Assembly (NCBI RefSeq): GCF_024172085.1
Contig: NZ_JAMZDZ010000001.1
Span: forward strand, 7,998,001-8,062,000
Direction: 5' to 3'
DNA from: Hamadaea flava
GTDB taxonomy: Bacteria > Actinomycetota > Actinomycetes > Mycobacteriales > Micromonosporaceae
Length of the DNA: 64,000 nucleotides
Shown here: in pieces, positions 1-64,000 of the stretch
Layout of the letters: each line of letters starts with the position of its first letter
Position numbering within the stretch: the stretch's first letter is position 1
Position numbers and translations under genes: made by a program
The notes under the pieces: model-generated
Told to the model about the DNA's origin: nothing
The model's database searches: none
What the model saw: the letters and a program-made list of their open reading frames with translations, nothing else

Positions 1-11
1 CAGCCGCGCCC

Positions 12-72
12 AGCGGCGGTGCGTCCAGGCGGCGATGCGTCCGGCGGCGGTGCGTCCGGCGGCGGCGCTTCC
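12..72. repeat. Four tandem ~15-bp GC-rich units
   Basis: Four units of the form GGCGGCGGTGCGTCC occupy 12-26, 28-42, 43-57 and 58-72, with one extra base at 27 that shifts the phase of the first unit. In one frame they encode Gly-Gly-Gly-Ala-Ser units, typical of slippage-prone linkers. The extra base suggests that the repeat is not under strict coding selection, or lies past a stop. Confidence 0.6.
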
Positions 73-201
73 CCCGCTCTTCGGCCTGCCCGACCGAATC
101 GACGCCCAGAACTCCCATTGCGCGCTGTTCAACTGAAGCCTTCGAATAATGCGCCCGCTTCCCCTAGCATCACCGGCGATCGTTTTCTGGGGAGGCAGTC
201 G

Positions 202-239
202 ATCCATCGGGCCGTCCGGCATCGGGCAGCCCGATGGAT
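202..239. promoter_or_regulatory. Two mutually exclusive hairpins
   Basis: The arm at 229-239 (GCCCGATGGAT) pairs perfectly over 11 bp with 202-212. Its first 8 bases pair equally well with 220-227 (CATCGGGC), across a one-base gap. The two structures cannot coexist. This could be a terminator for a gene to the left or a switch-like leader; nothing here decides which. Confidence 0.4.
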
Positions 240-336
240 TGACCGTGCATGCCGACAGCACCGGGTCGCCGTATCCCCTTGTGGACCTTGCCTTCTTGAC
301 AGCCTCACGAAATCTGGTCGACACTTCCGTGAAGAT

Positions 337-348
337 GACAACGTTGTC
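337..348. promoter_or_regulatory. 12-bp perfect palindrome
   Basis: GACAACGTTGTC is a perfect palindrome 126 bp upstream of the XRE start, a possible operator for a dimeric regulator. No partner site was found. Confidence 0.3.
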
Positions 349-440
349 TCGCCGCTGGCGAGCATCGACAACACCAAGGCCGGCACCGCTCGGCCGGCTG
401 TTCACGGGGACGACTCCAAAGCGCCAGGCATCCAGCCGTA

Positions 441-458
441 TTCAACCGAAGCGTTCGG
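441..458 (+). promoter_or_regulatory. Duplicated 18-bp motif just before the XRE gene
   Basis: TTCAACCGAAGCGTTCGG at 441-458 matches TTCAACTGAAGCCTTCGA at 128-145 in 15 of 18 positions. The copy nearer the gene contains the inverted repeat CCGAA-GCG-TTCGG, 16 bp before the start codon. A self-binding site for the XRE regulator is a reasonable inference. Confidence 0.35.
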
Positions 459-473
459 GTAGGTGAGGATGGC

Positions 474-1682
474 ATGTTCATCAGCGGGCAGGGACTGCGC
501 GCCGCGCGGGCGAAGGCGGGGATATCGATGCGGGGCATGGCCCGTCGCACCGGAATCTCCTACAGTCACCTCTCTAATGTGGAAAGAGGCGATCGGACGG
601 CCACTGCGCCCGTGGTAGAGGCGTATCGGCGTGCGCTGGCAGACAAGGGCCACCTGCTGGAGGCGGACCGTGACGTCATGCACCCCGGCAATACGCCAGA
701 GCTGCGGTCTGATGCCGATGCCGGTCTGCTCGCGGCTATTCCAGCGCTGGCCGCCGCCGAGACGGTGCGTGCGGGTCTGCACGAGGCGGTCAGTCGCCGC
801 TCCCGTGCCGAGTGGTGGCAGCAGGCCGCCACTGATTACGGCGCCAGCCACTATCTGGCCCCGCCCGCTGAGCTGTTGCGTGACCTGCTCGCCGACGCCG
901 CGGTGCTGGAGAATCACATCTCCGACAGTGGCGGTGCCGAGCGGCGCGGACTGCTGCGCTCCGCAGGATATCTGGCCGGCATCACCGCATACGCGTGGTC
1001 GAATCTCGGCGTGCGCCGCCAAGCCCGCCGCTGGTGGCAAACCGCCCTCGACGCCGTCGACCAATCCGAGGACCCGCCCGCGCAGGCGTGGGTGCGCTCG
1101 TGGGCGGCGGCCAATGGGCCCTATATCGGGCGGCGGCCGGGCGAGGGCCTCAGCCTGGCTCGAGAACGGCTCGGCCAGCACACGGCTCCGGACGGCGCGT
1201 CCTGCGCACTGCTGAGCGCGCTTGCCCATGCCCAAGCCGACGTAGGCGACCCTGCGGCCGCGACGACGGTGCGGCGGCTGGTCGAGCTGAGCGAGCAGAT
1301 CCCCAGCGTGGTCGCCGACGATCGGGAATCGTTGTTCGGCTGGCCGGAGGCGCGGCTGCGGTACGCGGAGTCCCATGTGTACACAGCTCTCGGCGACACC
1401 GCAGCCGCCTATGCCGCCCAAGCTCACGCATTGCGTCTCTACGGCACCGAGATGCCCCGCGACCAGGCCCGGATCCAGCTGCACCGCGCGCGGTGCCTGG
1501 TCATCGACGGCGACATTCGCGAGGGCGTCGCGTGCGCTACCGGAGTACTCGACGGCACCGACGCGACCGTGCGCTTCGAGAGCGTCAACATCACCGCCAA
1601 AGCAGTACTCGCCGCTGTCCCACCTCGCGCTCGCAAGCTGGCGGCAGTGACGGCACTGCACGACCGCCTGGTGAGCACCTGA
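474..1682 (+). CDS. XRE-family helix-turn-helix regulator with helical C-terminal half
   Basis: This is a 402-aa cytoplasmic DNA-binding regulator. Residues about 4-60 form an XRE helix-turn-helix (LRAARAKAGISMRGMARRTG, then SYSHLSNVERG). Residues about 75-400 are Ala/Arg-rich helices with TPR-like spacing, the usual design of actinomycete XRE proteins that sense a peptide or protein partner. The start is supported by AGGTGAGG six to ten bases upstream. It stands alone, 96 bp before a membrane glycosyltransferase gene on the same strand. The target is unknown; the duplicated motif before it suggests autoregulation. Confidence 0.8.
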   Translation: MFISGQGLRAARAKAGISMRGMARRTGISYSHLSNVERGDRTATAPVVEAYRRALADKGHLLEADRDVMHPGNTPELRSDADAGLLAAIPALAAAETVRAGLHEAVSRRSRAEWWQQAATDYGASHYLAPPAELLRDLLADAAVLENHISDSGGAERRGLLRSAGYLAGITAYAWSNLGVRRQARRWWQTALDAVDQSEDPPAQAWVRSWAAANGPYIGRRPGEGLSLARERLGQHTAPDGASCALLSALAHAQADVGDPAAATTVRRLVELSEQIPSVVADDRESLFGWPEARLRYAESHVYTALGDTAAAYAAQAHALRLYGTEMPRDQARIQLHRARCLVIDGDIREGVACATGVLDGTDATVRFESVNITAKAVLAAVPPRARKLAAVTALHDRLVST

Positions 1683-1765
1683 CCACATTGCACATCGCGA
1701 CGCAACGACGTTCCAGGTGTCGCCGCCATACTAGGAGTTGAGACAAAGCTTCCTGACAATCACCT

Positions 1766-1771
1766 TATAAC
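1766..1771 (+). promoter_or_regulatory. -10 element of a leaderless start
   Basis: TATAAC ends 7 nt before the GTG at 1779, so transcription would begin at or next to the start codon. No Shine-Dalgarno sequence is present. No good -35 is visible at normal spacing. Confidence 0.4.
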
Positions 1772-1778
1772 GTAGACA

Positions 1779-3389
1779 GTGAAGGTGACGATATCGACGG
1801 GGATGGCTGCCAGGCGGTATGCCCAGGTGCCATATGTGTTATTGGCGCTGCTGTTCACACTGCTGACCGTGTTCGTGGTGACACAGCACGCGGTGCACGG
1901 CCGAGCCTTCGACGAGTGGATGCAGGACGACTACGGCCAGCGGACGCTGGCCTTCTATCTCAGCGGCGGCAAGGACAGGTCGTTCCTGGAGATGGCGCCG
2001 GAGCTGTACATGCCCCAGCACGGGCCGGCGTACGAGCTGATCGTCGCGGCGGCGCAGAAGCTGACCGGGGAGCAGTGGCAGACCCGGTCGGTGCTCGGCG
2101 GCGTGACCGGGTTGCTGGGCATCCTGGCGATCGCGTTGTGCGGCCGCGAGGTCGCCGGGCCGTGGGGTGCGTTCCTCGCGGCAGCCGGGCTGGCCCTGTA
2201 TCCGCGCTACACCGGCTCGATCTTCAACAACTCCAAGGACATCCCGTTCACGGTCGCGATGACCGTCGTGCTGTGGCTGGTCCTGCGGACGGTCCGCCGA
2301 TGGCAGCAGGACCAGCGGCGGTTCGAGCTGCTGCAGGACGCCACCCTCGGCGCGGCGATCGGGTTCGCCGCGGCGATCCGCGTCAACGCGCTCGCCTGGT
2401 TCGCGGTCCTGGCGGTGCTGATCGCCGCGTTCTGGCTCCGACGCCGGCCAGCCGGGGCGGCCGCGATTCGGGCGGAACTGTCGAAGCAGGTCGGTTCGCT
2501 GCTGCTGATCGTGTCGACGTGCTACCTCGCCATGTCGCTCACCTGGCCTTACGTGCTCGTGCGGCCCATCGCCGGGGCGATGGACGCGGTCGCGGCGATG
2601 TCGAAGTACCAGTGGAATCACGAGATTCTGTACCTGGGCGCGATGGTTCCGGCACCGCAGGCACCGTGGCACTACGCGCCTGTGTGGCTGGTCGTCGGCT
2701 CGCCGTTGCCGGTGGTGCTGCTCGTGCTGGCGTCGGCGGGCGCGGTGTGGTGGCGGCGCGGTCCGTCCGACGGGCGTTACCTGGTGCTCGCGGCGTACGT
2801 GGCGGTGCCGTTGATCTTGCTGATCGCCTTGCGCCCGACGCTTTACAACTCGTTGCGCCAGTTCCTCTACCTCGTCCCGGGCCTGATCCTCATCGCCACC
2901 GGCGTACTGCTCGCGGCGGTCCGGGCCGCTGCCGGATCCGGCCGGCGGGTCCTGGCCGCCACGCTCGTCGGACTCGCGATCGTCGGCCAGGCCGAGGTCG
3001 TGGTGGCGGGCGCTCGAATCTATCCCTATGAGTACGCCTACTTCAGCCCGGTCGTCGGCGGGTACGCCAAGGCGCACCACTCCTTCGAAGGCGAGTACTG
3101 GGGATCGTGTTCGTCGGAGGCAGCAAGCTGGCTGCGCCGGCACCACGCCGACTACCCGGTCATCGAGCCGTCCTTTCAGGACCTCGTCGGCTGGAACACG
3201 CTGATCGAGAAGGAGTTGCCCGGCCTCACCCCGGTCGGCGACAACCATCCGACCTTCCTGATCAGCCGGGAACCCCGGGACGGCTACCGCACGATCCACT
3301 CGGTCATGCTCGCGGGCGAGCAGCTCTGCCAGGTCGGCGTCCGCAGCGATGTGCCCGCGGGCTCAGCCGAGATGGCCCAGCTGCCGTAG
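1779..3389 (+). CDS. GT-C fold membrane glycosyltransferase (ArnT/PMT-like)
   Basis: A 536-aa integral membrane protein with about ten hydrophobic segments. After TM1 (about residues 15-38) comes an acidic extracytoplasmic loop (FDEWMQDDYGQR), the position of the catalytic Asp in GT-C enzymes that use polyprenyl-phosphate sugars (family 39 and relatives). The C-terminal 130 residues form an exported domain. The likely role is transfer of a sugar from a lipid carrier to a protein or cell-wall glycan outside the membrane; the acceptor cannot be read from sequence. GTG 1779 follows a -10-like TATAAC; ATG 1803 is an alternative start. Its last 27 bp overlap the convergent SnoaL-like gene. Confidence 0.75.
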   Translation: MKVTISTGMAARRYAQVPYVLLALLFTLLTVFVVTQHAVHGRAFDEWMQDDYGQRTLAFYLSGGKDRSFLEMAPELYMPQHGPAYELIVAAAQKLTGEQWQTRSVLGGVTGLLGILAIALCGREVAGPWGAFLAAAGLALYPRYTGSIFNNSKDIPFTVAMTVVLWLVLRTVRRWQQDQRRFELLQDATLGAAIGFAAAIRVNALAWFAVLAVLIAAFWLRRRPAGAAAIRAELSKQVGSLLLIVSTCYLAMSLTWPYVLVRPIAGAMDAVAAMSKYQWNHEILYLGAMVPAPQAPWHYAPVWLVVGSPLPVVLLVLASAGAVWWRRGPSDGRYLVLAAYVAVPLILLIALRPTLYNSLRQFLYLVPGLILIATGVLLAAVRAAAGSGRRVLAATLVGLAIVGQAEVVVAGARIYPYEYAYFSPVVGGYAKAHHSFEGEYWGSCSSEAASWLRRHHADYPVIEPSFQDLVGWNTLIEKELPGLTPVGDNHPTFLISREPRDGYRTIHSVMLAGEQLCQVGVRSDVPAGSAEMAQLP

Positions 3390-3773
3390 TGCCCCGAGAT
3401 CGTCGCGACAGGCCCAATGCTCGGCGATACGACCGTTCTCCAGGCGTACGAAATGGATCTGGCTCATCTCGAAGGCGCGGCCGGTGGGCGGAAAGCCGAA
3501 CAGCGCACCGGTCTGGGTCGCCCGGAGCGTGGCCCGGTACGCGACCCGATCGCCCTGCGTGACCACGTCGTCGATGGTGTAGCTGATCCCGGTGAGCACC
3601 GAGTGCAGGAACTTGACGACCCCCGCGAGTTGGTCGGGACCGGGTGGCCCGGAGTTCGGCGGGGCGGCGTGGTCGACGCAGCCGGCGGTGACGATCTCCG
3701 CCGCGCGGCTGGTGTCGCCGGTCTCGAACATGTCGCGGTAGAGGCCGCGGATCGTCTCTTCAGGCGTCGGCAT
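3363..3773 (-). CDS. SnoaL-like ester cyclase family protein
   Basis: 136 aa, the length of one NTF2-like alpha+beta barrel. The order of motifs (ETIRGLYRDMFETGD at the start, VDHAAPP, GRAFEMSQIHFVRLENGRIAEHW near the end) is that of the SnoaL/ester cyclase family, which includes polyketide cyclases and many small hydrolase-like enzymes. The substrate is not predictable. It overlaps the upstream membrane-protein gene by 14 bp and is almost certainly co-transcribed with it under the divergent TetR gene. The 3' end overlaps the convergent glycosyltransferase gene by 27 bp, so antisense interference is possible. Confidence 0.8.
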   Translation of the reverse strand: MPTPEETIRGLYRDMFETGDTSRAAEIVTAGCVDHAAPPNSGPPGPDQLAGVVKFLHSVLTGISYTIDDVVTQGDRVAYRATLRATQTGALFGFPPTGRAFEMSQIHFVRLENGRIAEHWACRDDLGALRQLGHLG

Positions 3774-4218
3774 CGCGGCCGCCCAGGGTACGCAGGAAGA
3801 ACGTGGCGGTGATCGCGGCCGCGACCATGAGCGGCAGATGGAACAGGTACTCGATGCGGGCGAGGCCGCCGAAGTCGTGGTGGGACAGCACGCGGTGCAT
3901 GTTGTCGTGCGGCCACCAGCTGAGCAGCATGAACGCGATCGCGCCGTACGCCGCCCAGGTGAGCCGCGAGCCGCCGCCCAAGCGGCGAAGCAGGGTCGGG
4001 CCGAACACGAGGAACGCGATGCCGAGTCCGAACGCGACTGATTCGATCGCGCTGAGCAGGAGGAATGCGGGCAGGAGGGAGCCCGGCGGTGTCATCGAGC
4101 CGGGCGGGTCGGGCCAGAGGACTCGGCCGAGGAGGAATGCGGCTACCGTGGCGACGACGGCGACCGCCGTCGCCGGCAGACGCGGGACTAACCTGCTGGT
4201 GGAGGCCAGTGTGGACAA
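3760..4218 (-). CDS. Small four-helix membrane protein
   Basis: 152 aa with four predicted membrane spans (roughly residues 16-36, 48-72, 86-102 and 125-145). It has His-rich loops (WWPHDNMHRVLSHHDFGG) between spans 3 and 4. I do not recognise the family. The start is TTG with AAGGAG about 7 bp upstream. It is the first gene of a two-gene operon with the SnoaL-like protein and is divergent from a TetR regulator, 62 bp away. The paired direct repeats in that gap overlap its ribosome-binding region. Confidence 0.7.
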   Translation of the reverse strand: MSTLASTSRLVPRLPATAVAVVATVAAFLLGRVLWPDPPGSMTPPGSLLPAFLLLSAIESVAFGLGIAFLVFGPTLLRRLGGGSRLTWAAYGAIAFMLLSWWPHDNMHRVLSHHDFGGLARIEYLFHLPLMVAAAITATFFLRTLGGRDADA

Positions 4219-4228
4219 CGCGACTCCT

Positions 4229-4267
4229 TCACTAGAACGACGTTAAACTCACTGGAATAACATTAAA
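4229..4267. promoter_or_regulatory. Paired 19-bp direct repeats, probable TetR operator
   Basis: TCACTAGAACGACGTTAAA (4229-4247) and TCACTGGAATAACATTAAA (4249-4267) match in 15 of 19 positions with a 20-bp period. The first carries the near-palindrome AACG-A-CGTT. They fill the divergent gap between the membrane-protein operon and the TetR gene, and cover a possible TetR -10 (TAACAT, 4258-4263). Confidence 0.6.
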
Positions 4268-4280
4268 GTCAAGAGGGCGG

Positions 4281-4892
4281 ATGGAACAAGAGACGGCCAA
4301 GCCCAATAGGCGACAGATGCAGGCGGCCCAGACTCGGCGTGACATCATCCTGGCCGCGACGCAGCTGTTCACCGAGCGCGGCTACGCGCGGACATCGGTC
4401 GCCGACATCGCCGCCCGGGCCGGCGTCTCGGTGCAGACGATCTACAGCAGCGTGGGCCAGAAGGCCCAGCTCATCACCGCGATGCTCGACGAGATCGACT
4501 CCATCGCCGGCATCCCCGAGCTGGCCCGGCAGGCCGCCCAGGCGACCGACGCCCGCGAGATCGTCGGCTTCCAGGCCCGCATCACGCGCCAGCTCAACGA
4601 GCGCTGCCGCGACATCCTTGCCGGCGTACGGTCGGCCTCCGCGGTGGACCCGGACCTGGCCGCGGCCTACGCCGCGGGCAACGCACGGCACGTCGCCGGC
4701 GTGCGACTCACCGTTGAACGGCTGGCTGCCGTCGGCGCGCTCGCGCTGGGCGTGGACCAGGCCGTCGCGACCGTCTCGGTCCTCACCTCCATCGACGTCT
4801 ACACGCAGCTCACGACCGATCACGGGCTCAGCTTCGACGATTGCGAAGCCTGGGTACGCACAACGCTGGAGACGGTTCTGCTGAGTCGGTAG
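4281..4892 (+). CDS. TetR/AcrR family transcriptional repressor
   Basis: 203 aa. Residues about 13-60 form the TetR N-terminal DNA-binding domain (RDIILAATQLFTERGYART, then SVADIAARAGVSVQTIYSSV). The remaining 140 residues are the variable ligand-binding helical bundle. AGAGGG precedes the ATG. It is divergent from the membrane-protein/SnoaL operon, with a direct-repeat operator candidate between them, so it probably represses that operon and itself until a small hydrophobic ligand binds. The ligand is unknown. Confidence 0.9.
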   Translation: MEQETAKPNRRQMQAAQTRRDIILAATQLFTERGYARTSVADIAARAGVSVQTIYSSVGQKAQLITAMLDEIDSIAGIPELARQAAQATDAREIVGFQARITRQLNERCRDILAGVRSASAVDPDLAAAYAAGNARHVAGVRLTVERLAAVGALALGVDQAVATVSVLTSIDVYTQLTTDHGLSFDDCEAWVRTTLETVLLSR

Positions 4893-4903
4893 GCCGCGGC
4901 CGC

Positions 4904-6406
4904 TCACGTATTGCGGCGGTCGCCGTCCGGTTCCGGTCGCAGCGCCTTGGGGCCGCGATGGGACAGCGACCGGGGTGGGACGGTCGAGCCACGCCCGGCT
5001 GCGCCGTCGATCGCGACGATCTGCTTCTGCGCGTACATCGCCTCGTCGGCGACCCGGATCAGGTCGTCGATCTCGGTCCCGTCCCGGGTGGCCGCCTCGC
5101 TGACGACCGCGCCGAGGCTGGCGCCGACGGTCACGCCGTCCAGGGACTCCTCGAACGGGCGGGCGAGAGCCGATCGCACGCGCTCGACCAGGGCGCCCGC
5201 GCGGTCGGCGCCGCAGTCGCTCAGCAGTGCGAGGAACTCGTCGCCGCCGAACCGGCCGACGTGGTCGCCCGCGCGTACGCTGCGGCGGAGCCGGCCGGCG
5301 ATCTCGACGAGCACCCGGTCCCCGGCGGCGTGCCCGTACCGGTCGTTGACCTCCTTGAAGTCGTCCAGATCGCAGAAGATCAGCGTGCAATCGCGGGGCG
5401 ACGCGAGTTCCCGGTCGAGCGCCTCGGTGAACGCCCGCCGGTTGAGCAGGCCGGTCAGCGGATCATGATCGGCCTCCACGGCCAACGCCTCTGCGAGCCG
5501 ATCCCGGCTCTTGGCCAGCAGGCCGATGCGCAGCATGACGAGCGGCACCATGACGACGCCGACGAGCACGCTGACCGTCGCGTCGGCCCGTGCACCCGTC
5601 AGGAGCAGGAAGCCGTTGACGATCGCCGGGATGCTGAGCGCCAGGCCCAGCAACACCAGGCGCAGCGAACTCAGGCGTTCGTCCCGGGGCGGGCCGGGCC
5701 GGGCGAGCCGGCGCATCGAGGGGTCGAATCCGACGACGGACAGCGCGATGTAGGCGACCATGAACGACATCACCCCGATGACCCGGGCCGGGGCGCCGCC
5801 CCAGCCGGTCAGGACGAATCCGGCGAGGTTGAAGGTCAGCGCCGCCAGGAACAGGCGCAGCGCACGCGTACGGTCCTGGTCGGTCTCGACCAGCCGGATG
5901 AGCGCACCCCAGGTCCCGCACAGCACGAGCACGATCACGCCGAGGGCGATCGCCTCTCCCGAGGTCAGCCCGTTGGCGTCCATCCGGGGTTGCAGCACGA
6001 CGACCCACAGCAGGCCGCCTAGCGAGATGGCGGCCAGGCTGGCGTCGATCAGGCCGCTGTAGTCGTTGCCCCCACGTTTGATGACCAGCCCGGCCGCGGC
6101 GGTGAGCAGCAGCATGCTGGCCACCACATCGACGACGCCGCGGTTGGGCAGCCAGAGGTGCAACGTGTTGTTGACGGCGCTGAGCAGGATCGCGGAGAAG
6201 ATCAACCACCATTGGGTGCGGAGGTTGGCCGGGCTGTGCCGTAGGCCGTAGACCGTGGGCACGACGGCCAGCCACGAGAATACGAGGTACATCCCGCTTC
6301 GCTCCGATTGCGTAGCGAGCGGGAAGGCTGCCACGGCGATCAGCGCGACGACCACCGCGGCGGTGATCAGCCGCCGGCGGTAGCTCTTCCCGCTTATCTC
6401 GGGCAC
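4904..6406 (-). CDS. Membrane-bound diguanylate cyclase (GGDEF)
   Basis: 500 aa. Ten or so hydrophobic segments in residues 12-295 form an uncharacterised membrane sensor. A GGDEF domain follows (about 308-465), with the catalytic motif GGDEF intact at 387-391 and an intact inhibitory RxxD (RAGD, 378-381) five residues before it. It should condense two GTP into c-di-GMP and be feedback-inhibited by product. The C-terminal tail is Pro/Arg-rich and disordered. The GTG start lies 6 nt after TAGGCT, consistent with a leaderless transcript. A CBS-like/EAL phosphodiesterase is encoded at 38746-39966. Confidence 0.9.
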   Translation of the reverse strand: MPEISGKSYRRRLITAAVVVALIAVAAFPLATQSERSGMYLVFSWLAVVPTVYGLRHSPANLRTQWWLIFSAILLSAVNNTLHLWLPNRGVVDVVASMLLLTAAAGLVIKRGGNDYSGLIDASLAAISLGGLLWVVVLQPRMDANGLTSGEAIALGVIVLVLCGTWGALIRLVETDQDRTRALRLFLAALTFNLAGFVLTGWGGAPARVIGVMSFMVAYIALSVVGFDPSMRRLARPGPPRDERLSSLRLVLLGLALSIPAIVNGFLLLTGARADATVSVLVGVVMVPLVMLRIGLLAKSRDRLAEALAVEADHDPLTGLLNRRAFTEALDRELASPRDCTLIFCDLDDFKEVNDRYGHAAGDRVLVEIAGRLRRSVRAGDHVGRFGGDEFLALLSDCGADRAGALVERVRSALARPFEESLDGVTVGASLGAVVSEAATRDGTEIDDLIRVADEAMYAQKQIVAIDGAAGRGSTVPPRSLSHRGPKALRPEPDGDRRNT

Positions 6407-6412
6407 AGTTCC

Positions 6413-6418
6413 AGCCTA
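6413..6418 (-). promoter_or_regulatory. -10 element of the GGDEF gene
   Basis: On the minus strand TAGGCT ends 6 nt before the GTG at 6406, with no ribosome-binding site between. The same hexamer is used at 47938-47943 and 63292-63297. Confidence 0.45.
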
Positions 6419-6477
6419 GGTTCATTTCGCCGGATTCCGGGCTCGTCGACCCGTGAATCGGTCATCTCGGTCGAGTA

Positions 6478-6519
6478 AGTCGCCCAGGCCAGGGCTCCGG
6501 CCCTGAACTCTGGGCGACT
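6478..6519. terminator. Nested hairpin between oxidase and GGDEF genes
   Basis: A 10-bp perfect outer stem (AGTCGCCCAG at 6478-6487, CTGGGCGACT at 6510-6519) encloses a second perfect 6-bp stem (CAGGGC 6490-6495, GCCCTG 6500-6505) with a TCCG loop. It lies just past the end of the minus-strand oxidase gene. It lacks a T-tract, as is common in actinomycetes. Confidence 0.65.
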
Positions 6520-6543
6520 GACCGCTCATCTCGGCTGGATCAC

Positions 6544-7905
6544 TCAACTCGGCTGGATGGCGTGGTTGATGCGGAAGACCTGGTTCGGGTCGTACTTCGC
6601 CTTCAGCTCGGCCAGCCGGTCGTAGTTCGCCACGGTGTACGCGCGGCGAACCCGCTCGGGGGTCGAGTCGTGGTCGAACAGGAATCCGGGGAGCTTGGCA
6701 CCGGTGTCCCACGGCCGGAGGCGCTCCAGCACCTCGTCGGTGACCCGGCGGACGGCGTCGGCCCGCTCGGGTGGGGCCGGCATCCGCAGCCACAGGTGGA
6801 ACGCCGCCCCCTGCGTACTGACGGCGTGCGCGCGCCGGGGCTCCCGGTCCAGTGCCCCGCCCAGCTGCCGCAGCTCGACGCCCGGGTAGGGGCCGCCGGT
6901 GGCCGCCGGGTCGATCAGTGAGACCAGTTCGGCGATCGCCTCGTCATCCAGGTCGCGCAGCAGCGCGCTGCGCAGGTGCGCCCGGACCGGATGCTTGGGG
7001 TCCTGGTAGATCTCGGTGATCTCCTCGTACGGCACCACGGCGCAGGTGTCGATGTCCGGCCCGAGCGCCCGCAGGGGGCTCACCAGCCTGGCACCCTGCT
7101 TCTCGGTTCCTGCGTAGACCACCCGGATCTGCACCAGCGACCGGCCCCGGACCTCCTCGGGGAACTGGGGCGCGTCGGGGAAGCGCAGCAGGGTCACCGA
7201 GGACGTCATCTCGTCCGGCTGCGCTCCAGCCCAATCCAGGTAGGAGCGCAGGATTCGCGCCGCGTACGCGGGATCCTCTCCGGCGAAGCTGAATTCGCCG
7301 CCGTAGACGGTGCGTACGGGGAACAGGTCGATCTCGGCGGCCACGACGACGCCGAAGTTGCTCTTGCCGCCGCGTACCGCCCAGAACAGATCTGGCTCCT
7401 CGGTCGGCGAAGCCGTACGCAGGACGCCGTCGGCCGTGACGATGTCGAGCGAGCGGACGTAGCCGGCGGCGAACCCGAACGTCCGGGCGGTCAGCGGCAG
7501 GCCGCCGCCGGTCAGGAACCCCATCACGCCCACGTTCGGCGAAGATCCGACGAGCGGGGCGAGGCCGTGCTCGGCCGCTGCGGCGACCACGTCACCCCAG
7601 CGCAGTCCCGCGCCGATCCGGGCCGTGCCGGCGCTCGGGTCGATCGACAGCTCCCGCAGCTCGCCGGTGGCGATGAAGACCGCCCCGTCCGCGGGCACGG
7701 ATTTGCCGTGCCCGGTCGACTGCACGGCGATCGGGCGTCCGGTGTCCACCGCGTACCGGACGGCGGTGGCGACGTCGCCGGCGTCGGCCGGGATCACGAC
7801 CACCGCCGGCCGGTGGGTGACGGTCAGCAGGAAGCCCGAGCAGGCTTCGTCGAATCCCTCGTCGCCCGGGTTGAGCACACGGCCCCGGATCTGTGTCTCC
7901 AGCAT
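6544..7905 (-). CDS. FAD-linked oxidase, berberine-bridge-enzyme type
   Basis: 453 aa. The N-terminal PCMH-type FAD-binding domain (about 10-200) carries STGHGKS, the His used for covalent FAD attachment. The region GSSPNVGVMGF has Ser where bicovalent members have the second, Cys, linkage, so mono-covalent FAD is expected. The BBE domain closes the protein (YDRLAELKAKYDPNQVF). Such enzymes oxidise alcohols, sugars or secondary-metabolite intermediates with O2. I chose ATG 7905 because AGGTGGAG precedes it. It is divergent from a MarR repressor across a gap with several inverted repeats, so it is probably substrate-inducible. Confidence 0.85.
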   Translation of the reverse strand: MLETQIRGRVLNPGDEGFDEACSGFLLTVTHRPAVVVIPADAGDVATAVRYAVDTGRPIAVQSTGHGKSVPADGAVFIATGELRELSIDPSAGTARIGAGLRWGDVVAAAAEHGLAPLVGSSPNVGVMGFLTGGGLPLTARTFGFAAGYVRSLDIVTADGVLRTASPTEEPDLFWAVRGGKSNFGVVVAAEIDLFPVRTVYGGEFSFAGEDPAYAARILRSYLDWAGAQPDEMTSSVTLLRFPDAPQFPEEVRGRSLVQIRVVYAGTEKQGARLVSPLRALGPDIDTCAVVPYEEITEIYQDPKHPVRAHLRSALLRDLDDEAIAELVSLIDPAATGGPYPGVELRQLGGALDREPRRAHAVSTQGAAFHLWLRMPAPPERADAVRRVTDEVLERLRPWDTGAKLPGFLFDHDSTPERVRRAYTVANYDRLAELKAKYDPNQVFRINHAIQPS

Positions 7906-7931
7906 GTGAGCACTCCACCTCTGTGCGAGAT

Positions 7932-7991
7932 AACGTTGGCCATACCAACGTTGGTGCAGCCAACAATACACATGACCGTGGGTTTGGCCAA
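7932..7991. promoter_or_regulatory. Overlapping palindromes, probable MarR operator cluster
   Basis: AACGTTGG-ccata-CCAACGTT (7932-7952) is an 8-bp perfect inverted repeat. It continues directly into GTTGG-tgcag-CCAAC (7950-7964), sharing an arm, and a further TTGGCCAA lies at 7984-7991. Three related half-site pairs within 60 bp fill the divergent promoter gap between the oxidase and MarR genes. Confidence 0.65.
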
Positions 7992-8011
7992 CGGTTTGCT
8001 AGATTTCCCTG

Positions 8012-8467
8012 GTGGACACCGGAGAAGGACAACCGGCGCAGCGGCTTCGGGTGCTGGCGAGCAGGCTGACGAACCAGGCGGCGCTCGCGGCCAACCGGCT
8101 AGTGGACCAGGCGCTCGGCCAGGCCGGCGTACGCCGCTATCACTACGCCCTGCTCGCCACGCTGCAGGAATACGGCTCAGCGAGCCAGGCCGACCTCGGC
8201 CGGCGTACCGGCATCGACCGCAGCGACATGGTGGCGACCGTCAACGACCTGGCCGAATGGGGCTTCGTCCACCGGGCGCCCGACCCGGACGACCGGCGCC
8301 GCAACGTCGTCACCATCACCGCCGCCGGGCGTACGCAGCTCGGGCAGCTCGACGAACTCATCAGCGGCGCGCAGGACGCGTACCTGGCTCCGCTGTCCAC
8401 TGCCGACCGGAAGACACTGATCGACCTGCTCACCCGGCTTGGGGCGTACCACAACGAGAAGAAGTGA
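8012..8467 (+). CDS. MarR family transcriptional regulator
   Basis: 151 aa with the MarR winged helix in the middle (SQADLGRRTGIDRSDMVATV, then DDRRRNVVTITAAGRTQL for the wing). MarR dimers repress adjacent genes and release DNA when a phenolic or other small ligand, or an oxidant, acts on them. The GTG start is weakly supported; no strong Shine-Dalgarno sequence is visible. The divergent flavin oxidase is the obvious target. Confidence 0.9.
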   Translation: MDTGEGQPAQRLRVLASRLTNQAALAANRLVDQALGQAGVRRYHYALLATLQEYGSASQADLGRRTGIDRSDMVATVNDLAEWGFVHRAPDPDDRRRNVVTITAAGRTQLGQLDELISGAQDAYLAPLSTADRKTLIDLLTRLGAYHNEKK

Positions 8468-8518
8468 TTCGATCGTCCACCGATGTCTCGGCGTGGGCGC
8501 GCCTGATTCCGGCACCCG

Positions 8519-8725
8519 TCAAGTGAGGCTTGCCGGAGTGCGAAAGGCATCCGCGTGCTCGACCACCCACGAGCGGAACGTGCGTGCGGCGGTTCCGGTC
8601 ACCTCCGCCACGGTGGAGGTGACCCGGGCCGGGCCGGCTGTCATCGCAGCCTGGGCGCGCAGGATGTCGTCGACCGCCGCGGGCGGCCAGCCTCGCGCCG
8701 TCATCCTGAGCCGGGCTTCTGCAGG
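8519..8725 (-). pseudogene. C-terminal remnant of an NmrA-like NAD(P)H-binding reductase
   Basis: Reading the minus strand from about 8725 to the TGA at 8519 gives a coherent C-terminus: ARGWPPAAVDDILRAQAA, then VAEVTGTAARTFRSWVVEHA and DAFR. This pattern (E-V-T-G-x-x-A-R-T-F-x-x-W-x-x-x-H) is the end of NmrA-type NAD(P)-binding reductases. The Rossmann domain and start are gone; upstream on this strand the frame turns into the antisense of an AraC gene. It is convergent with the MarR gene. Confidence 0.6.
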
Positions 8726-8729
8726 GGAC

Positions 8730-9113
8730 TGGTTCGCGCAGTCCACGGCCCCGGCGAACCCCACCGGCTGGGCTGCGGCACTGGCCGACCCCGCCATCGG
8801 GGCCGTGCTGAACGCGATCCACCGCGATCCCGCCCGCGGTTGGACGGTCCAGAGCCTCGCTGACGAGGCCAACCTGTCGCGGGCCACGTTCTCGCGACGC
8901 TTCACGAGTCTGACCGGCCAAGCACCGCTGACCTACGTCACCTGGTGGCGGCTGACCCTCGCGGCCGACCTGCTGCGGCGATCCGACGCACCGCTCGCCG
9001 CGATCGCCGACCGCGTGGGATACACATCGGAATTCGCGTTCGCCAACGCGTTCAAACGCCAGCACGCCGTCGCACCGGGCAGATACCGCCGCACCGGCGC
9101 GTCGACCGGCTGA
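8730..9113 (+). pseudogene. C-terminal remnant of an AraC regulator
   Basis: From about 8763 the frame encodes a normal AraC DNA-binding region: TGWAAALADPAIGAVLNAIH, a first helix-turn-helix (WTVQSLADEANLSRATFSRR), and the second with the usual AraC signature ending (VGYTSEFAFANAFKRQHAVAPGRY). The N-terminal cupin-type sensor, about 170 residues in intact members, is missing. An open frame does extend upstream to 8439, but that part is only the antisense of the NmrA remnant and has no homology-like features. Confidence 0.65.
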
Positions 9114-9202
9114 CGGGCCGGGTGCCGGGACCTGGTCACTCCCGCTTTACTCACGCCGCGACTTGCGCCAAGATCGTTGGGAGTCCGGGTTGGAGGCGGG
9201 AC

Positions 9203-12142
9203 ATGGGCCGGGAAGCGGCGGCAAACGAAATGCTGTCCGGCGCTGCCGCGGTTTCCCCGCCGGCGCTGGTCGGCCGCGACGAGGAACTGGCCCGGCTGGC
9301 CGAGGTCGTCGCCACACCGGCGGCGTTGGTGCTCGTCGAGGGCGAGGCTGGACTCGGCAAGACACGGCTGCTGGAGGAGTTCCTGACGGCCGCCGACGGC
9401 TCGTTCACCGCGCTCACGGCGACCTGCCCTCCGCTACGTGAACCATGCACACTGGGCCCGATCGTCGACGCGGTCCTGGCCCTGGGCATCGGTACGCTAG
9501 CGCCACTGGAGCTGAGCCCGTTGGCGGGCGCGTTGCGTCCCCTGTTCCCGGAGTGGGCCGGGGAGTTGCCGCCCGCCCTCGAACCGGCCGAGGACGCCAC
9601 TGCCGCACGCCATCGGGTGCTGCGGGCACTCGCCGAACTGGTCGACAAGCTGGGCGTCACCCTGCTCGTCGTGGACGACGCCCAGTGGTCGGACGATGCG
9701 ACCAGGGAGTTCATGCTGTTCCTGGCGAATCGGGAAGGCGCCGGGCTGAGTCTCGTCGTGGCGTACCGGCCGGAGGACCTCGTCGACGACTCCTGGCTTC
9801 GGCGGCTCTCGGCGCTGCTGCGGCCGCATCGCTCGCGCCTGCGGCTGGTGCTGGAACCGCTGGGCCAGGCCGAGACCGCGGCGCTGGCGTCGTCCATGCT
9901 GGCCGGTGAGGCCGTGTCGGAGGGGTTCGCTCGGCATCTGCACGTGCACACCGACGGTGTCCCGCTCGCGGTGGAGGAGTGCGTGCGGCTGATGGCGGGC
10001 CGGGGCGACGTCATCCGCCACGTGGGGGTCTGGAAGCGGCTGCCGCTGGAGGAGATCGTGGTGCCGCCGACGGTACGCGACACCGTCCTCGAACACGCGG
10101 GTCAGCTCACCGCCGCGGCGCAGACCGTGCTGCGCGCCGCCGCCGTCGTCGCGGAGCCGGTCGCCGAGCAGCACCTGCGACAGATCAGCCGGCTGTCGCC
10201 CGACGAGTTCGAGGCCGGGATCGCCGAGGCCACCGCGCATCGCCTGCTCCAGGAACGCGACCGGCATCGGCTGTCGTTCCGCCACGTGCTCGCGGGCCGC
10301 GCGATCTACGACGCCATTCCCGAGCGGGAGCGGCGGTCGCTGCACGAGCGAGCCGGCGACGCGCTGGAGGCGTTGACGCCACCGCCCTTGGCGCAGTTGG
10401 CCAATCACTTCCGCCAGGCCGGCGACGGACAACGGTGGCGCAAGTACGCCGGGCTCACCGTCGAGGTCGCGGTGCAGACCGGTGACGAGGCGACCGCCGG
10501 CACGGTGCTGTACGACGTGCTGATCAACGGGGACGTACCGGTCGACGAGCTGTCGGAACTGGCGGACCGGCTGCCGCTCGGTTCGCTCACGGGCACGAAA
10601 CGGCAGCGGGACGTGACGGAGTTGCTGCGTCAGACGCTCGGACAGCCGCAGCTCGCGCCTAGCGTCGAGGCGGACCTGCGGTTCCAGCTGGCCAGGATCC
10701 TCAACGATCTGGAGGACTATGGCGGCGCACGCTCCGAAATGGAGCGTGCCTTGCCGCATCTCGCCCGGACAGACGTGTCCGCTGCGATGGCCATGTTGGT
10801 GCTCGGCCTGCCCCGTGGACGCGTACCAGTGTCGGAGCATGTCGTGTGGCTGGACCGCGCCGCGGAGATCGGCGCGGGACTGCCGCCCTCGGATCGGCTC
10901 CGGATCGACGCGGGCCGGGCGGGTGTTCTGCTGTCGCTGGGGGACCAGCGGGGTTGGGCGGCGGCGGAGAACATCCCCGGCGAGGCAGGGGCGGGCCGGG
11001 ACCGCCGGGTCATCACCGTGGGGCGGCTCAACGTCGGCCACGCGGCCCTGCGGTGGGGCCGGTACGCCGAGGCCAGCCGCTGGCTCGCGGACGCCAGCCG
11101 GCTCGCGGAGGAGTACGAGCAGGGCCGGCTCGAGGATCTGATTCTGGGATCGCAGCTGCACCTGGACTGGCTGACCGGGAACTGGGTCGATCTCGCCGAG
11201 CACGCGGCGGCGCTGGCCGGAAAGGAAGGCGTTCCGACGATCAGCCGCCTGGAACCCGCCCTGATCGGTGGGCTGCTGCACCTGGCTTCTGGCCGACTGC
11301 CGGCGGCGGGCCGCGAACTCGAACGGGTCGTCGACACGGTGCGAAGCTTCGACGCCTGGGAGTTCCTCGCGGAGGCGTCGGCGGCGCTGACCCGGATCAG
11401 GCTGGCGGAGGATCGCCCCGACCAGGCGATGGAGTCCTCCGCCGAGGCGTGCGATGTCATCGCCGACAAAGGCATCTGGATCTGGGGGACCGAGATCGTT
11501 CCCGCACGCGTACGCGCGCTGACCGCCGTAGGCGCGATGGACGAGGCTCGTGACCTCATCGCGAGCTTCGAAGCGGGGCTTGCGGGCCGGGACATGCCCG
11601 CGCCGTCGGCGGCGGCTGTCGAGTGCCGTGCCGTGGTCGCCGAGGCTCAGGGCGAGCACGCGTCCGCAGTCGAGCTGTACGCGCGGGCGGCCGGAGCCTG
11701 GGCCGCGCTGCCCCGGCCGTATGACGCCGCGCTGGCCCGGGAACACCAGGCGCGGAACCTGATCCGGGCGGGTGCCGAGGAGCAGGGACTGGAACTGCTC
11801 GCCGAGGTGCTGACCTCCTTCGCAGCCCTGCCGGCCGGCGGAGACGTGGACCGGGTCGCGCGTACGCTGCGCGAACACGGCAAGCCGGTGCCGCGTACCT
11901 GGCGAGGTGGCCGCAAAGGCTACGGCTCGGACTTGTCCCCACGGGAACTCGAAGTCGTCGAGCTGGCCGCCGAGGGTCGCACGAATCAGGAGATCGCCCG
12001 CCGGCTGCACCGCTCCCATCACACCGTGGCCAGCCAGCTGAAGTCGGCCATGCGCAAGCTGGAAGCCACGTCGCGGACGACGTTGACGGCGAAGGCGATC
12101 GCGGCCGGTGTCGTCGCCGAACCCGGGACACGCGACCACTGA
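9203..12142 (+). CDS. LuxR-type AAA regulator (LAL family)
   Basis: 979 aa. An N-terminal STAND-type ATPase has Walker A GEAGLGKT (47-54) and a Walker B ending LLVVDDAQWSD near residue 155. A long TPR-like helical region follows (about 400-880). The C-terminal LuxR helix-turn-helix (about 910-972: LSPRELEVVELAAEGRTNQE, then IARRLHRSHHTVASQLK) binds DNA. Large LAL proteins are ATP-dependent activators, often of secondary metabolism or sugar use. ATG 9203 has GGAGGC 7-8 bp before it. It stands alone; the following secreted protease is the nearest possible target on the same strand. Confidence 0.9.
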   Translation: MGREAAANEMLSGAAAVSPPALVGRDEELARLAEVVATPAALVLVEGEAGLGKTRLLEEFLTAADGSFTALTATCPPLREPCTLGPIVDAVLALGIGTLAPLELSPLAGALRPLFPEWAGELPPALEPAEDATAARHRVLRALAELVDKLGVTLLVVDDAQWSDDATREFMLFLANREGAGLSLVVAYRPEDLVDDSWLRRLSALLRPHRSRLRLVLEPLGQAETAALASSMLAGEAVSEGFARHLHVHTDGVPLAVEECVRLMAGRGDVIRHVGVWKRLPLEEIVVPPTVRDTVLEHAGQLTAAAQTVLRAAAVVAEPVAEQHLRQISRLSPDEFEAGIAEATAHRLLQERDRHRLSFRHVLAGRAIYDAIPERERRSLHERAGDALEALTPPPLAQLANHFRQAGDGQRWRKYAGLTVEVAVQTGDEATAGTVLYDVLINGDVPVDELSELADRLPLGSLTGTKRQRDVTELLRQTLGQPQLAPSVEADLRFQLARILNDLEDYGGARSEMERALPHLARTDVSAAMAMLVLGLPRGRVPVSEHVVWLDRAAEIGAGLPPSDRLRIDAGRAGVLLSLGDQRGWAAAENIPGEAGAGRDRRVITVGRLNVGHAALRWGRYAEASRWLADASRLAEEYEQGRLEDLILGSQLHLDWLTGNWVDLAEHAAALAGKEGVPTISRLEPALIGGLLHLASGRLPAAGRELERVVDTVRSFDAWEFLAEASAALTRIRLAEDRPDQAMESSAEACDVIADKGIWIWGTEIVPARVRALTAVGAMDEARDLIASFEAGLAGRDMPAPSAAAVECRAVVAEAQGEHASAVELYARAAGAWAALPRPYDAALAREHQARNLIRAGAEEQGLELLAEVLTSFAALPAGGDVDRVARTLREHGKPVPRTWRGGRKGYGSDLSPRELEVVELAAEGRTNQEIARRLHRSHHTVASQLKSAMRKLEATSRTTLTAKAIAAGVVAEPGTRDH

Positions 12143-12229
12143 TTCATCCGAGTTCCCGGACGTTTGGCCCCGGCCACCGAGTTCTTTCACCAGCTCTAGG
12201 TATCGCGATCGCGGGCGGTCTTGATCAGG

Positions 12230-12400
12230 ATGCTGACCATGCCAGATCGCGACGACGAGGACCAGAACCAGGCGATGCCCCCCGTTGAGGACGGCGTACG
12301 CGAGCGTACGACCCCAGCGCCCGCGAACGGCGACCAGCCGCGTACCCGGCCAAGCGGCGAGCCAGGCGCCCCATCCCACGACCGGTACGTGCCGCTGTAG
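12230..12400 (+). CDS. Possible 56-aa acidic small protein
   Basis: The 300-bp gap between the LuxR gene and the protease holds one plausible small frame. It encodes a disordered, Asp/Glu/Pro-rich peptide (MPDRDDEDQNQAMPPVEDG in its first half). Third positions are mostly G/C, as in real genes here. No hydrophobic segment or domain is seen, and the ribosome-binding site is poor (an AGG abuts the start; ATG 12239 is an alternative). It may be no more than the upstream region of the protease gene. Confidence 0.25.
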   Translation: MLTMPDRDDEDQNQAMPPVEDGVRERTTPAPANGDQPRTRPSGEPGAPSHDRYVPL

Positions 12401-12442
12401 GCGATCACCACCCCCAACCCCCGGAAGGTGAGGCACCCCTCC

Positions 12443-15211
12443 ATGTCCGTCCTATCTCCGAGATGGCGATCCGCCGCAGCCGTGCTGGCTGTGCTGGCGA
12501 CCGCCCTGGCGGTGACGATCACCGCACCCGCCACGGCCAGCCCTGGCGCGACCGCCACCTCCTCGAAGCCCACGAAGACGCCGAAGGACAAGATCCGGCC
12601 CGATCTGCGCAAACAGCTGGACTCGAAGGACCAGGCCGACTTCTGGGTCGCGTTCGAAGCCAAGGCGGATCTGTCGAAGACAGCGTCCATCAAGGACTGG
12701 AACGCGCGCGGCACGGCCGTAGCCGCAGCGTTGAAGGCGACCGCGGCGGCCAGCCAGCAGTCGGTCCGCGGGACGCTGGACTCCGCCGGCGTCAAATACC
12801 AGAGTTTCTGGGCCACCAACGCGATCAAGGTGACCGGCGGCAAGCGCGCGCTCGTCGAGGCGCTGGCCACCCGGGCCGAGGTGGCGTCGGTGTCACCGTC
12901 GTTCAAGGTCGAGCCGCCCAAGGTCACCGCCTCCGCGACGGTGGCCGCGGCCACGGCGAGCGCTGTGGAATGGGGCGTGGCCAACATCCGCGCCGACGAA
13001 GTGTGGGCCCAGTACGGCGTACACGGTGAAGGCATCACCATCGCCAGCATCGACACCGGTACGCAGTTCGACCACCCCGCGCTGGTCCGTCAGTACCGGG
13101 GCAACAACGGCGACGGCACCTTCGACCACAACTACAACTGGTTCGACGCGGCCGGCACCTGCGGTCCCGTTCCCTGCGACAACCACGGCCACGGCACCCA
13201 CACGATGGGCACGATGGTCGGCGACGACGGCGCCGGGCACCAGATCGGCGTCGCCCCCGGGGCAAAATGGATCACCGCCAACGGCTGCTGCCCGGACGAC
13301 ACCGCGTTGATCGCGTCCGGACAGTGGATGCTGGAGCCCACCGATCTCAACGGGCAGAACCCGGACGCGAGCAAGCGGCCCAACATCATCAACAACTCGT
13401 GGGGTTCCACCACGCCGAGCGACGAGCCGATCCTCGAGGACATCAGCCTGGCCTGGACCGCCTCGGGCATCTTCGGCATCTTCGCCAACGGCAACTCCGG
13501 CCCGGCCTGCCAGACCAGCGGCTCACCGGGCAGCCGGGTGATCAACTACTCGGTCGGCGCGTACGACTCGAGCAACGCGATCGCCAGCTTCTCCTCGCGG
13601 GGGTCCGGTCAGGACGGCTCGATCAAGCCCGACATCTCCGCTCCCGGGGCGTCGATCCTGTCCAGCCTGCCCGGTGACCGATACGAAGCCTGGGACGGAA
13701 CGTCGATGGCCACCCCGCACGTGGCCGGAACGATCGCGCTGCTGTGGTCGGCGGCCGGTGGCCTGGTCGGCGACATCGACGAGACGCGTGCCCTGCTCGA
13801 CGGGACGGCGATCGACAGCCCGGACGGCCAATGCGGCGGCACCGACGCCGACAACAACGTGTTCGGCGAAGGCCGTCTCGATGCGGTGGCCCTGCTCAAG
13901 TCGGCCCCGATCGGGCCGGTCGGCCGGGTCGCGGGAACGGCCACGGACACGGCGGGTACGCCGATCGCCGGGGCGCAGATCACCGTCGCCGGGCCGGTCA
14001 CCCGTCAGCTGACCACCACGGCCGACGGCGCCTTCGCGTCGGGGATCCTGCCGATCGGGACATACACCGTCAGCGCGAAGAAGTACGGCTACGAGGTTCC
14101 CAGCGCCACCGTGCAGATCACCCAGGACGTGACGTCGACCGTCGCGCTCAAGCTGGTGCCGTTGCCCTACAAGACGGTCAGCGGCACGATCACCGACGGG
14201 TCGGGCCACGGCTGGCCGCTGTACGCCAAGCTGAGGATCGACGGGTACACCGAAGGCCCGATCTTCACCGACCCCGTCACCGGCCGCTACAGCGTTCGCC
14301 TGCCCGCGTCCACGGCGTACCAGGTGCACGTGTTCCCGCAGTACGACGGCTACGCCACCAGCGACCGCACGGTGCAACTCGGCGACGCCGACCTCACCTA
14401 CGACCTGTCGCTGACCGCCGACCAGTCGAGCTGCACCGCGCCGGGCTACCGGTGGAACGGCATCGGCGAGGACTTCACGGGCTGGACCAGCGGCACGACG
14501 GACGGCTGGACGACCTCCGGCCAACCGGCGTGGCGTTTCGACAACCCCGGCTACCGCACCGCGCCCAACGACGGAGGCGGCCGGTTCGCCGTCGCCGACG
14601 CGGCGTACGCGGGGGTCAAGCGCTTCGACACCACGCTCACCTCACCGGCGTACGACCTGTCCGCTCAGGACAGTCCGGAGATCAGCTTCGACACCGCGTA
14701 CTACGGATCGAGCAACCAGCGGGCCGACGTGGACGTCAGCGTCGACGGCGGCAAGACCTGGACGAACGTGTGGCAGAAGACCACCGGCAACTCCTTCGGC
14801 CGGGTCACCGTCGCACTGCCGCAGGCCGCGCATCGCACCGGCGTCCGTGTCCGGTTCCACTACCAGGGCCGCAACGGCAACTGGTGGGCCTTGGACAACG
14901 TCTTCGTCGGGACGCACGCCTGTGTCGTGACCGAGGGCGGGCTCGTCGTCGGATTCGCCAAGGACACCACCGGTGCCTCGGTGTACGCCACCGTCGCGCG
15001 TACCGCCGCCGCGCAGGAGAAGACCGCCACCGTGACCACCCCGATCGACTCGAATCTCGGTGACGGCCTCTACTGGCTGTTCAGCTCAACGACCGGGCCG
15101 ACCGAGCTCATCGCTACCGCCGCCACCTACACCAGCGCCACCGCGACGGTGCCGGTGGTCAAGAACGCCATCGTCACCCAGGACTGGACCCTGACCAAGG
15201 TCGGCGGCTGA
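12443..15211 (+). CDS. Secreted S8 (subtilisin-like) serine peptidase with C-terminal beta domains
   Basis: 922 aa. A Sec signal peptide (1 to about 32) precedes an I9-like propeptide (about 50-158). The S8 catalytic domain follows, with Asp204 (SIDTG), His250 (HGHGTH), oxyanion Asn351 (ANGNSG) and Ser421 (GTSMATPH). Then come two carboxypeptidase-regulatory-like beta domains (about 495-660) and a jelly-roll/MAM-like domain (about 670-835) before a final beta domain. The likely role is extracellular protein degradation, self-activated by propeptide cleavage. ATG 12443 is preferred over GTG 12428 because GGAAGGTGAGG lies 9 bp before it. The subtilase-like next gene follows within bases. Confidence 0.93.
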   Translation: MSVLSPRWRSAAAVLAVLATALAVTITAPATASPGATATSSKPTKTPKDKIRPDLRKQLDSKDQADFWVAFEAKADLSKTASIKDWNARGTAVAAALKATAAASQQSVRGTLDSAGVKYQSFWATNAIKVTGGKRALVEALATRAEVASVSPSFKVEPPKVTASATVAAATASAVEWGVANIRADEVWAQYGVHGEGITIASIDTGTQFDHPALVRQYRGNNGDGTFDHNYNWFDAAGTCGPVPCDNHGHGTHTMGTMVGDDGAGHQIGVAPGAKWITANGCCPDDTALIASGQWMLEPTDLNGQNPDASKRPNIINNSWGSTTPSDEPILEDISLAWTASGIFGIFANGNSGPACQTSGSPGSRVINYSVGAYDSSNAIASFSSRGSGQDGSIKPDISAPGASILSSLPGDRYEAWDGTSMATPHVAGTIALLWSAAGGLVGDIDETRALLDGTAIDSPDGQCGGTDADNNVFGEGRLDAVALLKSAPIGPVGRVAGTATDTAGTPIAGAQITVAGPVTRQLTTTADGAFASGILPIGTYTVSAKKYGYEVPSATVQITQDVTSTVALKLVPLPYKTVSGTITDGSGHGWPLYAKLRIDGYTEGPIFTDPVTGRYSVRLPASTAYQVHVFPQYDGYATSDRTVQLGDADLTYDLSLTADQSSCTAPGYRWNGIGEDFTGWTSGTTDGWTTSGQPAWRFDNPGYRTAPNDGGGRFAVADAAYAGVKRFDTTLTSPAYDLSAQDSPEISFDTAYYGSSNQRADVDVSVDGGKTWTNVWQKTTGNSFGRVTVALPQAAHRTGVRVRFHYQGRNGNWWALDNVFVGTHACVVTEGGLVVGFAKDTTGASVYATVARTAAAQEKTATVTTPIDSNLGDGLYWLFSSTTGPTELIATAATYTSATATVPVVKNAIVTQDWTLTKVGG

Positions 15212-15242
15212 CATGACGACCTTCACGCCAAGGAGCCGCCCC

Positions 15243-18086
15243 GTGATCCGGGCATATCGCAGACTCATGGTCGCCTCCGCGGCCGCCCTCCTCGTCGTCA
15301 CCGCTGGAACCGCCGCCACCGCGGACCCGGCCACGACGGATCTGACCACCACGACTACAACCTCGGCGACCACCGACGGCGGATTGTTGTTGCCGGGCCT
15401 GACGGCATCGGCCTACACGATCACCCTGATCACCGGTGACCAGGTCACGATGCAGCAGACCAGTGGTCGCTACACCGTCACCGCCACGGCGGCTCAGCGC
15501 GCCGACGGCACGATCCCCGCCATCGATGTCAAAGCCAAGTTCGGCGCCGATTCGGCGGTTTCCAGTGTGATCGCACTGCCGGCCGACGCCGCCGGACTGG
15601 TCAAGGCCGGTGTCGTCGACCGCAACGCGTTCGACGTGCTCTGGCTGGCGAAGCGATCGGCGGCGGGCGACACCTCGCTGCCGGTGACGGTCAAGTTCGG
15701 CTCCGGGCTGGACGTCGCGGCGCTGACCGAGGCCGCATCCGTCCTGCCCGGTGCCGCGGTCGCCGCGACCAGCCAGGCGGCCGGCACGGTCGACGTCCGC
15801 GTCGACGCCGCCAAGGCCACCCAGTTCTGGGCCGGCGTCGTGGCCTCCGGCTCCGCCGGGGACCTCACGGACTATCTGGTACGCGGCGTCGCACCGAAGC
15901 TGGAGCACGGCGTACTGGGGCTCTGGCCGACGGGCCACCGTTCCTCGACGATGACGCCGCAGACCGACACGGGCCAGCCGCAGTTCGACGTCACCTGGAC
16001 CATCACCGCACCCAGCGGCGCGCAACAGCAGAACTGCAACGGACTCATCGTGACCATGTGCCTGTTCGTCGAGCCCAGCTTGGCCCAGGTCGGCGGGTCG
16101 GCGATCGGAACGCCGTACGCGTTGCAGAGCCTGAGCTGCGTGACGATCGATCCCTGCACGGGCTATGAGGCGAAGTTCCGGGTGCCGGCCGGCGTCTACG
16201 AGGGCGGCGGTCTGATGACCTTCCGGCTCGCCGGCGTCGACCAGATCTTCAACTTCGAGGTCCCGGAGTTCACCGTCGACCAGAACCTGACCATCACGAC
16301 GGACGGCGGCTCGGCTCAGCAGCTGACCGTCGAGACGCCCCGGCCGAACGAGACCTACAACGGCACCCTGCTCACCTACCGCAGCTTCGCCAACGGCGCC
16401 GGCGGGGTCTCGATGGTGTTCACCATGTACGGCCACGCCAACTACTGGGCGGTGCCCAGTGCCCCGATCACGGTGGGCACCTTCCACCTGGGCCAGAACT
16501 GGGTCCTCGGCGAGCCATACGTCAGCATGAAAGTCGTCAAGCCCACCAAACGGCCGCTGGCCGCGATTCAGGCCGGCAACAACTACTGGGTGAGCCAGTC
16601 GTTCGCCCACTTCACCGGACGGCAGACCCTGGAACTGGTCGACGGCGGCCTGGGCCGGGCGGAAGACCTGGCCAAGATCGACGCTCGGGGCAAGCTCGTG
16701 ATGCTGCAGATCGACGACGACAAGCTCGGCGGCATCTGCGAAATCGGCACGCCGGCGCTCGACCGCGCGAAGGCCGCCGGCGCGGTCGGCGTACTCGTCG
16801 ACCCGGTTGCCAGCAACGGGCCGTGGCCGACCACGGTGTGCGAGTTGCTGCCGATCCTGCCGGCCTTCTGGAACCAGCCTTCGCAGGGCCGCCCCGAACT
16901 CCCGTACGCCGCGGTCACCCACACCGAGGCGGAGCAGCTGCTCGCGATGATGCGTACCGGGACCGTCAAGATCGAGGTCACCGGGTCGTCGCAGATCAGC
17001 CCGTACGTCTACAACCTGCACCTCTACCACGAAGGGCAGATCCCGGCCTCGCTCCACACCAAGCTCAGCGACAGCCAGCTCGCCGAGGTCCAGACGACCC
17101 TGAACGGATCGCCCACCGAACCCGACACGATGACCTACTCGGCCTTCCGCAAGAACCAGCACGCGACGGGCGGCGTCATGCTGGTCGGCCTCACCGGGGG
17201 CGTCCGCTACACCACCTACCAAGGACCGGTCTCACCCGACCTGGTCCGGGTCCAGCGGGACCTGTCGAACCATGGAACCGTGGAGGTGGTCGACCAGGCG
17301 GGCCCGATCGGTTCCCAGCAGTGGGGGACCGGACCGCTGGTGCCCGGCGCGCCGGAGCTGTCGACCAAGGTCTTCGAGGCCCGGCCGGGCGACTTCGACG
17401 GCGACGACTTCTACACCGCGGTCACCATCTGCTCGTTCTGCCGGCAGGGCGACACCTTCTATCCGCTCCTGCACCTGATCACCGGGGCGAGCCCGAACAT
17501 CGTCAACGGTGCGTACATCTTCGCGCCGGAGAACCTGCACATGTACGCCGACGGCAAGGAACTGGCGCAGGGCAGCGACTTCCTCTGGGGCGCGGTCTAC
17601 GACCTGCCCGAGGAGGCCAAGCGGTACGAGCTGACCGGGTCCAACAACGGCGGCGCCACCACGACGAAGTGGGGCTTCACCTCGGCGGCGCCGACCGCGG
17701 ACGGCCGGCAGCAGGGAACCTGGTGCCCGCAGGGGATCGGCGTGCTCTGCCGATCCGAGTCGCTGCTGTTCCTGCGCTACGACGCCGGGCTCGACGCGAC
17801 CGGTTCGATCACCGGTGGCGGCAAGCACGAACTGCGGATCACGGCGTACCACCAGGGCATCGAAAGCGCGACCACCGGGAATCTGGAGTTGTCGCTCAGT
17901 TTTGACGGCGGGACCACCTGGCAGCCGGTGAAGGCGACGGCCAAGGGTGGCGGAGAGTTCGTGGCGAGCTACCGCGCACCGCGCGCCGGCGAGACCGACG
18001 GCACGGTCAGCATCAAGGCCAATGCCTCGGATCGCGACGGCAACACGATCGAGCAGACCGTGCTCGGCGCGTTCACCGTCAAGTGA
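15243..18086 (+). CDS. Secreted subtilase-like protein lacking the catalytic domain, with PA domain
   Basis: 947 aa with a Sec signal peptide. The N-terminus (ITLITGDQVTM, then TVDVRVDAAKATQFWAG) looks like the propeptide of large actinomycete S8 peptidases. The C-terminus (GTVSIKANASDRDGNTIEQT) matches their last beta domain. Residues about 445-580 form a protease-associated (PA) domain. The S8 core is absent: no DTG, HGTH or GTSMA motif occurs anywhere. It may bind or protect substrate or partner protein for the protease encoded immediately upstream. GTG 15243 has AAGGAG 7 bp before it; ATG 15213 lacks one. A strong hairpin follows the stop. Confidence 0.8.
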   Translation: MIRAYRRLMVASAAALLVVTAGTAATADPATTDLTTTTTTSATTDGGLLLPGLTASAYTITLITGDQVTMQQTSGRYTVTATAAQRADGTIPAIDVKAKFGADSAVSSVIALPADAAGLVKAGVVDRNAFDVLWLAKRSAAGDTSLPVTVKFGSGLDVAALTEAASVLPGAAVAATSQAAGTVDVRVDAAKATQFWAGVVASGSAGDLTDYLVRGVAPKLEHGVLGLWPTGHRSSTMTPQTDTGQPQFDVTWTITAPSGAQQQNCNGLIVTMCLFVEPSLAQVGGSAIGTPYALQSLSCVTIDPCTGYEAKFRVPAGVYEGGGLMTFRLAGVDQIFNFEVPEFTVDQNLTITTDGGSAQQLTVETPRPNETYNGTLLTYRSFANGAGGVSMVFTMYGHANYWAVPSAPITVGTFHLGQNWVLGEPYVSMKVVKPTKRPLAAIQAGNNYWVSQSFAHFTGRQTLELVDGGLGRAEDLAKIDARGKLVMLQIDDDKLGGICEIGTPALDRAKAAGAVGVLVDPVASNGPWPTTVCELLPILPAFWNQPSQGRPELPYAAVTHTEAEQLLAMMRTGTVKIEVTGSSQISPYVYNLHLYHEGQIPASLHTKLSDSQLAEVQTTLNGSPTEPDTMTYSAFRKNQHATGGVMLVGLTGGVRYTTYQGPVSPDLVRVQRDLSNHGTVEVVDQAGPIGSQQWGTGPLVPGAPELSTKVFEARPGDFDGDDFYTAVTICSFCRQGDTFYPLLHLITGASPNIVNGAYIFAPENLHMYADGKELAQGSDFLWGAVYDLPEEAKRYELTGSNNGGATTTKWGFTSAAPTADGRQQGTWCPQGIGVLCRSESLLFLRYDAGLDATGSITGGGKHELRITAYHQGIESATTGNLELSLSFDGGTTWQPVKATAKGGGEFVASYRAPRAGETDGTVSIKANASDRDGNTIEQTVLGAFTVK

Positions 18087-18088
18087 TC

Positions 18089-18126
18089 GACGGGTGCGAA
18101 GGCCCGCGTGGGCCTTCGCACCCGTC
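18089..18126. terminator. Strong 17-bp hairpin, bidirectional
   Basis: GACGGGTGCGAAGGCCC (18089-18105) pairs perfectly with 18110-18126 around a GCGT loop. It starts two bases past the stop of the secreted protein gene and ends 13 bp before the 3' end of the convergent CPBP gene, so it can stop both transcripts. Confidence 0.9.
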
Positions 18127-18139
18127 CTGTGTGGAGATG

Positions 18140-18949
18140 TCAGACGAGGCCCAGGACGATCGCGACGGTGCCGACCGTCGCCATGAGCAGGGCCGAACCG
18201 GGATGCATACCGATCGAGAGCCGGATGTCGTGCTTGCGCCAGACCAGCCAGATCCCCGGGAACAGGAAGATGAGCTTGGACAGCACGGTCCACGGCGCCC
18301 AGAAGTGATACACCGAGAACAGGACCGTGTTGAGCACCGGCGCTCCCCAGCGCAGATGGGCGATGCGAGGCAGCAGGAAGCCGCGGAAGTAGAACTCCTC
18401 GATCAGGGGCAGGGTGAATCCGGTCAGCGGCAGGCACACCAGCATGGTGATCACCAGCATCGAGTGCGAGTATCCGTCGAGATAGGTGGTGGCGCTGCCA
18501 CCGGCCCCTTCGAACGGGACCCAGGTGAAGAAGGTCTCGTAGACGACGTTGTCCAGCGGCACGAGGGCGAGCGAGACCACCGTCATCCAGACCATGAGAC
18601 CCGCGATCATCGCGGTGACCTTCCCCCGTGGGATCGGCTTGTCCAGGTAGCCGACCACACCCTGGAGCGAGTATCGGCCGTTGCGTCGGCGGCCGAGCCA
18701 CAATAATCCGAACAGGACCGGAATGAGGACGATGACCAGGGCGATCGCCCAAGCCAGGAAGATCGGATATGCCATCGCCTTGACCAACGGTTCGGCGATG
18801 AACAGGTACGCGGCGACGATCAGGGCGCCGGGCACCAGGTGCAGCGCGATCGACAGAGCGACGGAGTGGCGGTCGGCCAGCAGCAGCTCGACGATGCGGT
18901 TCGGCCGGGCCGCTGTCGCCGCGGCCGTGGGGGTCAGCGTGTTCTCCAT
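18140..18949 (-). CDS. CPBP-family intramembrane glutamic endopeptidase
   Basis: 269 aa with about eight membrane spans. The family motifs are present: EE at 184-185 followed by Arg189 (PLIEEFYFRG) and the second motif FSVYHFW with His215. These form the catalytic site of CAAX/Rce1-type (CPBP) glutamate proteases inside the membrane. Bacterial members process peptides or exported substrates and sometimes confer bacteriocin immunity; the substrate here is not predictable. The ATG start lies at the end of a short leader containing two copies of CTGTC[GA]CGGCC (18973-18994, plus strand). Confidence 0.85.
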   Translation of the reverse strand: MENTLTPTAAATAARPNRIVELLLADRHSVALSIALHLVPGALIVAAYLFIAEPLVKAMAYPIFLAWAIALVIVLIPVLFGLLWLGRRRNGRYSLQGVVGYLDKPIPRGKVTAMIAGLMVWMTVVSLALVPLDNVVYETFFTWVPFEGAGGSATTYLDGYSHSMLVITMLVCLPLTGFTLPLIEEFYFRGFLLPRIAHLRWGAPVLNTVLFSVYHFWAPWTVLSKLIFLFPGIWLVWRKHDIRLSIGMHPGSALLMATVGTVAIVLGLV

Positions 18950-19094
18950 GCCGAGAATGGTTGGCCCGAGCGCTGTCGCGGCCCTGTCACGGCCCTGACA
19001 TCGGCTCAGTGCGATCTGTCAGTCGGCAGGACGACGAGCTTTCCGTGCCTGCGCAGGTCGCAGCCCCGCTCGCGGGGGAGCCCGGCCTTTGGGA

Positions 19095-19111
19095 GATCGG
19101 CGGAGCCGATC
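19095..19111. terminator. Hairpin at the end of the LPXTG-like gene
   Basis: GATCGGC (19095-19101) and GCCGATC (19105-19111) form a perfect 7-bp stem around a three-base loop, overlapping the minus-strand stop codon at 19110-19112. It is short and has no T-tract. Confidence 0.4.
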
Positions 19112-20345
19112 ACCCCTCCAGCAGACTCCGCCGACGCAGGACATACACGAAGCCGAGACCGACGAGCAGCAACAACAGGGCACCGCCGATGAGTAGCCGG
19201 AGGCTCGCGCCGGTCACCGGCATGGATCCGCCTGACCCACTCGTGGTCGCGCCGGCGGTCGGAACGCTGTCCGTCGGAGTCGGCGACGGGCTCGGCGGCA
19301 CGACCGGCGACCAGGCCACCGTGTTGTCGGTACTCGTGGACGCGGCGCTGTCCAGCCCCGCTGCGCTCTTGGCCGCCCCGGCCGGAATCGCCGCGGTCAC
19401 CGTGCCGTCTGTGGTCATCCCGGTGACGTTCACCGTGTACGCGGCACCGCTGCCGGCGACAGTGGCGACCAGGGTGCCGCCGACGGTGCTGCCGGCGAAA
19501 CTGATGTCGGCGGCGTCGAAGCCGGTGACCGGTTCGCTGAACGTGACCGCGAATTCGATCGCCGTCAGCGACGTCGGATCAGTCTGATCGGGTTCCTGCT
19601 CGATCGTCACCGTCGGTGCGACCGGCGTCCAGTCCACAGTGTTGTCCGTGCTGGTCGAGGCGGCGCTCGGATTGCCTGCCGCGTCGGTCGCGGCACCCGC
19701 GCCGATCGACGCCACCACCGTGCCTTCGGTGGTCATCCCGATGACCTTCACCGTGTACGCAGCAGCGCTGCCGGTGACGGTCGCGGCGAGGGTGCCACCA
19801 GCGGTACTCCCGGTGAAGCTGATGTCGGCGGCGTCGAAGCCGGTGACCGGCTCGCTGAAGGTGACCGCGTACGCGATGGGGGTGGTCGACGCCGGATCGG
19901 TTTGACTGGGAACCTGATCGATGATCACCGTCGGCGCGGTGCCGTCGGGCGTCCAGGACACGCTGTTGTCTGTGCTCGTGGACGCTTCGTTCGGCTCGCC
20001 GCCGCCGTTGGTCGCGACACCCGCCGCAATACCGGCGACGACGGTGCCTTCGGTGGTCATCCCGGTGACGCTGACCGTGTATGCGGCGGCGCTGCCGGTG
20101 ACGGTTGCGACCAGGGTGCCGCCGGCGGTGCTGCCGGTGAAGCCGATGTCGGCGGCGTCGAAGCCGGTGACCGGTTCGCTGAACGTGACCGCGAAGTTGA
20201 TCGGAGCCGAGGACGTCGGGTCGCTTTGTGCCGGGGCCTGATTGATCGTCACCGTCGGCGATGCCGCGTACGCCGGAGCCGCGAGCAGCTGGCTCAGGAC
20301 CAACACCGTGCCGAGCAGGATTGCGGAACCGGCACGAGCCGACAT
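19110..20345 (-). CDS. Sortase-anchored surface protein with three Ig-like repeats
   Basis: 411 aa. Sec signal peptide (1 to about 28). Three tandem repeats of about 105 residues share FAVTFSEPVTGFDAADI near the middle and STSTDN near the end; this is a bacterial Ig-like/cadherin-like fold. A Pro/Ser/Thr linker leads to a sorting signal: MPVTGA, a hydrophobic helix and the basic tail RRRSLLEG. Met replaces the usual Leu of LPXTG. It is probably a wall-attached adhesin or scaffold. ATG 20345 has AAGGGG 6 bp before it. Confidence 0.85.
   Translation of the reverse strand: MSARAGSAILLGTVLVLSQLLAAPAYAASPTVTINQAPAQSDPTSSAPINFAVTFSEPVTGFDAADIGFTGSTAGGTLVATVTGSAAAYTVSVTGMTTEGTVVAGIAAGVATNGGGEPNEASTSTDNSVSWTPDGTAPTVIIDQVPSQTDPASTTPIAYAVTFSEPVTGFDAADISFTGSTAGGTLAATVTGSAAAYTVKVIGMTTEGTVVASIGAGAATDAAGNPSAASTSTDNTVDWTPVAPTVTIEQEPDQTDPTSLTAIEFAVTFSEPVTGFDAADISFAGSTVGGTLVATVAGSGAAYTVNVTGMTTDGTVTAAIPAGAAKSAAGLDSAASTSTDNTVAWSPVVPPSPSPTPTDSVPTAGATTSGSGGSMPVTGASLRLLIGGALLLLLVGLGFVYVLRRRSLLEG
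19305..20258 (-). repeat. Three ~315-bp coding repeats
   Basis: The three Ig-like repeats of the surface protein are also clearly related at DNA level. Blocks such as GACCGCGTACG and GCGTCGAAGCCGGTGACCGG recur with a spacing close to 0.3 kb (near 19520, 19840 and 20160). They could recombine and change repeat number. Boundaries are approximate. Confidence 0.6.
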
Positions 20346-20440
20346 GGCGTACCCCTTCGAAGGACCGGTGACCGCTGCAAGGTAACACGGTGATTCGTGC
20401 GAAACCCGCACTTCTTTCGTTGGTACGGTCGTCTATCGCT

Positions 20441-21535
20441 TCAGGATGGTTCGGCTGCCTGCGGTGGCGCTTTGGCCCCGCGTTTGGCAAGCAAGCCGGC
20501 GAGCAGCATGACTACCACGCCGATCGCCACGCCGCACAACGTCCACAGCACCCGGTAGCCCTCGGCGCCGTAGTCGGAGGGCGACGGAAGGTCGATCAGG
20601 ACCAGCACTCCTGCGGCGATGGCCGCGGTATAGATCGCGTAGTTCCAGAAGCGGATCGCCACCCCGTGCATCAGCAGGACGAGCGCGACCATTTCGAGTC
20701 CGCGTAAGGTCGTCACCTGATTGACTCCGTTGACGCCGGCCGGGATCAGCAACAGCAGCGCGGCCGCGGCGGCGCCGATCAGCGCCCCGGCGACGCGCTG
20801 CATGCCGACGAGGGTCGTCTGCTGCAGGCCGGGCTGCATCGTCACGATGGCCGCGATCGGCATCCAATAACCGTGCGAGAGGTTCAGCCCGAACGCGAGT
20901 GCGACCGTCACGGCGATGACGACCGCGCGGACCACCGCGTACATGATCAGTGGCCGCGTCAGCTTCCGTTGAGCGGTATCGCCTGGCAGTTCCGCGATCG
21001 GCTGGGGACGGTCCGACCGCCCGCGGATCAGCCACTCGGCGAACGTCACCACGATCCACAGCGCCGACCCGCCGATCCAGGCGACCACCTGCGCCCAGGT
21101 GTGGTTGGTAATGCGGGATTGCTGATCGATGCCGACCGCGAATCCGAGAGTGATGAGGAACCAGAGATTGAGCAGCAGCCCCGCCGCGAAGCGATGCGCC
21201 CCGAGACCGATGGCCAGCCCGGCGGCCAGCGTCACCACAAAAGCCGCGAGCACCAGCCAGCCCCAGGCCGCCTGCCCGAGACCGAACCCCAGAGCGGTCA
21301 GGCCCGCGCCGATCAGCGCGAACACGGCGATGCGCAGAGCGCGTCGCCCGTAACCGCCGCCCGGGTCGGCCAGCCAGGCGAACAACACGCCGAACAGTGC
21401 GCTGAGCAGGTACTGCTCGTTGCCGAACGCCCAGAAGACCAGCATCGGCACTAGTGCGACGTCCAGGAACAGCACTGCCCGGGGCCAGTTGACTCCGGCA
21501 GGGTTGACCGCGAACACCTTCGACAGCACTTTCAC
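20441..21535 (-). CDS. FUSC-family membrane protein (aromatic acid exporter-like)
   Basis: 364 aa with two blocks of about five to six membrane helices (roughly 20-165 and 200-345) flanking a short charged loop. The block beginning SHGYWMPIAAIVTMQPGLQQT is the characteristic FUSC_2 region of fusaric-acid-resistance/aromatic-acid efflux proteins. It lacks the long cytoplasmic domain of the E. coli family members, as is normal for actinobacterial short forms. The start is GTG. It stands alone upstream of the surface-protein gene on the same strand, about 95 bp away. Confidence 0.8.
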   Translation of the reverse strand: MKVLSKVFAVNPAGVNWPRAVLFLDVALVPMLVFWAFGNEQYLLSALFGVLFAWLADPGGGYGRRALRIAVFALIGAGLTALGFGLGQAAWGWLVLAAFVVTLAAGLAIGLGAHRFAAGLLLNLWFLITLGFAVGIDQQSRITNHTWAQVVAWIGGSALWIVVTFAEWLIRGRSDRPQPIAELPGDTAQRKLTRPLIMYAVVRAVVIAVTVALAFGLNLSHGYWMPIAAIVTMQPGLQQTTLVGMQRVAGALIGAAAAALLLLIPAGVNGVNQVTTLRGLEMVALVLLMHGVAIRFWNYAIYTAAIAAGVLVLIDLPSPSDYGAEGYRVLWTLCGVAIGVVVMLLAGLLAKRGAKAPPQAAEPS

Positions 21536-21796
21536 GGAGGGCCCCCGCTGTCGTTGCCTCGATTGCTCAAACCGATGGTTCCGTTGAGTCCGTTACGCGC
21601 TTATTGTCCACGCGTGAAGGGTGCTCGGAGGCGCCTACGGCCATTCGGTCATCGGGGCTCGCAAAGGCAGGCCGAGCCGCGACCCATAAGCCGAAGGTTA
21701 AGCCTGCGATACCATCGTCGCCGTTGATCGCCTGCTCAGAAGCCCTGACGATGAAACTCCACCGCGGATTCGAGCGGCACAGACCCGAGGGATTGC
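21536..21796. other. 261-bp divergent intergenic region
   Basis: This gap separates the FUSC gene (minus) from the GNAT gene (plus). Frames cross it but none has a start with a ribosome-binding site or a recognisable product. I see no strong hairpin or paired motif. Confidence 0.5.
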
Positions 21797-22723
21797 ATGA
21801 AACTCACTGTTCGCATCGCCCATCGCGACGAATTGCCCGCACTGACGACCTTCCCGAACGACGACGAGCGCAACGGCGCAACCGCTGCGTACCTGGCCGG
21901 TCTGCTGGAAAGTGGGTGCACTCGGCCAGAGTGGTGCGTGGTCGCCGAGCGCGACGGCCGGCTGACCGGCAACGTCGTGCTGTGGACGATTCCCGGTCGC
22001 ACGGCGCCGATGGACCTCGTGCTGCTGGAACCGGGCGATCCGGACACAGGGGAGGCGCTGCTGGCACACGCCGCGGACCTGGCCCGCTCGCTCGGCGCGC
22101 AGTCGCAAGGGCACGTCCTCGACTCCCCGGCGCAGGCCCCGCAGTTCCAGCGGGACCCCGAGTCGCGCGAGAAGCTGCTGGCGGCCGCCGGCTTCACGAT
22201 CAGCCGCGACGGCTGCCGGTTCCTGTGGACCGCGAACGATCCGATGCCGAACCAGGACGAGCGCCTGCACTGGCGTTCGCTGACCGACCTGGGCGAGGAA
22301 CCCTTCGTGGACCTGCTCGCCGACACCTTCACCGACACCAAGGACTCGATCTTTCAAGCCGAGATCGCCGAACACGGCCTACGTGGCGCGGCCGAACGCA
22401 ATCTCGCCGAGATGCAGGAAATGGATCACGAACCCGCCTGGTTCGAGATCGGCTACGACGAGCGCGACCAGCCCGTAGCGATCAGCCTGCCCGCGCGGAC
22501 GAGCAACTCGGCAGTGATCGGCCTAGTCGCCGTCGCGCCGGCCAGCCGGGGCCAGGGGTACGCCACCAGCGTGGTCGCCCGGGGCACCCAGCTGCTGGTC
22601 GAAGCCGGCGCCGACGAGATCCGCGGCGACTGCGACGCGGGCAACATCGGCATGTTCAAGGCGTTCCAGCGCGCGGGCTACCACAACTTCGCCAACCGGA
22701 AGATGTTCAGCCGCCCGTTGTGA
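21797..22723 (+). CDS. GNAT-family N-acetyltransferase, tandem-domain type
   Basis: 308 aa, twice the size of a single GNAT domain. The N-terminal half (about 1-150) is a degenerate GNAT fold. The C-terminal half has the acetyl-CoA motif A as VAVAPASRGQGYATSVV near residue 245, then DCDAGNIGMFKAFQRAGY, typical of motif B. It transfers an acyl group from CoA to an amine of unknown identity. The start follows CCCGAGGGATTGC, a moderate ribosome-binding site. It is a single gene. Confidence 0.85.
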   Translation: MKLTVRIAHRDELPALTTFPNDDERNGATAAYLAGLLESGCTRPEWCVVAERDGRLTGNVVLWTIPGRTAPMDLVLLEPGDPDTGEALLAHAADLARSLGAQSQGHVLDSPAQAPQFQRDPESREKLLAAAGFTISRDGCRFLWTANDPMPNQDERLHWRSLTDLGEEPFVDLLADTFTDTKDSIFQAEIAEHGLRGAAERNLAEMQEMDHEPAWFEIGYDERDQPVAISLPARTSNSAVIGLVAVAPASRGQGYATSVVARGTQLLVEAGADEIRGDCDAGNIGMFKAFQRAGYHNFANRKMFSRPL

Positions 22724-22731
22724 CGGGCCGC

Positions 22732-22770
22732 TTCAGCAGAACGGGCCGACCGTTCAGCAGAACGGGCCGA
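22732..22770. repeat. Two perfect 18-bp direct repeats
   Basis: TTCAGCAGAACGGGCCGA occurs at 22732-22749 and 22753-22770 with a 21-bp period. The repeat spans the stop codon and last residues of the minus-strand small gene, so it looks like a recent tandem duplication of that gene's 3' end. Confidence 0.85.
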
Positions 22771-23071
22771 ATCGAAGGTCCCACCGTCCGGCGACGACCT
22801 CGGCGATGTAGGGGTGCCTGCGCCAGCCGCGGCAGCGTGCGACGATCAGCAGCCGCCACGCATCCGGGGTCACACCGGACGGTGACCCCGGTAGCAGGCG
22901 TACGCGGCGACCCAGGCAGGCCCCGCATCGGCCGCAGACCGTCGAGTCCGCCAACGCCTGGGCGAGCACCTCGACCAGCTCGGCTTCCGACTCGGTCGGC
23001 GCGGCGGAGGGCAGATCAGCCGCGCCGGACCGCCACGATAACCACGAACTCGACGGCAGCCCCCACTCCAT
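22754..23071 (-). CDS. Small Cys-rich protein, zinc-ribbon-like
   Basis: About 105 aa. The conserved-looking core is VCGRCGACLGRRVRLL, then WRLLIVARCRGWRRHPYIAEV; the CxxCxxC knuckle and later Cys could bind a metal. I do not know a function for this type. The first 35 residues are low complexity, and the true start may lie inside. It is divergent from the LuxR-type gene at 23214 across a 142-bp gap that holds a palindrome-containing motif. Confidence 0.55.
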   Translation of the reverse strand: MEWGLPSSSWLSWRSGAADLPSAAPTESEAELVEVLAQALADSTVCGRCGACLGRRVRLLPGSPSGVTPDAWRLLIVARCRGWRRHPYIAEVVAGRWDLRFGPFC

Positions 23072-23106
23072 TCGGACACCATCGCCCCGCCGCGAGGTTC
23101 TTCGCG

Positions 23107-23135
23107 CCCGTCATAGTCCCTGGTCCAAACCAGGG
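23107..23135. promoter_or_regulatory. Shared 20-bp motif plus palindrome before the second LAL gene
   Basis: CCCGTCATAGTCCCTGGTCC (23107-23126) matches CCCGTGAAAGTCCCTGGTCC at 27542-27561 in 18 of 20 positions. Here it runs into the inverted repeat CCCTGGT-CCAA-ACCAGGG (23118-23135). A -10-like TAGGCT lies at 23159-23164, about 50 bp before the LuxR-type gene. Confidence 0.55.
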
Positions 23136-23213
23136 TTGCCGGGGTGCCCGGGACGCTAGGCTCGGACGATCTGAGGTCGCGGGTCCCGCGAAGTCACCCT
23201 CCGTGGAGGCGCC

Positions 23214-26147
23214 ATGGAGACGGGACGGCCAGCCGTCCGGCTGTTCGGCCGAGAACGTGAGTGCGAAACCGTAGATCGCCTGGTGGACGCCGTTCGTTGC
23301 GGACGTGGCGGCGCAATCGTCGTACGCGGCGTGCGGGGGATCGGCAAGTCCGCCCTGCTGGACTACACCGCGGCAGCGTGCACCGGCCTGCGCCTCGTCC
23401 GCATCAACGGCATACCGGCGGAGCGGCACCTGGCGTACGCGGTCCTGCACCGAACCTGCGCACCGCTTCTCGACCGGATCGATAGTCTGCCGGCTCCGCA
23501 AGCCGACGCGCTTCGCGTCGCTCTCGGCCTCGCGGCAGGTCCCGCGCCGAATCCGATGCTCGTCGCCTCGGCCACCCACGGCCTGCTGACGAGCGAACCC
23601 ACGGTCTGCCTGGTCGACGATGCGCAATGGCTGGACTTCCTGTCGACCCGGGCTCTGGCCTTCGCGGCCCGCCGGCTGGATACCGAAGCCGCTCTGCTGG
23701 TGCTCGCGGGGCGGGTGGACAATTTCGCGGGGTGCGTGGACGACTTCGCCGGGCGAGCGGACGACTTCGTCGGGCGCGGGGGTGCCTTCGCCGGGCGGGT
23801 GGGCGACTTCGCCGGGCGGGTGGGCGATGATGAGTTCGGCGACCTGCCCGAACTCCGCCTGCACGGCCTCCCGGACGGGTCGGCGCGGGAACTGCTCGCC
23901 TCGGTCCTCCCCGGGCCACTGGACCAACGCGTGCGGGAGCAGTTGCTGGCCGAGGCGCGCGGGAATCCGTCGGCGCTGCTCCATCCGCCGAGTAGCCGGG
24001 GGTACGCCCACCTCCCCGGCGACTACCACGATCACCCGCACCGCGAGCCGGCCGAACTCGAAACGGCATTCCGGGAGCGGATCCGGAAACTGCCGGCCGG
24101 GGCCCGTGGGATCCTCGTGCTCGCGGCCGCCGAACCCACCGGTGACCCGATCGCCGTCCGGGCCGCTGCCCGCAACCTCGGGCTACCGCCGAGGGCCGCC
24201 GCACTCACCGCCGATGCCGGGCTGCTCGAGGTGGACGCGACGGTGCGGTTCGGGCACCCGCTCGCACGATCGGCCGCGTACGGGTCGGCCAGCCGTCGTG
24301 AACGCCAGGCAGCCCATCGAGCGCTGGCCGAAGTGATCGATCCGATCACCGATCCGGACCGCCGCGCATGGCACCGCGCCCGCGCTGCCCACGGCACCGA
24401 TGATCAGCTGGCCGACGACCTGGTTCGCTGGGCTCGCCGCGCACAGGTTCGCGGCGGGCTGCCGGCCGCCGCCGCGTTTCTGGAACGGGCCGCGACGTTG
24501 ACGACCGACCCGGCGAAGCGCGTCGAGCGGACGCTCGCGGCGGCGGAGGCGATGATCCCTGCCGGGGACTTCGCCGCGGCTCGGCAACTGCTGACGCGCG
24601 TTCGCCCCGGTCCACTCGACGAGCGCCAGGCAGCACGCCAGGATCTGCTCCGGGCCAGACTCGAGTACGCCTCGCGTACCGGCGACGGCGTCACGTCGCT
24701 GATCCGGGCGGCACAACGGATGGAGCGACTGGATGCCGGGGCAGCCCGGGCGGCGTACCTCGACGCGTTCGGGGCCGCTCATGCGGCGGGCGCTCCGCAG
24801 GCGGACTCTCCAATTCGAGCGGCAGCCCGCACGGTGCTCCGGTCGGCGCGACTGCGCTCTGGCACTCGCCCGACCGATCGGCTTCTCGTCGGGCTGGCAA
24901 CGCTCTACGACAGCGGACCGGTGCAGGCGATGCCGGCCTTGCGCGAGGCGTTGGCTGCCTGGTCTGGTGAGTCCTTCGAGGCCGTCCTCCGATTCGGCGG
25001 GCCGGCTGTCGCCGCCGCTATGCACAGCTGGGATGATCAGGCGCTGATCCGGACCGTTGGACGCGTGATCCACCTGGCCCGTCAGGCCGGTGCGCTCGGC
25101 GACCTCCTGTCCGCCCTTGAGCTGCGAGTCCCAGTGGAACTGCTGCGCGGCCGGCTGGCCAAGGCGGCAGCACTGGCCGACGAATTCGGCAAGATCAGCT
25201 ACGCGATCGGGGTCGAGTCGGCGGCACCGCAGGCATGTCTGGCCGCGTTCCGAGGCGCGTCGTTCCGGGGCGTGGCGTTCCGAGGCGTTGCCGAAGGTGC
25301 GTTCTTCGGAGCAGGCCCCGACGGCGGGTTCCGCCACGGACTGACCAGCGGCACGGTGGACGATCCCGGCTCCCGTCTCGGCACGGCCACCGTCCAGTGG
25401 GCCCGGGCGGTCCAGGCGAACGGACATGGACAGTACGAGGAAGCGAATGCCGCCGCCCGCATCGCGGTGGACACCGTCGAGTTCGGCCCCGGCCAGTGGG
25501 CACTGGCGGAGCTCATCGAGTCCGCGGCGCGTACCGGGGCGGCCGGTGACCTGCGGGAGGCGCTCGATCGCCTCTGCGACCTGGCCCAAGCGGCCGGGAC
25601 GGACTGGGCATTGGGTATCGCGGCCCGGACGCGGGGCGTGGCGCCGACCGGGTCCGATCCCGAATCGTGCTTCCGGGAAGCGCTCGACCGGCTCGCGCGC
25701 ACGTCGCTGCGTACCGAGTCGGCCCGGACGCACCTGCAGTACGGCGAGTGGCTGCGCCGGCAAGGACGGCGAGTGGACGCGCGGGACCAGCTGCGTACCG
25801 CGGTGGACATGTTCAGTGCAGCTGGACTCGACGGGTTCACCGACCGGGCGAATCGGGAACTCCGGGCGACCGGTGAAAGCGTCCGTCCGCGCCGCAACGG
25901 ACCCGACAACTCGCTCACCGCGCAGGAGTCCGTCATCGCCAGGCTGGCCCGAGCTGGAATGTCCAATCTGGAAATCGGCGTCGAGCTGTTCATCAGTGCG
26001 CGAACGGTGGAGTGGCATCTGCGCAAGGTGTACGTCAAGCTCGGCATCTCCTCGCGGCGGGAACTGCGGCGAGTGCTCACCGACAGCCGCGCCCTGCCTG
26101 ACGGCGCCGGGCTCAGCCCCGTCAGCTCCGGCGACGGGGCCGGGTGA
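23214..26147 (+). CDS. LuxR-type AAA regulator (LAL family) with internal slippage repeats
   Basis: 977 aa. Walker A GVRGIGKS (39-46), Walker B-like CLVDDAQWLD (about 130-140), TPR-like helices, and a C-terminal LuxR helix-turn-helix (about 900-960: SLTAQESVIARLARAGMSNL, then ISARTVEWHLRKVY). Two odd insertions are seen: five 7-residue units of the type VDDFAGR (168 to about 205) inside the ATPase domain, and three 5-residue units A-F-R-G-x (about 678-692). Both are exact DNA-level tandem repeats. ATG 23214 has GGAGGC before it. It probably regulates the downstream minus-strand hydrolase genes through the shared 20-bp motif. Confidence 0.88.
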   Translation: METGRPAVRLFGRERECETVDRLVDAVRCGRGGAIVVRGVRGIGKSALLDYTAAACTGLRLVRINGIPAERHLAYAVLHRTCAPLLDRIDSLPAPQADALRVALGLAAGPAPNPMLVASATHGLLTSEPTVCLVDDAQWLDFLSTRALAFAARRLDTEAALLVLAGRVDNFAGCVDDFAGRADDFVGRGGAFAGRVGDFAGRVGDDEFGDLPELRLHGLPDGSARELLASVLPGPLDQRVREQLLAEARGNPSALLHPPSSRGYAHLPGDYHDHPHREPAELETAFRERIRKLPAGARGILVLAAAEPTGDPIAVRAAARNLGLPPRAAALTADAGLLEVDATVRFGHPLARSAAYGSASRRERQAAHRALAEVIDPITDPDRRAWHRARAAHGTDDQLADDLVRWARRAQVRGGLPAAAAFLERAATLTTDPAKRVERTLAAAEAMIPAGDFAAARQLLTRVRPGPLDERQAARQDLLRARLEYASRTGDGVTSLIRAAQRMERLDAGAARAAYLDAFGAAHAAGAPQADSPIRAAARTVLRSARLRSGTRPTDRLLVGLATLYDSGPVQAMPALREALAAWSGESFEAVLRFGGPAVAAAMHSWDDQALIRTVGRVIHLARQAGALGDLLSALELRVPVELLRGRLAKAAALADEFGKISYAIGVESAAPQACLAAFRGASFRGVAFRGVAEGAFFGAGPDGGFRHGLTSGTVDDPGSRLGTATVQWARAVQANGHGQYEEANAAARIAVDTVEFGPGQWALAELIESAARTGAAGDLREALDRLCDLAQAAGTDWALGIAARTRGVAPTGSDPESCFREALDRLARTSLRTESARTHLQYGEWLRRQGRRVDARDQLRTAVDMFSAAGLDGFTDRANRELRATGESVRPRRNGPDNSLTAQESVIARLARAGMSNLEIGVELFISARTVEWHLRKVYVKLGISSRRELRRVLTDSRALPDGAGLSPVSSGDGAG
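23715..23828 (+). repeat. 21-bp in-frame tandem repeat in the LAL gene
   Basis: Five 21-bp units start at 23715, 23736, 23757, 23778 and 23799 and a partial sixth follows. The consensus is GTGGACGACTTCGCCGGGCG plus one base, encoding Val-Asp-Asp-Phe-Ala-Gly-Arg. The copies diverge by one to five bases. Confidence 0.85.
25245..25289 (+). repeat. 15-bp in-frame tandem repeat in the LAL gene
   Basis: Three units GCGTTCCGAGGCGYK (25245-25259, 25260-25274, 25275-25289) encode Ala/Ser-Phe-Arg-Gly-x, resembling pentapeptide repeats over a very short stretch. Confidence 0.75.
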
Positions 26148-26207
26148 CCCGTCAGCTCCGGCGGCTGGGCTCGTTGACCCGTCAGCTCCGGTGAAGGTGC
26201 CGGGTGA
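26118..26207 (+). repeat. Three 30-bp repeats spanning the LAL stop codon
   Basis: Units start at 26118, 26148 and 26178, each beginning CCCGTCAGCTCCGG and each ending in TGA in the same frame. The first TGA is the gene's stop; the other two follow in phase as back-up stops. Confidence 0.9.
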
Positions 26208-26230
26208 GGCGGGGCGATCGGCCGCGGACC

Positions 26231-26262
26231 GGGGCGGTGCCGGGCGGGTCCGGCACCGCCCC
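26231..26262. terminator. 13-bp hairpin between convergent genes
   Basis: GGGGCGGTGCCGG (26231-26243) pairs perfectly with 26250-26262 around GCGGGT. It lies between the 3' ends of the LAL gene and the minus-strand epoxide hydrolase gene and can serve both. Confidence 0.85.
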
Positions 26263-26270
26263 CGACCGTT

Positions 26271-27473
26271 TCAGAGGTCTCGCATGGGACGGAACCCGGC
26301 CCGGACCTCTTCGACGAACAGTTCTGGCTCCTGCCAGGCGGCGAAGTGGTTGCCCTGGTCCACCTCGTGGAAGTAGATCAGCCCTGGATAGGCCCGTTCG
26401 GCCCAGCTCCGTGGCGCCTGGTACAGCTCACGTGGGAACACGCTCACCGCGGTGGGCACCGTCGCGCCCTTGACCTCGAAGAAGTCGAGAGTGTTCTCCC
26501 AGTAGAGCCGGCCGGAGGAGATCCCGGTGTTGGTCAGCCAGGTCAAGCTGACGTTGTCGAGCACCTCGTCCCGGGTCAGGTTGCCGACCGGCCTGCCGTT
26601 GAAGGCCGCCGTGATGTCGTCGTAGCTGTGCGCGTCGTGGTCGAGCATCCACGCCGCCAGCGCGACCGGCGAGTCCGCCAGGCCGTACAGGGTCTGGGGG
26701 CGCAGCTTCATCTCGGTCGCGTACGCGATGCCCTTGGCGTAGACGGCCAGCAGCTGTTCGTAGGCGCGCCGCTCGTCGCCGCTCAAACCGTTGGGCGTGG
26801 GCGTTCCACTCAGCAGCAGCTCGGTCAGCTCCGACGGCACGGTGCCAGGCATGTTGGAGTGGATGCCGACCAACTCCGGCGCGGCGTCGTGCCCCATGAC
26901 GTCGGTGATCTGCGCGCCCCAGTCGCCGCCCTGCGCGACGAAACGGTCGTATCCCAGCCGCTTCATCAGTGTCACCCAGGCCCGGGCGATGTGCGGCGGA
27001 TCCCAGCCGGGCGAGGTCGGCTTCCCGGAGAACCCGTAACCGGGCAGGGACGGGACGACCACGTCGAAGGCGTCCGCGGCGTCGCCTCCATACGCGGGCG
27101 GGTCGGTCAGCGGACCGATGACGTTGAGCATCTCGACGATCGACCCGGGCCAGCCGTGCGTGAGGATCATCGGCAGCGCGCTGGGGTGGCTCGACCGGAC
27201 CTGGACGAAGTGAATCGGCAGGCCGTCGATCTCGGTCATGAACTGCGGAAACGCGTTGATCCGGCGCTGAACCCGACTGTAGTCGTAGCCATCAGCCCAA
27301 TACGCGGCCAGTTTCTGCATCGTCGCGAGCTGTACGCCCTGTGTCACGTCCGGCACGGTCTCGCGGTCCGGCCACCGGGTCGCCCGGACCCGCTGCCGAA
27401 GATCGTCCAGATCCTGCTGAGCTATCTCGACCAGGTACGGGCGAATGGCCGTTTCGGTGCTGGTCACTGACAT
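26271..27473 (-). CDS. Epoxide hydrolase (EHN domain, alpha/beta hydrolase)
   Basis: 400 aa. An N-terminal EHN domain (about 8-115) precedes an alpha/beta hydrolase fold. HGWPG (106-110) forms the oxyanion hole, Asp184 in QGGDWG is the nucleophile, and His in VDQGNHFAAW near residue 376 is the general base. This is the arrangement of microsomal-type epoxide hydrolases, which open epoxides to diols. Actinomycete members often act in secondary metabolism. ATG 27473 has AGGAGG before it. The shared 20-bp motif is 69-88 bp upstream. It may be in one transcript with the next hydrolase, though the gap is 144 bp. Confidence 0.92.
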   Translation of the reverse strand: MSVTSTETAIRPYLVEIAQQDLDDLRQRVRATRWPDRETVPDVTQGVQLATMQKLAAYWADGYDYSRVQRRINAFPQFMTEIDGLPIHFVQVRSSHPSALPMILTHGWPGSIVEMLNVIGPLTDPPAYGGDAADAFDVVVPSLPGYGFSGKPTSPGWDPPHIARAWVTLMKRLGYDRFVAQGGDWGAQITDVMGHDAAPELVGIHSNMPGTVPSELTELLLSGTPTPNGLSGDERRAYEQLLAVYAKGIAYATEMKLRPQTLYGLADSPVALAAWMLDHDAHSYDDITAAFNGRPVGNLTRDEVLDNVSLTWLTNTGISSGRLYWENTLDFFEVKGATVPTAVSVFPRELYQAPRSWAERAYPGLIYFHEVDQGNHFAAWQEPELFVEEVRAGFRPMRDL

Positions 27474-27541
27474 GGTGCAGCCTCCTGAAGGGTAGGCGGG
27501 CCTCTCCCTTCGAAGCCTGACCGAGCGCCGCACTCCTCGGA

Positions 27542-27561
27542 CCCGTGAAAGTCCCTGGTCC
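27542..27561. promoter_or_regulatory. Second copy of the 20-bp LAL-promoter motif
   Basis: CCCGTGAAAGTCCCTGGTCC lies in the gap upstream of the epoxide hydrolase gene. It differs from the 23107-23126 copy at two positions only. The palindromic right half seen at the first site is not conserved. Confidence 0.5.
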
Positions 27562-27617
27562 GCACGCTTCAGGCGAGCACACGACCGGGCGCCACGACGG
27601 CGTACCCGAAGCGATCG

Positions 27618-28451
27618 CTACGGTCGGCCGTCGGTGTCGCGCGTATGGCGGGTCGCCCACTCCAGCGCGTAATCGGCCACCTGTTCCCAGCCGGGCTCGA
27701 CACCGGTGAAGTGCGATCGCTCCGGGAACTCGTAGAGCTCGGTCAGCGAGTCGGAGTTGCGGTACTTCTTCGCGTTGGAACGGATCACCGACGGTGGCAT
27801 CAGATGGTCCTTGCCGCCGCTGATGAACAGCAAGGGCGCGCGGTCGTCCAGGTCGTAATCGACCCACGTCTCCTGGTGGCCCGGCTTCCAGTTGGCGATC
27901 AGGCCGTACGCCCACACCCAGCTTCCGGGCGCCGGGATGTGCAGCCGGTCGTAGGCCGCGTCGGACTCTTCCCTGGTACTGGTGTTCGCGAAGGCGTAGT
28001 GGAACTGTTCCTTGGTGAAGCCCACCGCCCGGTGCCGGTTGGCCGGGTTCGACAGGATGGGAAACAGCGACTTGATCTGCGACGGCGGGTTCACCCGTAC
28101 GCCCTCGGGCGGAGCCGAGTCGATCGTGACGGCGGCCGCGCCAAGCCCGCGATTGACCAAGAGCTGGGTGAAGGTCCCACCGAACGAGTGGCCCATGATG
28201 ATCGGCGGCCGGTCCAGCGCCTCGACCACCTCGATGAGATGGTCGAGCGTCGCGGGGACCGATGCCTCGGCGATGATCTCGGGGTGCTCCCGCAGCGCCT
28301 CGACCTCGATCTCGAATCCCGGGTAGGTCGGGACGACGACCTGGTGTCCCTTCGCCTGATAGTGCTCCACCCAGCGGTCCCAGCTCCGGGCGGTCATCCA
28401 GAGCCCGTGAATCAATACGATCGGCAAAGTGTCCGTCGACGACGCGGTCAC
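27618..28451 (-). CDS. Alpha/beta hydrolase
   Basis: 277 aa, a single alpha/beta hydrolase domain. HGLW (15-18) gives the oxyanion region, GHSFGG (87-92) holds nucleophile Ser89, GGKDHLMP the acid Asp, and ERSHFTG the His. The Ser nucleophile points to an esterase/lipase-like or C-C hydrolase activity rather than an epoxide hydrolase. GTG 28451 is preceded by AAGGAGGGAT, a strong ribosome-binding site. It is upstream of the epoxide hydrolase on the same strand. Confidence 0.88.
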   Translation of the reverse strand: MTASSTDTLPIVLIHGLWMTARSWDRWVEHYQAKGHQVVVPTYPGFEIEVEALREHPEIIAEASVPATLDHLIEVVEALDRPPIIMGHSFGGTFTQLLVNRGLGAAAVTIDSAPPEGVRVNPPSQIKSLFPILSNPANRHRAVGFTKEQFHYAFANTSTREESDAAYDRLHIPAPGSWVWAYGLIANWKPGHQETWVDYDLDDRAPLLFISGGKDHLMPPSVIRSNAKKYRNSDSLTELYEFPERSHFTGVEPGWEQVADYALEWATRHTRDTDGRP

Positions 28452-28591
28452 GGCGATCCCTCCTTAGTGGCTGCGCCAATGGTCGGCCGCTCGGACGACG
28501 GCCGCCTCACCCTGAAGGCATGAGGTTGCGGCCGGCTCGACATCGGCGGCCGGGACACGGCGTCCCAGCCGCCCGGCTCACTTCGTCGTAC

Positions 28592-31378
28592 TCACCAGGT
28601 CTGGACGTCAGCGCCCGTGGTCACCAGCCAGAGAGCGCGGAACGCGTGGCTGGCACGGCCGTTGAAGTCGTCCGCCCGGAGCGTCGGGAGGAGGTCCAGC
28701 ACCGCGCTGATGTGGCCGCACCGGGCTGCCTGGAGGATGAGCAGCTCGGTCGGTCGTTCGCGCCTGGTTCGCGGCGTCTTCTGCAGAGCCGCGTACGCGT
28801 CGGCGAGCGCGTCGAGGTCGGCGGCGGTCGGCCGAGAATCCGCGGTTCGCGCGTTCGCCTCCGCCCGCTCCACGAGTTCCTCGTAGGCGTAGCGGGAACC
28901 GTAGACCTCTGCCCAGGAGTGAATCAGGTCGGCGCGGCCGAAGCCGGCGAACACTTCGACGGCCTCCCAGCCGTCGAACCAGCCTTCGGCCTGCCACTCT
29001 TCCGCGGTGGGGTATCGGAAGGTGAGGACTTCCCGGGTGAGATCCTCGCGTCCGGTGCGAACGAGGTAGGCGAGGAACGGCGTGCTGTAGAAGGTACTGG
29101 GGGTTTCGGCGGCGGCCTGCCAGACGGCACGCGCGTCGTCGACGCGCCCGCACTCGATGAGCGCCCACGCGACGGACAGGCGGTGCTCGCCGGAGTTCGT
29201 CTCGGGTTCGATGGCGGCGCGGGCCCGATCGAACCACGCGTCGGCGCGGGAGGTGTCGCCCAGCGCCGCATGGGCGCCGCCGACTGCGGAGGCCACGAAC
29301 GCCACGTTGTAGCGGTCGAGTTCGTCCTCGACATCTTGCTCCGTGAAGGAGAAGACCTCACGCGCCCGGTCGGCCTGCCCGGCAGCGGCGAGGATCATGG
29401 CGACGTCGGCGCACCCCCGGAGGTAGTCGACCTGCGTCGGGATCGACTCCAGCAGTTCCGTCGCCTCGACTGCCTCGCCCCGTCGCGCCCGCAACCGCGC
29501 CGCGTAGCGCAGATTCTCGCTGACGTGATGATCCCAGCCTGAGTGCAGCGCCGCTCGCGCCGAGCGCGCGAACTGAAACAGGTCGTCCAGCGTCGCGGTG
29601 TCGGGCGGCGGCCATTGCCCGGCGACCGTTTCCAGCGCGCTCTGGCGCTGAAATTGCTCCGCATACTCTGCGAGCGGTGAATCGACCTGCCGTGCGGCGG
29701 TTGTCGCGTCCGGCACGATCAGCAGCTCACCCCACCGAACCGGCCACGCGAAGCGCCGCTCCACCGCCCAAGCGAGGGCGCCGTCGAGCGCGTCGTGCCG
29801 ATCGGATGGGGCGATCACCAGTCCCGATTCGAAGGCGACCGCCCAGGTCTCATCGTCGAGGGCGAACGTCGGGCCGGCAGCCGGCTCCCCGGAGTCCCGC
29901 AGGTTCTCGCCGATGTCCTCGCCGTCGATCTCCAGCGGGCGCGAACCGCCGGGGGCTCGCATGAACGCGAAGTCCCCGATCGTCTCGCCGGAAGCGGTCT
30001 GAACGAAGCGCAGCGCATTCGGACCGACGGCGACGAGTACGCCGTCCGCGCCCCACAGCAGGCCGTACGCGTTTTCCGGAGACTCGACGACCGACAGCCG
30101 GTCCGGTGCCTTCCCAAGGGACCAGACTTCGATCTGGCCGGTCTCGGTGAGCCCGGCCGCGTGCAGCCCGTCAGGTGCCCAGGCCCACGTGGCGCCGTCG
30201 AGTTCTGCGCGGGAGACCTCCTTCAGGGCCATCTCCACGCCGTAGCCGGTGCCGCTTTCGTCATAGATGACGACTCTCGGCGTGGCATCCGCATCGTTGT
30301 CCTCGGGCACCACCACTGCCAGCTGAGCGACCCCGTCATGGCTGCCCCAGGAGAGTTCCGATGCGCCCGGGTGGTTGGGCAGGGTGGTGACTCGCCGCCC
30401 GGTCGCCGCGTCGGCGATCACCAGGCGGCTGTCGGTCTGATACGCGACCAGCCGTTCGTCCGGGCTCCACGCCGGGATCGTCCCGCGGCTGTCGGCCTCG
30501 GCGAACCACGACATCCGTCCGGTCACGACGTCGATGGCGAAGACGAGGCCATCGCCGTAGCCGAGCAGACGCGCGCCGTCCCGGGACCAGACGGCACGTT
30601 CGAGGGCCAGCTGCTCGTCGCCCATCAGGTCGCTGACCGCCGCCGGAAGGTCTTCGGCTAGGAAGGCGACGTTCGGGTTGTCGAGATCGTCGTTGAAGTA
30701 CAGCGGACCCTCCGCCAACGGCGCGATGCAGCCCGGCACCGCGCGGCCGGACCACATCGTGATGTGGGCACGCGTACCGTCGGGCGCGAAGGCGAACGTG
30801 GGCGGACGCGAGTATCCGTCGGTGACGTTGGCGTGGCCCAGCAGATCGGTGCTCGGCCCGAACGGATCCCACGACCCCACCACGTTGGTGTCGAAGGCGA
30901 ACGCGATCCGCTGCCCGTCGGCCGACCACTGGATCATGTGGCCGTGATCGGGCCAGCCCACCCCGCCCTCGATCCCGTAGAGCGTGTTGACGCAGCGCGC
31001 GGTGGGGACTTCCCAGATCTGCAAGATGCCGCCCGCCTCGTAGTCGTCGCCGCACCAGCTGCCGACGGCGAGGTGACGGCCGTCGGGACTCAGCGCGAAC
31101 CCGCTGATCTCGGCGGGGTGGCCGTCCGGGTGGCGCAGCACCGCGCCGGACGCCACGAGCCGCTCGGTCACGAATCGGTGAGCGTGGGTGACGCCCGACC
31201 TCTGCTCCAGCTCGGCGAGCCTGGCCCGCAGCGGTGGCAGATCCCGGGCGGGGGTGAACGCCGACCAGTCCACTTCATGCAACGCGGCCAGGATCGCCTC
31301 CGGATCGGCGTCCACCGACGGTAGCGGTGAGAGTACGTCCGAGTAATGTGGAGCGTCCGCGTTGTCGAGAAATTCCAT
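28592..31378 (-). CDS. Large WD40/beta-propeller protein with TPR-like C-terminus
   Basis: 928 aa, no signal peptide or membrane span. Residues about 85-480 hold propeller-type blades (FALSPDGRHLAVGS, FAFAPDGTRAHI, WSRDGARLLGYGDG, WSPDERLVAYQTD). Residues about 600-900 are helical repeats with TPR-like periodicity. The protein looks like a cytoplasmic scaffold. I do not recognise a named family. The frame continues 276 bp upstream, but ATG 31378 is the first plausible start and lies 8 nt after TACGGT, so it is probably leaderless. Confidence 0.75.
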   Translation of the reverse strand: MEFLDNADAPHYSDVLSPLPSVDADPEAILAALHEVDWSAFTPARDLPPLRARLAELEQRSGVTHAHRFVTERLVASGAVLRHPDGHPAEISGFALSPDGRHLAVGSWCGDDYEAGGILQIWEVPTARCVNTLYGIEGGVGWPDHGHMIQWSADGQRIAFAFDTNVVGSWDPFGPSTDLLGHANVTDGYSRPPTFAFAPDGTRAHITMWSGRAVPGCIAPLAEGPLYFNDDLDNPNVAFLAEDLPAAVSDLMGDEQLALERAVWSRDGARLLGYGDGLVFAIDVVTGRMSWFAEADSRGTIPAWSPDERLVAYQTDSRLVIADAATGRRVTTLPNHPGASELSWGSHDGVAQLAVVVPEDNDADATPRVVIYDESGTGYGVEMALKEVSRAELDGATWAWAPDGLHAAGLTETGQIEVWSLGKAPDRLSVVESPENAYGLLWGADGVLVAVGPNALRFVQTASGETIGDFAFMRAPGGSRPLEIDGEDIGENLRDSGEPAAGPTFALDDETWAVAFESGLVIAPSDRHDALDGALAWAVERRFAWPVRWGELLIVPDATTAARQVDSPLAEYAEQFQRQSALETVAGQWPPPDTATLDDLFQFARSARAALHSGWDHHVSENLRYAARLRARRGEAVEATELLESIPTQVDYLRGCADVAMILAAAGQADRAREVFSFTEQDVEDELDRYNVAFVASAVGGAHAALGDTSRADAWFDRARAAIEPETNSGEHRLSVAWALIECGRVDDARAVWQAAAETPSTFYSTPFLAYLVRTGREDLTREVLTFRYPTAEEWQAEGWFDGWEAVEVFAGFGRADLIHSWAEVYGSRYAYEELVERAEANARTADSRPTAADLDALADAYAALQKTPRTRRERPTELLILQAARCGHISAVLDLLPTLRADDFNGRASHAFRALWLVTTGADVQTW

Positions 31379-31386
31379 AGTCGGCG

Positions 31387-31392
31387 ACCGTA
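31387..31392 (-). promoter_or_regulatory. -10 element of the WD40/TPR gene
   Basis: TACGGT on the minus strand, 8 nt before ATG 31378, with no Shine-Dalgarno sequence in between. Confidence 0.35.
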
Positions 31393-31431
31393 GCCGATAT
31401 CTCCGACATTCCCTGTCGGCTCCGTGGTGAC

Positions 31432-31794
31432 CTACACCTGGTGCAGCCAGGCGACGATGAGCACGGCGGCGCCCGCGTAGAGCAGGAGGGTCACCGGCAG
31501 CACCCACCATCGGCGACGCTCGCCACCCAGCCAGCGCAGCCACGAGCGACGAAGCCGCACCAGTCCGAGCAGCGCCAGAACGCCGATCGCGATGAACGGG
31601 ATGCTGATCAGGAAATGAGCGGCCCAAGCGCCACCCTGGGTCGGGCCGCCCCACGCGTTGTCATACGGCCCTGGTTCGACGAGGCCATAGAACACGCCGC
31701 GGGCGACACACAAGACGATCATCGCGATCGGAATCAGCGCCAGTACCCCGACAGCGGTAGTCACAGCGGCTTCGCGCGGCTTGATCTTGGTCAT
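31432..31794 (-). CDS. Small three-helix membrane protein
   Basis: About 120 aa with three hydrophobic helices (roughly residues 10-35, 60-80 and 98-117) and a basic loop (RLRRSWLRWLGGERRRWW) between the last two. The family is not recognised. ATG 31794 has AAGG 8 bp upstream; ATG 31815 adds seven residues but sits directly on GGAGG. It lies upstream of the WD40/TPR gene on the same strand, 53 bp before that gene's start, and may be co-regulated. Confidence 0.6.
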   Translation of the reverse strand: MTKIKPREAAVTTAVGVLALIPIAMIVLCVARGVFYGLVEPGPYDNAWGGPTQGGAWAAHFLISIPFIAIGVLALLGLVRLRRSWLRWLGGERRRWWVLPVTLLLYAGAAVLIVAWLHQV

Positions 31795-31884
31795 GCGGGC
31801 GACCTTACGGATCATCCTCCGCGCGGTGCGTCACCCCGTGGAGCCATCTCCGGCGTGGCCCCCCAGTACTACGTGCACTGTGGT

Positions 31885-32280
31885 TCAGATCTGGGGGAGT
31901 GCGCCGAGAAGCTCGGTCGCAGCCGTGACGAGGTCGTGCGCGCGGGAGATCAAGGCGGCGACGACCGCGTTCGTCTCGGCGGCCTTCTCGGTGTCCGCCA
32001 GCTGGTGCAGTGCGCGGAGGTCCTGGCCGAGCCTGTCGACGATTCCGGGCAGGTCGTCCGTGGACTTGCGCAGCCGGCCGGCGATGGACTCCAGTCGAAG
32101 ACCCGCCTGCTCCAACGTCTGGATCGCGCCGATCAGGCCGACGGCCTGGGCCGCGTACAGCCGGTAGCCCTTCGCGGTGCGCTCGGCAGGCGCGAGAAGA
32201 CCGAGCTGCGTGTAGTAGTCGACCGTCCTGGAACTGACACCCGCTGTGGCGGCCAGTTCGCCTATCCGCATCAACGCCAC
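31885..32280 (-). CDS. MerR family transcriptional regulator
   Basis: About 131 aa. The N-terminal MerR winged helix is clear (MRIGELAATAGVSSRTVDYY, then LGLLAPAERTAKGYRLY), followed by a dimerisation coiled coil and a short helical C-terminus without metal-binding Cys. GTG 32280 has AGGAAGG 7 bp before it; ATG 32271 is the alternative. It is divergent from the Spo0M-like gene across 126 bp, where an ACGCGT palindrome (32311-32316) lies between promoter-like sequences. The Spo0M-like gene is the likely target. Confidence 0.85.
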   Translation of the reverse strand: MALMRIGELAATAGVSSRTVDYYTQLGLLAPAERTAKGYRLYAAQAVGLIGAIQTLEQAGLRLESIAGRLRKSTDDLPGIVDRLGQDLRALHQLADTEKAAETNAVVAALISRAHDLVTAATELLGALPQI

Positions 32281-32406
32281 GACCAGCCCTTCCTCAGCAA
32301 CCGTACAGTTACGCGTGATAGTTTGCCCCGTGTGGCTGATCCTATCGGCGCGGCGGCCTGAGTCCACAAACCTCCAGCACTGCTGACATGAAGGGAACGC
32401 ACTCCC

Positions 32407-33552
32407 ATGGTCTTCAAGAAACTGCTCGCTGGGCTCGGCTTCGGCGGAGTCGAGGTGGACACGGTGCTGTCTGCGCAGCCGCCGGTCACCGGCGGTCAGC
32501 TGTCGGGTCAGGTCAACTTGCGGGCCAAGTCCGACACCGACGTCGCGGCGATCACGGTGATCCTGCTGGCGGGCGGGCAGCGTGGCGAGATCGAGCTGGG
32601 CCGGTTCGCGGTCGCGGGCGGCCTGCGGGTGATGGACGGGCAGACGCCGTCGATCCCGTTCACCGTCCCGCTGCCGGCGAACACACCGTTCACCCGGCTC
32701 TACGGCAAGACGATGCCCGGCGTCGGCCTGGGCGTACGCACCGAGGTGGCGGTCGCGTCCGGCAGCGGCAAGACCGACTTCGACCCGATGGCGGTGGACG
32801 CCGGCCAGGTGCCGCAGAGCATCGTCGACGCGCTCGGCACGATCGGCTGCCGGTTCGTCCGCAATGAGCTGCGAGCGACCCCGGGCCTGCCCGTCCCGGC
32901 CGCACAGGCCATCACCTTCTACGCCCCCATCCCGGAGGGACAGCAGCCCGGCCCGCACATCCCGATGCTGACGTTCCTGTTCGCGGGGACAGGAGCGGAC
33001 GTGACGACGATCTTCGTCGAGCTGGCGTCCCGGCCCGGTGCGGCCGATCGCTATGACCTCTCGCCGGTGGACGTCGAGCGGCTGACGGCCGACAACGGGT
33101 GGACGGCGCAGGTCGACCGCTGGGTCGTGGCCGCGCTGGACAAGCTCGGTCAGCCAGCACCCGTGGCACCCGGTTCCTTCATGCAGCCGCACCAGTCCGG
33201 CTACGCACCGCACGGCCAGGGGCGTCCCGGGCAGTACGGCTACGCCGGGCAGGGCCACCAGGGCTACAAGTACGGTGGCTACCACGGCCGACCCGGCATG
33301 GGCGGAGCCCTCGCGGCCGGCCTTGGTGGCGCGGCCCTCGGCTTCTTCGGCGGCATGATCATCGGCGACATGATCAGCGACGCGTTCGCTCCCGATGCCG
33401 AAGCCGCCGACGGGGCTGGGGCGGAGGACGCCGGGGCCGACAGCGCCGGCTTCGAAGACGCCGGCGCCACCGAGGCCGGCTACGACGGCGGCGGATACGA
33501 GGACTTCGGCGGCGGCGACTTCGGTGGCGGCGATTTCGGCGGCGACTTCTGA
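32407..33552 (+). CDS. Spo0M-like (arrestin-fold) protein with Gly-rich tail
   Basis: 381 aa. Residues 1 to about 255 match the Spo0M/sporulation-control family: opening MVFKKLLAGLGFGGVEVDTV, two beta-sandwich halves, and a conserved FYAPIPEGQQPGP segment. In Bacillus, Spo0M affects sporulation and cell-cycle control; its biochemical role is unsettled. After a Tyr/Gly/His linker there is a hydrophobic Gly-rich helix (about 300-325), and the tail ends in DFGGG repeats. The tail is unlike Bacillus Spo0M and could mediate assembly. A strong terminator hairpin follows. Confidence 0.85.
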   Translation: MVFKKLLAGLGFGGVEVDTVLSAQPPVTGGQLSGQVNLRAKSDTDVAAITVILLAGGQRGEIELGRFAVAGGLRVMDGQTPSIPFTVPLPANTPFTRLYGKTMPGVGLGVRTEVAVASGSGKTDFDPMAVDAGQVPQSIVDALGTIGCRFVRNELRATPGLPVPAAQAITFYAPIPEGQQPGPHIPMLTFLFAGTGADVTTIFVELASRPGAADRYDLSPVDVERLTADNGWTAQVDRWVVAALDKLGQPAPVAPGSFMQPHQSGYAPHGQGRPGQYGYAGQGHQGYKYGGYHGRPGMGGALAAGLGGAALGFFGGMIIGDMISDAFAPDAEAADGAGAEDAGADSAGFEDAGATEAGYDGGGYEDFGGGDFGGGDFGGDF

Positions 33553-33564
33553 TCCGCTAGACCG

Positions 33565-33600
33565 GATGAGCCGCCCGCGAAGTACGGCGGGCGGCTCATC
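33565..33600 (+). terminator. 14-bp hairpin after the Spo0M-like gene
   Basis: GATGAGCCGCCCGC (33565-33578) pairs perfectly with 33587-33600 around GAAGTACG. Its right arm also encodes the first residues of the cyclotransferase remnant. Confidence 0.85.
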
Positions 33601-33870
33601 GCGGGCTGGGGCGCCGGCCTCGGCTTCCCGGCGATCGTTCTCGATCCCAGCGGAACCGCGGTCGAGGTCCACGTCTTCGAGTCGGCCGACCTTCCGGCGC
33701 ACTGGCCCCGACTAGACGACTTCGAAGGGCCGAGCTACCAGCGCGTCACAGCGAACGTTCGCACGTCGACCGGTGTCGTTCAGGCGTCGATCTACGCCTT
33801 GCGAGCCACGGGAGGCGACGACGCGACGACTGCGCGGTCCGCGCCACCTGGGCCGGAGTCCGTCAGCTGA
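33580..33870 (+). pseudogene. N-truncated gamma-glutamylcyclotransferase-like remnant
   Basis: In the same frame as the Spo0M-like gene, after its stop, 97 codons read GRLIAGWGAGLGFPAIVLDP, then VEVHVFESADLPAHWPRLDD and FEGPSYQRV, ending at TGA 33870. This is the C-terminal two thirds of an AIG2/GGCT-like cyclotransferase, including the Glu of the FEG segment. The N-terminal YGTL substrate loop and any start codon are absent, and a terminator hairpin now sits at the 5' edge. It is almost certainly dead. Confidence 0.7.
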
Positions 33871-33885
33871 GCGTCCACAGCGGAG

Positions 33886-34359
33886 TTATGGCACGTCGGC
33901 TGCGTCAAGCCGTTCGAACGGGCCCGGGCCGTCGTGCGGCTTCGACGGCGCGCCCAGGTGACGGGTACGGAGTTCGTCCATCAGCTCCTCGATGAACGCC
34001 AGACCTCGCTCGCGTATCAGCTGGTGCCGACGCCGCAGGCCGTCGCTTCCAGGGCGCCAGTCCAGTCCCCAGGCGCCCAGGGCGCAGATGATCGGAAGCG
34101 CCTGGATGCCGGCTTCCGTGAGGCTGTAGCGGGCGCGCTGGCCTCGAGCGGCGGTGCCACGGGTGAGGATGCCCGCCTCCACGAGCCGCACCAGGCGGTC
34201 GGCGAGGATGTTCGACGCGATGCCCTCGACCGATCCGGTGAGCAGCGCCCGGAAGTAGCGGCGGTCGCCGAAGACGACGTCGCGAAGCACGAGCAGGGAC
34301 CAGCGGTCGCCGAGTACGTCGACGGCGGCGCTGATCGGACACCCAGGTGGTGACTCCAC
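33886..34359 (-). CDS. HxlR family transcriptional regulator
   Basis: 157 aa. The HxlR winged helix spans about 8-105 (CPISAAVDVLGDRWSLLVLR, then FRALLTGSVEGIASNILADR and the wing RYSLTEAG); the family's usual Cys near the N-terminus is present. HxlR proteins respond to aldehydes, quinones or thiol stress. GTG 34359 has AAGGAGGAG before it. It is divergent from the DHFR-like/MBL operon and shares its operator and a symmetric -10 with it. Confidence 0.9.
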   Translation of the reverse strand: MESPPGCPISAAVDVLGDRWSLLVLRDVVFGDRRYFRALLTGSVEGIASNILADRLVRLVEAGILTRGTAARGQRARYSLTEAGIQALPIICALGAWGLDWRPGSDGLRRRHQLIRERGLAFIEELMDELRTRHLGAPSKPHDGPGPFERLDAADVP

Positions 34360-34388
34360 GACTCCTCCTTGACAGGTATGCCGCCCCA

Positions 34389-34420
34389 ACTATAGTGGTT
34401 GCAAAACGCAATCACTATGG
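34389..34420. promoter_or_regulatory. Divergent promoter with HxlR operator
   Basis: The palindrome ACTATAGT (34389-34396) gives a TATAGT -10 on both strands. It overlaps an inverted repeat CTATAGTGGTTGC-aaaac-GCAATCACTATGG (34390-34402 and 34408-34420; 11 of 13 pairs). HxlR bound here would block both genes. Confidence 0.65.
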
Positions 34421-34431
34421 ATGGGAAGCGG

Positions 34432-35025
34432 ATGGGCCGTTTCGTTTACTCGATGAACGTGTCCCTCGACCTGCGGATCGAGCAGGTACCGGGGGACAAC
34501 GGCGCCGGCGAGTGGCTGCGCATCGACGAAGAACTGCACCGGGAGGCGAACGCCCGGACGCGGGAGCTGGCGCTCATGGTCCACGGCCGGGTCTTCTACG
34601 AGGTCATGGAGGAGTACTGGCCACGCGCGCCGCACGACGCGTCGCTGCCGGACTACATGCGGGAGTACGGGGAGATCTGGACTGCCAAGCCCAAGGTGCT
34701 CGTCTCGCGTACGCGGCAGACCGCTGATCACGACACGCGGATCATCGGCGGAGACGACGCGATCGAACAACTGGCGGCATTGCGCGCCCAGACCGACGGC
34801 ATCATCAGCGTGGGCGGCGCGACGCTTGCCACCCAGTTGCTGCGGGCCAAGCTGCTCGACGAGCTGATGCTCTGGACGCATCCGGCGTACCTCGGATTCG
34901 GCCGGCCGTTGTTCGACGACTACGACACGCCGATCGACCTCGAGCTGCTGGAGCAGCGAACACTCCGATCGGGCGTCACGATGCACCGCTACGCCGTCTC
35001 CGAAGTAAGCGAGGCACGCTCATGA
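34432..35025 (+). CDS. DHFR-like (RibD C-terminal domain) reductase
   Basis: 197 aa. The N-terminus MGRFVYSMNVSLD matches the RibD C-terminal/dihydrofolate-reductase-like family. The NADPH-binding GGATLATQLL and LDELMLWTHP segments follow in the usual order. Members reduce unknown small substrates; few have assigned functions. The start at 34432 is favoured by GGGAAG just upstream. Its stop overlaps the next start by 4 bp (ATGA), so the two are translationally coupled. Confidence 0.85.
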   Translation: MGRFVYSMNVSLDLRIEQVPGDNGAGEWLRIDEELHREANARTRELALMVHGRVFYEVMEEYWPRAPHDASLPDYMREYGEIWTAKPKVLVSRTRQTADHDTRIIGGDDAIEQLAALRAQTDGIISVGGATLATQLLRAKLLDELMLWTHPAYLGFGRPLFDDYDTPIDLELLEQRTLRSGVTMHRYAVSEVSEARS

Positions 35026-35849
35026 TGAGGGAAGTCGCGAAGGGCGTACGGGTCCACGAGAGTGAGTTCATCGAGAGCAACGCCGTTGCCGTGCAAGGCG
35101 AGGCGGGTGTGTTGCTCGTAGACGCCGGGATCACCGACCGGGAAATGATCGCGATCGCCGACGACCTTCGTGCGCTGGGTGGACCGGTCGTGGCGGGGTT
35201 CTCGACGCATCCACATTGGGATCACCTGCTCTGGCACGCCACGCTGGGCGAAGCGCCGCGCTACGGCACCGCCCGCTGTGCGGCTGCGATCGAAGCGTTC
35301 CTGTCGGACGCGAACTGGCGGGACCTCGTCACGGAGGATCTGCCGCCGGAGATCGAGGTGCCGCTGGACCTGTTGGGCCAGATCGACGGCCTGCCCGCCG
35401 GGGCGGTGCGGATTCCGTGGAACGGCCCGGAGGTCCGGATCATCGAGCATCGGGCGCATGCGGCCGGCCACGCGGCCCTGTTCGTCGAAGAGTGTGGCGT
35501 CCTCGTCGCCGGCGACATGCTCTCCGACGTCCTGATTCCGATGCTCGATCTGAGCGGTGCCGGGGACCCGATCGAGGAGTACCTCGCCGGGCTGCGGCTG
35601 CTCGAAGACGTGGCGGGTGACGTCGACGTCGTCATCCCAGGGCACGGATCGGTCGGCGGAGCCGCTCAGCTGCGCGAGCGGATCGAGCGGGATCGGGCGT
35701 ACGTGCTCGCCTTGGGTAGGGGCGATACTCCCAGCGACCCGCGGATCGGCCGGTCGGCCAAGCCGGGCTGGGAGTGGGTGACCGATGTGCACGAGGGGCA
35801 AGTCCAGGGTTTGGCCGAGATGACTGAACGCGACGGCAGATCAGAATAG
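35022..35849 (+). CDS. MBL-fold metallohydrolase
   Basis: 275 aa. The metal site is intact: H63-x-H65-x-D67-H68 (STHPHWDHLL), then His in HAAGHAALFVEE, Asp in VAGDMLSD and His in IPGHGS. The size and motif spacing suit the metallo-beta-lactamase-fold hydrolases that open lactones, thioesters or beta-lactams. It is coupled to the DHFR-like gene and controlled by HxlR, suggesting detoxification of a reactive electrophile. The precise substrate is unknown. Confidence 0.88.
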   Translation: MMREVAKGVRVHESEFIESNAVAVQGEAGVLLVDAGITDREMIAIADDLRALGGPVVAGFSTHPHWDHLLWHATLGEAPRYGTARCAAAIEAFLSDANWRDLVTEDLPPEIEVPLDLLGQIDGLPAGAVRIPWNGPEVRIIEHRAHAAGHAALFVEECGVLVAGDMLSDVLIPMLDLSGAGDPIEEYLAGLRLLEDVAGDVDVVIPGHGSVGGAAQLRERIERDRAYVLALGRGDTPSDPRIGRSAKPGWEWVTDVHEGQVQGLAEMTERDGRSE

Positions 35850-35887
35850 CGATCGACCAGCGCGCGACCGCCTTCGATGTCGCGGCT

Positions 35888-35955
35888 GAAGTTCTTACGG
35901 TCTGAGGAAGCCGCGCCCGTCGATCTCCCATATGGACGCGGAAGTGCTTACGGTC
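35888..35955. repeat. 15-bp direct repeat around the next gene's start
   Basis: GAAGTTCTTACGGTC (35888-35902) and GAAGTGCTTACGGTC (35941-35955) match in 14 of 15 positions, 53 bp apart. The second copy ends right at the probable start codon ATG 35956. Confidence 0.5.
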
Positions 35956-36960
35956 ATGCTCGTGAAGGCCTGGAAGCTGTTCGTCCCGGCGGTTCTGGCC
36001 GCCAACATCTGTGCGCTGGGTGCCGTGACTCCGGCGATGGCCGGTCGTACGCAATGCCAGCAGCGACTGACGTCGCTCACCTTGTCCGGTCCCACGGTGC
36101 AAGCGGGCGGTCGCCTCACCGGACAGGTCGGCTTGGAATGCAAGGCCGGCCGGACGGGAGCGACCGTCGCGCTCGCCGTCAGCAGCTCGGCGGCAAGCGT
36201 ACCCACTTCGGTGGTGGTGCCCTCGGGCGGCAAGACCGCCTCGTTCACGCTGACTGCCGCCGAGGTCGCCACGGACACGACCGTCACGGTCACGGCGACG
36301 TACGAAGCGACATCGCTCAGTGCCGCGGTGACTGTCGTCCACGTCCCCCCGTCGGCGCCCCAAGTCCGATCGCTGACGCTCGCGCCGGCCTCGGTCACGG
36401 CGGGAGGGGTCGCGACGGCGACGGTGACGCTGTCCTCGGCGGCGCCGGCTGGGGGCGCCACCGTCGTCATCAGCAGCGACAGCGCCACGGTGGGGGTGCC
36501 GCCGACCGTCGGCGTGCCCGCCGGCGCCACATCGGCGACGTTCAGCGCCACGACGGTCGCCGACCCGGAGCAGGCGTACACCCAGACGGTAGGTCTGCGC
36601 GCCACGTACGGGGGCGGTCAGGCGTCCGCAGTGCTCTGCGTGTTCCCGCCCGCGCCGCCGGCCGGGGTGGCGGTGCGTACGGTGGATCTCAGCGCCGCGA
36701 CAGTGCAAGGTGGTGGCGATCCAGTCACCGCGTCGGTGACCCTGACGTCGCCGGCTTCGGCCGCGACAAGGGTCTACTTCTACGGCTCCGCCTACGGCCC
36801 GGTGCGCATGTCGGAGCAGAGCGTGCTCATTCCGGCCGGCGAGCAGACCGGTGCCATCCAACTGTTCCCGGGTTCGGTCACCGCTGACTACACCTACACG
36901 CTGACCGCGGAGGTACGCGGAACGACGCCGGCGGCTGCGGTGCTTCTGATCACGCCGTGA
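35956..36960 (+). CDS. Secreted Ig-like beta-sandwich protein
   Basis: About 334 aa. A signal peptide (to about residue 30, ending TPAMA) is followed by three beta-sandwich modules with spaced motifs: LTLSGPTVQAGGRLTGQV, LTLAPASVTAGGVATATV and VDLSAATVQGGGDPVTASV. A hydrophilic Val/Thr-rich secreted repeat protein of unknown partner is all that can be said. Start 35956 gives a normal signal peptide; ATG 35932 would add eight residues and has no ribosome-binding site. A classical intrinsic terminator follows. Confidence 0.75.
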   Translation: MLVKAWKLFVPAVLAANICALGAVTPAMAGRTQCQQRLTSLTLSGPTVQAGGRLTGQVGLECKAGRTGATVALAVSSSAASVPTSVVVPSGGKTASFTLTAAEVATDTTVTVTATYEATSLSAAVTVVHVPPSAPQVRSLTLAPASVTAGGVATATVTLSSAAPAGGATVVISSDSATVGVPPTVGVPAGATSATFSATTVADPEQAYTQTVGLRATYGGGQASAVLCVFPPAPPAGVAVRTVDLSAATVQGGGDPVTASVTLTSPASAATRVYFYGSAYGPVRMSEQSVLIPAGEQTGAIQLFPGSVTADYTYTLTAEVRGTTPAAAVLLITP

Positions 36961-36979
36961 CGTCCACCGTGGGGTGACG

Positions 36980-36995
36980 TGACACGGCCGTGTCA
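36980..36995. promoter_or_regulatory. 16-bp perfect palindrome
   Basis: TGACACGGCCGTGTCA is perfectly self-complementary. It lies between the end of the secreted protein gene and its terminator. It could be an operator for the haloperoxidase gene downstream, but it is 165 bp from that start and upstream of the terminator. Confidence 0.35.
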
Positions 36996-37020
36996 GGGGG
37001 CAATACGTACGGACGGTGCA

Positions 37021-37061
37021 ATGCCCCGAACTATCTGTTAGTTCGGGGCATTTCTATTTTT
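37021..37061 (+). terminator. Intrinsic terminator with T-tract
   Basis: A 13-bp perfect stem (37021-37033 with 37039-37051; ATGCCCCGAACTA on the left arm) with loop TCTGT is followed by TTCTATTTTT. It is the only textbook rho-independent terminator with a U-tract that I found in the window. Confidence 0.95.
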
Positions 37062-37160
37062 AGATACCAATTCGTGATCTTCCCGTCATTTGATCGTCGT
37101 CTGTGGACCAAAGACTCGGCTTCGTCATGGCGATCACTAGACACGAGGGAGCACGAAGCC

Positions 37161-38678
37161 ATGCGAAATCCCTTTAAGCGGCTGCTGTTCGCAGCGGTCG
37201 CGGTCACTCTGGCGGCCACCGGCACCGCCGTCGCCCCCACGCCGGCGCAGGCGGCTCCTATCGGCGATCACGTCCTGTACTGGAACGATGTGCTGCTGAA
37301 GACCTACCGCACCGCTGGTGGCGCGCCGGGCCCGCTCGCCCGCGCCGGCGCGATGATGCACCTGGCGATGTTCGAATCGGTGAACACGATCAAGTGCTAC
37401 CAGAGCGGCAGCTACGACGTGTTCAACTGCCTGGCGATCGACTACACGGGCAGCAACACCATCTCCACCTGGAACAACCCGGACGTCGAAACCGCGATCG
37501 ACTACGCGGCCTACACCGTGCTGTCCAGCGTCTACCCGAGCATCAGCTTCGCCGCCGACCTGACCGCCGCCCAGGACGGCATTCCCATTGACGCCGCACA
37601 GCAGCAGGGCCAGAGCATCGGCGTCAAAGCCGGGCAGAACATGGTGAGCTACCGGACCAACGACAACTCGACCGATGCGACCCCGTACACGCCGAGCACC
37701 GCAGCGGGCTTCTGGCGGCCCACCGGCTCCGGTAACGCCGCCACCCCGAACTGGGGCAAGGTCGTGCCGTTCTCCCGATTCACCGATAGCTACAAGACCA
37801 GCCAACTGCGACCGCAGCTGCCGGGCGGATACAGCACCATGCCCGCGTTGCTGGCCAGCTCCGCGTACGCGGCGCAGGTGAACGAGGTCAAGAGCCTGGG
37901 CCGATCGACCGGCTCGACGCGGACCGCCACGCAGACGCAGATCGCCTGGTTCTGGGCCAACGACCTCGACGGCACCTACAAGCCGCCGGGCCAGCTGTTC
38001 GCCTTCACCCGGATCGTGTCCGCCCAGTGGGGCTTGGACCAGCTGGCCAACCTCCGCCTGTTCGCGCTCGTCGGCTCGGCCATGGCCGACGCCGGGATTC
38101 TGGCCTGGGACGCCAAGTATCTGACCGCGATCGACCTGTGGCGGCCGGAGTCCGCGATCCAGCTGGCCGACACGGACGGCAACAGCGCCACCACCGCCGA
38201 CACGACCTGGCGGCCGCTGTCGGCCGACCGCAACGGGGTGAACTTCAGCCCGCCCTTCCCGGCGTACGTCTCCGGCCACGCGACCTTCGGCGGCGCATGG
38301 GCCAAGGCGATGGAGCGATACTTCGGCACCGACGCCGTCACCTTCACCGGCACCACGGAGGACCCGCACGCCGTAGGCGTGACGCGTACCTTCGCCAGCT
38401 TCAGCGCCGCCGCGACCGAGAACGCCCGCAGCCGCGTCTACCTCGGCGTGCACTACCAGTGGGACGGTGACTACGGCGTGGCCGCCGGCAACAAGGTCGG
38501 CGACTACGTCTCGTCCAAGCTCCTGCAGAAGGTCGCCAACGGTGGCGTCTACAGCACGTTCCAGTCGTGTGACGACAGTGGAGCCGAGGAGACCTACCAC
38601 TACCTCAACTACAGCGCGTTCGACTGCCGTCAGGACTCGCCGACGCAATGGACCCTCGTGCTGTACCCGTGGTCGTGA
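37161..38678 (+). CDS. Secreted vanadium-dependent haloperoxidase/PAP2 family enzyme
   Basis: 505 aa with a Sec signal peptide (ending TPAQAA). The three vanadate/phosphate-site motifs are present: K-x6-RP in KYLTAIDLWRP (about 319), SGH in YVSGHATFGG (about 371) and the axial His in SRVYLGVHYQWD (about 430). It can be a vanadium haloperoxidase or an acid-phosphatase-like hydrolase; sequence alone does not decide. GAGGGAG lies about 10 bp before ATG 37161. It is a single gene bounded by terminators. Confidence 0.88.
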   Translation: MRNPFKRLLFAAVAVTLAATGTAVAPTPAQAAPIGDHVLYWNDVLLKTYRTAGGAPGPLARAGAMMHLAMFESVNTIKCYQSGSYDVFNCLAIDYTGSNTISTWNNPDVETAIDYAAYTVLSSVYPSISFAADLTAAQDGIPIDAAQQQGQSIGVKAGQNMVSYRTNDNSTDATPYTPSTAAGFWRPTGSGNAATPNWGKVVPFSRFTDSYKTSQLRPQLPGGYSTMPALLASSAYAAQVNEVKSLGRSTGSTRTATQTQIAWFWANDLDGTYKPPGQLFAFTRIVSAQWGLDQLANLRLFALVGSAMADAGILAWDAKYLTAIDLWRPESAIQLADTDGNSATTADTTWRPLSADRNGVNFSPPFPAYVSGHATFGGAWAKAMERYFGTDAVTFTGTTEDPHAVGVTRTFASFSAAATENARSRVYLGVHYQWDGDYGVAAGNKVGDYVSSKLLQKVANGGVYSTFQSCDDSGAEETYHYLNYSAFDCRQDSPTQWTLVLYPWS

Positions 38679-38696
38679 CCCCCGCGTGATGCCAAA

Positions 38697-38727
38697 ACGC
38701 CGGCCCGCGCAGTGCGCGGGCCGGCGT
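38697..38727. terminator. 14-bp hairpin between convergent genes
   Basis: ACGCCGGCCCGCGC (38697-38710) pairs perfectly with 38714-38727 across a 3-nt AGT loop, between the haloperoxidase and EAL genes. Confidence 0.85.
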
Positions 38728-38745
38728 CTCCGACCGAGGAGAGCG

Positions 38746-39963
38746 TCAGCCTGATACAGCTGAGAATGCGGGCTGGCGCGTGAGGAACTCGGTCAGCTCC
38801 TGGCGTGGCAGCGGCGCCGAGATGTGATAGCCCTGCGCGTACGTGACGCCGAGTTCGGCCAGCATCCGCAACTGGGTGGGGTTCTCGACGCCCTCAGCGG
38901 TCACCCGCAGGCCGAGCCGCTGGCCGAGATCCGCCAGCAACTGGACGATCGTGCGGTCTTGGGCGCTGTCGGCCATCCCCGCGACGAACATCCGGTCGAT
39001 CTTGAATCCGTGTATGGGCAGGGCCGACATGTAACGCAGGTTGGTGGCTCCGGTGCCCATGTCGTCCAGGGTGAAGCGGACGCCGTGGTCGCCGAGCCGC
39101 GCCAGCCGGTCCGCGACCTCGGTCAACGCGGGCAGGTCGGCGTCTTCGGGCAGTTCCATGCGCAGCCGGCCGGGCGTGATGCCGGTGGTGGCCAGCACGT
39201 CGCTGATCATGGCATCGAAGTCCGTACGCAGGGACGCGCGGGAGATGTTGACGTTCACCCACTGGGGTGCGAGCTCGCCGAGCTCGTGGCGCAGTTCGGC
39301 GAGGTCGTGACAAGCCTGGCCGAGTACCCATCGATCAAGTGTGGGAAGGCTGCCGTCGCGGGCGAACGCCGGCAGGAACCGGTCCGGCGCCAGCAGTCCG
39401 CGCGTCGGGTGCTCCCAGCGCACCAGCGCCTCCGCGGAGACGATCGAGCCGTCCAGGGTGTCCGCGATGGGCTGGTAGTAGACGCGCAGCTGACCGGTGT
39501 CGATCATGGCGTCGATGGCGGGCTCGTCGTGCCCGCTCGGCTCATCGGCCTGCTGGACGGGCAGCTCGGGCCCGTCGGCGCGGTCTGCGAGTTCGCGGAA
39601 CAGCCGGCTGATCGGCAGCAGCCCCGTCTCGCCGTCGGGGAGATCGACGAGCAGCTGGTCATGCCGCTGGGCGTCGGGCGTGGTGAGCAGCAGGTGGGCG
39701 GTGGTGGCCAGGCTGGTGTCCCAGCGCACACGCAGCGCGTCCCACGCCGCGGTGTCGCCGACCGCTCCCGTGCTCTGGCTGTCGGCGCGTCCTTCGCTGA
39801 GCTGGGCACGCGTCAGCAGCCCCCGCCGGTCGCCATCGCGTACGACCGCTGCGGAGGTCTCGGCACGTAGCCGCAGCACCGTAGCCAGCTGCCGACCGGT
39901 CATCGTCGCCGGCACGGTGACGGCGGGCGCCGCCAGAACTCCCACATTCTCCGCAAATCTCAC
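38746..39963 (-). CDS. EAL-domain c-di-GMP phosphodiesterase with CBS-like N-terminus
   Basis: About 405 aa. Residues to about 130 resemble a CBS-pair-type ligand domain (TGRQLATVLRLRAETSAAVV, then GLLTRAQL). The EAL domain follows (about 152-398) with all expected catalytic residues: E in SAEAL (179), N in NVNIS, E in MELPED, DD in LDDMGTG, K in FKIDR, E in AEGVE and Q in AQGYH. The loop 6 motif is DDMGTGATN rather than DDFGTGYSS. It should hydrolyse c-di-GMP to pGpG, opposing the GGDEF protein at 4904-6406. GTG 39963 has AAAGG before it; a TTG lies one codon upstream. Confidence 0.88.
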   Translation of the reverse strand: MRFAENVGVLAAPAVTVPATMTGRQLATVLRLRAETSAAVVRDGDRRGLLTRAQLSEGRADSQSTGAVGDTAAWDALRVRWDTSLATTAHLLLTTPDAQRHDQLLVDLPDGETGLLPISRLFRELADRADGPELPVQQADEPSGHDEPAIDAMIDTGQLRVYYQPIADTLDGSIVSAEALVRWEHPTRGLLAPDRFLPAFARDGSLPTLDRWVLGQACHDLAELRHELGELAPQWVNVNISRASLRTDFDAMISDVLATTGITPGRLRMELPEDADLPALTEVADRLARLGDHGVRFTLDDMGTGATNLRYMSALPIHGFKIDRMFVAGMADSAQDRTIVQLLADLGQRLGLRVTAEGVENPTQLRMLAELGVTYAQGYHISAPLPRQELTEFLTRQPAFSAVSG

Positions 39964-40242
39964 CAACTAGAACCTTTCGTAGCTTATTGGGTGCCCTTCG
40001 AGGTTAACAATCGACGGCGGTAGAACCCAACGGCTCGCTGCCGGTCGGCTCTCGGCCAGCGGTGAGGCGTGCGTACGGTGTGACCGGATCGACCTGCCGA
40101 GCCGCGGACGAGGTGGTGGCCTGCGTCACCGAGCAGCGTTTCCCTGCGGTTCGCGTGGATGTCACCAGGCCGGCACAGCTAGTTGGTTGATCACCGGCAC
40201 GCTCGCGACGACCCCCATCGTCATCGAGGAGCGTGCTGTCTC
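39964..40242. other. 279-bp divergent intergenic region
   Basis: This gap lies between the EAL gene (minus) and the secreted ParB-like gene (plus). On the EAL side TAAGCT sits at a -10-like position. Nothing else distinct is seen. Confidence 0.5.
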
Positions 40243-41316
40243 ATGCGCCTGCCCACCATCCGCGTAGCCGTGCTCGGCGCGGCCCTGCTCGCCGTCGTCG
40301 GCGCCGGCGTGTACGCCTTGACGCCGGTCGCGACCGCCGCCCCGGGAGCGCCCGGTACGCGGCCCGACTTCTGCGGCCACGACAACCGCAACACCCGGTA
40401 CGCCCACTACCTGTGCGCGCAGGCCGGTGACCTGCTCGACGTGCGCATCGGCGACGTCCACCCGACGCAGCCGTCCCTGGGCTACGACGAGGTGTACTAC
40501 AAGCTCGGCCGCTACACCCTCGGCAAGGACGCGATCAACAAGAAGTTCGACGACTGGTGCGAGACCGACGGCCGGATCGCCGCCGCCAGCGTGCAGACCG
40601 GGGCGCGGCTGGACGACCCGGCGTCGTTCACCTGTGAGCTGCCGGTCGGCGGGGAGACCGCCGACAGCGTCGCCGCGATGAAGACCGTGGTCATCGGCCC
40701 CGGCGGCGAACCCTTCCTCACCGACGGCCACCACACCCTGACCTCGTTCTACGAGACTCCGGACGGCGGCGCGAACCTGCACGTGCGCCTGCGGGTCCAG
40801 GCCAACCTGTCGACCCTGACCCGGCAGGATTTCTGGGCTCAGATGCAGGCCGACAAGTGGGTGTACCTGCGTCAGCCCGACGGTGTCGCGATCACGGTCA
40901 ACAAGTTGCCCACCAGCGTCGGCCTCGCCAACTTCACCAACGACAAGTACCGCAGCCTGCTCTACTTCGGCCGTGACATCGGCTACGCCCAGAACGGGCT
41001 GCCATTCCAGGAGTTCTACTGGGGCAGTTGGGTGCGAGACGCCGAGCCGGTCGACCTGACCGCGTGGAACCAGAACGACCTGGCGAGCTACCTGGCCACC
41101 GTCAAGACGCTGACCCAGACGATGACGGCGCTGCCGGGCGACAGCGTGATCGACAGCGGTTTCACCGCTTCCCAGCTCGGCGTGCTCGCCGCGTGGAACG
41201 ACGGCAAGGCGGCGAACAAGGGCGAGTTCGACAAGCTCTCCAAGCCGTACAGCGACGCCAAGCCCGGCAAGCTCGCGTACACGCTGGAGTTCAAGAAGCT
41301 GCACAACCTGGCGTGA
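40243..41316 (+). CDS. Secreted protein with ParB/sulfiredoxin-like fold
   Basis: 357 aa. A signal peptide or N-terminal anchor (1 to about 30) is followed by a domain resembling ParB/Srx-type proteins: DVRIGDVHPTQPSLGYDEVY, then an ATP/ligand-loop-like FLTDGHHTLTSFYE. ParB-like folds normally bind CTP and DNA in the cytoplasm; a secreted version must do something else, perhaps hydrolysis of nucleotide-like or other extracellular substrates. GAGGAG lies about 11 bp before ATG 40243. It is a single gene closed by a bidirectional terminator. Confidence 0.7.
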   Translation: MRLPTIRVAVLGAALLAVVGAGVYALTPVATAAPGAPGTRPDFCGHDNRNTRYAHYLCAQAGDLLDVRIGDVHPTQPSLGYDEVYYKLGRYTLGKDAINKKFDDWCETDGRIAAASVQTGARLDDPASFTCELPVGGETADSVAAMKTVVIGPGGEPFLTDGHHTLTSFYETPDGGANLHVRLRVQANLSTLTRQDFWAQMQADKWVYLRQPDGVAITVNKLPTSVGLANFTNDKYRSLLYFGRDIGYAQNGLPFQEFYWGSWVRDAEPVDLTAWNQNDLASYLATVKTLTQTMTALPGDSVIDSGFTASQLGVLAAWNDGKAANKGEFDKLSKPYSDAKPGKLAYTLEFKKLHNLA

Positions 41317-41320
41317 CGCC

Positions 41321-41361
41321 GGGCCTGACCGGTGCCCACCAGTTGGGCGCCGGTCAGGCCC
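41321..41361. terminator. Bidirectional extended hairpin
   Basis: GGGCCTGACCGG (41321-41332) pairs perfectly with 41350-41361, and an inner GCCCA/TGGGC stem (41334-41338 with 41344-41348) continues it. It lies between the ParB-like and SulP genes. Confidence 0.9.
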
Positions 41362-41396
41362 TGGGCACAGCCGCAGCGCCGCCGGATCGGGTGGGG

Positions 41397-43085
41397 TCAG
41401 GACGCGGCGGTACGCACTGCGCCGACAGGGTCGGCGACCGCCGGGAAGTCGTTGTGCTGCAACAGAATGCGGGCGGCGGCGATGGCCTGCGGCGTGTCGG
41501 GGAACACGCGGCCCTGAGCGGCGAGCCGCGACAGGATGCCGGTCGCGGCGATGGCGCGCTCGTGGCCCGGCCGCAAACCGGACAGGTAGACGGTGATGCC
41601 CCGACGTTCGAGCCGTTCGATCGCGTCGCGGAGCACGGTCGCGCCGGTGCCGTCGATCGTCAGCACCCGGGACATGCGCAGGATGACCACGCGTACGTCG
41701 GCGACGTCGGACAGGTCCAGCAGGAAACGATGCGCGGCGGCGAAGAACAGCGGGCCTTCGAGGCGGTACGCGACGATGTGCTCCCGCAGCAGCGCCGCCT
41801 CCTCGGCGTGGTGATCGGTGACGTCGAGCGGCACCGTCTCCAATGTGGTGGCCCGGGCGATGCGGCGGATCGCCAGCACACAGGCGACGGCCAACCCGAT
41901 GCCGACGGCGGCGACCAGGTCCAGGGCCAGGGTGGCGGCGGCGGTCAACGCGAGGATCAGCGCGTCTGACCGGGTCGAGCGGGCCAGCGCCGCCAGCGAA
42001 CTCACCTCCACCATGCGTACCGCCGTGGCGAGCAGGACCCCGGCCAGCGCCGCGAGCGGGATGTGGGCGACCAGCGGAGCGGCGGCGAGCATGATGACGG
42101 CGAGGGTGATCGCGTGGGTGAGCGACGCGAGCCGGGACTGGGCACCGGCGCGGACGTTCACCGCCGTACGCGCAATGGCCGCAGTGGCCGGCACCCCGCC
42201 GAACAAAGGCGTGACCAGGTTGGCGAGGCCCTGGCCGAACAACTCCCGGTCGGGGTCGTGCCGCTGGCCCACGCTCATGCCGTCGGCGACGGTGGCCGAC
42301 AGCAGGCTCTCCAGCGCGGCGAGGGCGGCCACCGCCAGTGCCGACGTGAGCAGACCGGGGACGGCGGCCAGGTCGAGGAAGCCGAGCGACGGGGCGGGCA
42401 GCGTGGCGGGCAGCGCGCCGATGGTGGCGATCGGCAGCCCGGACAGAGCCGTCGCGAGAGTCGCCGCGGCGACGGCGAGCAGGGAGAACGGGATGGTGGG
42501 CCGCCACCGTGCTCCGGCGAGCATCACGGTCGCGACCGCGAGGGCGAGACCGAGCGCGGCCCAGTGCGGTGCCCGGACGAAGTCGACGATCGCGTGCCAG
42601 GCGGCCACCGTGACCTTCTCCCCGCCGGACGCTTCGACGCCCAGCGCCGCTGGGACCTGCTGGAGGAAGATGACGGCCGCGATGCCGACCGTGAACCCCT
42701 CGACGACCGGAGCCGGAACGTAGCGGACGTAGCGTCCGGCGCGCATGACGGCCAAGGCGACGAGGAAGACGCCGGCGATCAGCCCGACGGTGAGCACGCC
42801 GCCGGGCCCGTAGCGATGCACGATCGGGACGAGCACCACGGTCATCGCCCCGGTCGGACCGGAGACCTGCAGGTTCGAGCCGCCGAACAGGGCAGCCAGG
42901 GCGCCCGCCACGATGGCGGTGGCCAAGCCCGCCGCCGCGCCGAGCCCGGAGGTGACGCCGAAGCCCAGCGCCAGCGGCAACGCGACGACCGCCACGGTCA
43001 GCCCGGCGATCAGATCGGTACGCGGCCGGCGCAGCATCCCCGCCAGGTCGGAGCGCGTGGGCAGCAGCCGGGTCAGCGTGCTCAT
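41397..43085 (-). CDS. SulP/SLC26 anion transporter with STAS domain
   Basis: 562 aa. About 12-14 membrane segments (residues 25-420), with the SulP hallmark LFGGSNLQVSGPTGAMTVV and a conserved FGQGLANLVTPLFGGVPATA. A C-terminal STAS domain follows (about 440-545, VVILRMSRVLTIDGTGATVL). It probably carries sulfate, bicarbonate or another inorganic anion with H+ or Na+. ATG 43085 overlaps the stop of the upstream ArsR gene by 4 bp (ATGA), so the two are translationally coupled. Longer upstream frames merely run antiparallel to sense coding of ArsR. Confidence 0.93.
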   Translation of the reverse strand: MSTLTRLLPTRSDLAGMLRRPRTDLIAGLTVAVVALPLALGFGVTSGLGAAAGLATAIVAGALAALFGGSNLQVSGPTGAMTVVLVPIVHRYGPGGVLTVGLIAGVFLVALAVMRAGRYVRYVPAPVVEGFTVGIAAVIFLQQVPAALGVEASGGEKVTVAAWHAIVDFVRAPHWAALGLALAVATVMLAGARWRPTIPFSLLAVAAATLATALSGLPIATIGALPATLPAPSLGFLDLAAVPGLLTSALAVAALAALESLLSATVADGMSVGQRHDPDRELFGQGLANLVTPLFGGVPATAAIARTAVNVRAGAQSRLASLTHAITLAVIMLAAAPLVAHIPLAALAGVLLATAVRMVEVSSLAALARSTRSDALILALTAAATLALDLVAAVGIGLAVACVLAIRRIARATTLETVPLDVTDHHAEEAALLREHIVAYRLEGPLFFAAAHRFLLDLSDVADVRVVILRMSRVLTIDGTGATVLRDAIERLERRGITVYLSGLRPGHERAIAATGILSRLAAQGRVFPDTPQAIAAARILLQHNDFPAVADPVGAVRTAAS

Positions 43086-43420
43086 CGCGCGGCGGCCGGT
43101 TCGTCGCGCAGCGCTTCCAGCAGCTCGGACTGTCCTTCGATCATCTCGGTGAGGAAGCGGCGGGCGGCGGCCATGAGATCGGCGACATCCGGTCCGGCAA
43201 GTTCGTAGACCACCGATCCGCCGTCGCGGCGGGAGGTCACGATCCCGGCGCGGCGCAGCACGGCCAGCTGCTGGGACAGGCTCGACGGCTCGATCTCCAC
43301 ATCGGCCAGCAGATCGCGGACGGCCAGCGGGCCGTCGCCGAGCAACTCCAGGACCCGGATCCGCACGGGGTGGCCGAGCGTACGGAAGAACTCCGCTTTC
43401 CTCTGATACAGCGGAACCAT
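43082..43420 (-). CDS. ArsR-family winged-helix regulator
   Basis: 112 aa, an ArsR/SmtB-type winged helix (KAEFFRTLGHPVRIRVLELL, then EPSSLSQQLAVLRRAGIVTS for the recognition helix). The typical metal-binding Cys motif (CVC) is absent, so a non-metal signal or a Cys-independent mechanism is likely. GGGAGGGG is placed well before ATG 43420. It is the first gene of an operon with the SulP transporter; this pairing suggests control of anion uptake, such as sulfate or bicarbonate. Confidence 0.9.
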   Translation of the reverse strand: MVPLYQRKAEFFRTLGHPVRIRVLELLGDGPLAVRDLLADVEIEPSSLSQQLAVLRRAGIVTSRRDGGSVVYELAGPDVADLMAAARRFLTEMIEGQSELLEALRDEPAAAR

Positions 43421-43440
43421 GCGCACCCCTCCCGAGCCAC

Positions 43441-43477
43441 ACTTGCATGACATGAGCAATTGAAGGTTTCTGCAAGT
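43441..43477. promoter_or_regulatory. Inverted repeat upstream of ArsR-SulP
   Basis: ACTTGCA (43441-43447) and TGCAAGT (43471-43477) form a 7-bp perfect inverted repeat 23 bp apart, upstream of the ArsR start. It is a candidate operator, but the wide spacing is unusual. Confidence 0.3.
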
Positions 43478-43520
43478 CGGCATTCGCCGATGGGGTGGCC
43501 GGATGTGATCCAGGTCATGC

Positions 43521-44726
43521 TCAGTCGGCGGGCGGCGGGCTCAAACGGATGCCCAGGCCTCGAACCGTGTGCAGATAACGGGGCGCCCGGATGTCGTCGT
43601 CGAGCTTCTGGCGCAGCCAGCAGAGATGCACGTCGAGCGTACGGGTGGTCGAGGTGGGCGACCGATGCCAGATGTTCGTCAGCAGCTCCTTCTTGCTGAC
43701 GATCATGTCTGGATGGTGCATGAGATAGCTGAGCAGGTCGTACTCGCGGTCGGAGAGGTGTAGCAGCCGGCCGTCGAGCCACGCCTGCCGTCCGGCGCAA
43801 TCGAGGGTCAGCCCGCCGACGACGAGCAGCGCCGTCGAAAGGCTGGGCGGCTCGGTGTGACGAGCGTCCGCCGGCGCCGGTCGAGGTGACGGAGCGAGGA
43901 CGGTGATCTGTGCCCGCACCGTCGCCCACACGATCTTGCCGTCGTCGACGGTCCGCGCGCCCCAGGCCGCGGCGTACTGGGCGACTCGTTCCAGCCCGGT
44001 CGTCTGATTCCAGCGGACCGGCTCGGCTCTGGCGGCTGCCAGGATCGGGACTCGGCGGCTGCGGTCGTGCACCCGAATGCGGAGCAGATCCTGTTGCAGC
44101 GACACGGTCAGCCGCACGACGCCCCCGACGTGGCTGAGCGCGTTGGTCACCAGTTCGGCCGTGACGGATTCGGCGGCGGCCGCCAGGTCGGGCACGCCCC
44201 AGGTGAGGCAGGCGGCCCGAGTTTGATCGAGTGCCTTCGTCATGGACTGCGGCCGCGAATCGAGCGCCAGGTGCAGCCAGCGATGCGGGGTGACGAGGCC
44301 AGCGAGGAAACGGGCTGCCGCGACCGTCGGGCAGATGATCAGGTGCCGGCCCGCCACACCGGATTTCAGCTCCGCCGCGCGATCCTCCGGCAGGACGTAG
44401 ACCAGGGAGACGCCGCTGCGGGCTGCCCGCCGTTGCTCGGTGGCCAACGCAGTCGGCAACGTCGGAAGGACCGAGGTCACCTCGGTGAGGTCCACGACGA
44501 TTCCGGCCGGGTCGTCGGCCAGGCATTTGCTGACGATCCGCCGCAGCCGGACGTGCCCGTCGCGCGCGAACTCGCCAGCCAGCCACGCCAGCCAGACCCC
44601 GTTCCGCCAGTCGTGCTCGATCGAGGAAGTGAGCACGGTGGATACACTAGGCTCGTCGCCCAATGTGGTCCAGATCACAAGTCCGGATCGGCACGAGGAG
44701 CACGATTCGGTGACCGGATGGCGCAT
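43521..44726 (-). CDS. STAS / anti-sigma-type HATPase / OmpR-type winged-helix fusion
   Basis: 401 aa in three parts. Residues about 35-140 are STAS-like (GIVVDLTEVTSVLPTLPTAL; the phosphorylatable DSSG of SpoIIAA is missing). Residues about 155-275 are an RsbW-type GHKL ATPase: N-box AELVTNALSH (190-199), RVHDRSRRVP, and the typical end GLERVAQYAAAWGARTV with GKIVWATV. Residues about 300-396 are a PhoB/OmpR-type winged helix (LSDREYDLLSYLMHHPDMIV, then HLCWLRQKLDDD and RGLGIRL). It joins partner switching and direct DNA binding in one chain. The start is uncertain; 44726 is the longest. It is divergent from a WD40 gene. Confidence 0.8.
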   Translation of the reverse strand: MRHPVTESCSSCRSGLVIWTTLGDEPSVSTVLTSSIEHDWRNGVWLAWLAGEFARDGHVRLRRIVSKCLADDPAGIVVDLTEVTSVLPTLPTALATEQRRAARSGVSLVYVLPEDRAAELKSGVAGRHLIICPTVAAARFLAGLVTPHRWLHLALDSRPQSMTKALDQTRAACLTWGVPDLAAAAESVTAELVTNALSHVGGVVRLTVSLQQDLLRIRVHDRSRRVPILAAARAEPVRWNQTTGLERVAQYAAAWGARTVDDGKIVWATVRAQITVLAPSPRPAPADARHTEPPSLSTALLVVGGLTLDCAGRQAWLDGRLLHLSDREYDLLSYLMHHPDMIVSKKELLTNIWHRSPTSTTRTLDVHLCWLRQKLDDDIRAPRYLHTVRGLGIRLSPPPAD

Positions 44727-44838
44727 CGAGAGACATTGATCGGATGACGGCTGTCACGAGCAGCCGATCCTCAGTGCGTTGTCGAACATGGACCGGGCGG
44801 CCCAGAACGCCGGCCCGGAGGCTGTCGGTGCCGGCGGC

Positions 44839-44844
44839 TATCCT
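44839..44844 (+). promoter_or_regulatory. -10 element of the WD40 gene
   Basis: TATCCT ends 7 nt before ATG 44852, with no ribosome-binding site, indicating a leaderless transcript. Confidence 0.5.
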
Positions 44845-44851
44845 GCCCCGC

Positions 44852-46831
44852 ATGTCGACATTGTCTGCTCAAACACCTGCGTGGCGTATCCGACCGATGT
44901 GGACCAGTCTGGCACCAAAGGGTGGCCTGTGCTGCCCGCCGGTGGGCTCCGCCGACGGACACACCTCCTGGGTGATGGCGGTGACGACGACGGTCCTCGA
45001 CGGCCGCCCGGTGGCGGTCACCGGAAGCGGTGATCACACCGTGCGGGTATGGGACCTGAGGACCGGCGGGCTCGTGGGCGCCCCCTTCGCCGGTCACACG
45101 AACGAGGTGCGGGCGATCACGGTGTCTGATCTGGACGATGTCCCGATCGTGATCAGCGGCGGCAGCGACGACACCGTTCGACGGTGGGAGCTCGCCTCGG
45201 GCCGGCCGGTGGGCGAGCCGATCGAGCTACGGGCCGACACCATTTGGGACTTCGCGATCGCGGAGCGTCAAGGCCGGCGCGTGGTGGTCACCGGCTGCCA
45301 CGACATGACGGCCCGCGTGTGGGATCTGGCCACCGGCCAGGAGGTGATGACGCCGATCCGGGGCCACACCGGTCCCGTGTACGCGGTCGCGACCGCGATG
45401 CTGGACGGCCGCTGGGTCGCCGTCACCGCCGGCGACCAGACCGTCCGGGTCTGGGACCTGGACACGGGAGAACCTGTGGGCAGCCCGTTCACCGGCCACG
45501 CCGATCACACCGACCATCCCGGCCAGGTCAGCACGCTCGCGGTCGCGGAGCTGGCCGACGGCCGGCCGGTGGCGGTCTCCAGCGGCTATCACCTGACCAC
45601 CCTCGTGTCGGACCTGGCCACCGGACTACCCGTCACCGACCTCCCGGTAGCCGTCGACTGGAACACGGACCGCGTGTCGACAGCCGTCGTGCATGGCCGA
45701 CCAGTGGCGTTGGTCTGCCACGGGGAAACGCCGACCATCCAGGTGTGGGACCTGACCACCGCCGAACTGGTCGGTGAGCTGTTTCCCCAGCACCCTCGCA
45801 ATGTGATCGGGGTGACGACGGCGACGGTGGACGGTCGCCCGGTGGTGGTGTCGACGTGCGACCAAGGCACCATCCGGGTGTCCGAGCTGGTCGTCGGCGA
45901 GCCCGCCGACAAGCCCGTACGCCACGGCGCCGAGATCAGGGCGGTGACCACCACCTCCGTGGCGGGTCGGCCGGTAGTGGTCACCGGCGGCGACGACGAA
46001 ACCGTCCGGGTCTGGGACCTGTCGACCGGCGACCAGGTCTGCGTGCCGCTGACCGGTCACACCGGCGCGGTCACCGCGGTCGCGGCGACCAATGTGGACG
46101 GCCAGGCGGTCGCCGTCACAGGAGGCGCGGACGGGATTGTGCACCGCTGGGACCTGGAGCTGGGGAAACCGGCCGGCGCACCGCTGACCGCGCACCACCG
46201 TCCGATCACGTCGATCGGGACTGACGACACCGAAGGCCAGCCCCGGGCCATCACCGCCGGCGACGACAAGAAGATCCGGCTGTGGGATCTGCGTACCGGG
46301 GAGGAGGCCGGCAAGCCGCGCGCGAGTGACCACCGATGGGTGCACGACCTCGCCACCACCACGCTCGACGGCCGCCCGGTCGCCGTCCTCGGCCGCTGGG
46401 GCGGCGGCTTCAAGGTCCGCGACCTCGTCACCAACCGCGACACCAGCGTCCAGACCACCGGCGGCAACGGCAAACCGGTCCGGCTCGTGGCCGCCACCGT
46501 CGCGGCCGGCCGATGCCTCGCCGTCACCACCTATGACGACTGGCGCGACGTCCAGGCGAAGGTGTGGGACGTCGCCACCGCCCAGCAGATCGGCCACCTG
46601 GGCCGCCAACACTTGGACGCGCTCGCCGCCGCCACGGTCGACGGCCATCCGGTCGCGGTCGTCGCGATCCGCCGGACGGTGTCGGCGTACAGCCTCGTCA
46701 CGTTCGACAAGATCAGCCCGGATCTGGAGTTCCCCGAGCAGGTCTCCGCGGTCGACGTCACCGCCGACGGCCGCATCGTCGTCTGCTTCGACCGCGACGT
46801 CGCGGTGTTCACCGCCGGCCCCGCGAGCTGA
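44852..46831 (+). CDS. WD40-repeat beta-propeller protein
   Basis: 659 aa, no membrane span. About a dozen blades, many ending VRVWDLRTG or close variants (DHTVRVWDL, QTVRVWDLDTG, ETVRVWDLSTGDQ, KKIRLWDLRTG) and starting with LDGRPVAVTG-type strands. This suits two stacked seven-bladed propellers acting as a protein-interaction platform. ATG 44852 is chosen because a TATCCT -10 sits 7 nt before it; an upstream ATG at 44744 would give an unlikely Arg/Ser-rich extension. It is divergent from the STAS-HATPase-winged-helix gene, a plausible partner. Its 3' end meets the SsuD-like gene 17 bp away. Confidence 0.85.
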   Translation: MSTLSAQTPAWRIRPMWTSLAPKGGLCCPPVGSADGHTSWVMAVTTTVLDGRPVAVTGSGDHTVRVWDLRTGGLVGAPFAGHTNEVRAITVSDLDDVPIVISGGSDDTVRRWELASGRPVGEPIELRADTIWDFAIAERQGRRVVVTGCHDMTARVWDLATGQEVMTPIRGHTGPVYAVATAMLDGRWVAVTAGDQTVRVWDLDTGEPVGSPFTGHADHTDHPGQVSTLAVAELADGRPVAVSSGYHLTTLVSDLATGLPVTDLPVAVDWNTDRVSTAVVHGRPVALVCHGETPTIQVWDLTTAELVGELFPQHPRNVIGVTTATVDGRPVVVSTCDQGTIRVSELVVGEPADKPVRHGAEIRAVTTTSVAGRPVVVTGGDDETVRVWDLSTGDQVCVPLTGHTGAVTAVAATNVDGQAVAVTGGADGIVHRWDLELGKPAGAPLTAHHRPITSIGTDDTEGQPRAITAGDDKKIRLWDLRTGEEAGKPRASDHRWVHDLATTTLDGRPVAVLGRWGGGFKVRDLVTNRDTSVQTTGGNGKPVRLVAATVAAGRCLAVTTYDDWRDVQAKVWDVATAQQIGHLGRQHLDALAAATVDGHPVAVVAIRRTVSAYSLVTFDKISPDLEFPEQVSAVDVTADGRIVVCFDRDVAVFTAGPAS

Positions 46832-46848
46832 CCCGAGGCGGAACAAGC

Positions 46849-47931
46849 TCAGGCGGGAATCGCCGATTCGGCGAGCAGGGGCAGGACGTGGCGGCCGACG
46901 CGTTCTGCCTCCTCGCGGTGCGGCCAGCCGGACAGGATGAACTCCGACAGGCCGATCGCGGCGTACTCGCGAAGCCGGTCGGCCACCTCGGTGTAGCTGC
47001 CGACCAGGGCGGTTCCGGCGCCCTCGCGGACCAGCCCGACCCCGGCCCACAGATTCGGCGAGATCACCAGCTTCGCCGCACTGCCGCCGTGCAGGGCCGC
47101 CATCCGGGCCTGGCCCACGGAGTCCATAGTGGAGAAGCGGGCCTGCGCTGCCGCGATGCGCTCGGGGCTCATCCCGGCCAGCAGCCGGTCCGCCTCCGCC
47201 CAGGCCAGGTCGGCGGTCTCGCGCGCGATGACATGCAACCGGATGCCCAGGCGCAGCTCACGGCCGTGCGCGGCGGCGAGCTTACGCATGCGGTCGGCTC
47301 GTTGGGCGATCGCCGTCGGCGGCTCGCCCCACATCAGATAGGTGTCGGCCAGCCGCGCCGCGACCTGCTCCGCCGCCGGCGAAGCGCCGCCGAAGTACAG
47401 GGGGACCGCCGGAGACTGCGGCTGCTTCAGGCCGCCTCGTTCGATGCGGAAGTGCTCGCCGTGGAAGTCGAACGGCTCGCCCACGAACGACTCGCGCAGC
47501 ACCTGCAGGAACTCGCGGGTCCGGGCGTACCGGGCGTCGTGGTCCAGGAAGTCGCCGTAGGCGCGCTGCTCGCCGCTGTCGCCGCCGGTCACGATGTTGA
47601 GCGCCAGGCGGTCACCGGCCAGCTGCGTGAAGGCCTGTGCCTGCTGCGCGATCAGCGTCGGCAAGGCGAAACCCGGTCGCAAAGCGACCAAGAACTTCAA
47701 CCTACTGGTACGCGCGGCGACGGCCGAGCACACGATCCACGGGTCGGGGCAGCCGGACCCGACGGGGGTGAGCGCGCCGGTGAATCCGTTGTCCTCGGCG
47801 GCTTCGGCGACCTCCGCGAGGTAGTCCAGGGTGGCGGCCCGGCGATGGTCGGCGGCTCCGGCGGTGACGGTCGCCGCGCCGACCTGATCGCCGTCGCCCG
47901 AGGTCGGGAGGAACCAGTGGAAGCGCAACAC
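46849..47931 (-). CDS. SsuD-type FMNH2-dependent alkanesulfonate monooxygenase (LLM class)
   Basis: 360 aa, a single LLM TIM barrel. The opening RFHWFLPTSGDG, the central NIVTGGDSGEQRAYGDFLDH and the end GLSEFILSGWPHREEA are those of alkanesulfonate monooxygenase. It would use FMNH2 and O2 to cleave sulfonates to aldehyde and sulfite during sulfur limitation. No ssuE or ABC genes are adjacent, so the reductase must come from elsewhere. GTG 47931 follows TAGGCT by 6 nt, a leaderless arrangement. Confidence 0.9.
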   Translation of the reverse strand: MLRFHWFLPTSGDGDQVGAATVTAGAADHRRAATLDYLAEVAEAAEDNGFTGALTPVGSGCPDPWIVCSAVAARTSRLKFLVALRPGFALPTLIAQQAQAFTQLAGDRLALNIVTGGDSGEQRAYGDFLDHDARYARTREFLQVLRESFVGEPFDFHGEHFRIERGGLKQPQSPAVPLYFGGASPAAEQVAARLADTYLMWGEPPTAIAQRADRMRKLAAAHGRELRLGIRLHVIARETADLAWAEADRLLAGMSPERIAAAQARFSTMDSVGQARMAALHGGSAAKLVISPNLWAGVGLVREGAGTALVGSYTEVADRLREYAAIGLSEFILSGWPHREEAERVGRHVLPLLAESAIPA

Positions 47932-47937
47932 GCAGTA

Positions 47938-47951
47938 AGCCTATCGGCTTA
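47938..47951 (-). promoter_or_regulatory. -10 element and small inverted repeat of the SsuD-type gene
   Basis: TAGGCT (minus strand, 47943-47938) ends 6 nt before GTG 47931. It lies within TAAGCC-tatc-GGCTTA (47936-47951), an inverted repeat that could be an operator over the -10. Confidence 0.45.
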
Positions 47952-47967
47952 GTGGGAATTTGGCGAG

Positions 47968-48753
47968 TCAGCTGACCGTCCTGGGCTGGGCCGACAGGAT
48001 CACCTGACGCCAGCCGTCCGTGTCGACAGTGCCCGTCTCGACCAGATCGGTCCCGTCGCCGGCCGGGCTCCGGTCGAGGAAGCGGTGGAGCGAGCCGTCG
48101 GGCAGGTGACCGAAGCACACACCGCCGCCGGGGGAGACGAGGCTGGTCAGATCGGGCGAGAAGGGTGTCGTCGAGGCCGCTACGGTCCAATCGTTCGCGC
48201 CTCGGATGCGGTAGGAAGTGGGCCGCCCGTCGGGGGCCGTGCCTAGGAGGCGATCCGGACCGGTCGTGGTCAGCGTCGTCAGGGCGAATCCGGAGCCGAT
48301 CACGAGCGGGCCGGTGAGGTTGGCGGCCTCCGGCTTACTCGCCGTCACCGTCCAGCGCGTCAGTTCGCCGTCGGCGATGCCGTAGAGGTGACCGTCGCCG
48401 TCGTACGCCAGCAGGCCGGTCGGCCAGCCGTCACCGAGGTGCACGGGGGCGTTGAACGTCAGCGACGTGTTGTTGGCGAGCACGTCGATGCGGTGGAGGT
48501 CACCGGACGCCGTCGTGGCCAGGACGGTGGTCAGGTTGAGCGTCGCCATCGCGGCGGGCACGAAACCGAGCGACCCCGACGACACCACCGGGCCGTGCGT
48601 ACGCGCTCCCGTGGCCGCGTCGACGACCGCGTAGGTCAGCCGGCCGTCGGACCGAACTCCGTAGATCGACGCAGAGCCCTGCGGCCACCGGTCCGCCCAG
48701 GTGGAGCCGCCCAAGGTCGCGGCGGTGCCTGGGCGGAGCGGGATCAGTCTCAT
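47968..48753 (-). CDS. Tachylectin-like beta-propeller protein
   Basis: About 261 aa with no signal peptide. Repeating blades such as ASIYGVRSDGRLTYAVVD, GDLHRIDVLA and HLYGIADGELTRWTV are the tachylectin-2 pattern, in which a five-bladed propeller binds amino sugars. Here it is alone rather than attached to an enzyme. ATG 48753 has no strong ribosome-binding site; GTG 48783 would add ten residues. It lies 59 bp downstream of the NB-ARC regulator on the same strand and could be read through from it. Confidence 0.65.
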   Translation of the reverse strand: MRLIPLRPGTAATLGGSTWADRWPQGSASIYGVRSDGRLTYAVVDAATGARTHGPVVSSGSLGFVPAAMATLNLTTVLATTASGDLHRIDVLANNTSLTFNAPVHLGDGWPTGLLAYDGDGHLYGIADGELTRWTVTASKPEAANLTGPLVIGSGFALTTLTTTGPDRLLGTAPDGRPTSYRIRGANDWTVAASTTPFSPDLTSLVSPGGGVCFGHLPDGSLHRFLDRSPAGDGTDLVETGTVDTDGWRQVILSAQPRTVS

Positions 48754-48812
48754 GGCCGCAGAGTCTGTCCGGGCGCGGTCCACTCAGGACAGCGACAACC
48801 CCTACAGCCGAC

Positions 48813-51329
48813 CTACACATTCGTTTTCGCGGACTGGAAGGCCGGGCCCAGGCGCAGCGCCCGCTCCGTCAGTCCGAGGTCGGCCAGGACCCGGTCGCAG
48901 GCCGCCCGATGCTCGGCCGCGCGGCCGTGATCGGCCAAGGCGTACCAGGCGTGGCCGAGGCGGGCCTGCAACCGGGCGGCCTCCAACGGCAACCGCAACC
49001 GCTGCCAGGTGGCCAGCGCCTCTTGATACGGCGTGATCGCCGCCTGCGGACGCCCCTGGGCCATCGCGAGATCGCCCAGGGAACGCATGGCGTACGCCGT
49101 GCTCCCGGCGTCGCGCAGCCGGTCGAAGGTGGCGACGGCCGACCGGATCAGCCGATCGGCGGTACGCCACCGGCCCCGCGCCAGGGCGAGGTCACCGAGC
49201 CGCCATTCGGCGTACGCCCGCGCGGCGTCGTGACCAGTGGAGCGGCTCAGCGCCAGGGCTTCCCGCAACGCCTTCTCCGAGTCCACTGGCCGGCCCGCGT
49301 CGGCGAGCACCTCGGCGTGGCTGAGCAGTCGTAGCGCGATCATCACCGGCGCGCCTTCCTCGCGCTGGAGCGTGACCGCGCGTTCCGACAACGGCAACGC
49401 CTCGTGCGGCCGACCGGCTTCGGTGTACGCCAACGCCAGCGCGGCCAGTGCCGTGGCCAGCATCCGCGACTCGTCCGCGCAGGCCGCGAGGGCGTCTTCG
49501 TAATGGCTGATCGCCTCGCCGAGCCGGCCTCGGCGTTTGGCGTACAGCCCCGCCTGGACCAGCGCACGGATCAGCAGATCGGCCTGGCCGAGCGCGCGGG
49601 CCGCAGCCAGCATCTCGCTCGTCAGCTCGGGCATCCCGGCGTCGAGGTCGTGATCGAGCAACGCCGAGAACAACGTCTGCGCCACCCGCAGCCGCAGCTC
49701 GTCGAGGCCACCCGCACGGACCGCCGCAAGCGCCTGGCGCAGGGTCGCGATGTGGTCGTCGCGATGACCGCGTACGCGCAGGAAGCCGGCCAGCCGCAGG
49801 GCGAGCGTCCCCGCCACGTCGGCGTGACCCAGCCGGATCGCCTGACCCACCGCCGTGACCAGCGTGCCGCGTTCGGCGTCGAACCATTCGCCCGGCGCGA
49901 CCCGCGCAGTCTCGGCGGGCTGGGCCGGCGCGTCACCGATCGTGAGACCGGCGCCATAGCCGAAGCCGTGCCCCAGGTCCTCGTCGGCCCCGGCGGCCAA
50001 GGCCGTCCACGATCGCAGCAGATCGGCGACTATCCGCTCCGGCGTGCCGGAACTCTCCTCGTCGTAGGCCCGCTCCCGGGCGAACTCGGCGATGAGGTCG
50101 TGCAGGCGGAATCGCTGCTGGCCGGCCGCGTCCGCGCCGATCGCCTCGACGAGGTGGACGTTGACCAGTTCGTCGAGATCGCCCTCGGCCGAGCGCGGGG
50201 GCGATTCCGGGTCGCCCAGCTCGTCGGCGACCCAGGCCGGCCAGTCCTTCGTCCAGACCAGCCCCAGCCGCCGCAGGAGCCGCCGCTGCTCCGGGCGCAG
50301 AGATTGGTAACTGAGCCCGATGCTGGCCCGCACATCGAGATCGCCGACCGACAACGCGTCCAGCCGCCCGTGCTCGGCCGTAAGGCGGCGGCCCAACTCC
50401 GCGACCGTCCAGTGTGGCCGGACCGCCAACCGCCCGGCGGCGATGCAGATGGCCAGGGGTGAATATCCGCACGCGTCGGCCACCCGCGTCGCCGCGGCCG
50501 GCTCGCCGGCGATACGTGCGTCGCCCGCGATCCGGGCCAGCAGGCGCACCGCGTCCGTGCGGCCCAAGGCCGGCACCGTCCACCGGGTCGCGCCCAGCAA
50601 CGCCCCCAACTGGCGACGGGAAGTGACGACGGTCGCGCAGCCGTCGGGCGGCGGCAGCAGCGGCCGGACCTGCTCCTCGGTGGCCGCGTCGTCCAGGACG
50701 AGCAGCATCCGGCGGCCCGCGAGCGCGCTGCGGTACGCGGCCAGCCGCTCGTCCGGGTCCGCCGGCACCTCCGCCTTGGGTACGCCGAGCGCCCGCAGAA
50801 ACCGCCCGAGGACGGCGTACGCGTCGACCGGGTCGGGTTGGGCGCCCCGGAGGTCGGCGAACAACTGCCCGTCCGGGAACTCCGGGGCGAGCTGGTGCCC
50901 GATCGCGACGGCCAGCGCGGTCTTGCCGATCCCGCCCGGTCCCACCAGGAGCACCGGGCTCGGGTCGGTGGCGGCGACGAGGTGCGCGGCCACCTCCGCG
51001 ATCATCGGCTCCCGGCCGGTCAGCGGGGTGGACGGCGGCAGTTGGCGCGGGACGCGTACCGCGGACTCGGTGGTGCCCTCCGGCTCTCGCTGCGCCGGTG
51101 GCGCGGACGGCCGGGCGGCGGCGGTGACGAAGGCGGCCCGCTGGTCGTCGGCCAGCCCCAACGCGTCGGCCAGCCGGGCCACCGTGTACTGATGCGGGAA
51201 GCGCCGCGCGCCGCGTTCGAGGGCGCCGACCGCCTGACTGCTGATGGCCGCCCGGTCGGCCAGCTGTTCCTGGGTGAAGCCCGCGTCGCGGCGGAGTTCA
51301 CGCAGCAGCGCGCCGAACGACGACGTCAA
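48813..51329 (-). CDS. XRE-NB-ARC-TPR STAND regulator
   Basis: 838 aa. N-terminal XRE helix-turn-helix (about 5-60, ELRRDAGFTQEQLADRAAIS). The NB-ARC ATPase has Walker A GPGGIGKT (130-137) and Walker B RMLLVLDDA (about 209-217); the ARC end and a winged helix follow to about 440. TPRs fill about 500-830. Such proteins (AfsR-like without the SARP domain) sense cell state by ATP-driven assembly and regulate nearby or metabolic genes. Start TTG 51329 has GAGGGGTGA just upstream. No clear target is adjacent other than the tachylectin-like gene. Confidence 0.9.
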   Translation of the reverse strand: MTSSFGALLRELRRDAGFTQEQLADRAAISSQAVGALERGARRFPHQYTVARLADALGLADDQRAAFVTAAARPSAPPAQREPEGTTESAVRVPRQLPPSTPLTGREPMIAEVAAHLVAATDPSPVLLVGPGGIGKTALAVAIGHQLAPEFPDGQLFADLRGAQPDPVDAYAVLGRFLRALGVPKAEVPADPDERLAAYRSALAGRRMLLVLDDAATEEQVRPLLPPPDGCATVVTSRRQLGALLGATRWTVPALGRTDAVRLLARIAGDARIAGEPAAATRVADACGYSPLAICIAAGRLAVRPHWTVAELGRRLTAEHGRLDALSVGDLDVRASIGLSYQSLRPEQRRLLRRLGLVWTKDWPAWVADELGDPESPPRSAEGDLDELVNVHLVEAIGADAAGQQRFRLHDLIAEFARERAYDEESSGTPERIVADLLRSWTALAAGADEDLGHGFGYGAGLTIGDAPAQPAETARVAPGEWFDAERGTLVTAVGQAIRLGHADVAGTLALRLAGFLRVRGHRDDHIATLRQALAAVRAGGLDELRLRVAQTLFSALLDHDLDAGMPELTSEMLAAARALGQADLLIRALVQAGLYAKRRGRLGEAISHYEDALAACADESRMLATALAALALAYTEAGRPHEALPLSERAVTLQREEGAPVMIALRLLSHAEVLADAGRPVDSEKALREALALSRSTGHDAARAYAEWRLGDLALARGRWRTADRLIRSAVATFDRLRDAGSTAYAMRSLGDLAMAQGRPQAAITPYQEALATWQRLRLPLEAARLQARLGHAWYALADHGRAAEHRAACDRVLADLGLTERALRLGPAFQSAKTNV

Positions 51330-51542
51330 GTCTCACCCCTCAGCTCAGACGTGGTTCTGGCAAGGTCGCGTCGAGCTGGGACATCGTAGCGAGTCTCCGG
51401 GCGGGCGATGTCGTCCGTCGTCCGGGTGGGGGAGTCGATCAACTGATCGTCAGCCCAGCGGTGGTCCCGGTCGGCCGTTCCGATGTCGGTCATGCGATCC
51501 ATGGTCGGGCCGGGTGAGCAGCCGTTCGTTGAACTTATGTGC
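51330..51542. other. 213-bp gap between two minus-strand regulators
   Basis: No gene is supported here. It contains the probable promoter of the NB-ARC gene; no clear hairpin or repeat is seen. Confidence 0.5.
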
Positions 51543-52400
51543 TCACTCGCGCGCCTCGGCCATCGCGTCGGCGTGGAGGAGCCGGCGGATCTCGCCGGGC
51601 GTACGCCCGAACTGGCCGCGGACCACCCGGATCAGGTGGGCCTGATCGGCGAAGCCGTACGCGTGGGCCAGCTCGCGCAGGTTCGGCGCACCCTGCTGGA
51701 TGTCGGCCAGCACCGCGCGTACGCGCAACCGGTTCCGGTACGCCGTCACCGTCATCCCGGTGACCGCCTGGAAGACGCGGCTCAGGTGATGCCGGGAGGC
51801 GCCCGCGATCGTGGCGAGTTCGTCGAGCCCGCGCCGGTAGCCGCCGTCGCCCAGCGCCTCCACCGTCCGGTCGACCATGCGGCGGTGGACCTGCCGCGTG
51901 CCGAACCGCATCGTGCGCCCGTCGCGGCGGGCCGAGCGCTCCGGCGCGGCGAGGGCGTGGACGAGCAGGTCGACCCGCTCGGCCAGCTCCACCGGGTCGA
52001 GACCCCGGCGGCACGCCGCGACCAGGGCACGATGCCGCAGGAAGAGGTCGTCGCTGACCTGCCGCGCGCCCGGCGCGAGATCGAGATAGGGCTCCTCGGC
52101 GTACTGGAGGACGGTGGACCGGTCATCGAATCCGGCGGGGTGTGCGACGGTGAGCTGGTCGCCGGGCCGGACGACCACCGCCGACATCGTGTCTACAAAG
52201 GATTCCTCGCGGTGGATGCGATGGAGGAAGCCGCCGCCGGACACCAGGATCACCGTGTAGACCCCGACCGGTTCGGTGCCGAAGAATCCGACGTTGCGCA
52301 TGCGGCACACCACGTCGAACACGTCGACGTCGGCCAGATGGCCCAGGAAGCTCAGGCCGCCCGGACCCTCGACGCCACGCCAGGCATCCGAATCGCCCAT
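51543..52400 (-). CDS. AraC family transcriptional regulator
   Basis: About 285 aa. The N-terminal half is the AraC-type ligand-binding cupin-like domain. The C-terminal two helix-turn-helices (about 185-275: LDELATIAGASRHHLSRVF, then LRELAHAYGFADQAHLIRV and the closing FGRTPGEIRRLL) bind DNA. ATG 52400 is chosen because TACGAT ends 7 nt before it and no ribosome-binding site serves ATG 52409. Its target is unknown; it lies 103 bp from the secreted EEP gene's end. Confidence 0.88.
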   Translation of the reverse strand: MGDSDAWRGVEGPGGLSFLGHLADVDVFDVVCRMRNVGFFGTEPVGVYTVILVSGGGFLHRIHREESFVDTMSAVVVRPGDQLTVAHPAGFDDRSTVLQYAEEPYLDLAPGARQVSDDLFLRHRALVAACRRGLDPVELAERVDLLVHALAAPERSARRDGRTMRFGTRQVHRRMVDRTVEALGDGGYRRGLDELATIAGASRHHLSRVFQAVTGMTVTAYRNRLRVRAVLADIQQGAPNLRELAHAYGFADQAHLIRVVRGQFGRTPGEIRRLLHADAMAEARE

Positions 52401-52407
52401 GGCGACC

Positions 52408-52413
52408 ATCGTA
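52408..52413 (-). promoter_or_regulatory. -10 element of the AraC gene
   Basis: TACGAT on the minus strand, ending 7 nt before ATG 52400; leaderless arrangement. Confidence 0.4.
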
Positions 52414-52503
52414 GGGAGTTCTGGCCGTAACTAGTTCCATGCCGATGGAGTGCAGTGCCGGGCCGGCCGCCGCCATGCGTCCGGCCCGGCGGAACGGCGG
52501 CGG

Positions 52504-53367
52504 CTACGCCACGTCGATGGCGAAGTCGGCCACCACGCCGTTGTGGTCGGAGTTCGTGCCGGTGATGATCCGATAGTCGGTCATCCACATGACCTGGAAC
52601 GACTCGACGCGCTTCCAGAAGTACACGTAGTCGATGTGCCGCACGTCGTGCGTCGGCGTGGCCTTGACTCCCAGGATGTTGTAGACGGAGCGAAGGTTCG
52701 GCAGTTCGTTGGCCTCGAACACCTTCCAGGGGAACTTCGCGTAGCCGACCCTCCGGTCGGCCTCGAAGTCGACGTTCAGGTCGCCGCTGACGATGACCTG
52801 GCCCTCGTCCTTCTTCCGCGCGGCCAGCTCCTTGACCTCCTGGAACTGCTGCTCCGCGCACTGCGTCCGGGGCAGGTCGGTCGGGTGGCCGTTGTCCTCG
52901 ATGCTGGCGTTGGCGTGGAAGTTGATGTGGAAGACGACCCGGCCGCTGGCCTTGTGCTGGTACTTGACCCAGTTGTTGTACCGGGCCGGGGGCACCTCGC
53001 CGGGTCCGTTGGTGTCGCAGACGAAGTTCGAGCCCTTGTCGAGCACGTCGAACATGCTCTTCTTGGCCAGCAGCGCTTCGGCGGAGGCGTTGTAGGGGGT
53101 GGGGGAGTAGAACCACCAGCCGTTGTCGGCGGCCCAGGTCTGGAGGAAGTCACGGCGGTTGGCGACCTCGTTGAGGCCGACCAGGTCCGCCTTCGAGGTG
53201 ATCAGCCGCAGATCCTCGGCGAACTGCGCCTGGGTCAGCTCGTTGAGGATGTTCAGCGTGCCCGCCTGGAAGGTGACGTTCACGGCGGCGGCGGGGGTGG
53301 CCGGCAGGAGCCCCGCGAGGGTCGCCACCACGGCGACCAGGGCGGTGCTCAGGCTTCTCCGGGGCAT
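52504..53367 (-). CDS. Secreted endonuclease/exonuclease/phosphatase-family protein
   Basis: 287 aa with a Sec signal peptide ending TPAAA. The EEP fold's metal and catalytic residues appear in order: N in TLNILNE, E in GLNEVANR, then D-x-N in SGDLNVDFE and DH in NSDHNGVV. It may be an extracellular nuclease, sphingomyelinase or phosphatase. ATG 53367 has AAAGGGACC about 9 bp upstream, better than ATG 53385. Two GAAAGCGGAT repeats (53386-53395 and 53399-53408) lie in its leader. It follows a GH43-like gene on the same strand. Confidence 0.85.
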   Translation of the reverse strand: MPRRSLSTALVAVVATLAGLLPATPAAAVNVTFQAGTLNILNELTQAQFAEDLRLITSKADLVGLNEVANRRDFLQTWAADNGWWFYSPTPYNASAEALLAKKSMFDVLDKGSNFVCDTNGPGEVPPARYNNWVKYQHKASGRVVFHINFHANASIEDNGHPTDLPRTQCAEQQFQEVKELAARKKDEGQVIVSGDLNVDFEADRRVGYAKFPWKVFEANELPNLRSVYNILGVKATPTHDVRHIDYVYFWKRVESFQVMWMTDYRIITGTNSDHNGVVADFAIDVA

Positions 53368-53422
53368 GGAAACGGTCCCTTTCACGAAAGCGGATCAGGA
53401 AAGCGGATACGGCGGATGTGCT

Positions 53423-54538
53423 TCAGGAGAGCTGGACCTTGAAGTCCGCGCCGGCGCCGGATCCGGTGATGATCAGGCGGCCGGTGCGGCTCTTGCGCCC
53501 ACTGCTGTCGTCGGCCAGGTAGTTCCAGGTCACCCAGGGCCGGTCGTCGCGAGCGAGGTACACGTCCATGGCGCCCGGTCCGCGCTTGTCGCCGGGCAGC
53601 CCGTACTTGCGCATGTCGTCGGGCAGATGCACCGCCGGGCCGGAATAGGAGAACCAGGCGCGGTTGGGCCCCGGCATCGGCGTGCACAGGCCGTCGTCGA
53701 TCTTCGCGCCGCAGAAGGCGATGCCGGTCGAGTAATAGTTCTCCGCCCAGGCGTTGCCGGAGTAGAACAGGTACCACGACCCGTCGTGGTAGAAGGCGCT
53801 CGGGTTCTCGATGACGGTCACCCCGCCGGTGTCGCGCCACTTGGCCCAGGCCAGGCTGTCGCTGCGCAGGATCACCACCGGGTCGCCGTTGCGGTCCACG
53901 GTGCCGTCGGTGTTGAAGGTCAGCATCATGACCGACAGCGCCGATTCCAAGCCCTCGGCCCGCTGCCCGTCGCGCCAGGTCAGCCAGATCGCGCCGGCGG
54001 GGCCGGCGGTGACGTCGGCGTCCAGCGCCCAGCGGTCGCCTTTGTCCGGGCAGACGATCGGAGTGGGCTCCGGGGTGAACGGGCCGCCCGCGTTCCGCGA
54101 CCGGGCGACGCCGACGCACTTGCGGCCGTTGTCGTCACGGTGGGTCGCCGTATAGACCAGGTAGTACCGGCCCACGCCGTCCTTGACGTGGTACCAGGCG
54201 CCGGGCGTCCAGATGCCGGAGCCGTCCTCCACCCACGCCCCGCCGCCGTCCGGCATCGCGTCGCCGGCGATCACCGGCGAGGTGCCGACCACGTCACCCG
54301 AGCCGGAGATCGCATAGGGGACCTTGCGGCCGTGGGCGCTGGCGCCGTAGGTGATGTATTGATCGGACCCGTCATGCAGGGCGATCGTGTCGGCCCCGGG
54401 GAACGGGAAGTCCTGCGACTCGTCCGCCGCGTCCGGCACGGTCGCCGTCTCGGCGGCCGCGCTCGCGCCGGCTCCGCCCACCGCGGCGGCCAGGGCGATC
54501 GTGAGCGCCATCACGACGGCACGCTGGCTGATCCTCAT
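53423..54538 (-). CDS. Secreted GH43-like five-bladed propeller glycosidase
   Basis: 371 aa with a Sec signal peptide (MRISQRAVVMALTIALAAAV). The remainder is beta-propeller-like with blades such as YHVKDGVGRYYLVYTATH, ALDADVTAGPAGAIWLTWRD and ENPSAFYHDGSWYLFYSGN, matching glycoside hydrolase family 43 and related arabinanase/xylosidase folds. Asp and Glu at the expected acid/base places (ALDADV, ENPSAF) are present. It probably acts on plant arabinan/xylan-type polymers. ATG 54538 removes an unlikely 13-residue leader. It may be co-transcribed with the EEP gene. Confidence 0.8.
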   Translation of the reverse strand: MRISQRAVVMALTIALAAAVGGAGASAAAETATVPDAADESQDFPFPGADTIALHDGSDQYITYGASAHGRKVPYAISGSGDVVGTSPVIAGDAMPDGGGAWVEDGSGIWTPGAWYHVKDGVGRYYLVYTATHRDDNGRKCVGVARSRNAGGPFTPEPTPIVCPDKGDRWALDADVTAGPAGAIWLTWRDGQRAEGLESALSVMMLTFNTDGTVDRNGDPVVILRSDSLAWAKWRDTGGVTVIENPSAFYHDGSWYLFYSGNAWAENYYSTGIAFCGAKIDDGLCTPMPGPNRAWFSYSGPAVHLPDDMRKYGLPGDKRGPGAMDVYLARDDRPWVTWNYLADDSSGRKSRTGRLIITGSGAGADFKVQLS

Positions 54539-54559
54539 GATTCGATCTGAACATCTCGA

Positions 54560-54574
54560 TATCCAAATCGGATA
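54560..54574. promoter_or_regulatory. Small inverted repeat before the GH43-like gene
   Basis: TATCC-aaatc-GGATA lies 22-36 bp upstream of ATG 54538, at a promoter position. Arms are only 5 bp, so support is weak. Confidence 0.3.
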
Positions 54575-54601
54575 CATTTCGTCTACAGGCGCGGGGCCAG
54601 G

Positions 54602-55120
54602 CTATGCGCGGCGGACCGGGTACCGCAGGATCGTCTTGAGCCGCTCGGGCTTGGTTCGGCGCGGATCGGACAGGTAGATCTCATGGTGCTCGCCGTCGAT
54701 CGCGTACCCCTGCTCGGTGATGAAGGCGTGCAGGACGTCGAGCGTCTCCGGCTCGGTCGCGTACGGGCCGACGTGCAGCGCCTGCGCGCTCAGTCCCTCG
54801 GCGAACCGCTCGCGCCGCACGCCTCCGGCCAGCGGCACTTCGAGCTCGGCGGCCTCGGCGGGCAGGCCGATCATCATCGTCCAGGTCCAGCGCGACCGGT
54901 CGCCGCCGACGGCGAAGTCCGCGAGGTCGTCGGACCACCAGCGGCCCTCCAGCGGCGCGACCTTGCGGTCGACGCCGGCCCGCTTCAGGGCGAAGCGCAG
55001 CGCGTACGCGGGCTTGTAGAGCGCGGCGACCGCTTCGGCGTAGACCGGCCCGTCCGGGTCGCCGCGGCCGTCGACCATCAGGAACTCCTGCTCGGCGAGG
55101 TCGACCAACTCGGGTTTCAC
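54602..55120 (-). CDS. GyrI-like small-molecule-binding protein
   Basis: 172 aa, a GyrI/SHS2-type effector-binding domain. The pattern RFAEGLSAQALHVGPYATEP and the preceding VAPLEGRWWSDD match stand-alone GyrI-like proteins. These bind drugs or hydrophobic ligands. GTG 55120 has GGAGG before it; this start overlaps the MerR stop by 4 bp (GTGA), so MerR and GyrI-like proteins are made together. An in-frame extension through the MerR gene is not credible. Confidence 0.85.
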   Translation of the reverse strand: MKPELVDLAEQEFLMVDGRGDPDGPVYAEAVAALYKPAYALRFALKRAGVDRKVAPLEGRWWSDDLADFAVGGDRSRWTWTMMIGLPAEAAELEVPLAGGVRRERFAEGLSAQALHVGPYATEPETLDVLHAFITEQGYAIDGEHHEIYLSDPRRTKPERLKTILRYPVRRA

Positions 55121-55914
55121 GGGCGTACCTCCAGGATCACGCGGGTCAGCAGGTCGGCGGGCTCGGCCTCGCCGGGCCCCACCAGGTAGGTCTCGCGCGC
55201 CGGGCCCACGGGGGTCAGTCCCCGCTCGTGGATCCAGGCGAACAAGGTGTGGTACGCCAGGGGCAACTCGGCATACGGTCCATGATGGACGGTGCTGACG
55301 ACGTCGGCGGCCGGCAGGTCCACCGTCTCCAGCGTGGTGATCGCGTCCGTCTCGGCGGCGGCCGCGACCGCCATGCCATCGGCCGCGCCGTCCGGGAGGT
55401 CCAGCGGATACAGGCCCCACAACGGCGGGGTCCAGGGCTGACCGGCGAGCGTCGCGAGCAACCGTCCGACGCATTCGCCGTACGCCGCCCCGATGCGCCC
55501 GGGATCGGCGGTCGCCCGGACGACGGCGAACCGTCTCGCCGGCTCCGTTGTGCGTACCACTTCGTGATCGGGGTGACCGGACGCGAGCCGATCGAGCAGC
55601 GCGAGCCGGGCCCGATCGCGGTCGATGCGCTCGGCGAGCCGGTCGCGTTCGGCGGTCAGCAACCGCCCGCGGTCCGGTTCGGGCGTGGCCAGGACCGCCG
55701 TGATGACCGCGAGCGGCAGGTCGATCTCGCGCAGCAGCGCGACGGTGAGCGCGTCGCGGGCCTGAGCCGGCACGTAGTAGCGGTAGCCGGTGGCCGGGTC
55801 GACGCGGGCGGGCCGCAGCAGCCCCGCCTCGTCGTAGTGGCGCAGCTGCTTCACGCTCAGCCGGCAGAGCCGGGCGAACCGGCCGATGGTCATCTCGTCC
55901 TGCACGGTTCCCAT
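55117..55914 (-). CDS. MerR regulator with GyrI-like effector domain
   Basis: 265 aa. The MerR winged helix spans about 8-75 (TIGRFARLCRLSVKQLRHYD, EAGLLRPARVDPATGYRYY). A GyrI-like drug-binding domain follows (about 115-265), the layout of BmrR-type multidrug sensors. The upstream operator is on its own promoter, so it is probably autoregulated and induced by its ligand. ATG 55914 has GGGAGGG 6 bp before it; the ATG at 55929 lies inside the operator. It is the first gene of an operon with the GyrI-like protein. Confidence 0.92.
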   Translation of the reverse strand: MGTVQDEMTIGRFARLCRLSVKQLRHYDEAGLLRPARVDPATGYRYYVPAQARDALTVALLREIDLPLAVITAVLATPEPDRGRLLTAERDRLAERIDRDRARLALLDRLASGHPDHEVVRTTEPARRFAVVRATADPGRIGAAYGECVGRLLATLAGQPWTPPLWGLYPLDLPDGAADGMAVAAAAETDAITTLETVDLPAADVVSTVHHGPYAELPLAYHTLFAWIHERGLTPVGPARETYLVGPGEAEPADLLTRVILEVRP

Positions 55915-55917
55915 GCT

Positions 55918-55942
55918 GGACCCTCCCATCGTGGGAGAGTCC
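55918..55942. promoter_or_regulatory. 25-bp MerR operator
   Basis: GGAC-c-CTCCCA-tcg-TGGGAG-a-GTCC (55918-55942) is an interrupted palindrome with only one mismatched pair, centred at 55930. It lies directly before the MerR start. This size and symmetry are as expected for a MerR operator between -35 and -10. Confidence 0.75.
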
Positions 55943-56056
55943 AGGTCACGGGACGCCGTTAAGGATTTTCACTAGATCGTTACAGGGTGACAAGACATTA
56001 CAGAGACGGTTATGGTGATCGACATCCTGGGAGGCATCCACAAAGGAGGTACCACC

Positions 56057-56431
56057 ATGCGCAGGATCGCAGGTGTCGCGGCCGCCGCCGCGCTGGCCGC
56101 CGCCGGACTGGTCGGCCCGGCCGCCTCGGCGCAGGCCGCGGACTCGTGCACGCTCGAACTCTCCAAGTACATCTACAACGGCGCCAACATGGTCATGTGG
56201 TCGCAGGGCCTGTCCGGTTGCGCGGGCAACGTGTACTGGGAGGTCCAGTCGCAGTGCAACGGCCAGTGGATCGTCTGGTCGAGCGACACGACGTACTACG
56301 ACAACCAGACGGCGACCTACTACGGCGACGTCGACTACCCCAACTACATGCGCGTGTACGCCAAGTACGGCACGCAGGAGAAGTACACCCAGCCGGCGCA
56401 GAACAACAACGGCGGCGGTGACTGTCTCTAG
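56057..56431 (+). CDS. Small secreted four-Cys protein
   Basis: 124 aa. A Sec signal peptide (MRRIAGVAAAAALAAAGLVG, cleavage near AQA/AD) precedes a 95-residue mature part with four Cys (at DSCTLE, LSGCAG, SQCNGQ and GDCL) and many Tyr, Trp and Asn. Two disulfides are likely. It could be a lectin-like or protease-inhibitor-like secreted protein; no family is recognised. AAAGGAGGT, a perfect Shine-Dalgarno sequence, ends 6 bp before the ATG, so it is expected to be highly expressed. The body reads as consecutive beta strands. Confidence 0.8.
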   Translation: MRRIAGVAAAAALAAAGLVGPAASAQAADSCTLELSKYIYNGANMVMWSQGLSGCAGNVYWEVQSQCNGQWIVWSSDTTYYDNQTATYYGDVDYPNYMRVYAKYGTQEKYTQPAQNNNGGGDCL

Positions 56432-56436
56432 CTGTT

Positions 56437-57216
56437 TCAGCTAGCCGATCCGGGCGCGGACGCACCCCGCGCCCGGATCTCGAGCAGCTCGTCGATCGCC
56501 GCGCCGATCACCGGGTCGACCTCGAATCGCGCCCGCAGCCAGCCGAGCGTGACCTCGGCCGCCTCGAAGGTGCGCCCGTAGCCGGGGACCATCCCGGCCA
56601 GCGGCAGCTCCGCCGGTGCGTACGCTCGCTCCACCCGGCGACTCGGATCGAAGACGTCACGCTGATACGCCCGCGGATCGGTGAGCCGAGCCAGCGCGAT
56701 CACGCGGTCGACGGCGTACGACTGCACGAACCGAGCCGCCGTCAGAGTCTCACCGCGCAGCTCCCGATGCAGCCCGACGTAGAGGTTGGTCAGCGCCTCG
56801 TTGAGGTGGAACTCCACGGTGCTGTTCTCCGGAGTCGGCTGGGCGCCCCGCTCGGCCAGGTTCTCGGGCGCATCCGGGCGGGCCCAGATCACCCGTGCGC
56901 CGGTGAACGGCAGCTGCTCCAGTTCCGTGAGGGTGAAGATGGCGTACTCGCAGAAGACGCCGTCGGCGTACAGCGCCTTGCGCCCGTTGCGATCGTTGAC
57001 GAAGCTGTACGCCACCGGCGCGGGAGCGGCCAGCCAGCCGATGTCGTCGAGATACCGCTGTTTGGCGGCGAGGTCGTCCACGACGACGAAGAAGTCCAGA
57101 TCGGAGTGTTCGTCGAAGCGGTCCTGCTCCACCCCAGCCGAACCGAGCCCGAGGACCCCGAGCACATCACCCCGGGTCGCCAGGTGAGCCGCCAGATCGT
57201 CCAAGCGTCGCAACAT
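56437..57216 (-). CDS. Nucleotidyltransferase-fold protein
   Basis: 259 aa. The polymerase-beta-type nucleotidyltransferase motif is GLGSAGVEQDRFDEHSDLDF: GS, then D-x-D with a hydrophobic strand following. The rest is helical, as in antibiotic nucleotidyltransferases (lincosamide LnuB, aminoglycoside AadE-like). It may nucleotidylate a small molecule, including an antibiotic, or a protein; substrate not predictable. ATG 57216 has AAAGGGGGC before it. It is convergent with the small secreted gene and divergent from the ROK gene. Confidence 0.8.
   Translation of the reverse strand: MLRRLDDLAAHLATRGDVLGVLGLGSAGVEQDRFDEHSDLDFFVVVDDLAAKQRYLDDIGWLAAPAPVAYSFVNDRNGRKALYADGVFCEYAIFTLTELEQLPFTGARVIWARPDAPENLAERGAQPTPENSTVEFHLNEALTNLYVGLHRELRGETLTAARFVQSYAVDRVIALARLTDPRAYQRDVFDPSRRVERAYAPAELPLAGMVPGYGRTFEAAEVTLGWLRARFEVDPVIGAAIDELLEIRARGASAPGSAS
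56447..56479. terminator. 13-bp hairpin inside the 3' end of the nucleotidyltransferase gene
   Basis: GATCCGGGCGCGG (56447-56459) pairs perfectly with 56467-56479. It follows the small secreted gene by 15 bp but lies within the last codons of the convergent gene (stop 56437-56439). A second, smaller hairpin CTAGCTG-TTT-CAGCTAG occupies 56428-56444. Both would help to end the plus-strand transcript. Confidence 0.7.
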
Positions 57217-57310
57217 CGACGCCCCCTTTCGTGGGAGTCGACGTTTCAGCCCGCACAGTCCTTGATGCCCGCCGGGGTCGCGACGCACGCATTGTAAGGT
57301 GGGTTCGCCG

Positions 57311-58537
57311 ATGCTGACCAGCCCGACCGCACCCGGAGCCGAGGCCGCCTCCGACGAGGGACCTCGGCGGAATCTGGGCGCGCTGCTGCGGCGGCTGCAT
57401 CTGGCCGGTCCGATGTCCCGGGCCGAGCTGGCCGAGGAGATGAACCTCAACCGCAGCACCATCATGGCCCTGACGACCCGGCTGAGCGCCGCCGGTCTCG
57501 TGCGCGAACGGCAACCCGGCGGGCTCGGCCGCTCCGGCCGCCCCTCGCTGGTCGTCACGCCCGCCGCCGATCGCGCGTACGTGCTGGCCTTCGACGTCGC
57601 GGTGGACCGGCTGACCGCCGCCCGGGTGTCGCTCGGCGGGCAGGTGCAGGACCGGCGGATCGCCACCCGGTCGCGTTCCGGGCCCGACCTGGACGCCGTG
57701 GTGGGCGTACTCGCCGAGTTCGGGCGGGACCTGCACCGCGCGGCCCGGCCCGGCGCGGTCTGCGTCGGAGTCGGCGCGTCCTACTGCGGGATGATCCGGC
57801 CAGGCGACGGCACCGTCCGGTACGGGCCCTACCTGGGCTGGGTGGACCAGGCCTTCGGCACCGAACTACGCGACCAGCTCGGGCTGGGGCTGCCGGTCCG
57901 GGTCGGCAACGAGGCGCACCTTGGGGCGTGGGCCGAATATCTGCGGGGCGCCGGCGTCGGCGTACGCAATCTGATCTATCTGCACGGCGACGTGGGTGTG
58001 GGCGGCGGTATCATCGTCGGCGGCGAGGCGCTCGACGGCGAGAGCGGCTACGGCAGCGAACTCGGCCACATGGTGGTCAACCCGCACGACGGCCGGCCGT
58101 GCTCCTGTGGCGCCCGCGGCTGCCTGGAAGCGGAGGTGGGGGAGCGGGCGCTGCTCGACGAGGCCGGCCTGCCCGCCGACGTCATCGGCCGCGAAGCCGT
58201 CCGTGACGTGGTCGAGGCGGCGCTGCGGGGCGACCCGGCGTCGCGGCGGGCGGTCGACCACGTCGGCGACTGGCTCGGCATCGGGGTCGCGAACCTGATC
58301 AACCTGTTCAACCCGGGGATGCTCGTCTTCGGCGGGATCATGCGCGACGTCTACCTGGGCGCCCGCGAACGGGTGGACCGCCGCATCGCCGCCCACGTCC
58401 TGCCGGTCTCCCGGCATCGCGTACGCCTGGAGGTGGCCGCGCTCGGCGACGACACCACCTTGGCCGGGGCGGCCGAACTCGGATTCGCCGATCTGCTGGC
58501 CAACCCCCTCGGAGTCATGGCTTCACTGGACGCCTAA
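57311..58537 (+). CDS. ROK family transcriptional regulator
   Basis: 408 aa. The N-terminal MarR-like winged helix (about 20-75, SRAELAEEMNLNRSTIMALT) is joined to a ROK fold. The zinc-type motif CSCGARGCLEAE and the ATP-loop-like GVGGGIIVGGE are present. Such proteins repress sugar-use genes and respond to a sugar or sugar phosphate. AAGGTGGG lies 6 bp before ATG 57311, better than GTG 57299. No sugar-transport genes lie beside it; a target may be elsewhere. Its stop overlaps that of the convergent PHP gene by three bases. Confidence 0.92.
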   Translation: MLTSPTAPGAEAASDEGPRRNLGALLRRLHLAGPMSRAELAEEMNLNRSTIMALTTRLSAAGLVRERQPGGLGRSGRPSLVVTPAADRAYVLAFDVAVDRLTAARVSLGGQVQDRRIATRSRSGPDLDAVVGVLAEFGRDLHRAARPGAVCVGVGASYCGMIRPGDGTVRYGPYLGWVDQAFGTELRDQLGLGLPVRVGNEAHLGAWAEYLRGAGVGVRNLIYLHGDVGVGGGIIVGGEALDGESGYGSELGHMVVNPHDGRPCSCGARGCLEAEVGERALLDEAGLPADVIGREAVRDVVEAALRGDPASRRAVDHVGDWLGIGVANLINLFNPGMLVFGGIMRDVYLGARERVDRRIAAHVLPVSRHRVRLEVAALGDDTTLAGAAELGFADLLANPLGVMASLDA

Positions 58538-59367
58538 CGGACCCAGAACTCGTAGGGGTGGTGTCCGGGGCGGAAGCCCTGCGCCTCGACCATCGCGGCC
58601 GCCTCGGCGAACTGGAAGGCCAGCCCGGTCGGCTGATGGGCGTCGCTGCCGAAGCCGACCGCCTGCCCGCCCTCGTCGTACCACCAACGGACGATCTCGG
58701 GATTCCTCGGCCCCCGGGTGTTGACCTCCAGCACCCGGCCGCTGTCGGCCAGCGTACGCAGGGCGTGCCGGAACTCGTCCTCGAAGGCGTACGGGTCGAA
58801 GGGCTCGGCGTCGGCCGGCCAGTAGCGGACGGCGTAATCGATGTGAGCCAGTACGCCGAACTCGGCGGCCGTCGTGATCATCGACGGCAACTCGGCCAGA
58901 TAGTCCCGCAGGACGTCGCCGGGCGGGCGTTGCCGGAAGTGAAAGGGCGGCTCGGAAGCCTTGTCAGCCCAGGGAATCGTGTGCAGTGAGCCGAGGATCC
59001 GCTCGAATTCGCCGACGGCCAGCAGCCGCGCAACCTGGTCCCGGTGCCGATGCGGCTCGCCCAGCTCGACGCCGCTGATGATTCGCAGGTCGGGAAACCG
59101 GTGCCGGCAGCGGTCAAGGCTTTCGAGGTAGCCCAGCGCGTCGAAGACGGGCGGGACGACCCGGTCGTCGGCGTCGAGGAGCTTCTTGAGGTGGGGGAAC
59201 GGATCCAGCTCGGCTGGCTCGACCGTCCACTTCGTGTGGTCGACGTGCTCCGTGAACGCGATCGCCGGCAGCCCGAGCGCCACCGCCTGCGCGCAGGTCT
59301 CCTCCATCGCGCCGTGGGGCGCGTCCCACGACCATTCGCTGTGCACGTGCCCGTCGGTCGGCAGCAT
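58534..59367 (-). CDS. PHP-domain phosphatase (histidinol-phosphatase-like)
   Basis: 277 aa. Metal ligands are laid out as in PHP enzymes: DGHVHSEWSWD at the N-terminus, FTEHVDH, SGVELGEPH, GSLHTI, then HIDYAV and GSDAHQPTG. It could be a histidinol-phosphate or other phosphoesterase; true HisK use cannot be asserted because no his genes are nearby. The frame continues 33 codons upstream, but ATG 59367 starts right at the first motif. Confidence 0.88.
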   Translation of the reverse strand: MLPTDGHVHSEWSWDAPHGAMEETCAQAVALGLPAIAFTEHVDHTKWTVEPAELDPFPHLKKLLDADDRVVPPVFDALGYLESLDRCRHRFPDLRIISGVELGEPHRHRDQVARLLAVGEFERILGSLHTIPWADKASEPPFHFRQRPPGDVLRDYLAELPSMITTAAEFGVLAHIDYAVRYWPADAEPFDPYAFEDEFRHALRTLADSGRVLEVNTRGPRNPEIVRWWYDEGGQAVGFGSDAHQPTGLAFQFAEAAAMVEAQGFRPGHHPYEFWVR

Positions 59368-59430
59368 TGCGCCATTCTGCCCCGCCCCCGCCCCCGCGCG
59401 CCCGTGGTCGTGTCGCCAACGGGGTTGTCC

Positions 59431-59457
59431 GCCGGGTGTATACGCCGGGTGTATAGT
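59431..59457 (+). promoter_or_regulatory. PadR promoter with tandem 12-bp repeats
   Basis: GCCGGGTGTATA occurs at 59431-59442 and 59444-59455. The end of the second copy overlaps TATAGT (59452-59457), which lies 7 nt before ATG 59465. The GTATAC half of PadR-type sites is seen at 59438-59443. Binding would block the -10 and give autorepression. Confidence 0.6.
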
Positions 59458-59464
59458 CCTCGGC

Positions 59465-59989
59465 ATGACGGTGCCTCTGACCCTCCTCGGCTTGCTCGAA
59501 CGCGAACCGAGTCACGGATACGAGCTGAAGCGGGACTACGACGCCTACTTCGGGCGCGGGCGGCCGCTGCCGTTCGGCCAGGTGTACGCCACCCTCAGCC
59601 GGCTGGCCCGGGACGGCAAGGTCGTCATCAGCGACGTCGGCAAGGGCGACGGCCCGGACCGCAAGCGCTACATCATCACCGACGTCGGCGCGACCGAGGT
59701 CGACGCCTGGCTGACCGAGCCCGTCGAGCCCGAGCCGCACCTGCAGACCATTCTCTTCTCGAAGGTGGTGCTGGCGCTCATGCTCGGCCGGCCCGCCGAG
59801 GAGTACCTCGACACCCAGCGGCGCGCCCACATGCAGCGGATGCGCGAGCTCACCGAGATCCGGCGCAGCGGCGGCATGGTGGACGCCCTGCTCGCCGACC
59901 ACGGCCTGTTCCACCTCGAAGCCGACCTGCGCTGGATCGACCTGACCGCCGCCCGGCTCGACACGCTGGCGAAGGAGATCCGCCGATGA
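59465..59989 (+). CDS. PadR family transcriptional regulator
   Basis: 174 aa. A PadR winged helix (LTLLGLLEREPSHGYELKRD, then PFGQVYATLSRLARDGKVVI and the wing DRKRYIITDVGATEVDAW) precedes a C-terminal coiled-coil dimerisation domain. It is the first gene of a PadR-ATPase-permease operon and overlaps the ABC ATPase gene by 4 bp (ATGA). Such PadR proteins commonly repress the transporter they sit beside and sense its substrate. The transcript appears leaderless. Confidence 0.93.
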   Translation: MTVPLTLLGLLEREPSHGYELKRDYDAYFGRGRPLPFGQVYATLSRLARDGKVVISDVGKGDGPDRKRYIITDVGATEVDAWLTEPVEPEPHLQTILFSKVVLALMLGRPAEEYLDTQRRAHMQRMRELTEIRRSGGMVDALLADHGLFHLEADLRWIDLTAARLDTLAKEIRR

Positions 59990-60666
59990 CCGCCCTGATC
60001 GAGGCCCGCGACGTCACGCTGTCCTTCGGCGAGACCCCGGCCCTGCGCGGCGCGTCCTTCCGGGCCGAGGCCGGCGAGATCGTCGCGGTCATGGGACCGA
60101 GCGGCTCCGGCAAGAGCACCCTGCTGCACTGCCTCGCAGGCATCCTCGTGCCCGACTCCGGCGAGGTGACCTTCACCGGGGACCGGATCGACCAGATGTC
60201 CGAGACCCGCCGCAGCGCGCTGCGGCGCGACCGGTTCGGCTTCGTCTTCCAGTTCGGCCAGCTGGTGCCCGAGTTGACCGCCCAGGAGAACGTCGCGCTG
60301 CCGCTGCTGCTGGGGGGCGTACGCCGGGCGGCGGCGATGGAACGTGCCCGCGTCTGGTTCGAGCGACTCGGTCTGTCCGGAATGGAGGGTCGCCGGTCGG
60401 GTGAGCTGTCGGGCGGGCAGGCACAGCGGGTCGCGCTTGGCCGAGCCTTGGTCGCCGAACCCGAGGTGCTGTTCGCCGACGAGCCGACCGGCGCTCTGGA
60501 CTCGCTGACCGGCGAGCAGGTCATGGAGTTGCTCGTCGGCTCGGCCAGGGAACAGGGCACCACCGTCGTCCTGGTCACGCATGAGCCCCGCGTCGCCGCG
60601 TACGCCGACCGCGAGGTCATCGTCCGGGACGGCCGTGTCGCGATGACCGAAGGCGTCGCGTCGTGA
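59986..60666 (+). CDS. ABC transporter ATP-binding protein (MacB/LolD type)
   Basis: 226 aa, one ABC ATPase domain. Walker A GPSGSGKST (about 37-45), a Q-loop (VFQFGQLVPELTAQENV), signature LSGGQAQR and Walker B VLFADEPT, then the switch His (VTHEP). The sequence fits the LolD/MacB/FtsE subfamily that energises FtsX-type permeases and works by mechanotransmission rather than classical transport. It overlaps both neighbours by 4 bp, so all three proteins are translationally coupled. Confidence 0.95.
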   Translation: MTALIEARDVTLSFGETPALRGASFRAEAGEIVAVMGPSGSGKSTLLHCLAGILVPDSGEVTFTGDRIDQMSETRRSALRRDRFGFVFQFGQLVPELTAQENVALPLLLGGVRRAAAMERARVWFERLGLSGMEGRRSGELSGGQAQRVALGRALVAEPEVLFADEPTGALDSLTGEQVMELLVGSAREQGTTVVLVTHEPRVAAYADREVIVRDGRVAMTEGVAS

Positions 60667-62873
60667 TCCGGCTCGGTCTGCGCTTCGCCGTCGCCGGCGG
60701 CCGGGAAGCCGTGGTCCGGCTGATCACGATCGCCGCCGCCGTCGCGCTCGGGGTCGGCCTCGTGCTGGCCACGCTCGCCGCGATGAACGCCGTCCATTCG
60801 CTCAACCACCGGTACGCGTGGATGAACACCGGCCTCGCCCCGGCGACCGCCATCGACGCCGTGCACGCCGACCCGTTGTGGTGGGCCCCGCGCGAAGACT
60901 TCTACGACGCGGACTCCATCGCGCGGGTCGACGTCGCGGCGACCGGCCCCGACTCGCCGATCCCGCCGGGCCTGACCCGGCTGCCCACCGCCGGGGAGTA
61001 CTTCGTCTCCCCGAAGATGCACGACCTGCTCGCCAAAGCGCCGTCCGAGCTGCTCGGCGAGCGGTTCCCCGGCCACGAGGCCGGCATCATCGGCGACGCC
61101 GCGCTGCCGTCGCCCACCTCGCTCGTGATCATCATCGGGCATGATCCGGCCGAGGCCGCCAAGCTGCCGAACGCCCAGCAGGTCACCAGCATCTTCGGCA
61201 CCTCGCCGGAGGACTGCGCCAGCTGCATCGTCGGCTATCGGTCGGCCGGATTCGACCTCATCCTCGGCGTCGTCGCCGGAGCGCTGCTGTTCCCCGTGCT
61301 CATCTTCATCGGCACCGCGACCCGGCTCACCGCAGCCCGTCGGGAACAGCGGTACGCGGCCATGCGGCTGATCGGCGCGACGAGCGGGCAGATCTCGAAG
61401 ATGGCGGTCGTCGAGGCCGCTGTCGCCGCCGCCATCGGCACGCTCGTCGGCTTCGGCGTCTTCCTCGTCCTGCGAAGGCCGTTGGCGGCGATCCCCTTCA
61501 CCGGCGCCCCATTCTTTCCGGAGGACATGTCCCTGACGGTCGCCAACGTGTTGTGGGTGGCGGCGGGCGTACCGGCGGCGGCGCTCGTCGTGGCCTGGCT
61601 GTCGCTGCGTCGCGTACGCGTCTCGCCGTTGGGTGTGACGCGGCGGGTCACCCCGAAGCCGCCGCGGGCGTACCGGCTTATCCCGCTCGTGGCCGGCCTG
61701 GCCTGGCTCTACTACCTGAACGGCCACCGGCCCGACACCAGCATCAAGCAGGTCGCCGTGTTCCTGCCCGGCTTCCTCGTGGTCATGTCCGGACTGGTGC
61801 TCGCCGGACCCTGGCTGACCATGGTCGGCTCCCGGCTGCTGGCCCGTCGGGCGCAGCGACCGGCCACCCTGATCGCCGCCCGGCGGCTGTCGGACAATCC
61901 GCAAGCCGGCTTCCGGGCGGTCAGCGGACTTGTCCTCGCGATGTTCGTGACCAGCGTGGCGGTCGGTGCCATCGGCACTATCAAGGAGGACCGCGACGCG
62001 CTCGTGTACGGCTTCGAGAACGGCTACGTGCGGCAGCTGTTCTGGCCGGGACCCGGGCCCACCGGTACGCCGGCGGTGACTGATCAGCTCAAGACGATCG
62101 CCGGGGTGAGCGACGTGTTCTTCCTGCGCTCCAACCCCGGCTTCGGCCCGGATCAGCCCGGCAAGTATGGCGACCAGCCGTACGTGATCGCCTGCGCCGA
62201 CCTGGCCCGTCATCCTGAACTGGGCAGCTGTCCCGCCGGCGCCGAAGCGGTAGCGATATCCGACTTCGGAATTCCGAAGGGCATGCCGGTGCCGCCCTGG
62301 CCGGCGGCGGCGATCACCGCCGAGGAACTGGAGCGGCTGCCGATCGCCTCGATCCAGGTCGCCAACGACGGCTCCATCGGCGCGGTCGAACGGAGCCGGA
62401 CGCTGCTCGAAGCCGCGTTCACCGGTGTGCACCGCCCGATCGCCGATCGCGACTACACCAAGGACACGACGAACATGTTCACCGGCTGGGTGCAGCTGGC
62501 CAACGTGATCATCCTGGCCAGCCTGCCGATCGCCGGATGCAGCCTGGCCGCCAGCGTCGCCGGTGGCCTCAGCGACCGCAAGCGGCCCTTCAGCCTGCTG
62601 CGGCTGACCGGCGTCTCGCTGCGCACGCTTCGGCGGGTCGTGCTGCTGGAGAGCGTCCTGCCGATGATGGTGGTGGCTGTCGTGGCCATCGGCGTGGGGT
62701 TGCTGTCGGCCCAGCTGTTCCTGCGGGCGCAGATGCACACGACGCTCGTGCCGCCGGGCTGGGACTACTACGCCATGGTCGCGGTCGGCCTGGTCCTGTC
62801 GCTCGCGGTCATCGGCGGCACCCTGCCGTTGCTGCGCCGGATGACCGGCCCGGAGGTCGCACGCAACGAGTGA
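60663..62873 (+). CDS. FtsX-type ABC permease
   Basis: 736 aa. Membrane helices at about 20-42, about 200-220, 245-275, 285-310, 340-360, 420-445, then three more near 600-735. Two FtsX domains flank a large extracytoplasmic region (about 460-600), typical of the long, single-polypeptide MacB/YknZ-like permeases of actinobacteria. With the upstream ATPase it probably exports or removes lipophilic compounds or peptides from the membrane, perhaps antimicrobials. GTG 60663 overlaps the ATPase stop (GTGA). Confidence 0.9.
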   Translation: MIRLGLRFAVAGGREAVVRLITIAAAVALGVGLVLATLAAMNAVHSLNHRYAWMNTGLAPATAIDAVHADPLWWAPREDFYDADSIARVDVAATGPDSPIPPGLTRLPTAGEYFVSPKMHDLLAKAPSELLGERFPGHEAGIIGDAALPSPTSLVIIIGHDPAEAAKLPNAQQVTSIFGTSPEDCASCIVGYRSAGFDLILGVVAGALLFPVLIFIGTATRLTAARREQRYAAMRLIGATSGQISKMAVVEAAVAAAIGTLVGFGVFLVLRRPLAAIPFTGAPFFPEDMSLTVANVLWVAAGVPAAALVVAWLSLRRVRVSPLGVTRRVTPKPPRAYRLIPLVAGLAWLYYLNGHRPDTSIKQVAVFLPGFLVVMSGLVLAGPWLTMVGSRLLARRAQRPATLIAARRLSDNPQAGFRAVSGLVLAMFVTSVAVGAIGTIKEDRDALVYGFENGYVRQLFWPGPGPTGTPAVTDQLKTIAGVSDVFFLRSNPGFGPDQPGKYGDQPYVIACADLARHPELGSCPAGAEAVAISDFGIPKGMPVPPWPAAAITAEELERLPIASIQVANDGSIGAVERSRTLLEAAFTGVHRPIADRDYTKDTTNMFTGWVQLANVIILASLPIAGCSLAASVAGGLSDRKRPFSLLRLTGVSLRTLRRVVLLESVLPMMVVAVVAIGVGLLSAQLFLRAQMHTTLVPPGWDYYAMVAVGLVLSLAVIGGTLPLLRRMTGPEVARNE

Positions 62874-62919
62874 CACGCTGCTCACGGGCCAAAAGCGAGC
62901 CACGGGTACGCCGTGGGAT

Positions 62920-62935
62920 TCGAACAAATGTTCCC
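62920..62935. promoter_or_regulatory. Weak LexA (SOS) box
   Basis: TCGAAC-AAAT-GTTCCC matches the actinobacterial LexA box TCGAAC-N4-GTTCGA in 10 of 12 defined positions. It is 43 bp upstream of a better site. Confidence 0.5.
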
Positions 62936-62953
62936 GACACGCGGGACCAGCTC

Positions 62954-62982
62954 TTGACGGTGTCGTACCTGTGTTCGATAGT
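62954..62982 (+). promoter_or_regulatory. Consensus promoter with embedded LexA (SOS) box
   Basis: TTGACG (62954-62959), a 17-bp spacer and GATAGT (62977-62982) form a good housekeeping promoter. TCGTAC-CTGT-GTTCGA (62963-62978) matches 11 of 12 LexA-box positions and sits between the two elements, overlapping the -10. Only 6 nt separate the -10 from GTG 62989. Confidence 0.75.
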
Positions 62983-62988
62983 CGTCGG

Positions 62989-63294
62989 GTGGACACGGAA
63001 CGGGAATCGACCCCCTGGTCCGACGGCACCCGACGGGTGCGCCGCTGGATCGGCCGGGGCAAGCTGTCTGATGAGAAGATGACGATCACGCTGGGCGTCC
63101 TGCCCGACGGCCGCTGGTTCGTCGGCTCGGCCCAGGCGAGCTGGACCATGTGGCAGCCGTTCGACCGGGAGCAGGACGCGGTCGCCGTGGCCGAGCGTCT
63201 CGCGGCCGGCATGCGCGAAGCGCCGGTGCACCGCGAGCCGGCGGTGTATCGCTCGGTGGCGGCCGTCCCCGATTTGGTCGGAGTCGCAGCCTAG
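62989..63294 (+). CDS. 101-aa protein of unknown function, probably SOS-controlled
   Basis: 101 aa, soluble, basic N-terminal third (WSDGTRRVRRWIGRGK) and a central beta-rich part (TITLGVLPDGRWFVGSAQAS). No family is recognised. GTG 62989 is chosen because it lies 6 nt past the -10 of a promoter that carries a LexA box; GTG 62971 would lie inside the LexA box. The stop is 10 bp before the AlkZ-like gene, so the two are probably co-transcribed and expressed on DNA damage. Confidence 0.65.
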   Translation: MDTERESTPWSDGTRRVRRWIGRGKLSDEKMTITLGVLPDGRWFVGSAQASWTMWQPFDREQDAVAVAERLAAGMREAPVHREPAVYRSVAAVPDLVGVAA

Positions 63295-63297
63295 GCT
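63292..63297 (+). promoter_or_regulatory. -10 element overlapping the previous stop codon
   Basis: TAGGCT begins with the TAG stop of the 101-aa gene and ends 7 nt before GTG 63305. It could drive a leaderless transcript of the glycosylase gene alone. Confidence 0.45.
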
Positions 63298-63304
63298 GGA
63301 CCGG

Positions 63305-64000
63305 GTGATCATCACCTGGGACCGAGCATTCGCCTGGCGCATGCGCCGTCACCTGCTCGACCGTCCGGCTCGCGGCACCTCCGCCGTCGACGTCGCGCAT
63401 CGGCTCTGTGGCGTGCAGGCCCAGGTGGCCTCCAGCGCCGAGCAGGCGATCGCGGCCCGGCAGGCCACCGCGCCGGCCGGCCAGGTCGCCCAGGCGCTGC
63501 GGGACCGCAAGCTGGTGAAGACCTGGGCGATGCGGGGCACGCTGCACCTGCTGACCCCAGCCGACACTCCGGCCTTGCTGGCTCTGATGGCCGCGACCAA
63601 GACCTGGGAGAAACCGGTCTGGCAGCGCAACTTCGTTACCGCGGCCCAACTGGCCGCGATCACCGAGGCCGCCTGGACCGCCCTGGACGGCGCCGCCCTG
63701 ACCCGGGAGCAGCTCAGCCAGGCCGTCCTCGAGCGCAGCTCCGACCCCTCGCTCGCCGAGCATTTGGCATCCGGCTGGGGCGCGGTGCTCAAACCGCTGG
63801 CGTACCAGGGATTGCTCGTCTACGGGCCGAGCGACGGCAGCCGGGTCACCTTCACCCGGCCCGACACCTACCTCGACGGCTGGCCCGGCCTGCCCGACAC
63901 GGCTGAGGCTGCGCGCGTGGCCATCCCGGCCTACCTGGGTGCGTACGGTCCGGCCGCGCCCGAGGCATTCAATCAGTGGATCGCGCGCGGTGTGCTGCGC
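63305..64000 (+). CDS. AlkZ-like (HTH_42) DNA glycosylase, 3' end beyond the window
   Basis: The first 232 codons of a winged-helix DNA-binding protein of the HTH_42/AlkZ-YcaQ superfamily. CGVQAQVAS gives Q38-x-Q40, the QxQ catalytic motif of AlkZ-type interstrand-crosslink glycosylases; YcaQ/AlkX-type enzymes have QxD. LVKTWAMRGTLHLLTP follows, as in the family. AlkZ-like enzymes excise bulky alkyl adducts and crosslinked bases; some protect producers of DNA-alkylating antibiotics. GTG 63305 has TAGGCT 7 nt before it. The frame is open to the last base. Confidence 0.8.
   Translation, partial: MIITWDRAFAWRMRRHLLDRPARGTSAVDVAHRLCGVQAQVASSAEQAIAARQATAPAGQVAQALRDRKLVKTWAMRGTLHLLTPADTPALLALMAATKTWEKPVWQRNFVTAAQLAAITEAAWTALDGAALTREQLSQAVLERSSDPSLAEHLASGWGAVLKPLAYQGLLVYGPSDGSRVTFTRPDTYLDGWPGLPDTAEAARVAIPAYLGAYGPAAPEAFNQWIARGVLR

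Follow-up and report, generated by a model that had tools for sequence, protein, structure and literature searches.

The stretch analysed here, referred to as the window, comprises 64,000 nucleotides of Hamadaea flava and corresponds to bases 7998001-8062000 of an 8.86-Mb single-contig genome. The genes and promoter elements of interest lie towards its end:

ends at 62873: FtsX-type ABC permease gene, just upstream of the boxed promoter
62920-62935, plus strand: upstream LexA-type box TCGAACAAATGTTCCC, 10/12 positions, at the same place in the two other Hamadaea loci (L011, L057)
62954-62982, plus strand: promoter TTGACG-17-GATAGT, read directly, with both hexamers identical in three Hamadaea loci
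62963-62978, plus strand: main LexA-type box TCGTACCTGTGTTCGA, 11/12 positions, mostly between -35 and -10
62989-63294, plus strand: gene for a 101-aa protein, GTG start, probably leaderless
63275-63297, plus strand: RecA-NDp/PafBC-type motif TGGTCGGAGTCGCAGCCTAGGCT, 10/12 positions
63305-64000 and on past the window end, plus strand: AlkZ-like (HTH_42) DNA glycosylase gene, GTG start, Q38-A-Q40

The two genes are separated by a gap of 10 bp. With the permease gene upstream and a convergent 2-phosphosulpholactate phosphatase gene beyond the glycosylase gene, the unit is two genes long. About 3.4 kb past the glycosylase gene, the genome encodes a protein of 2342 aa (L251:3781-10806; genome 8065780-8072805) with Pfam matches of FG-GAP, RHS and SpvB type.

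Extension of the sequence to the right gave a complete glycosylase ORF of 370 aa (L009:2306-3418), in which PF06224 is matched over positions 3-327 of 329 (E 1.0e-46); the C-terminal HTH_42 part, anticipated beyond the window in the original prediction, is thus present. The assignment of the protein to the QxQ type of HTH_42 enzyme also holds, the alignment with AlkZ of Streptomyces sahachiroi (PDB 5UUJ; E 2.7e-92; 159/356 positions identical, 45%) placing QAQ on QAQ. In a quick tree of 103 proteins (SH-aLRT only; 8 duplicates and proteins below 320 aa left out), which gave long-branch warnings mainly for distant paralogues and was built from rows other than the characterised YQL references, azinomycin AlkZ and the window glycosylase fall within one large clade. 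Membership of the AZL subfamily is indicated by domain, motif and tree alike: the AlkZ-like/HTH_42 domain covers the whole protein, the motif is (Q/H)PhiQ and not QPhiD (as defined in the available text of PMC9040887), and the protein groups with AlkZ. Escherichia coli YcaQ of the YQL subfamily belongs to the same HTH_42 family and has a general repair role outside antibiotic clusters, yet it differs in its QPhiD motif according to the same portion of PMC9040887. From family membership, a role in crosslink repair is suggested for the window glycosylase, and the enzyme probably removes drug-damaged bases from DNA. Clade members were distributed patchily at the 1e-90 cut (25/200 family, 18/397 order and 21/394 class genomes), few candidates being scored in these searches, so that absence means not found at such sensitivity.

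Upstream of the 101-aa gene, TTGACG (62954-62959) and GATAGT (62977-62982) enclose a spacer of 17 bp (62960-62976). The promoter, the 11/12 box inside it and the weaker second box 43 bp upstream had all been proposed from a first inspection of the DNA, and each is borne out at the positions listed above. The GTG at 62989 is located 7 bases past the last -10 base, and from this distance the transcription start is expected at the first base of the 101-aa gene. A single LexA box proves nothing, because such boxes are too common: 14-mer LexA sites with at most one mismatch number 951 genome-wide against 217 for the reversed control, and for a lone box with one mismatch or none the expectation is 0.23 per window, 21 of 100 shuffles containing at least one. 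An 11/12 box together with a 10/12 box within 60 bp was encountered in 3 of 2000 first-order Markov windows, a figure that is optimistic given that the real window contains 11 boxes of at least 10/12 compared to a mean of 2.9 in the simulations. The upstream box fits CGAACRNRYGTTYC, the Bacillus-type LexA consensus, without mismatch (matches with at most one mismatch in the window: 2, compared to 1.44 expected). The main argument for putative LexA control is the conservation of boxes and promoter across the Hamadaea loci, L011 and L057 keeping both boxes, both hexamers, the spacing, the start codon and nearly all letters. Sequence and Hamadaea conservation together thus support the presence of LexA-type boxes before a QxQ-type AlkZ-like glycosylase.

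The genome encodes lexA, and the box upstream of it (10/12; comparison on the window genome's own row, plus strand) has the same TCGTAC half. Boxes of 11/12 are found at one dinB and at a gene run with an ImuB-like match. The recA gene of the window genome has no LexA box of 10 or more, and no box of at least 10 stands directly upstream of two further IMS-family genes in the stretches fetched around them; box quality therefore tracks SOS genes imperfectly. For S. venezuelae, the available part of PMC9380542 gives the LexA consensus as tCGAAC-N4-GNNCGa and a validated dnaE2-1 box that begins TCGTAC. The locus resembles the actinobacterial LexA (SOS) regulon in box sequence, in promoter position and in having comparable boxes at this genome's SOS genes, and it differs in that Table 1 of PMC9380542, as contained in that part of the paper, names no AlkZ-like gene.

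A second signal, overlooked in the original prediction, is a putative RecA-independent (PafBC-type) promoter motif directly before the glycosylase gene. Measured against the RecA-independent motif TTGTCRGTG-N8-TANNNT, TGGTCGGAGTCGCAGCCTAGGCT has two mismatches over the 12 consensus positions; such matches occur 3 times in the window compared to 1.81 expected. The motif overlaps the stop codon of the 101-aa frame; its end is separated by 7 bases from the start codon of the glycosylase gene, and its centre is near -26 relative to that start. With a PafBC-type motif directly before it, the glycosylase gene does not have to rely on the LexA promoter. The 9-position core is matched at 8/9 in the window, 9/9 in L011 and 8/9 in L057; as the motif overlaps the reading-frame end, its conservation could in part be due to constraint on the protein. 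The criterion applied for PafBC motifs was TGTC[AG][GC]-N10-TANNNT at promoter distance. In mycobacteria, the core of the RecA-NDp motif is TGTCGG-N10-TA-N3-T according to the available text of PMC8151990. Single-stranded DNA activates PafBC, which recruits RNA polymerase to the -26 motif, as stated in the accessible part of PMC11804915. The likeness to the mycobacterial PafBC regulon (RecA-NDp promoters) lies in a candidate copy of this core and in the presence of PafBC genes: pafB/pafC-type genes (WYL/WCX and HTH_PafC matches) follow a Pup-ligase-family gene in the genome. When up to one mismatch is allowed, the genome has 47 copies of the motif, compared to 12 of the reversed control. Among the genes behind the 16 of 47 sites inspected, those for a UvrD-type helicase, a uracil-DNA glycosylase and a PolX-type protein start 6-9 bases after the motif, and a perfect 9-position core precedes recA.

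Alternatively, LexA alone might matter, the locus then representing one SOS operon in which conservation of the coding sequence has produced the inner PafBC-type motif as a side effect. The two mismatches of the window motif and its location at the very end of the 101-aa frame, across the final codons and the stop, are consistent with this, and with 10 bp between them the two genes would need no promoter besides the LexA one. Against it, related glycosylase genes without the 101-aa gene are preceded by the motif at an equal, leaderless distance, and the 101-aa protein differs among the three species at residues ~80-96, where indels also occur, while residues 97-100 are kept. In the upstream scan, motif matches before clade glycosylase genes were clustered at set distances from the start codon. 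A score of at least 10/12 within 90 bases before the start was obtained for 14 of 86 clade rows (rows below 400 bits, 8 duplicates and rows with less than 90 bases upstream being excluded) and for none of 201 control genes, which were the other genes of the loci fetched; the associated Fisher p of 2e-8 is too good because the clade rows are related. When close duplicates were kept (rows above 400 bits, one duplicate dropped), the count at the same score was 15/93, compared to 1/1488 upstream control stretches and 4/4650 letter shuffles. Perfect cores precede 10/86 clade rows and 0/201 controls, and cores of at least 8/9 only 29/86 compared to 6/201. On the tree, the presence of a core of 8 or 9 (29/85 rows) involves at least 9 changes, and in 14 of the 29 rows the end of the motif is 6 to 8 bases away from the start codon, that is, at leaderless distance. 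The Actinoplanes, Micromonospora and azinomycin-AlkZ subclades contain no row with a core of 8/9 or better. On balance, the restriction to LexA is considered unlikely.

The 101-aa protein, initially described as unrecognised, is upheld as such and as a real protein: the gene has a dN/dS of ~0.11-0.13, evidence of purifying selection, and there is no convincing family match (E values no better than 0.11 with Pfam and PHROGs, no match with NCBIfam or PADLOC). No relative was found in plasmid, phage and viral collections. Fold searches with a model of the protein returned weak matches, and the WGR domain was the family considered by sequence or fold match. The four same-genus genomes seen include three with a strong match to the 101-aa protein, the window's own among them, and in these the two genes are side by side (loci: window, L011 and L057); in the fourth, G061, both are missing at the thresholds applied. 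This pattern speaks for a local partnership of the two genes. A rival reading is a dedicated two-component repair module, in which the 101-aa protein would assist the enzyme by binding to it or to damaged DNA. A general role of the small protein as accessory factor is not supported: the two genes are neighbours at 3 of 96 clade loci, which are all from Hamadaea, and a class-wide search of limited sensitivity (13 first-look candidates scored per genome in the rows shown) gave a match in 1 of 394 genomes, the window's own. The idea of a dedicated partner is thus weak, and we judge the two-component module to be unlikely. Most likely, the 101-aa protein is a lineage-specific SOS-induced protein that heads the operon. 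As a whole, the observation is confirmed and its first reading partly supported, being now stronger on regulation and weaker on the small partner.

Two weak matches to the 101-aa protein in another genome of the family (G017) share a DGxWxV...F..E.DA..VA core; Pfam on short pieces of both returned nothing, and no repair gene was recognised beside them within the 3 kb seen. A further weak match, in a second genome of the family (G057), lies inside a longer protein and was set aside as apparently spurious.

The neighbourhoods of the clade glycosylase genes were counted over 96 loci (rows of 250 bits or more). At seven of these (L029, L034, L041, L045, L053, L054 and L214), an acylphosphatase gene beside the glycosylase gene separates it from a LexA box, with a divergent alkB on the other side of the box. 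Another 11/96 loci have an opposite-strand dinB upstream, in some cases directly divergent and in others up to ~3.7 kb away; some of the Nocardia loci (L030-L050) carry a penicillinase-repressor-type gene between dinB and the glycosylase gene. The Nocardia boxes ACGAACATATGTTCGC were rejected as LexA control of the glycosylase. They are sited at the start of the opposite-strand dinB in the 8 loci examined (both strands read in all 8, Pfam on one), and for this reason they are counted as neighbourhood. The Actinomycetospora box, flanked by alkB on one side and by the divergent acylphosphatase-glycosylase genes on the other, is ambiguous in the same way. In Nocardia and Actinomycetospora, the LexA box may thus act on the divergent dinB or alkB alone. 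LexA boxes no more than 520 bp from the glycosylase gene are present in 14/85 rows, with at least 3 changes on the tree; L207, where the sole box is poor, was scored by hand as having none. The repeated company of damage-response genes supports a damage-inducible reading, even where the box might be the neighbour's alone.

As AlkZ-like genes in Streptomyces usually do, the Hamadaea gene could provide self-resistance to a locally made genotoxin. Streptomyces AZL genes are mostly in or near biosynthetic clusters, on average ~2.3 kb from the nearest one, in the available text of PMC9040887; azinomycin AlkZ is placed in the same clade, and the FtsX-type ABC permease gene lies just upstream. However, no ORF above 1065 aa appears in the window's list (filtered by codon composition), and the 20 kb that follow contain a single very large ORF, of RHS/SpvB type. 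Biosynthetic ORFs of PKS/NRPS size were not seen in the 64 kb plus 20 kb (Pfam on 13 neighbouring ORFs, 7 in the window and 6 beyond). Self-resistance at this locus is regarded as improbable. Set against AlkZ (5UUJ), the gene shows likenesses and differences: 45% identity over 356 positions, the aligned QPhiQ and the shared clade on the one hand, and on the other an antibiotic-cluster gene protecting its producer, as opposed to a gene with no cluster seen and with LexA- and PafBC-type promoter elements.

On the collective evidence, we think it reasonably probable that the Hamadaea enzyme is a damage-inducible glycosylase under two controls: LexA would repress its gene jointly with that of the small protein, and PafBC would provide a second means of activation. 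As long as a cell is undamaged, the first promoter would be blocked by LexA bound to both boxes. After damage, RecA would trigger LexA cleavage and both genes would be transcribed as a leaderless mRNA. Independently of this, single-stranded DNA would activate PafBC, which would bring RNA polymerase to the inner promoter and raise the glycosylase alone. The enzyme would then excise N7-alkylpurine adducts that are bulky or form crosslinks, and the resulting abasic sites would pass to base excision repair.

Published sorting of these enzymes distinguishes a constitutive type (E. coli YcaQ) from a self-resistance type that is often found in antibiotic clusters (AlkZ). An enzyme with QPhiQ that lies outside a visible cluster, under LexA- and PafBC-type signals, would represent a third mode, that of inducible genotoxin defence, and suggests that AlkZ-type enzymes can serve the general damage response, beyond the self-protection of antibiotic makers. 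The signals furnish a promoter rule for finding such enzymes, and whether self-resistance use arose from a damage-response gene becomes testable. The literature searched on AlkZ with the SOS response and LexA yielded only PMC7367128, the available part of which reports a negative result on ycaQ, uninduced by the crosslinker mechlorethamine or by MMS; 'LexA' and 'SOS' are absent from the main text of PMC9040887 as far as it was available. Nothing was found that links AlkZ with PafBC, the scope being literature other than supplements and AlkZ-like synonyms in regulon tables. Novelty of an AlkZ-like gene under putative LexA- and PafBC-type signals is claimed only against this literature. As a tentative extension, possible though short of probable, AlkZ-type glycosylases might be understood as a hidden arm of the actinobacterial damage response: PafBC-type control would be old and widely distributed among clade members, a LexA box or SOS neighbour (own promoter, alkB, dinB) would have been gained repeatedly, and self-resistance would be derived, with the Hamadaea enzyme heeding both alarms via two leaderless promoters, the inner one inside the end of the SOS-induced small gene.

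Among the further sites noted, window positions 44822-44844 carry CTGTCGGTGCCGGCGGCTATCCT, which departs from the RecA-NDp pattern at one position. The RecA-NDp sites L217-L246 precede several genes of unclear function at leaderless distance and constitute a candidate PafBC regulon list (16/47 sites inspected). PF06224 has 11 matches in the genome, the window glycosylase among them and the weakest at the family cut-off; one HTH_42 paralogue (L005, genome 1111426-1112442) has a RecA-NDp-like match (10/12) 30 bases before its predicted start, and therefore more than one HTH_42 paralogue may be damage-controlled.
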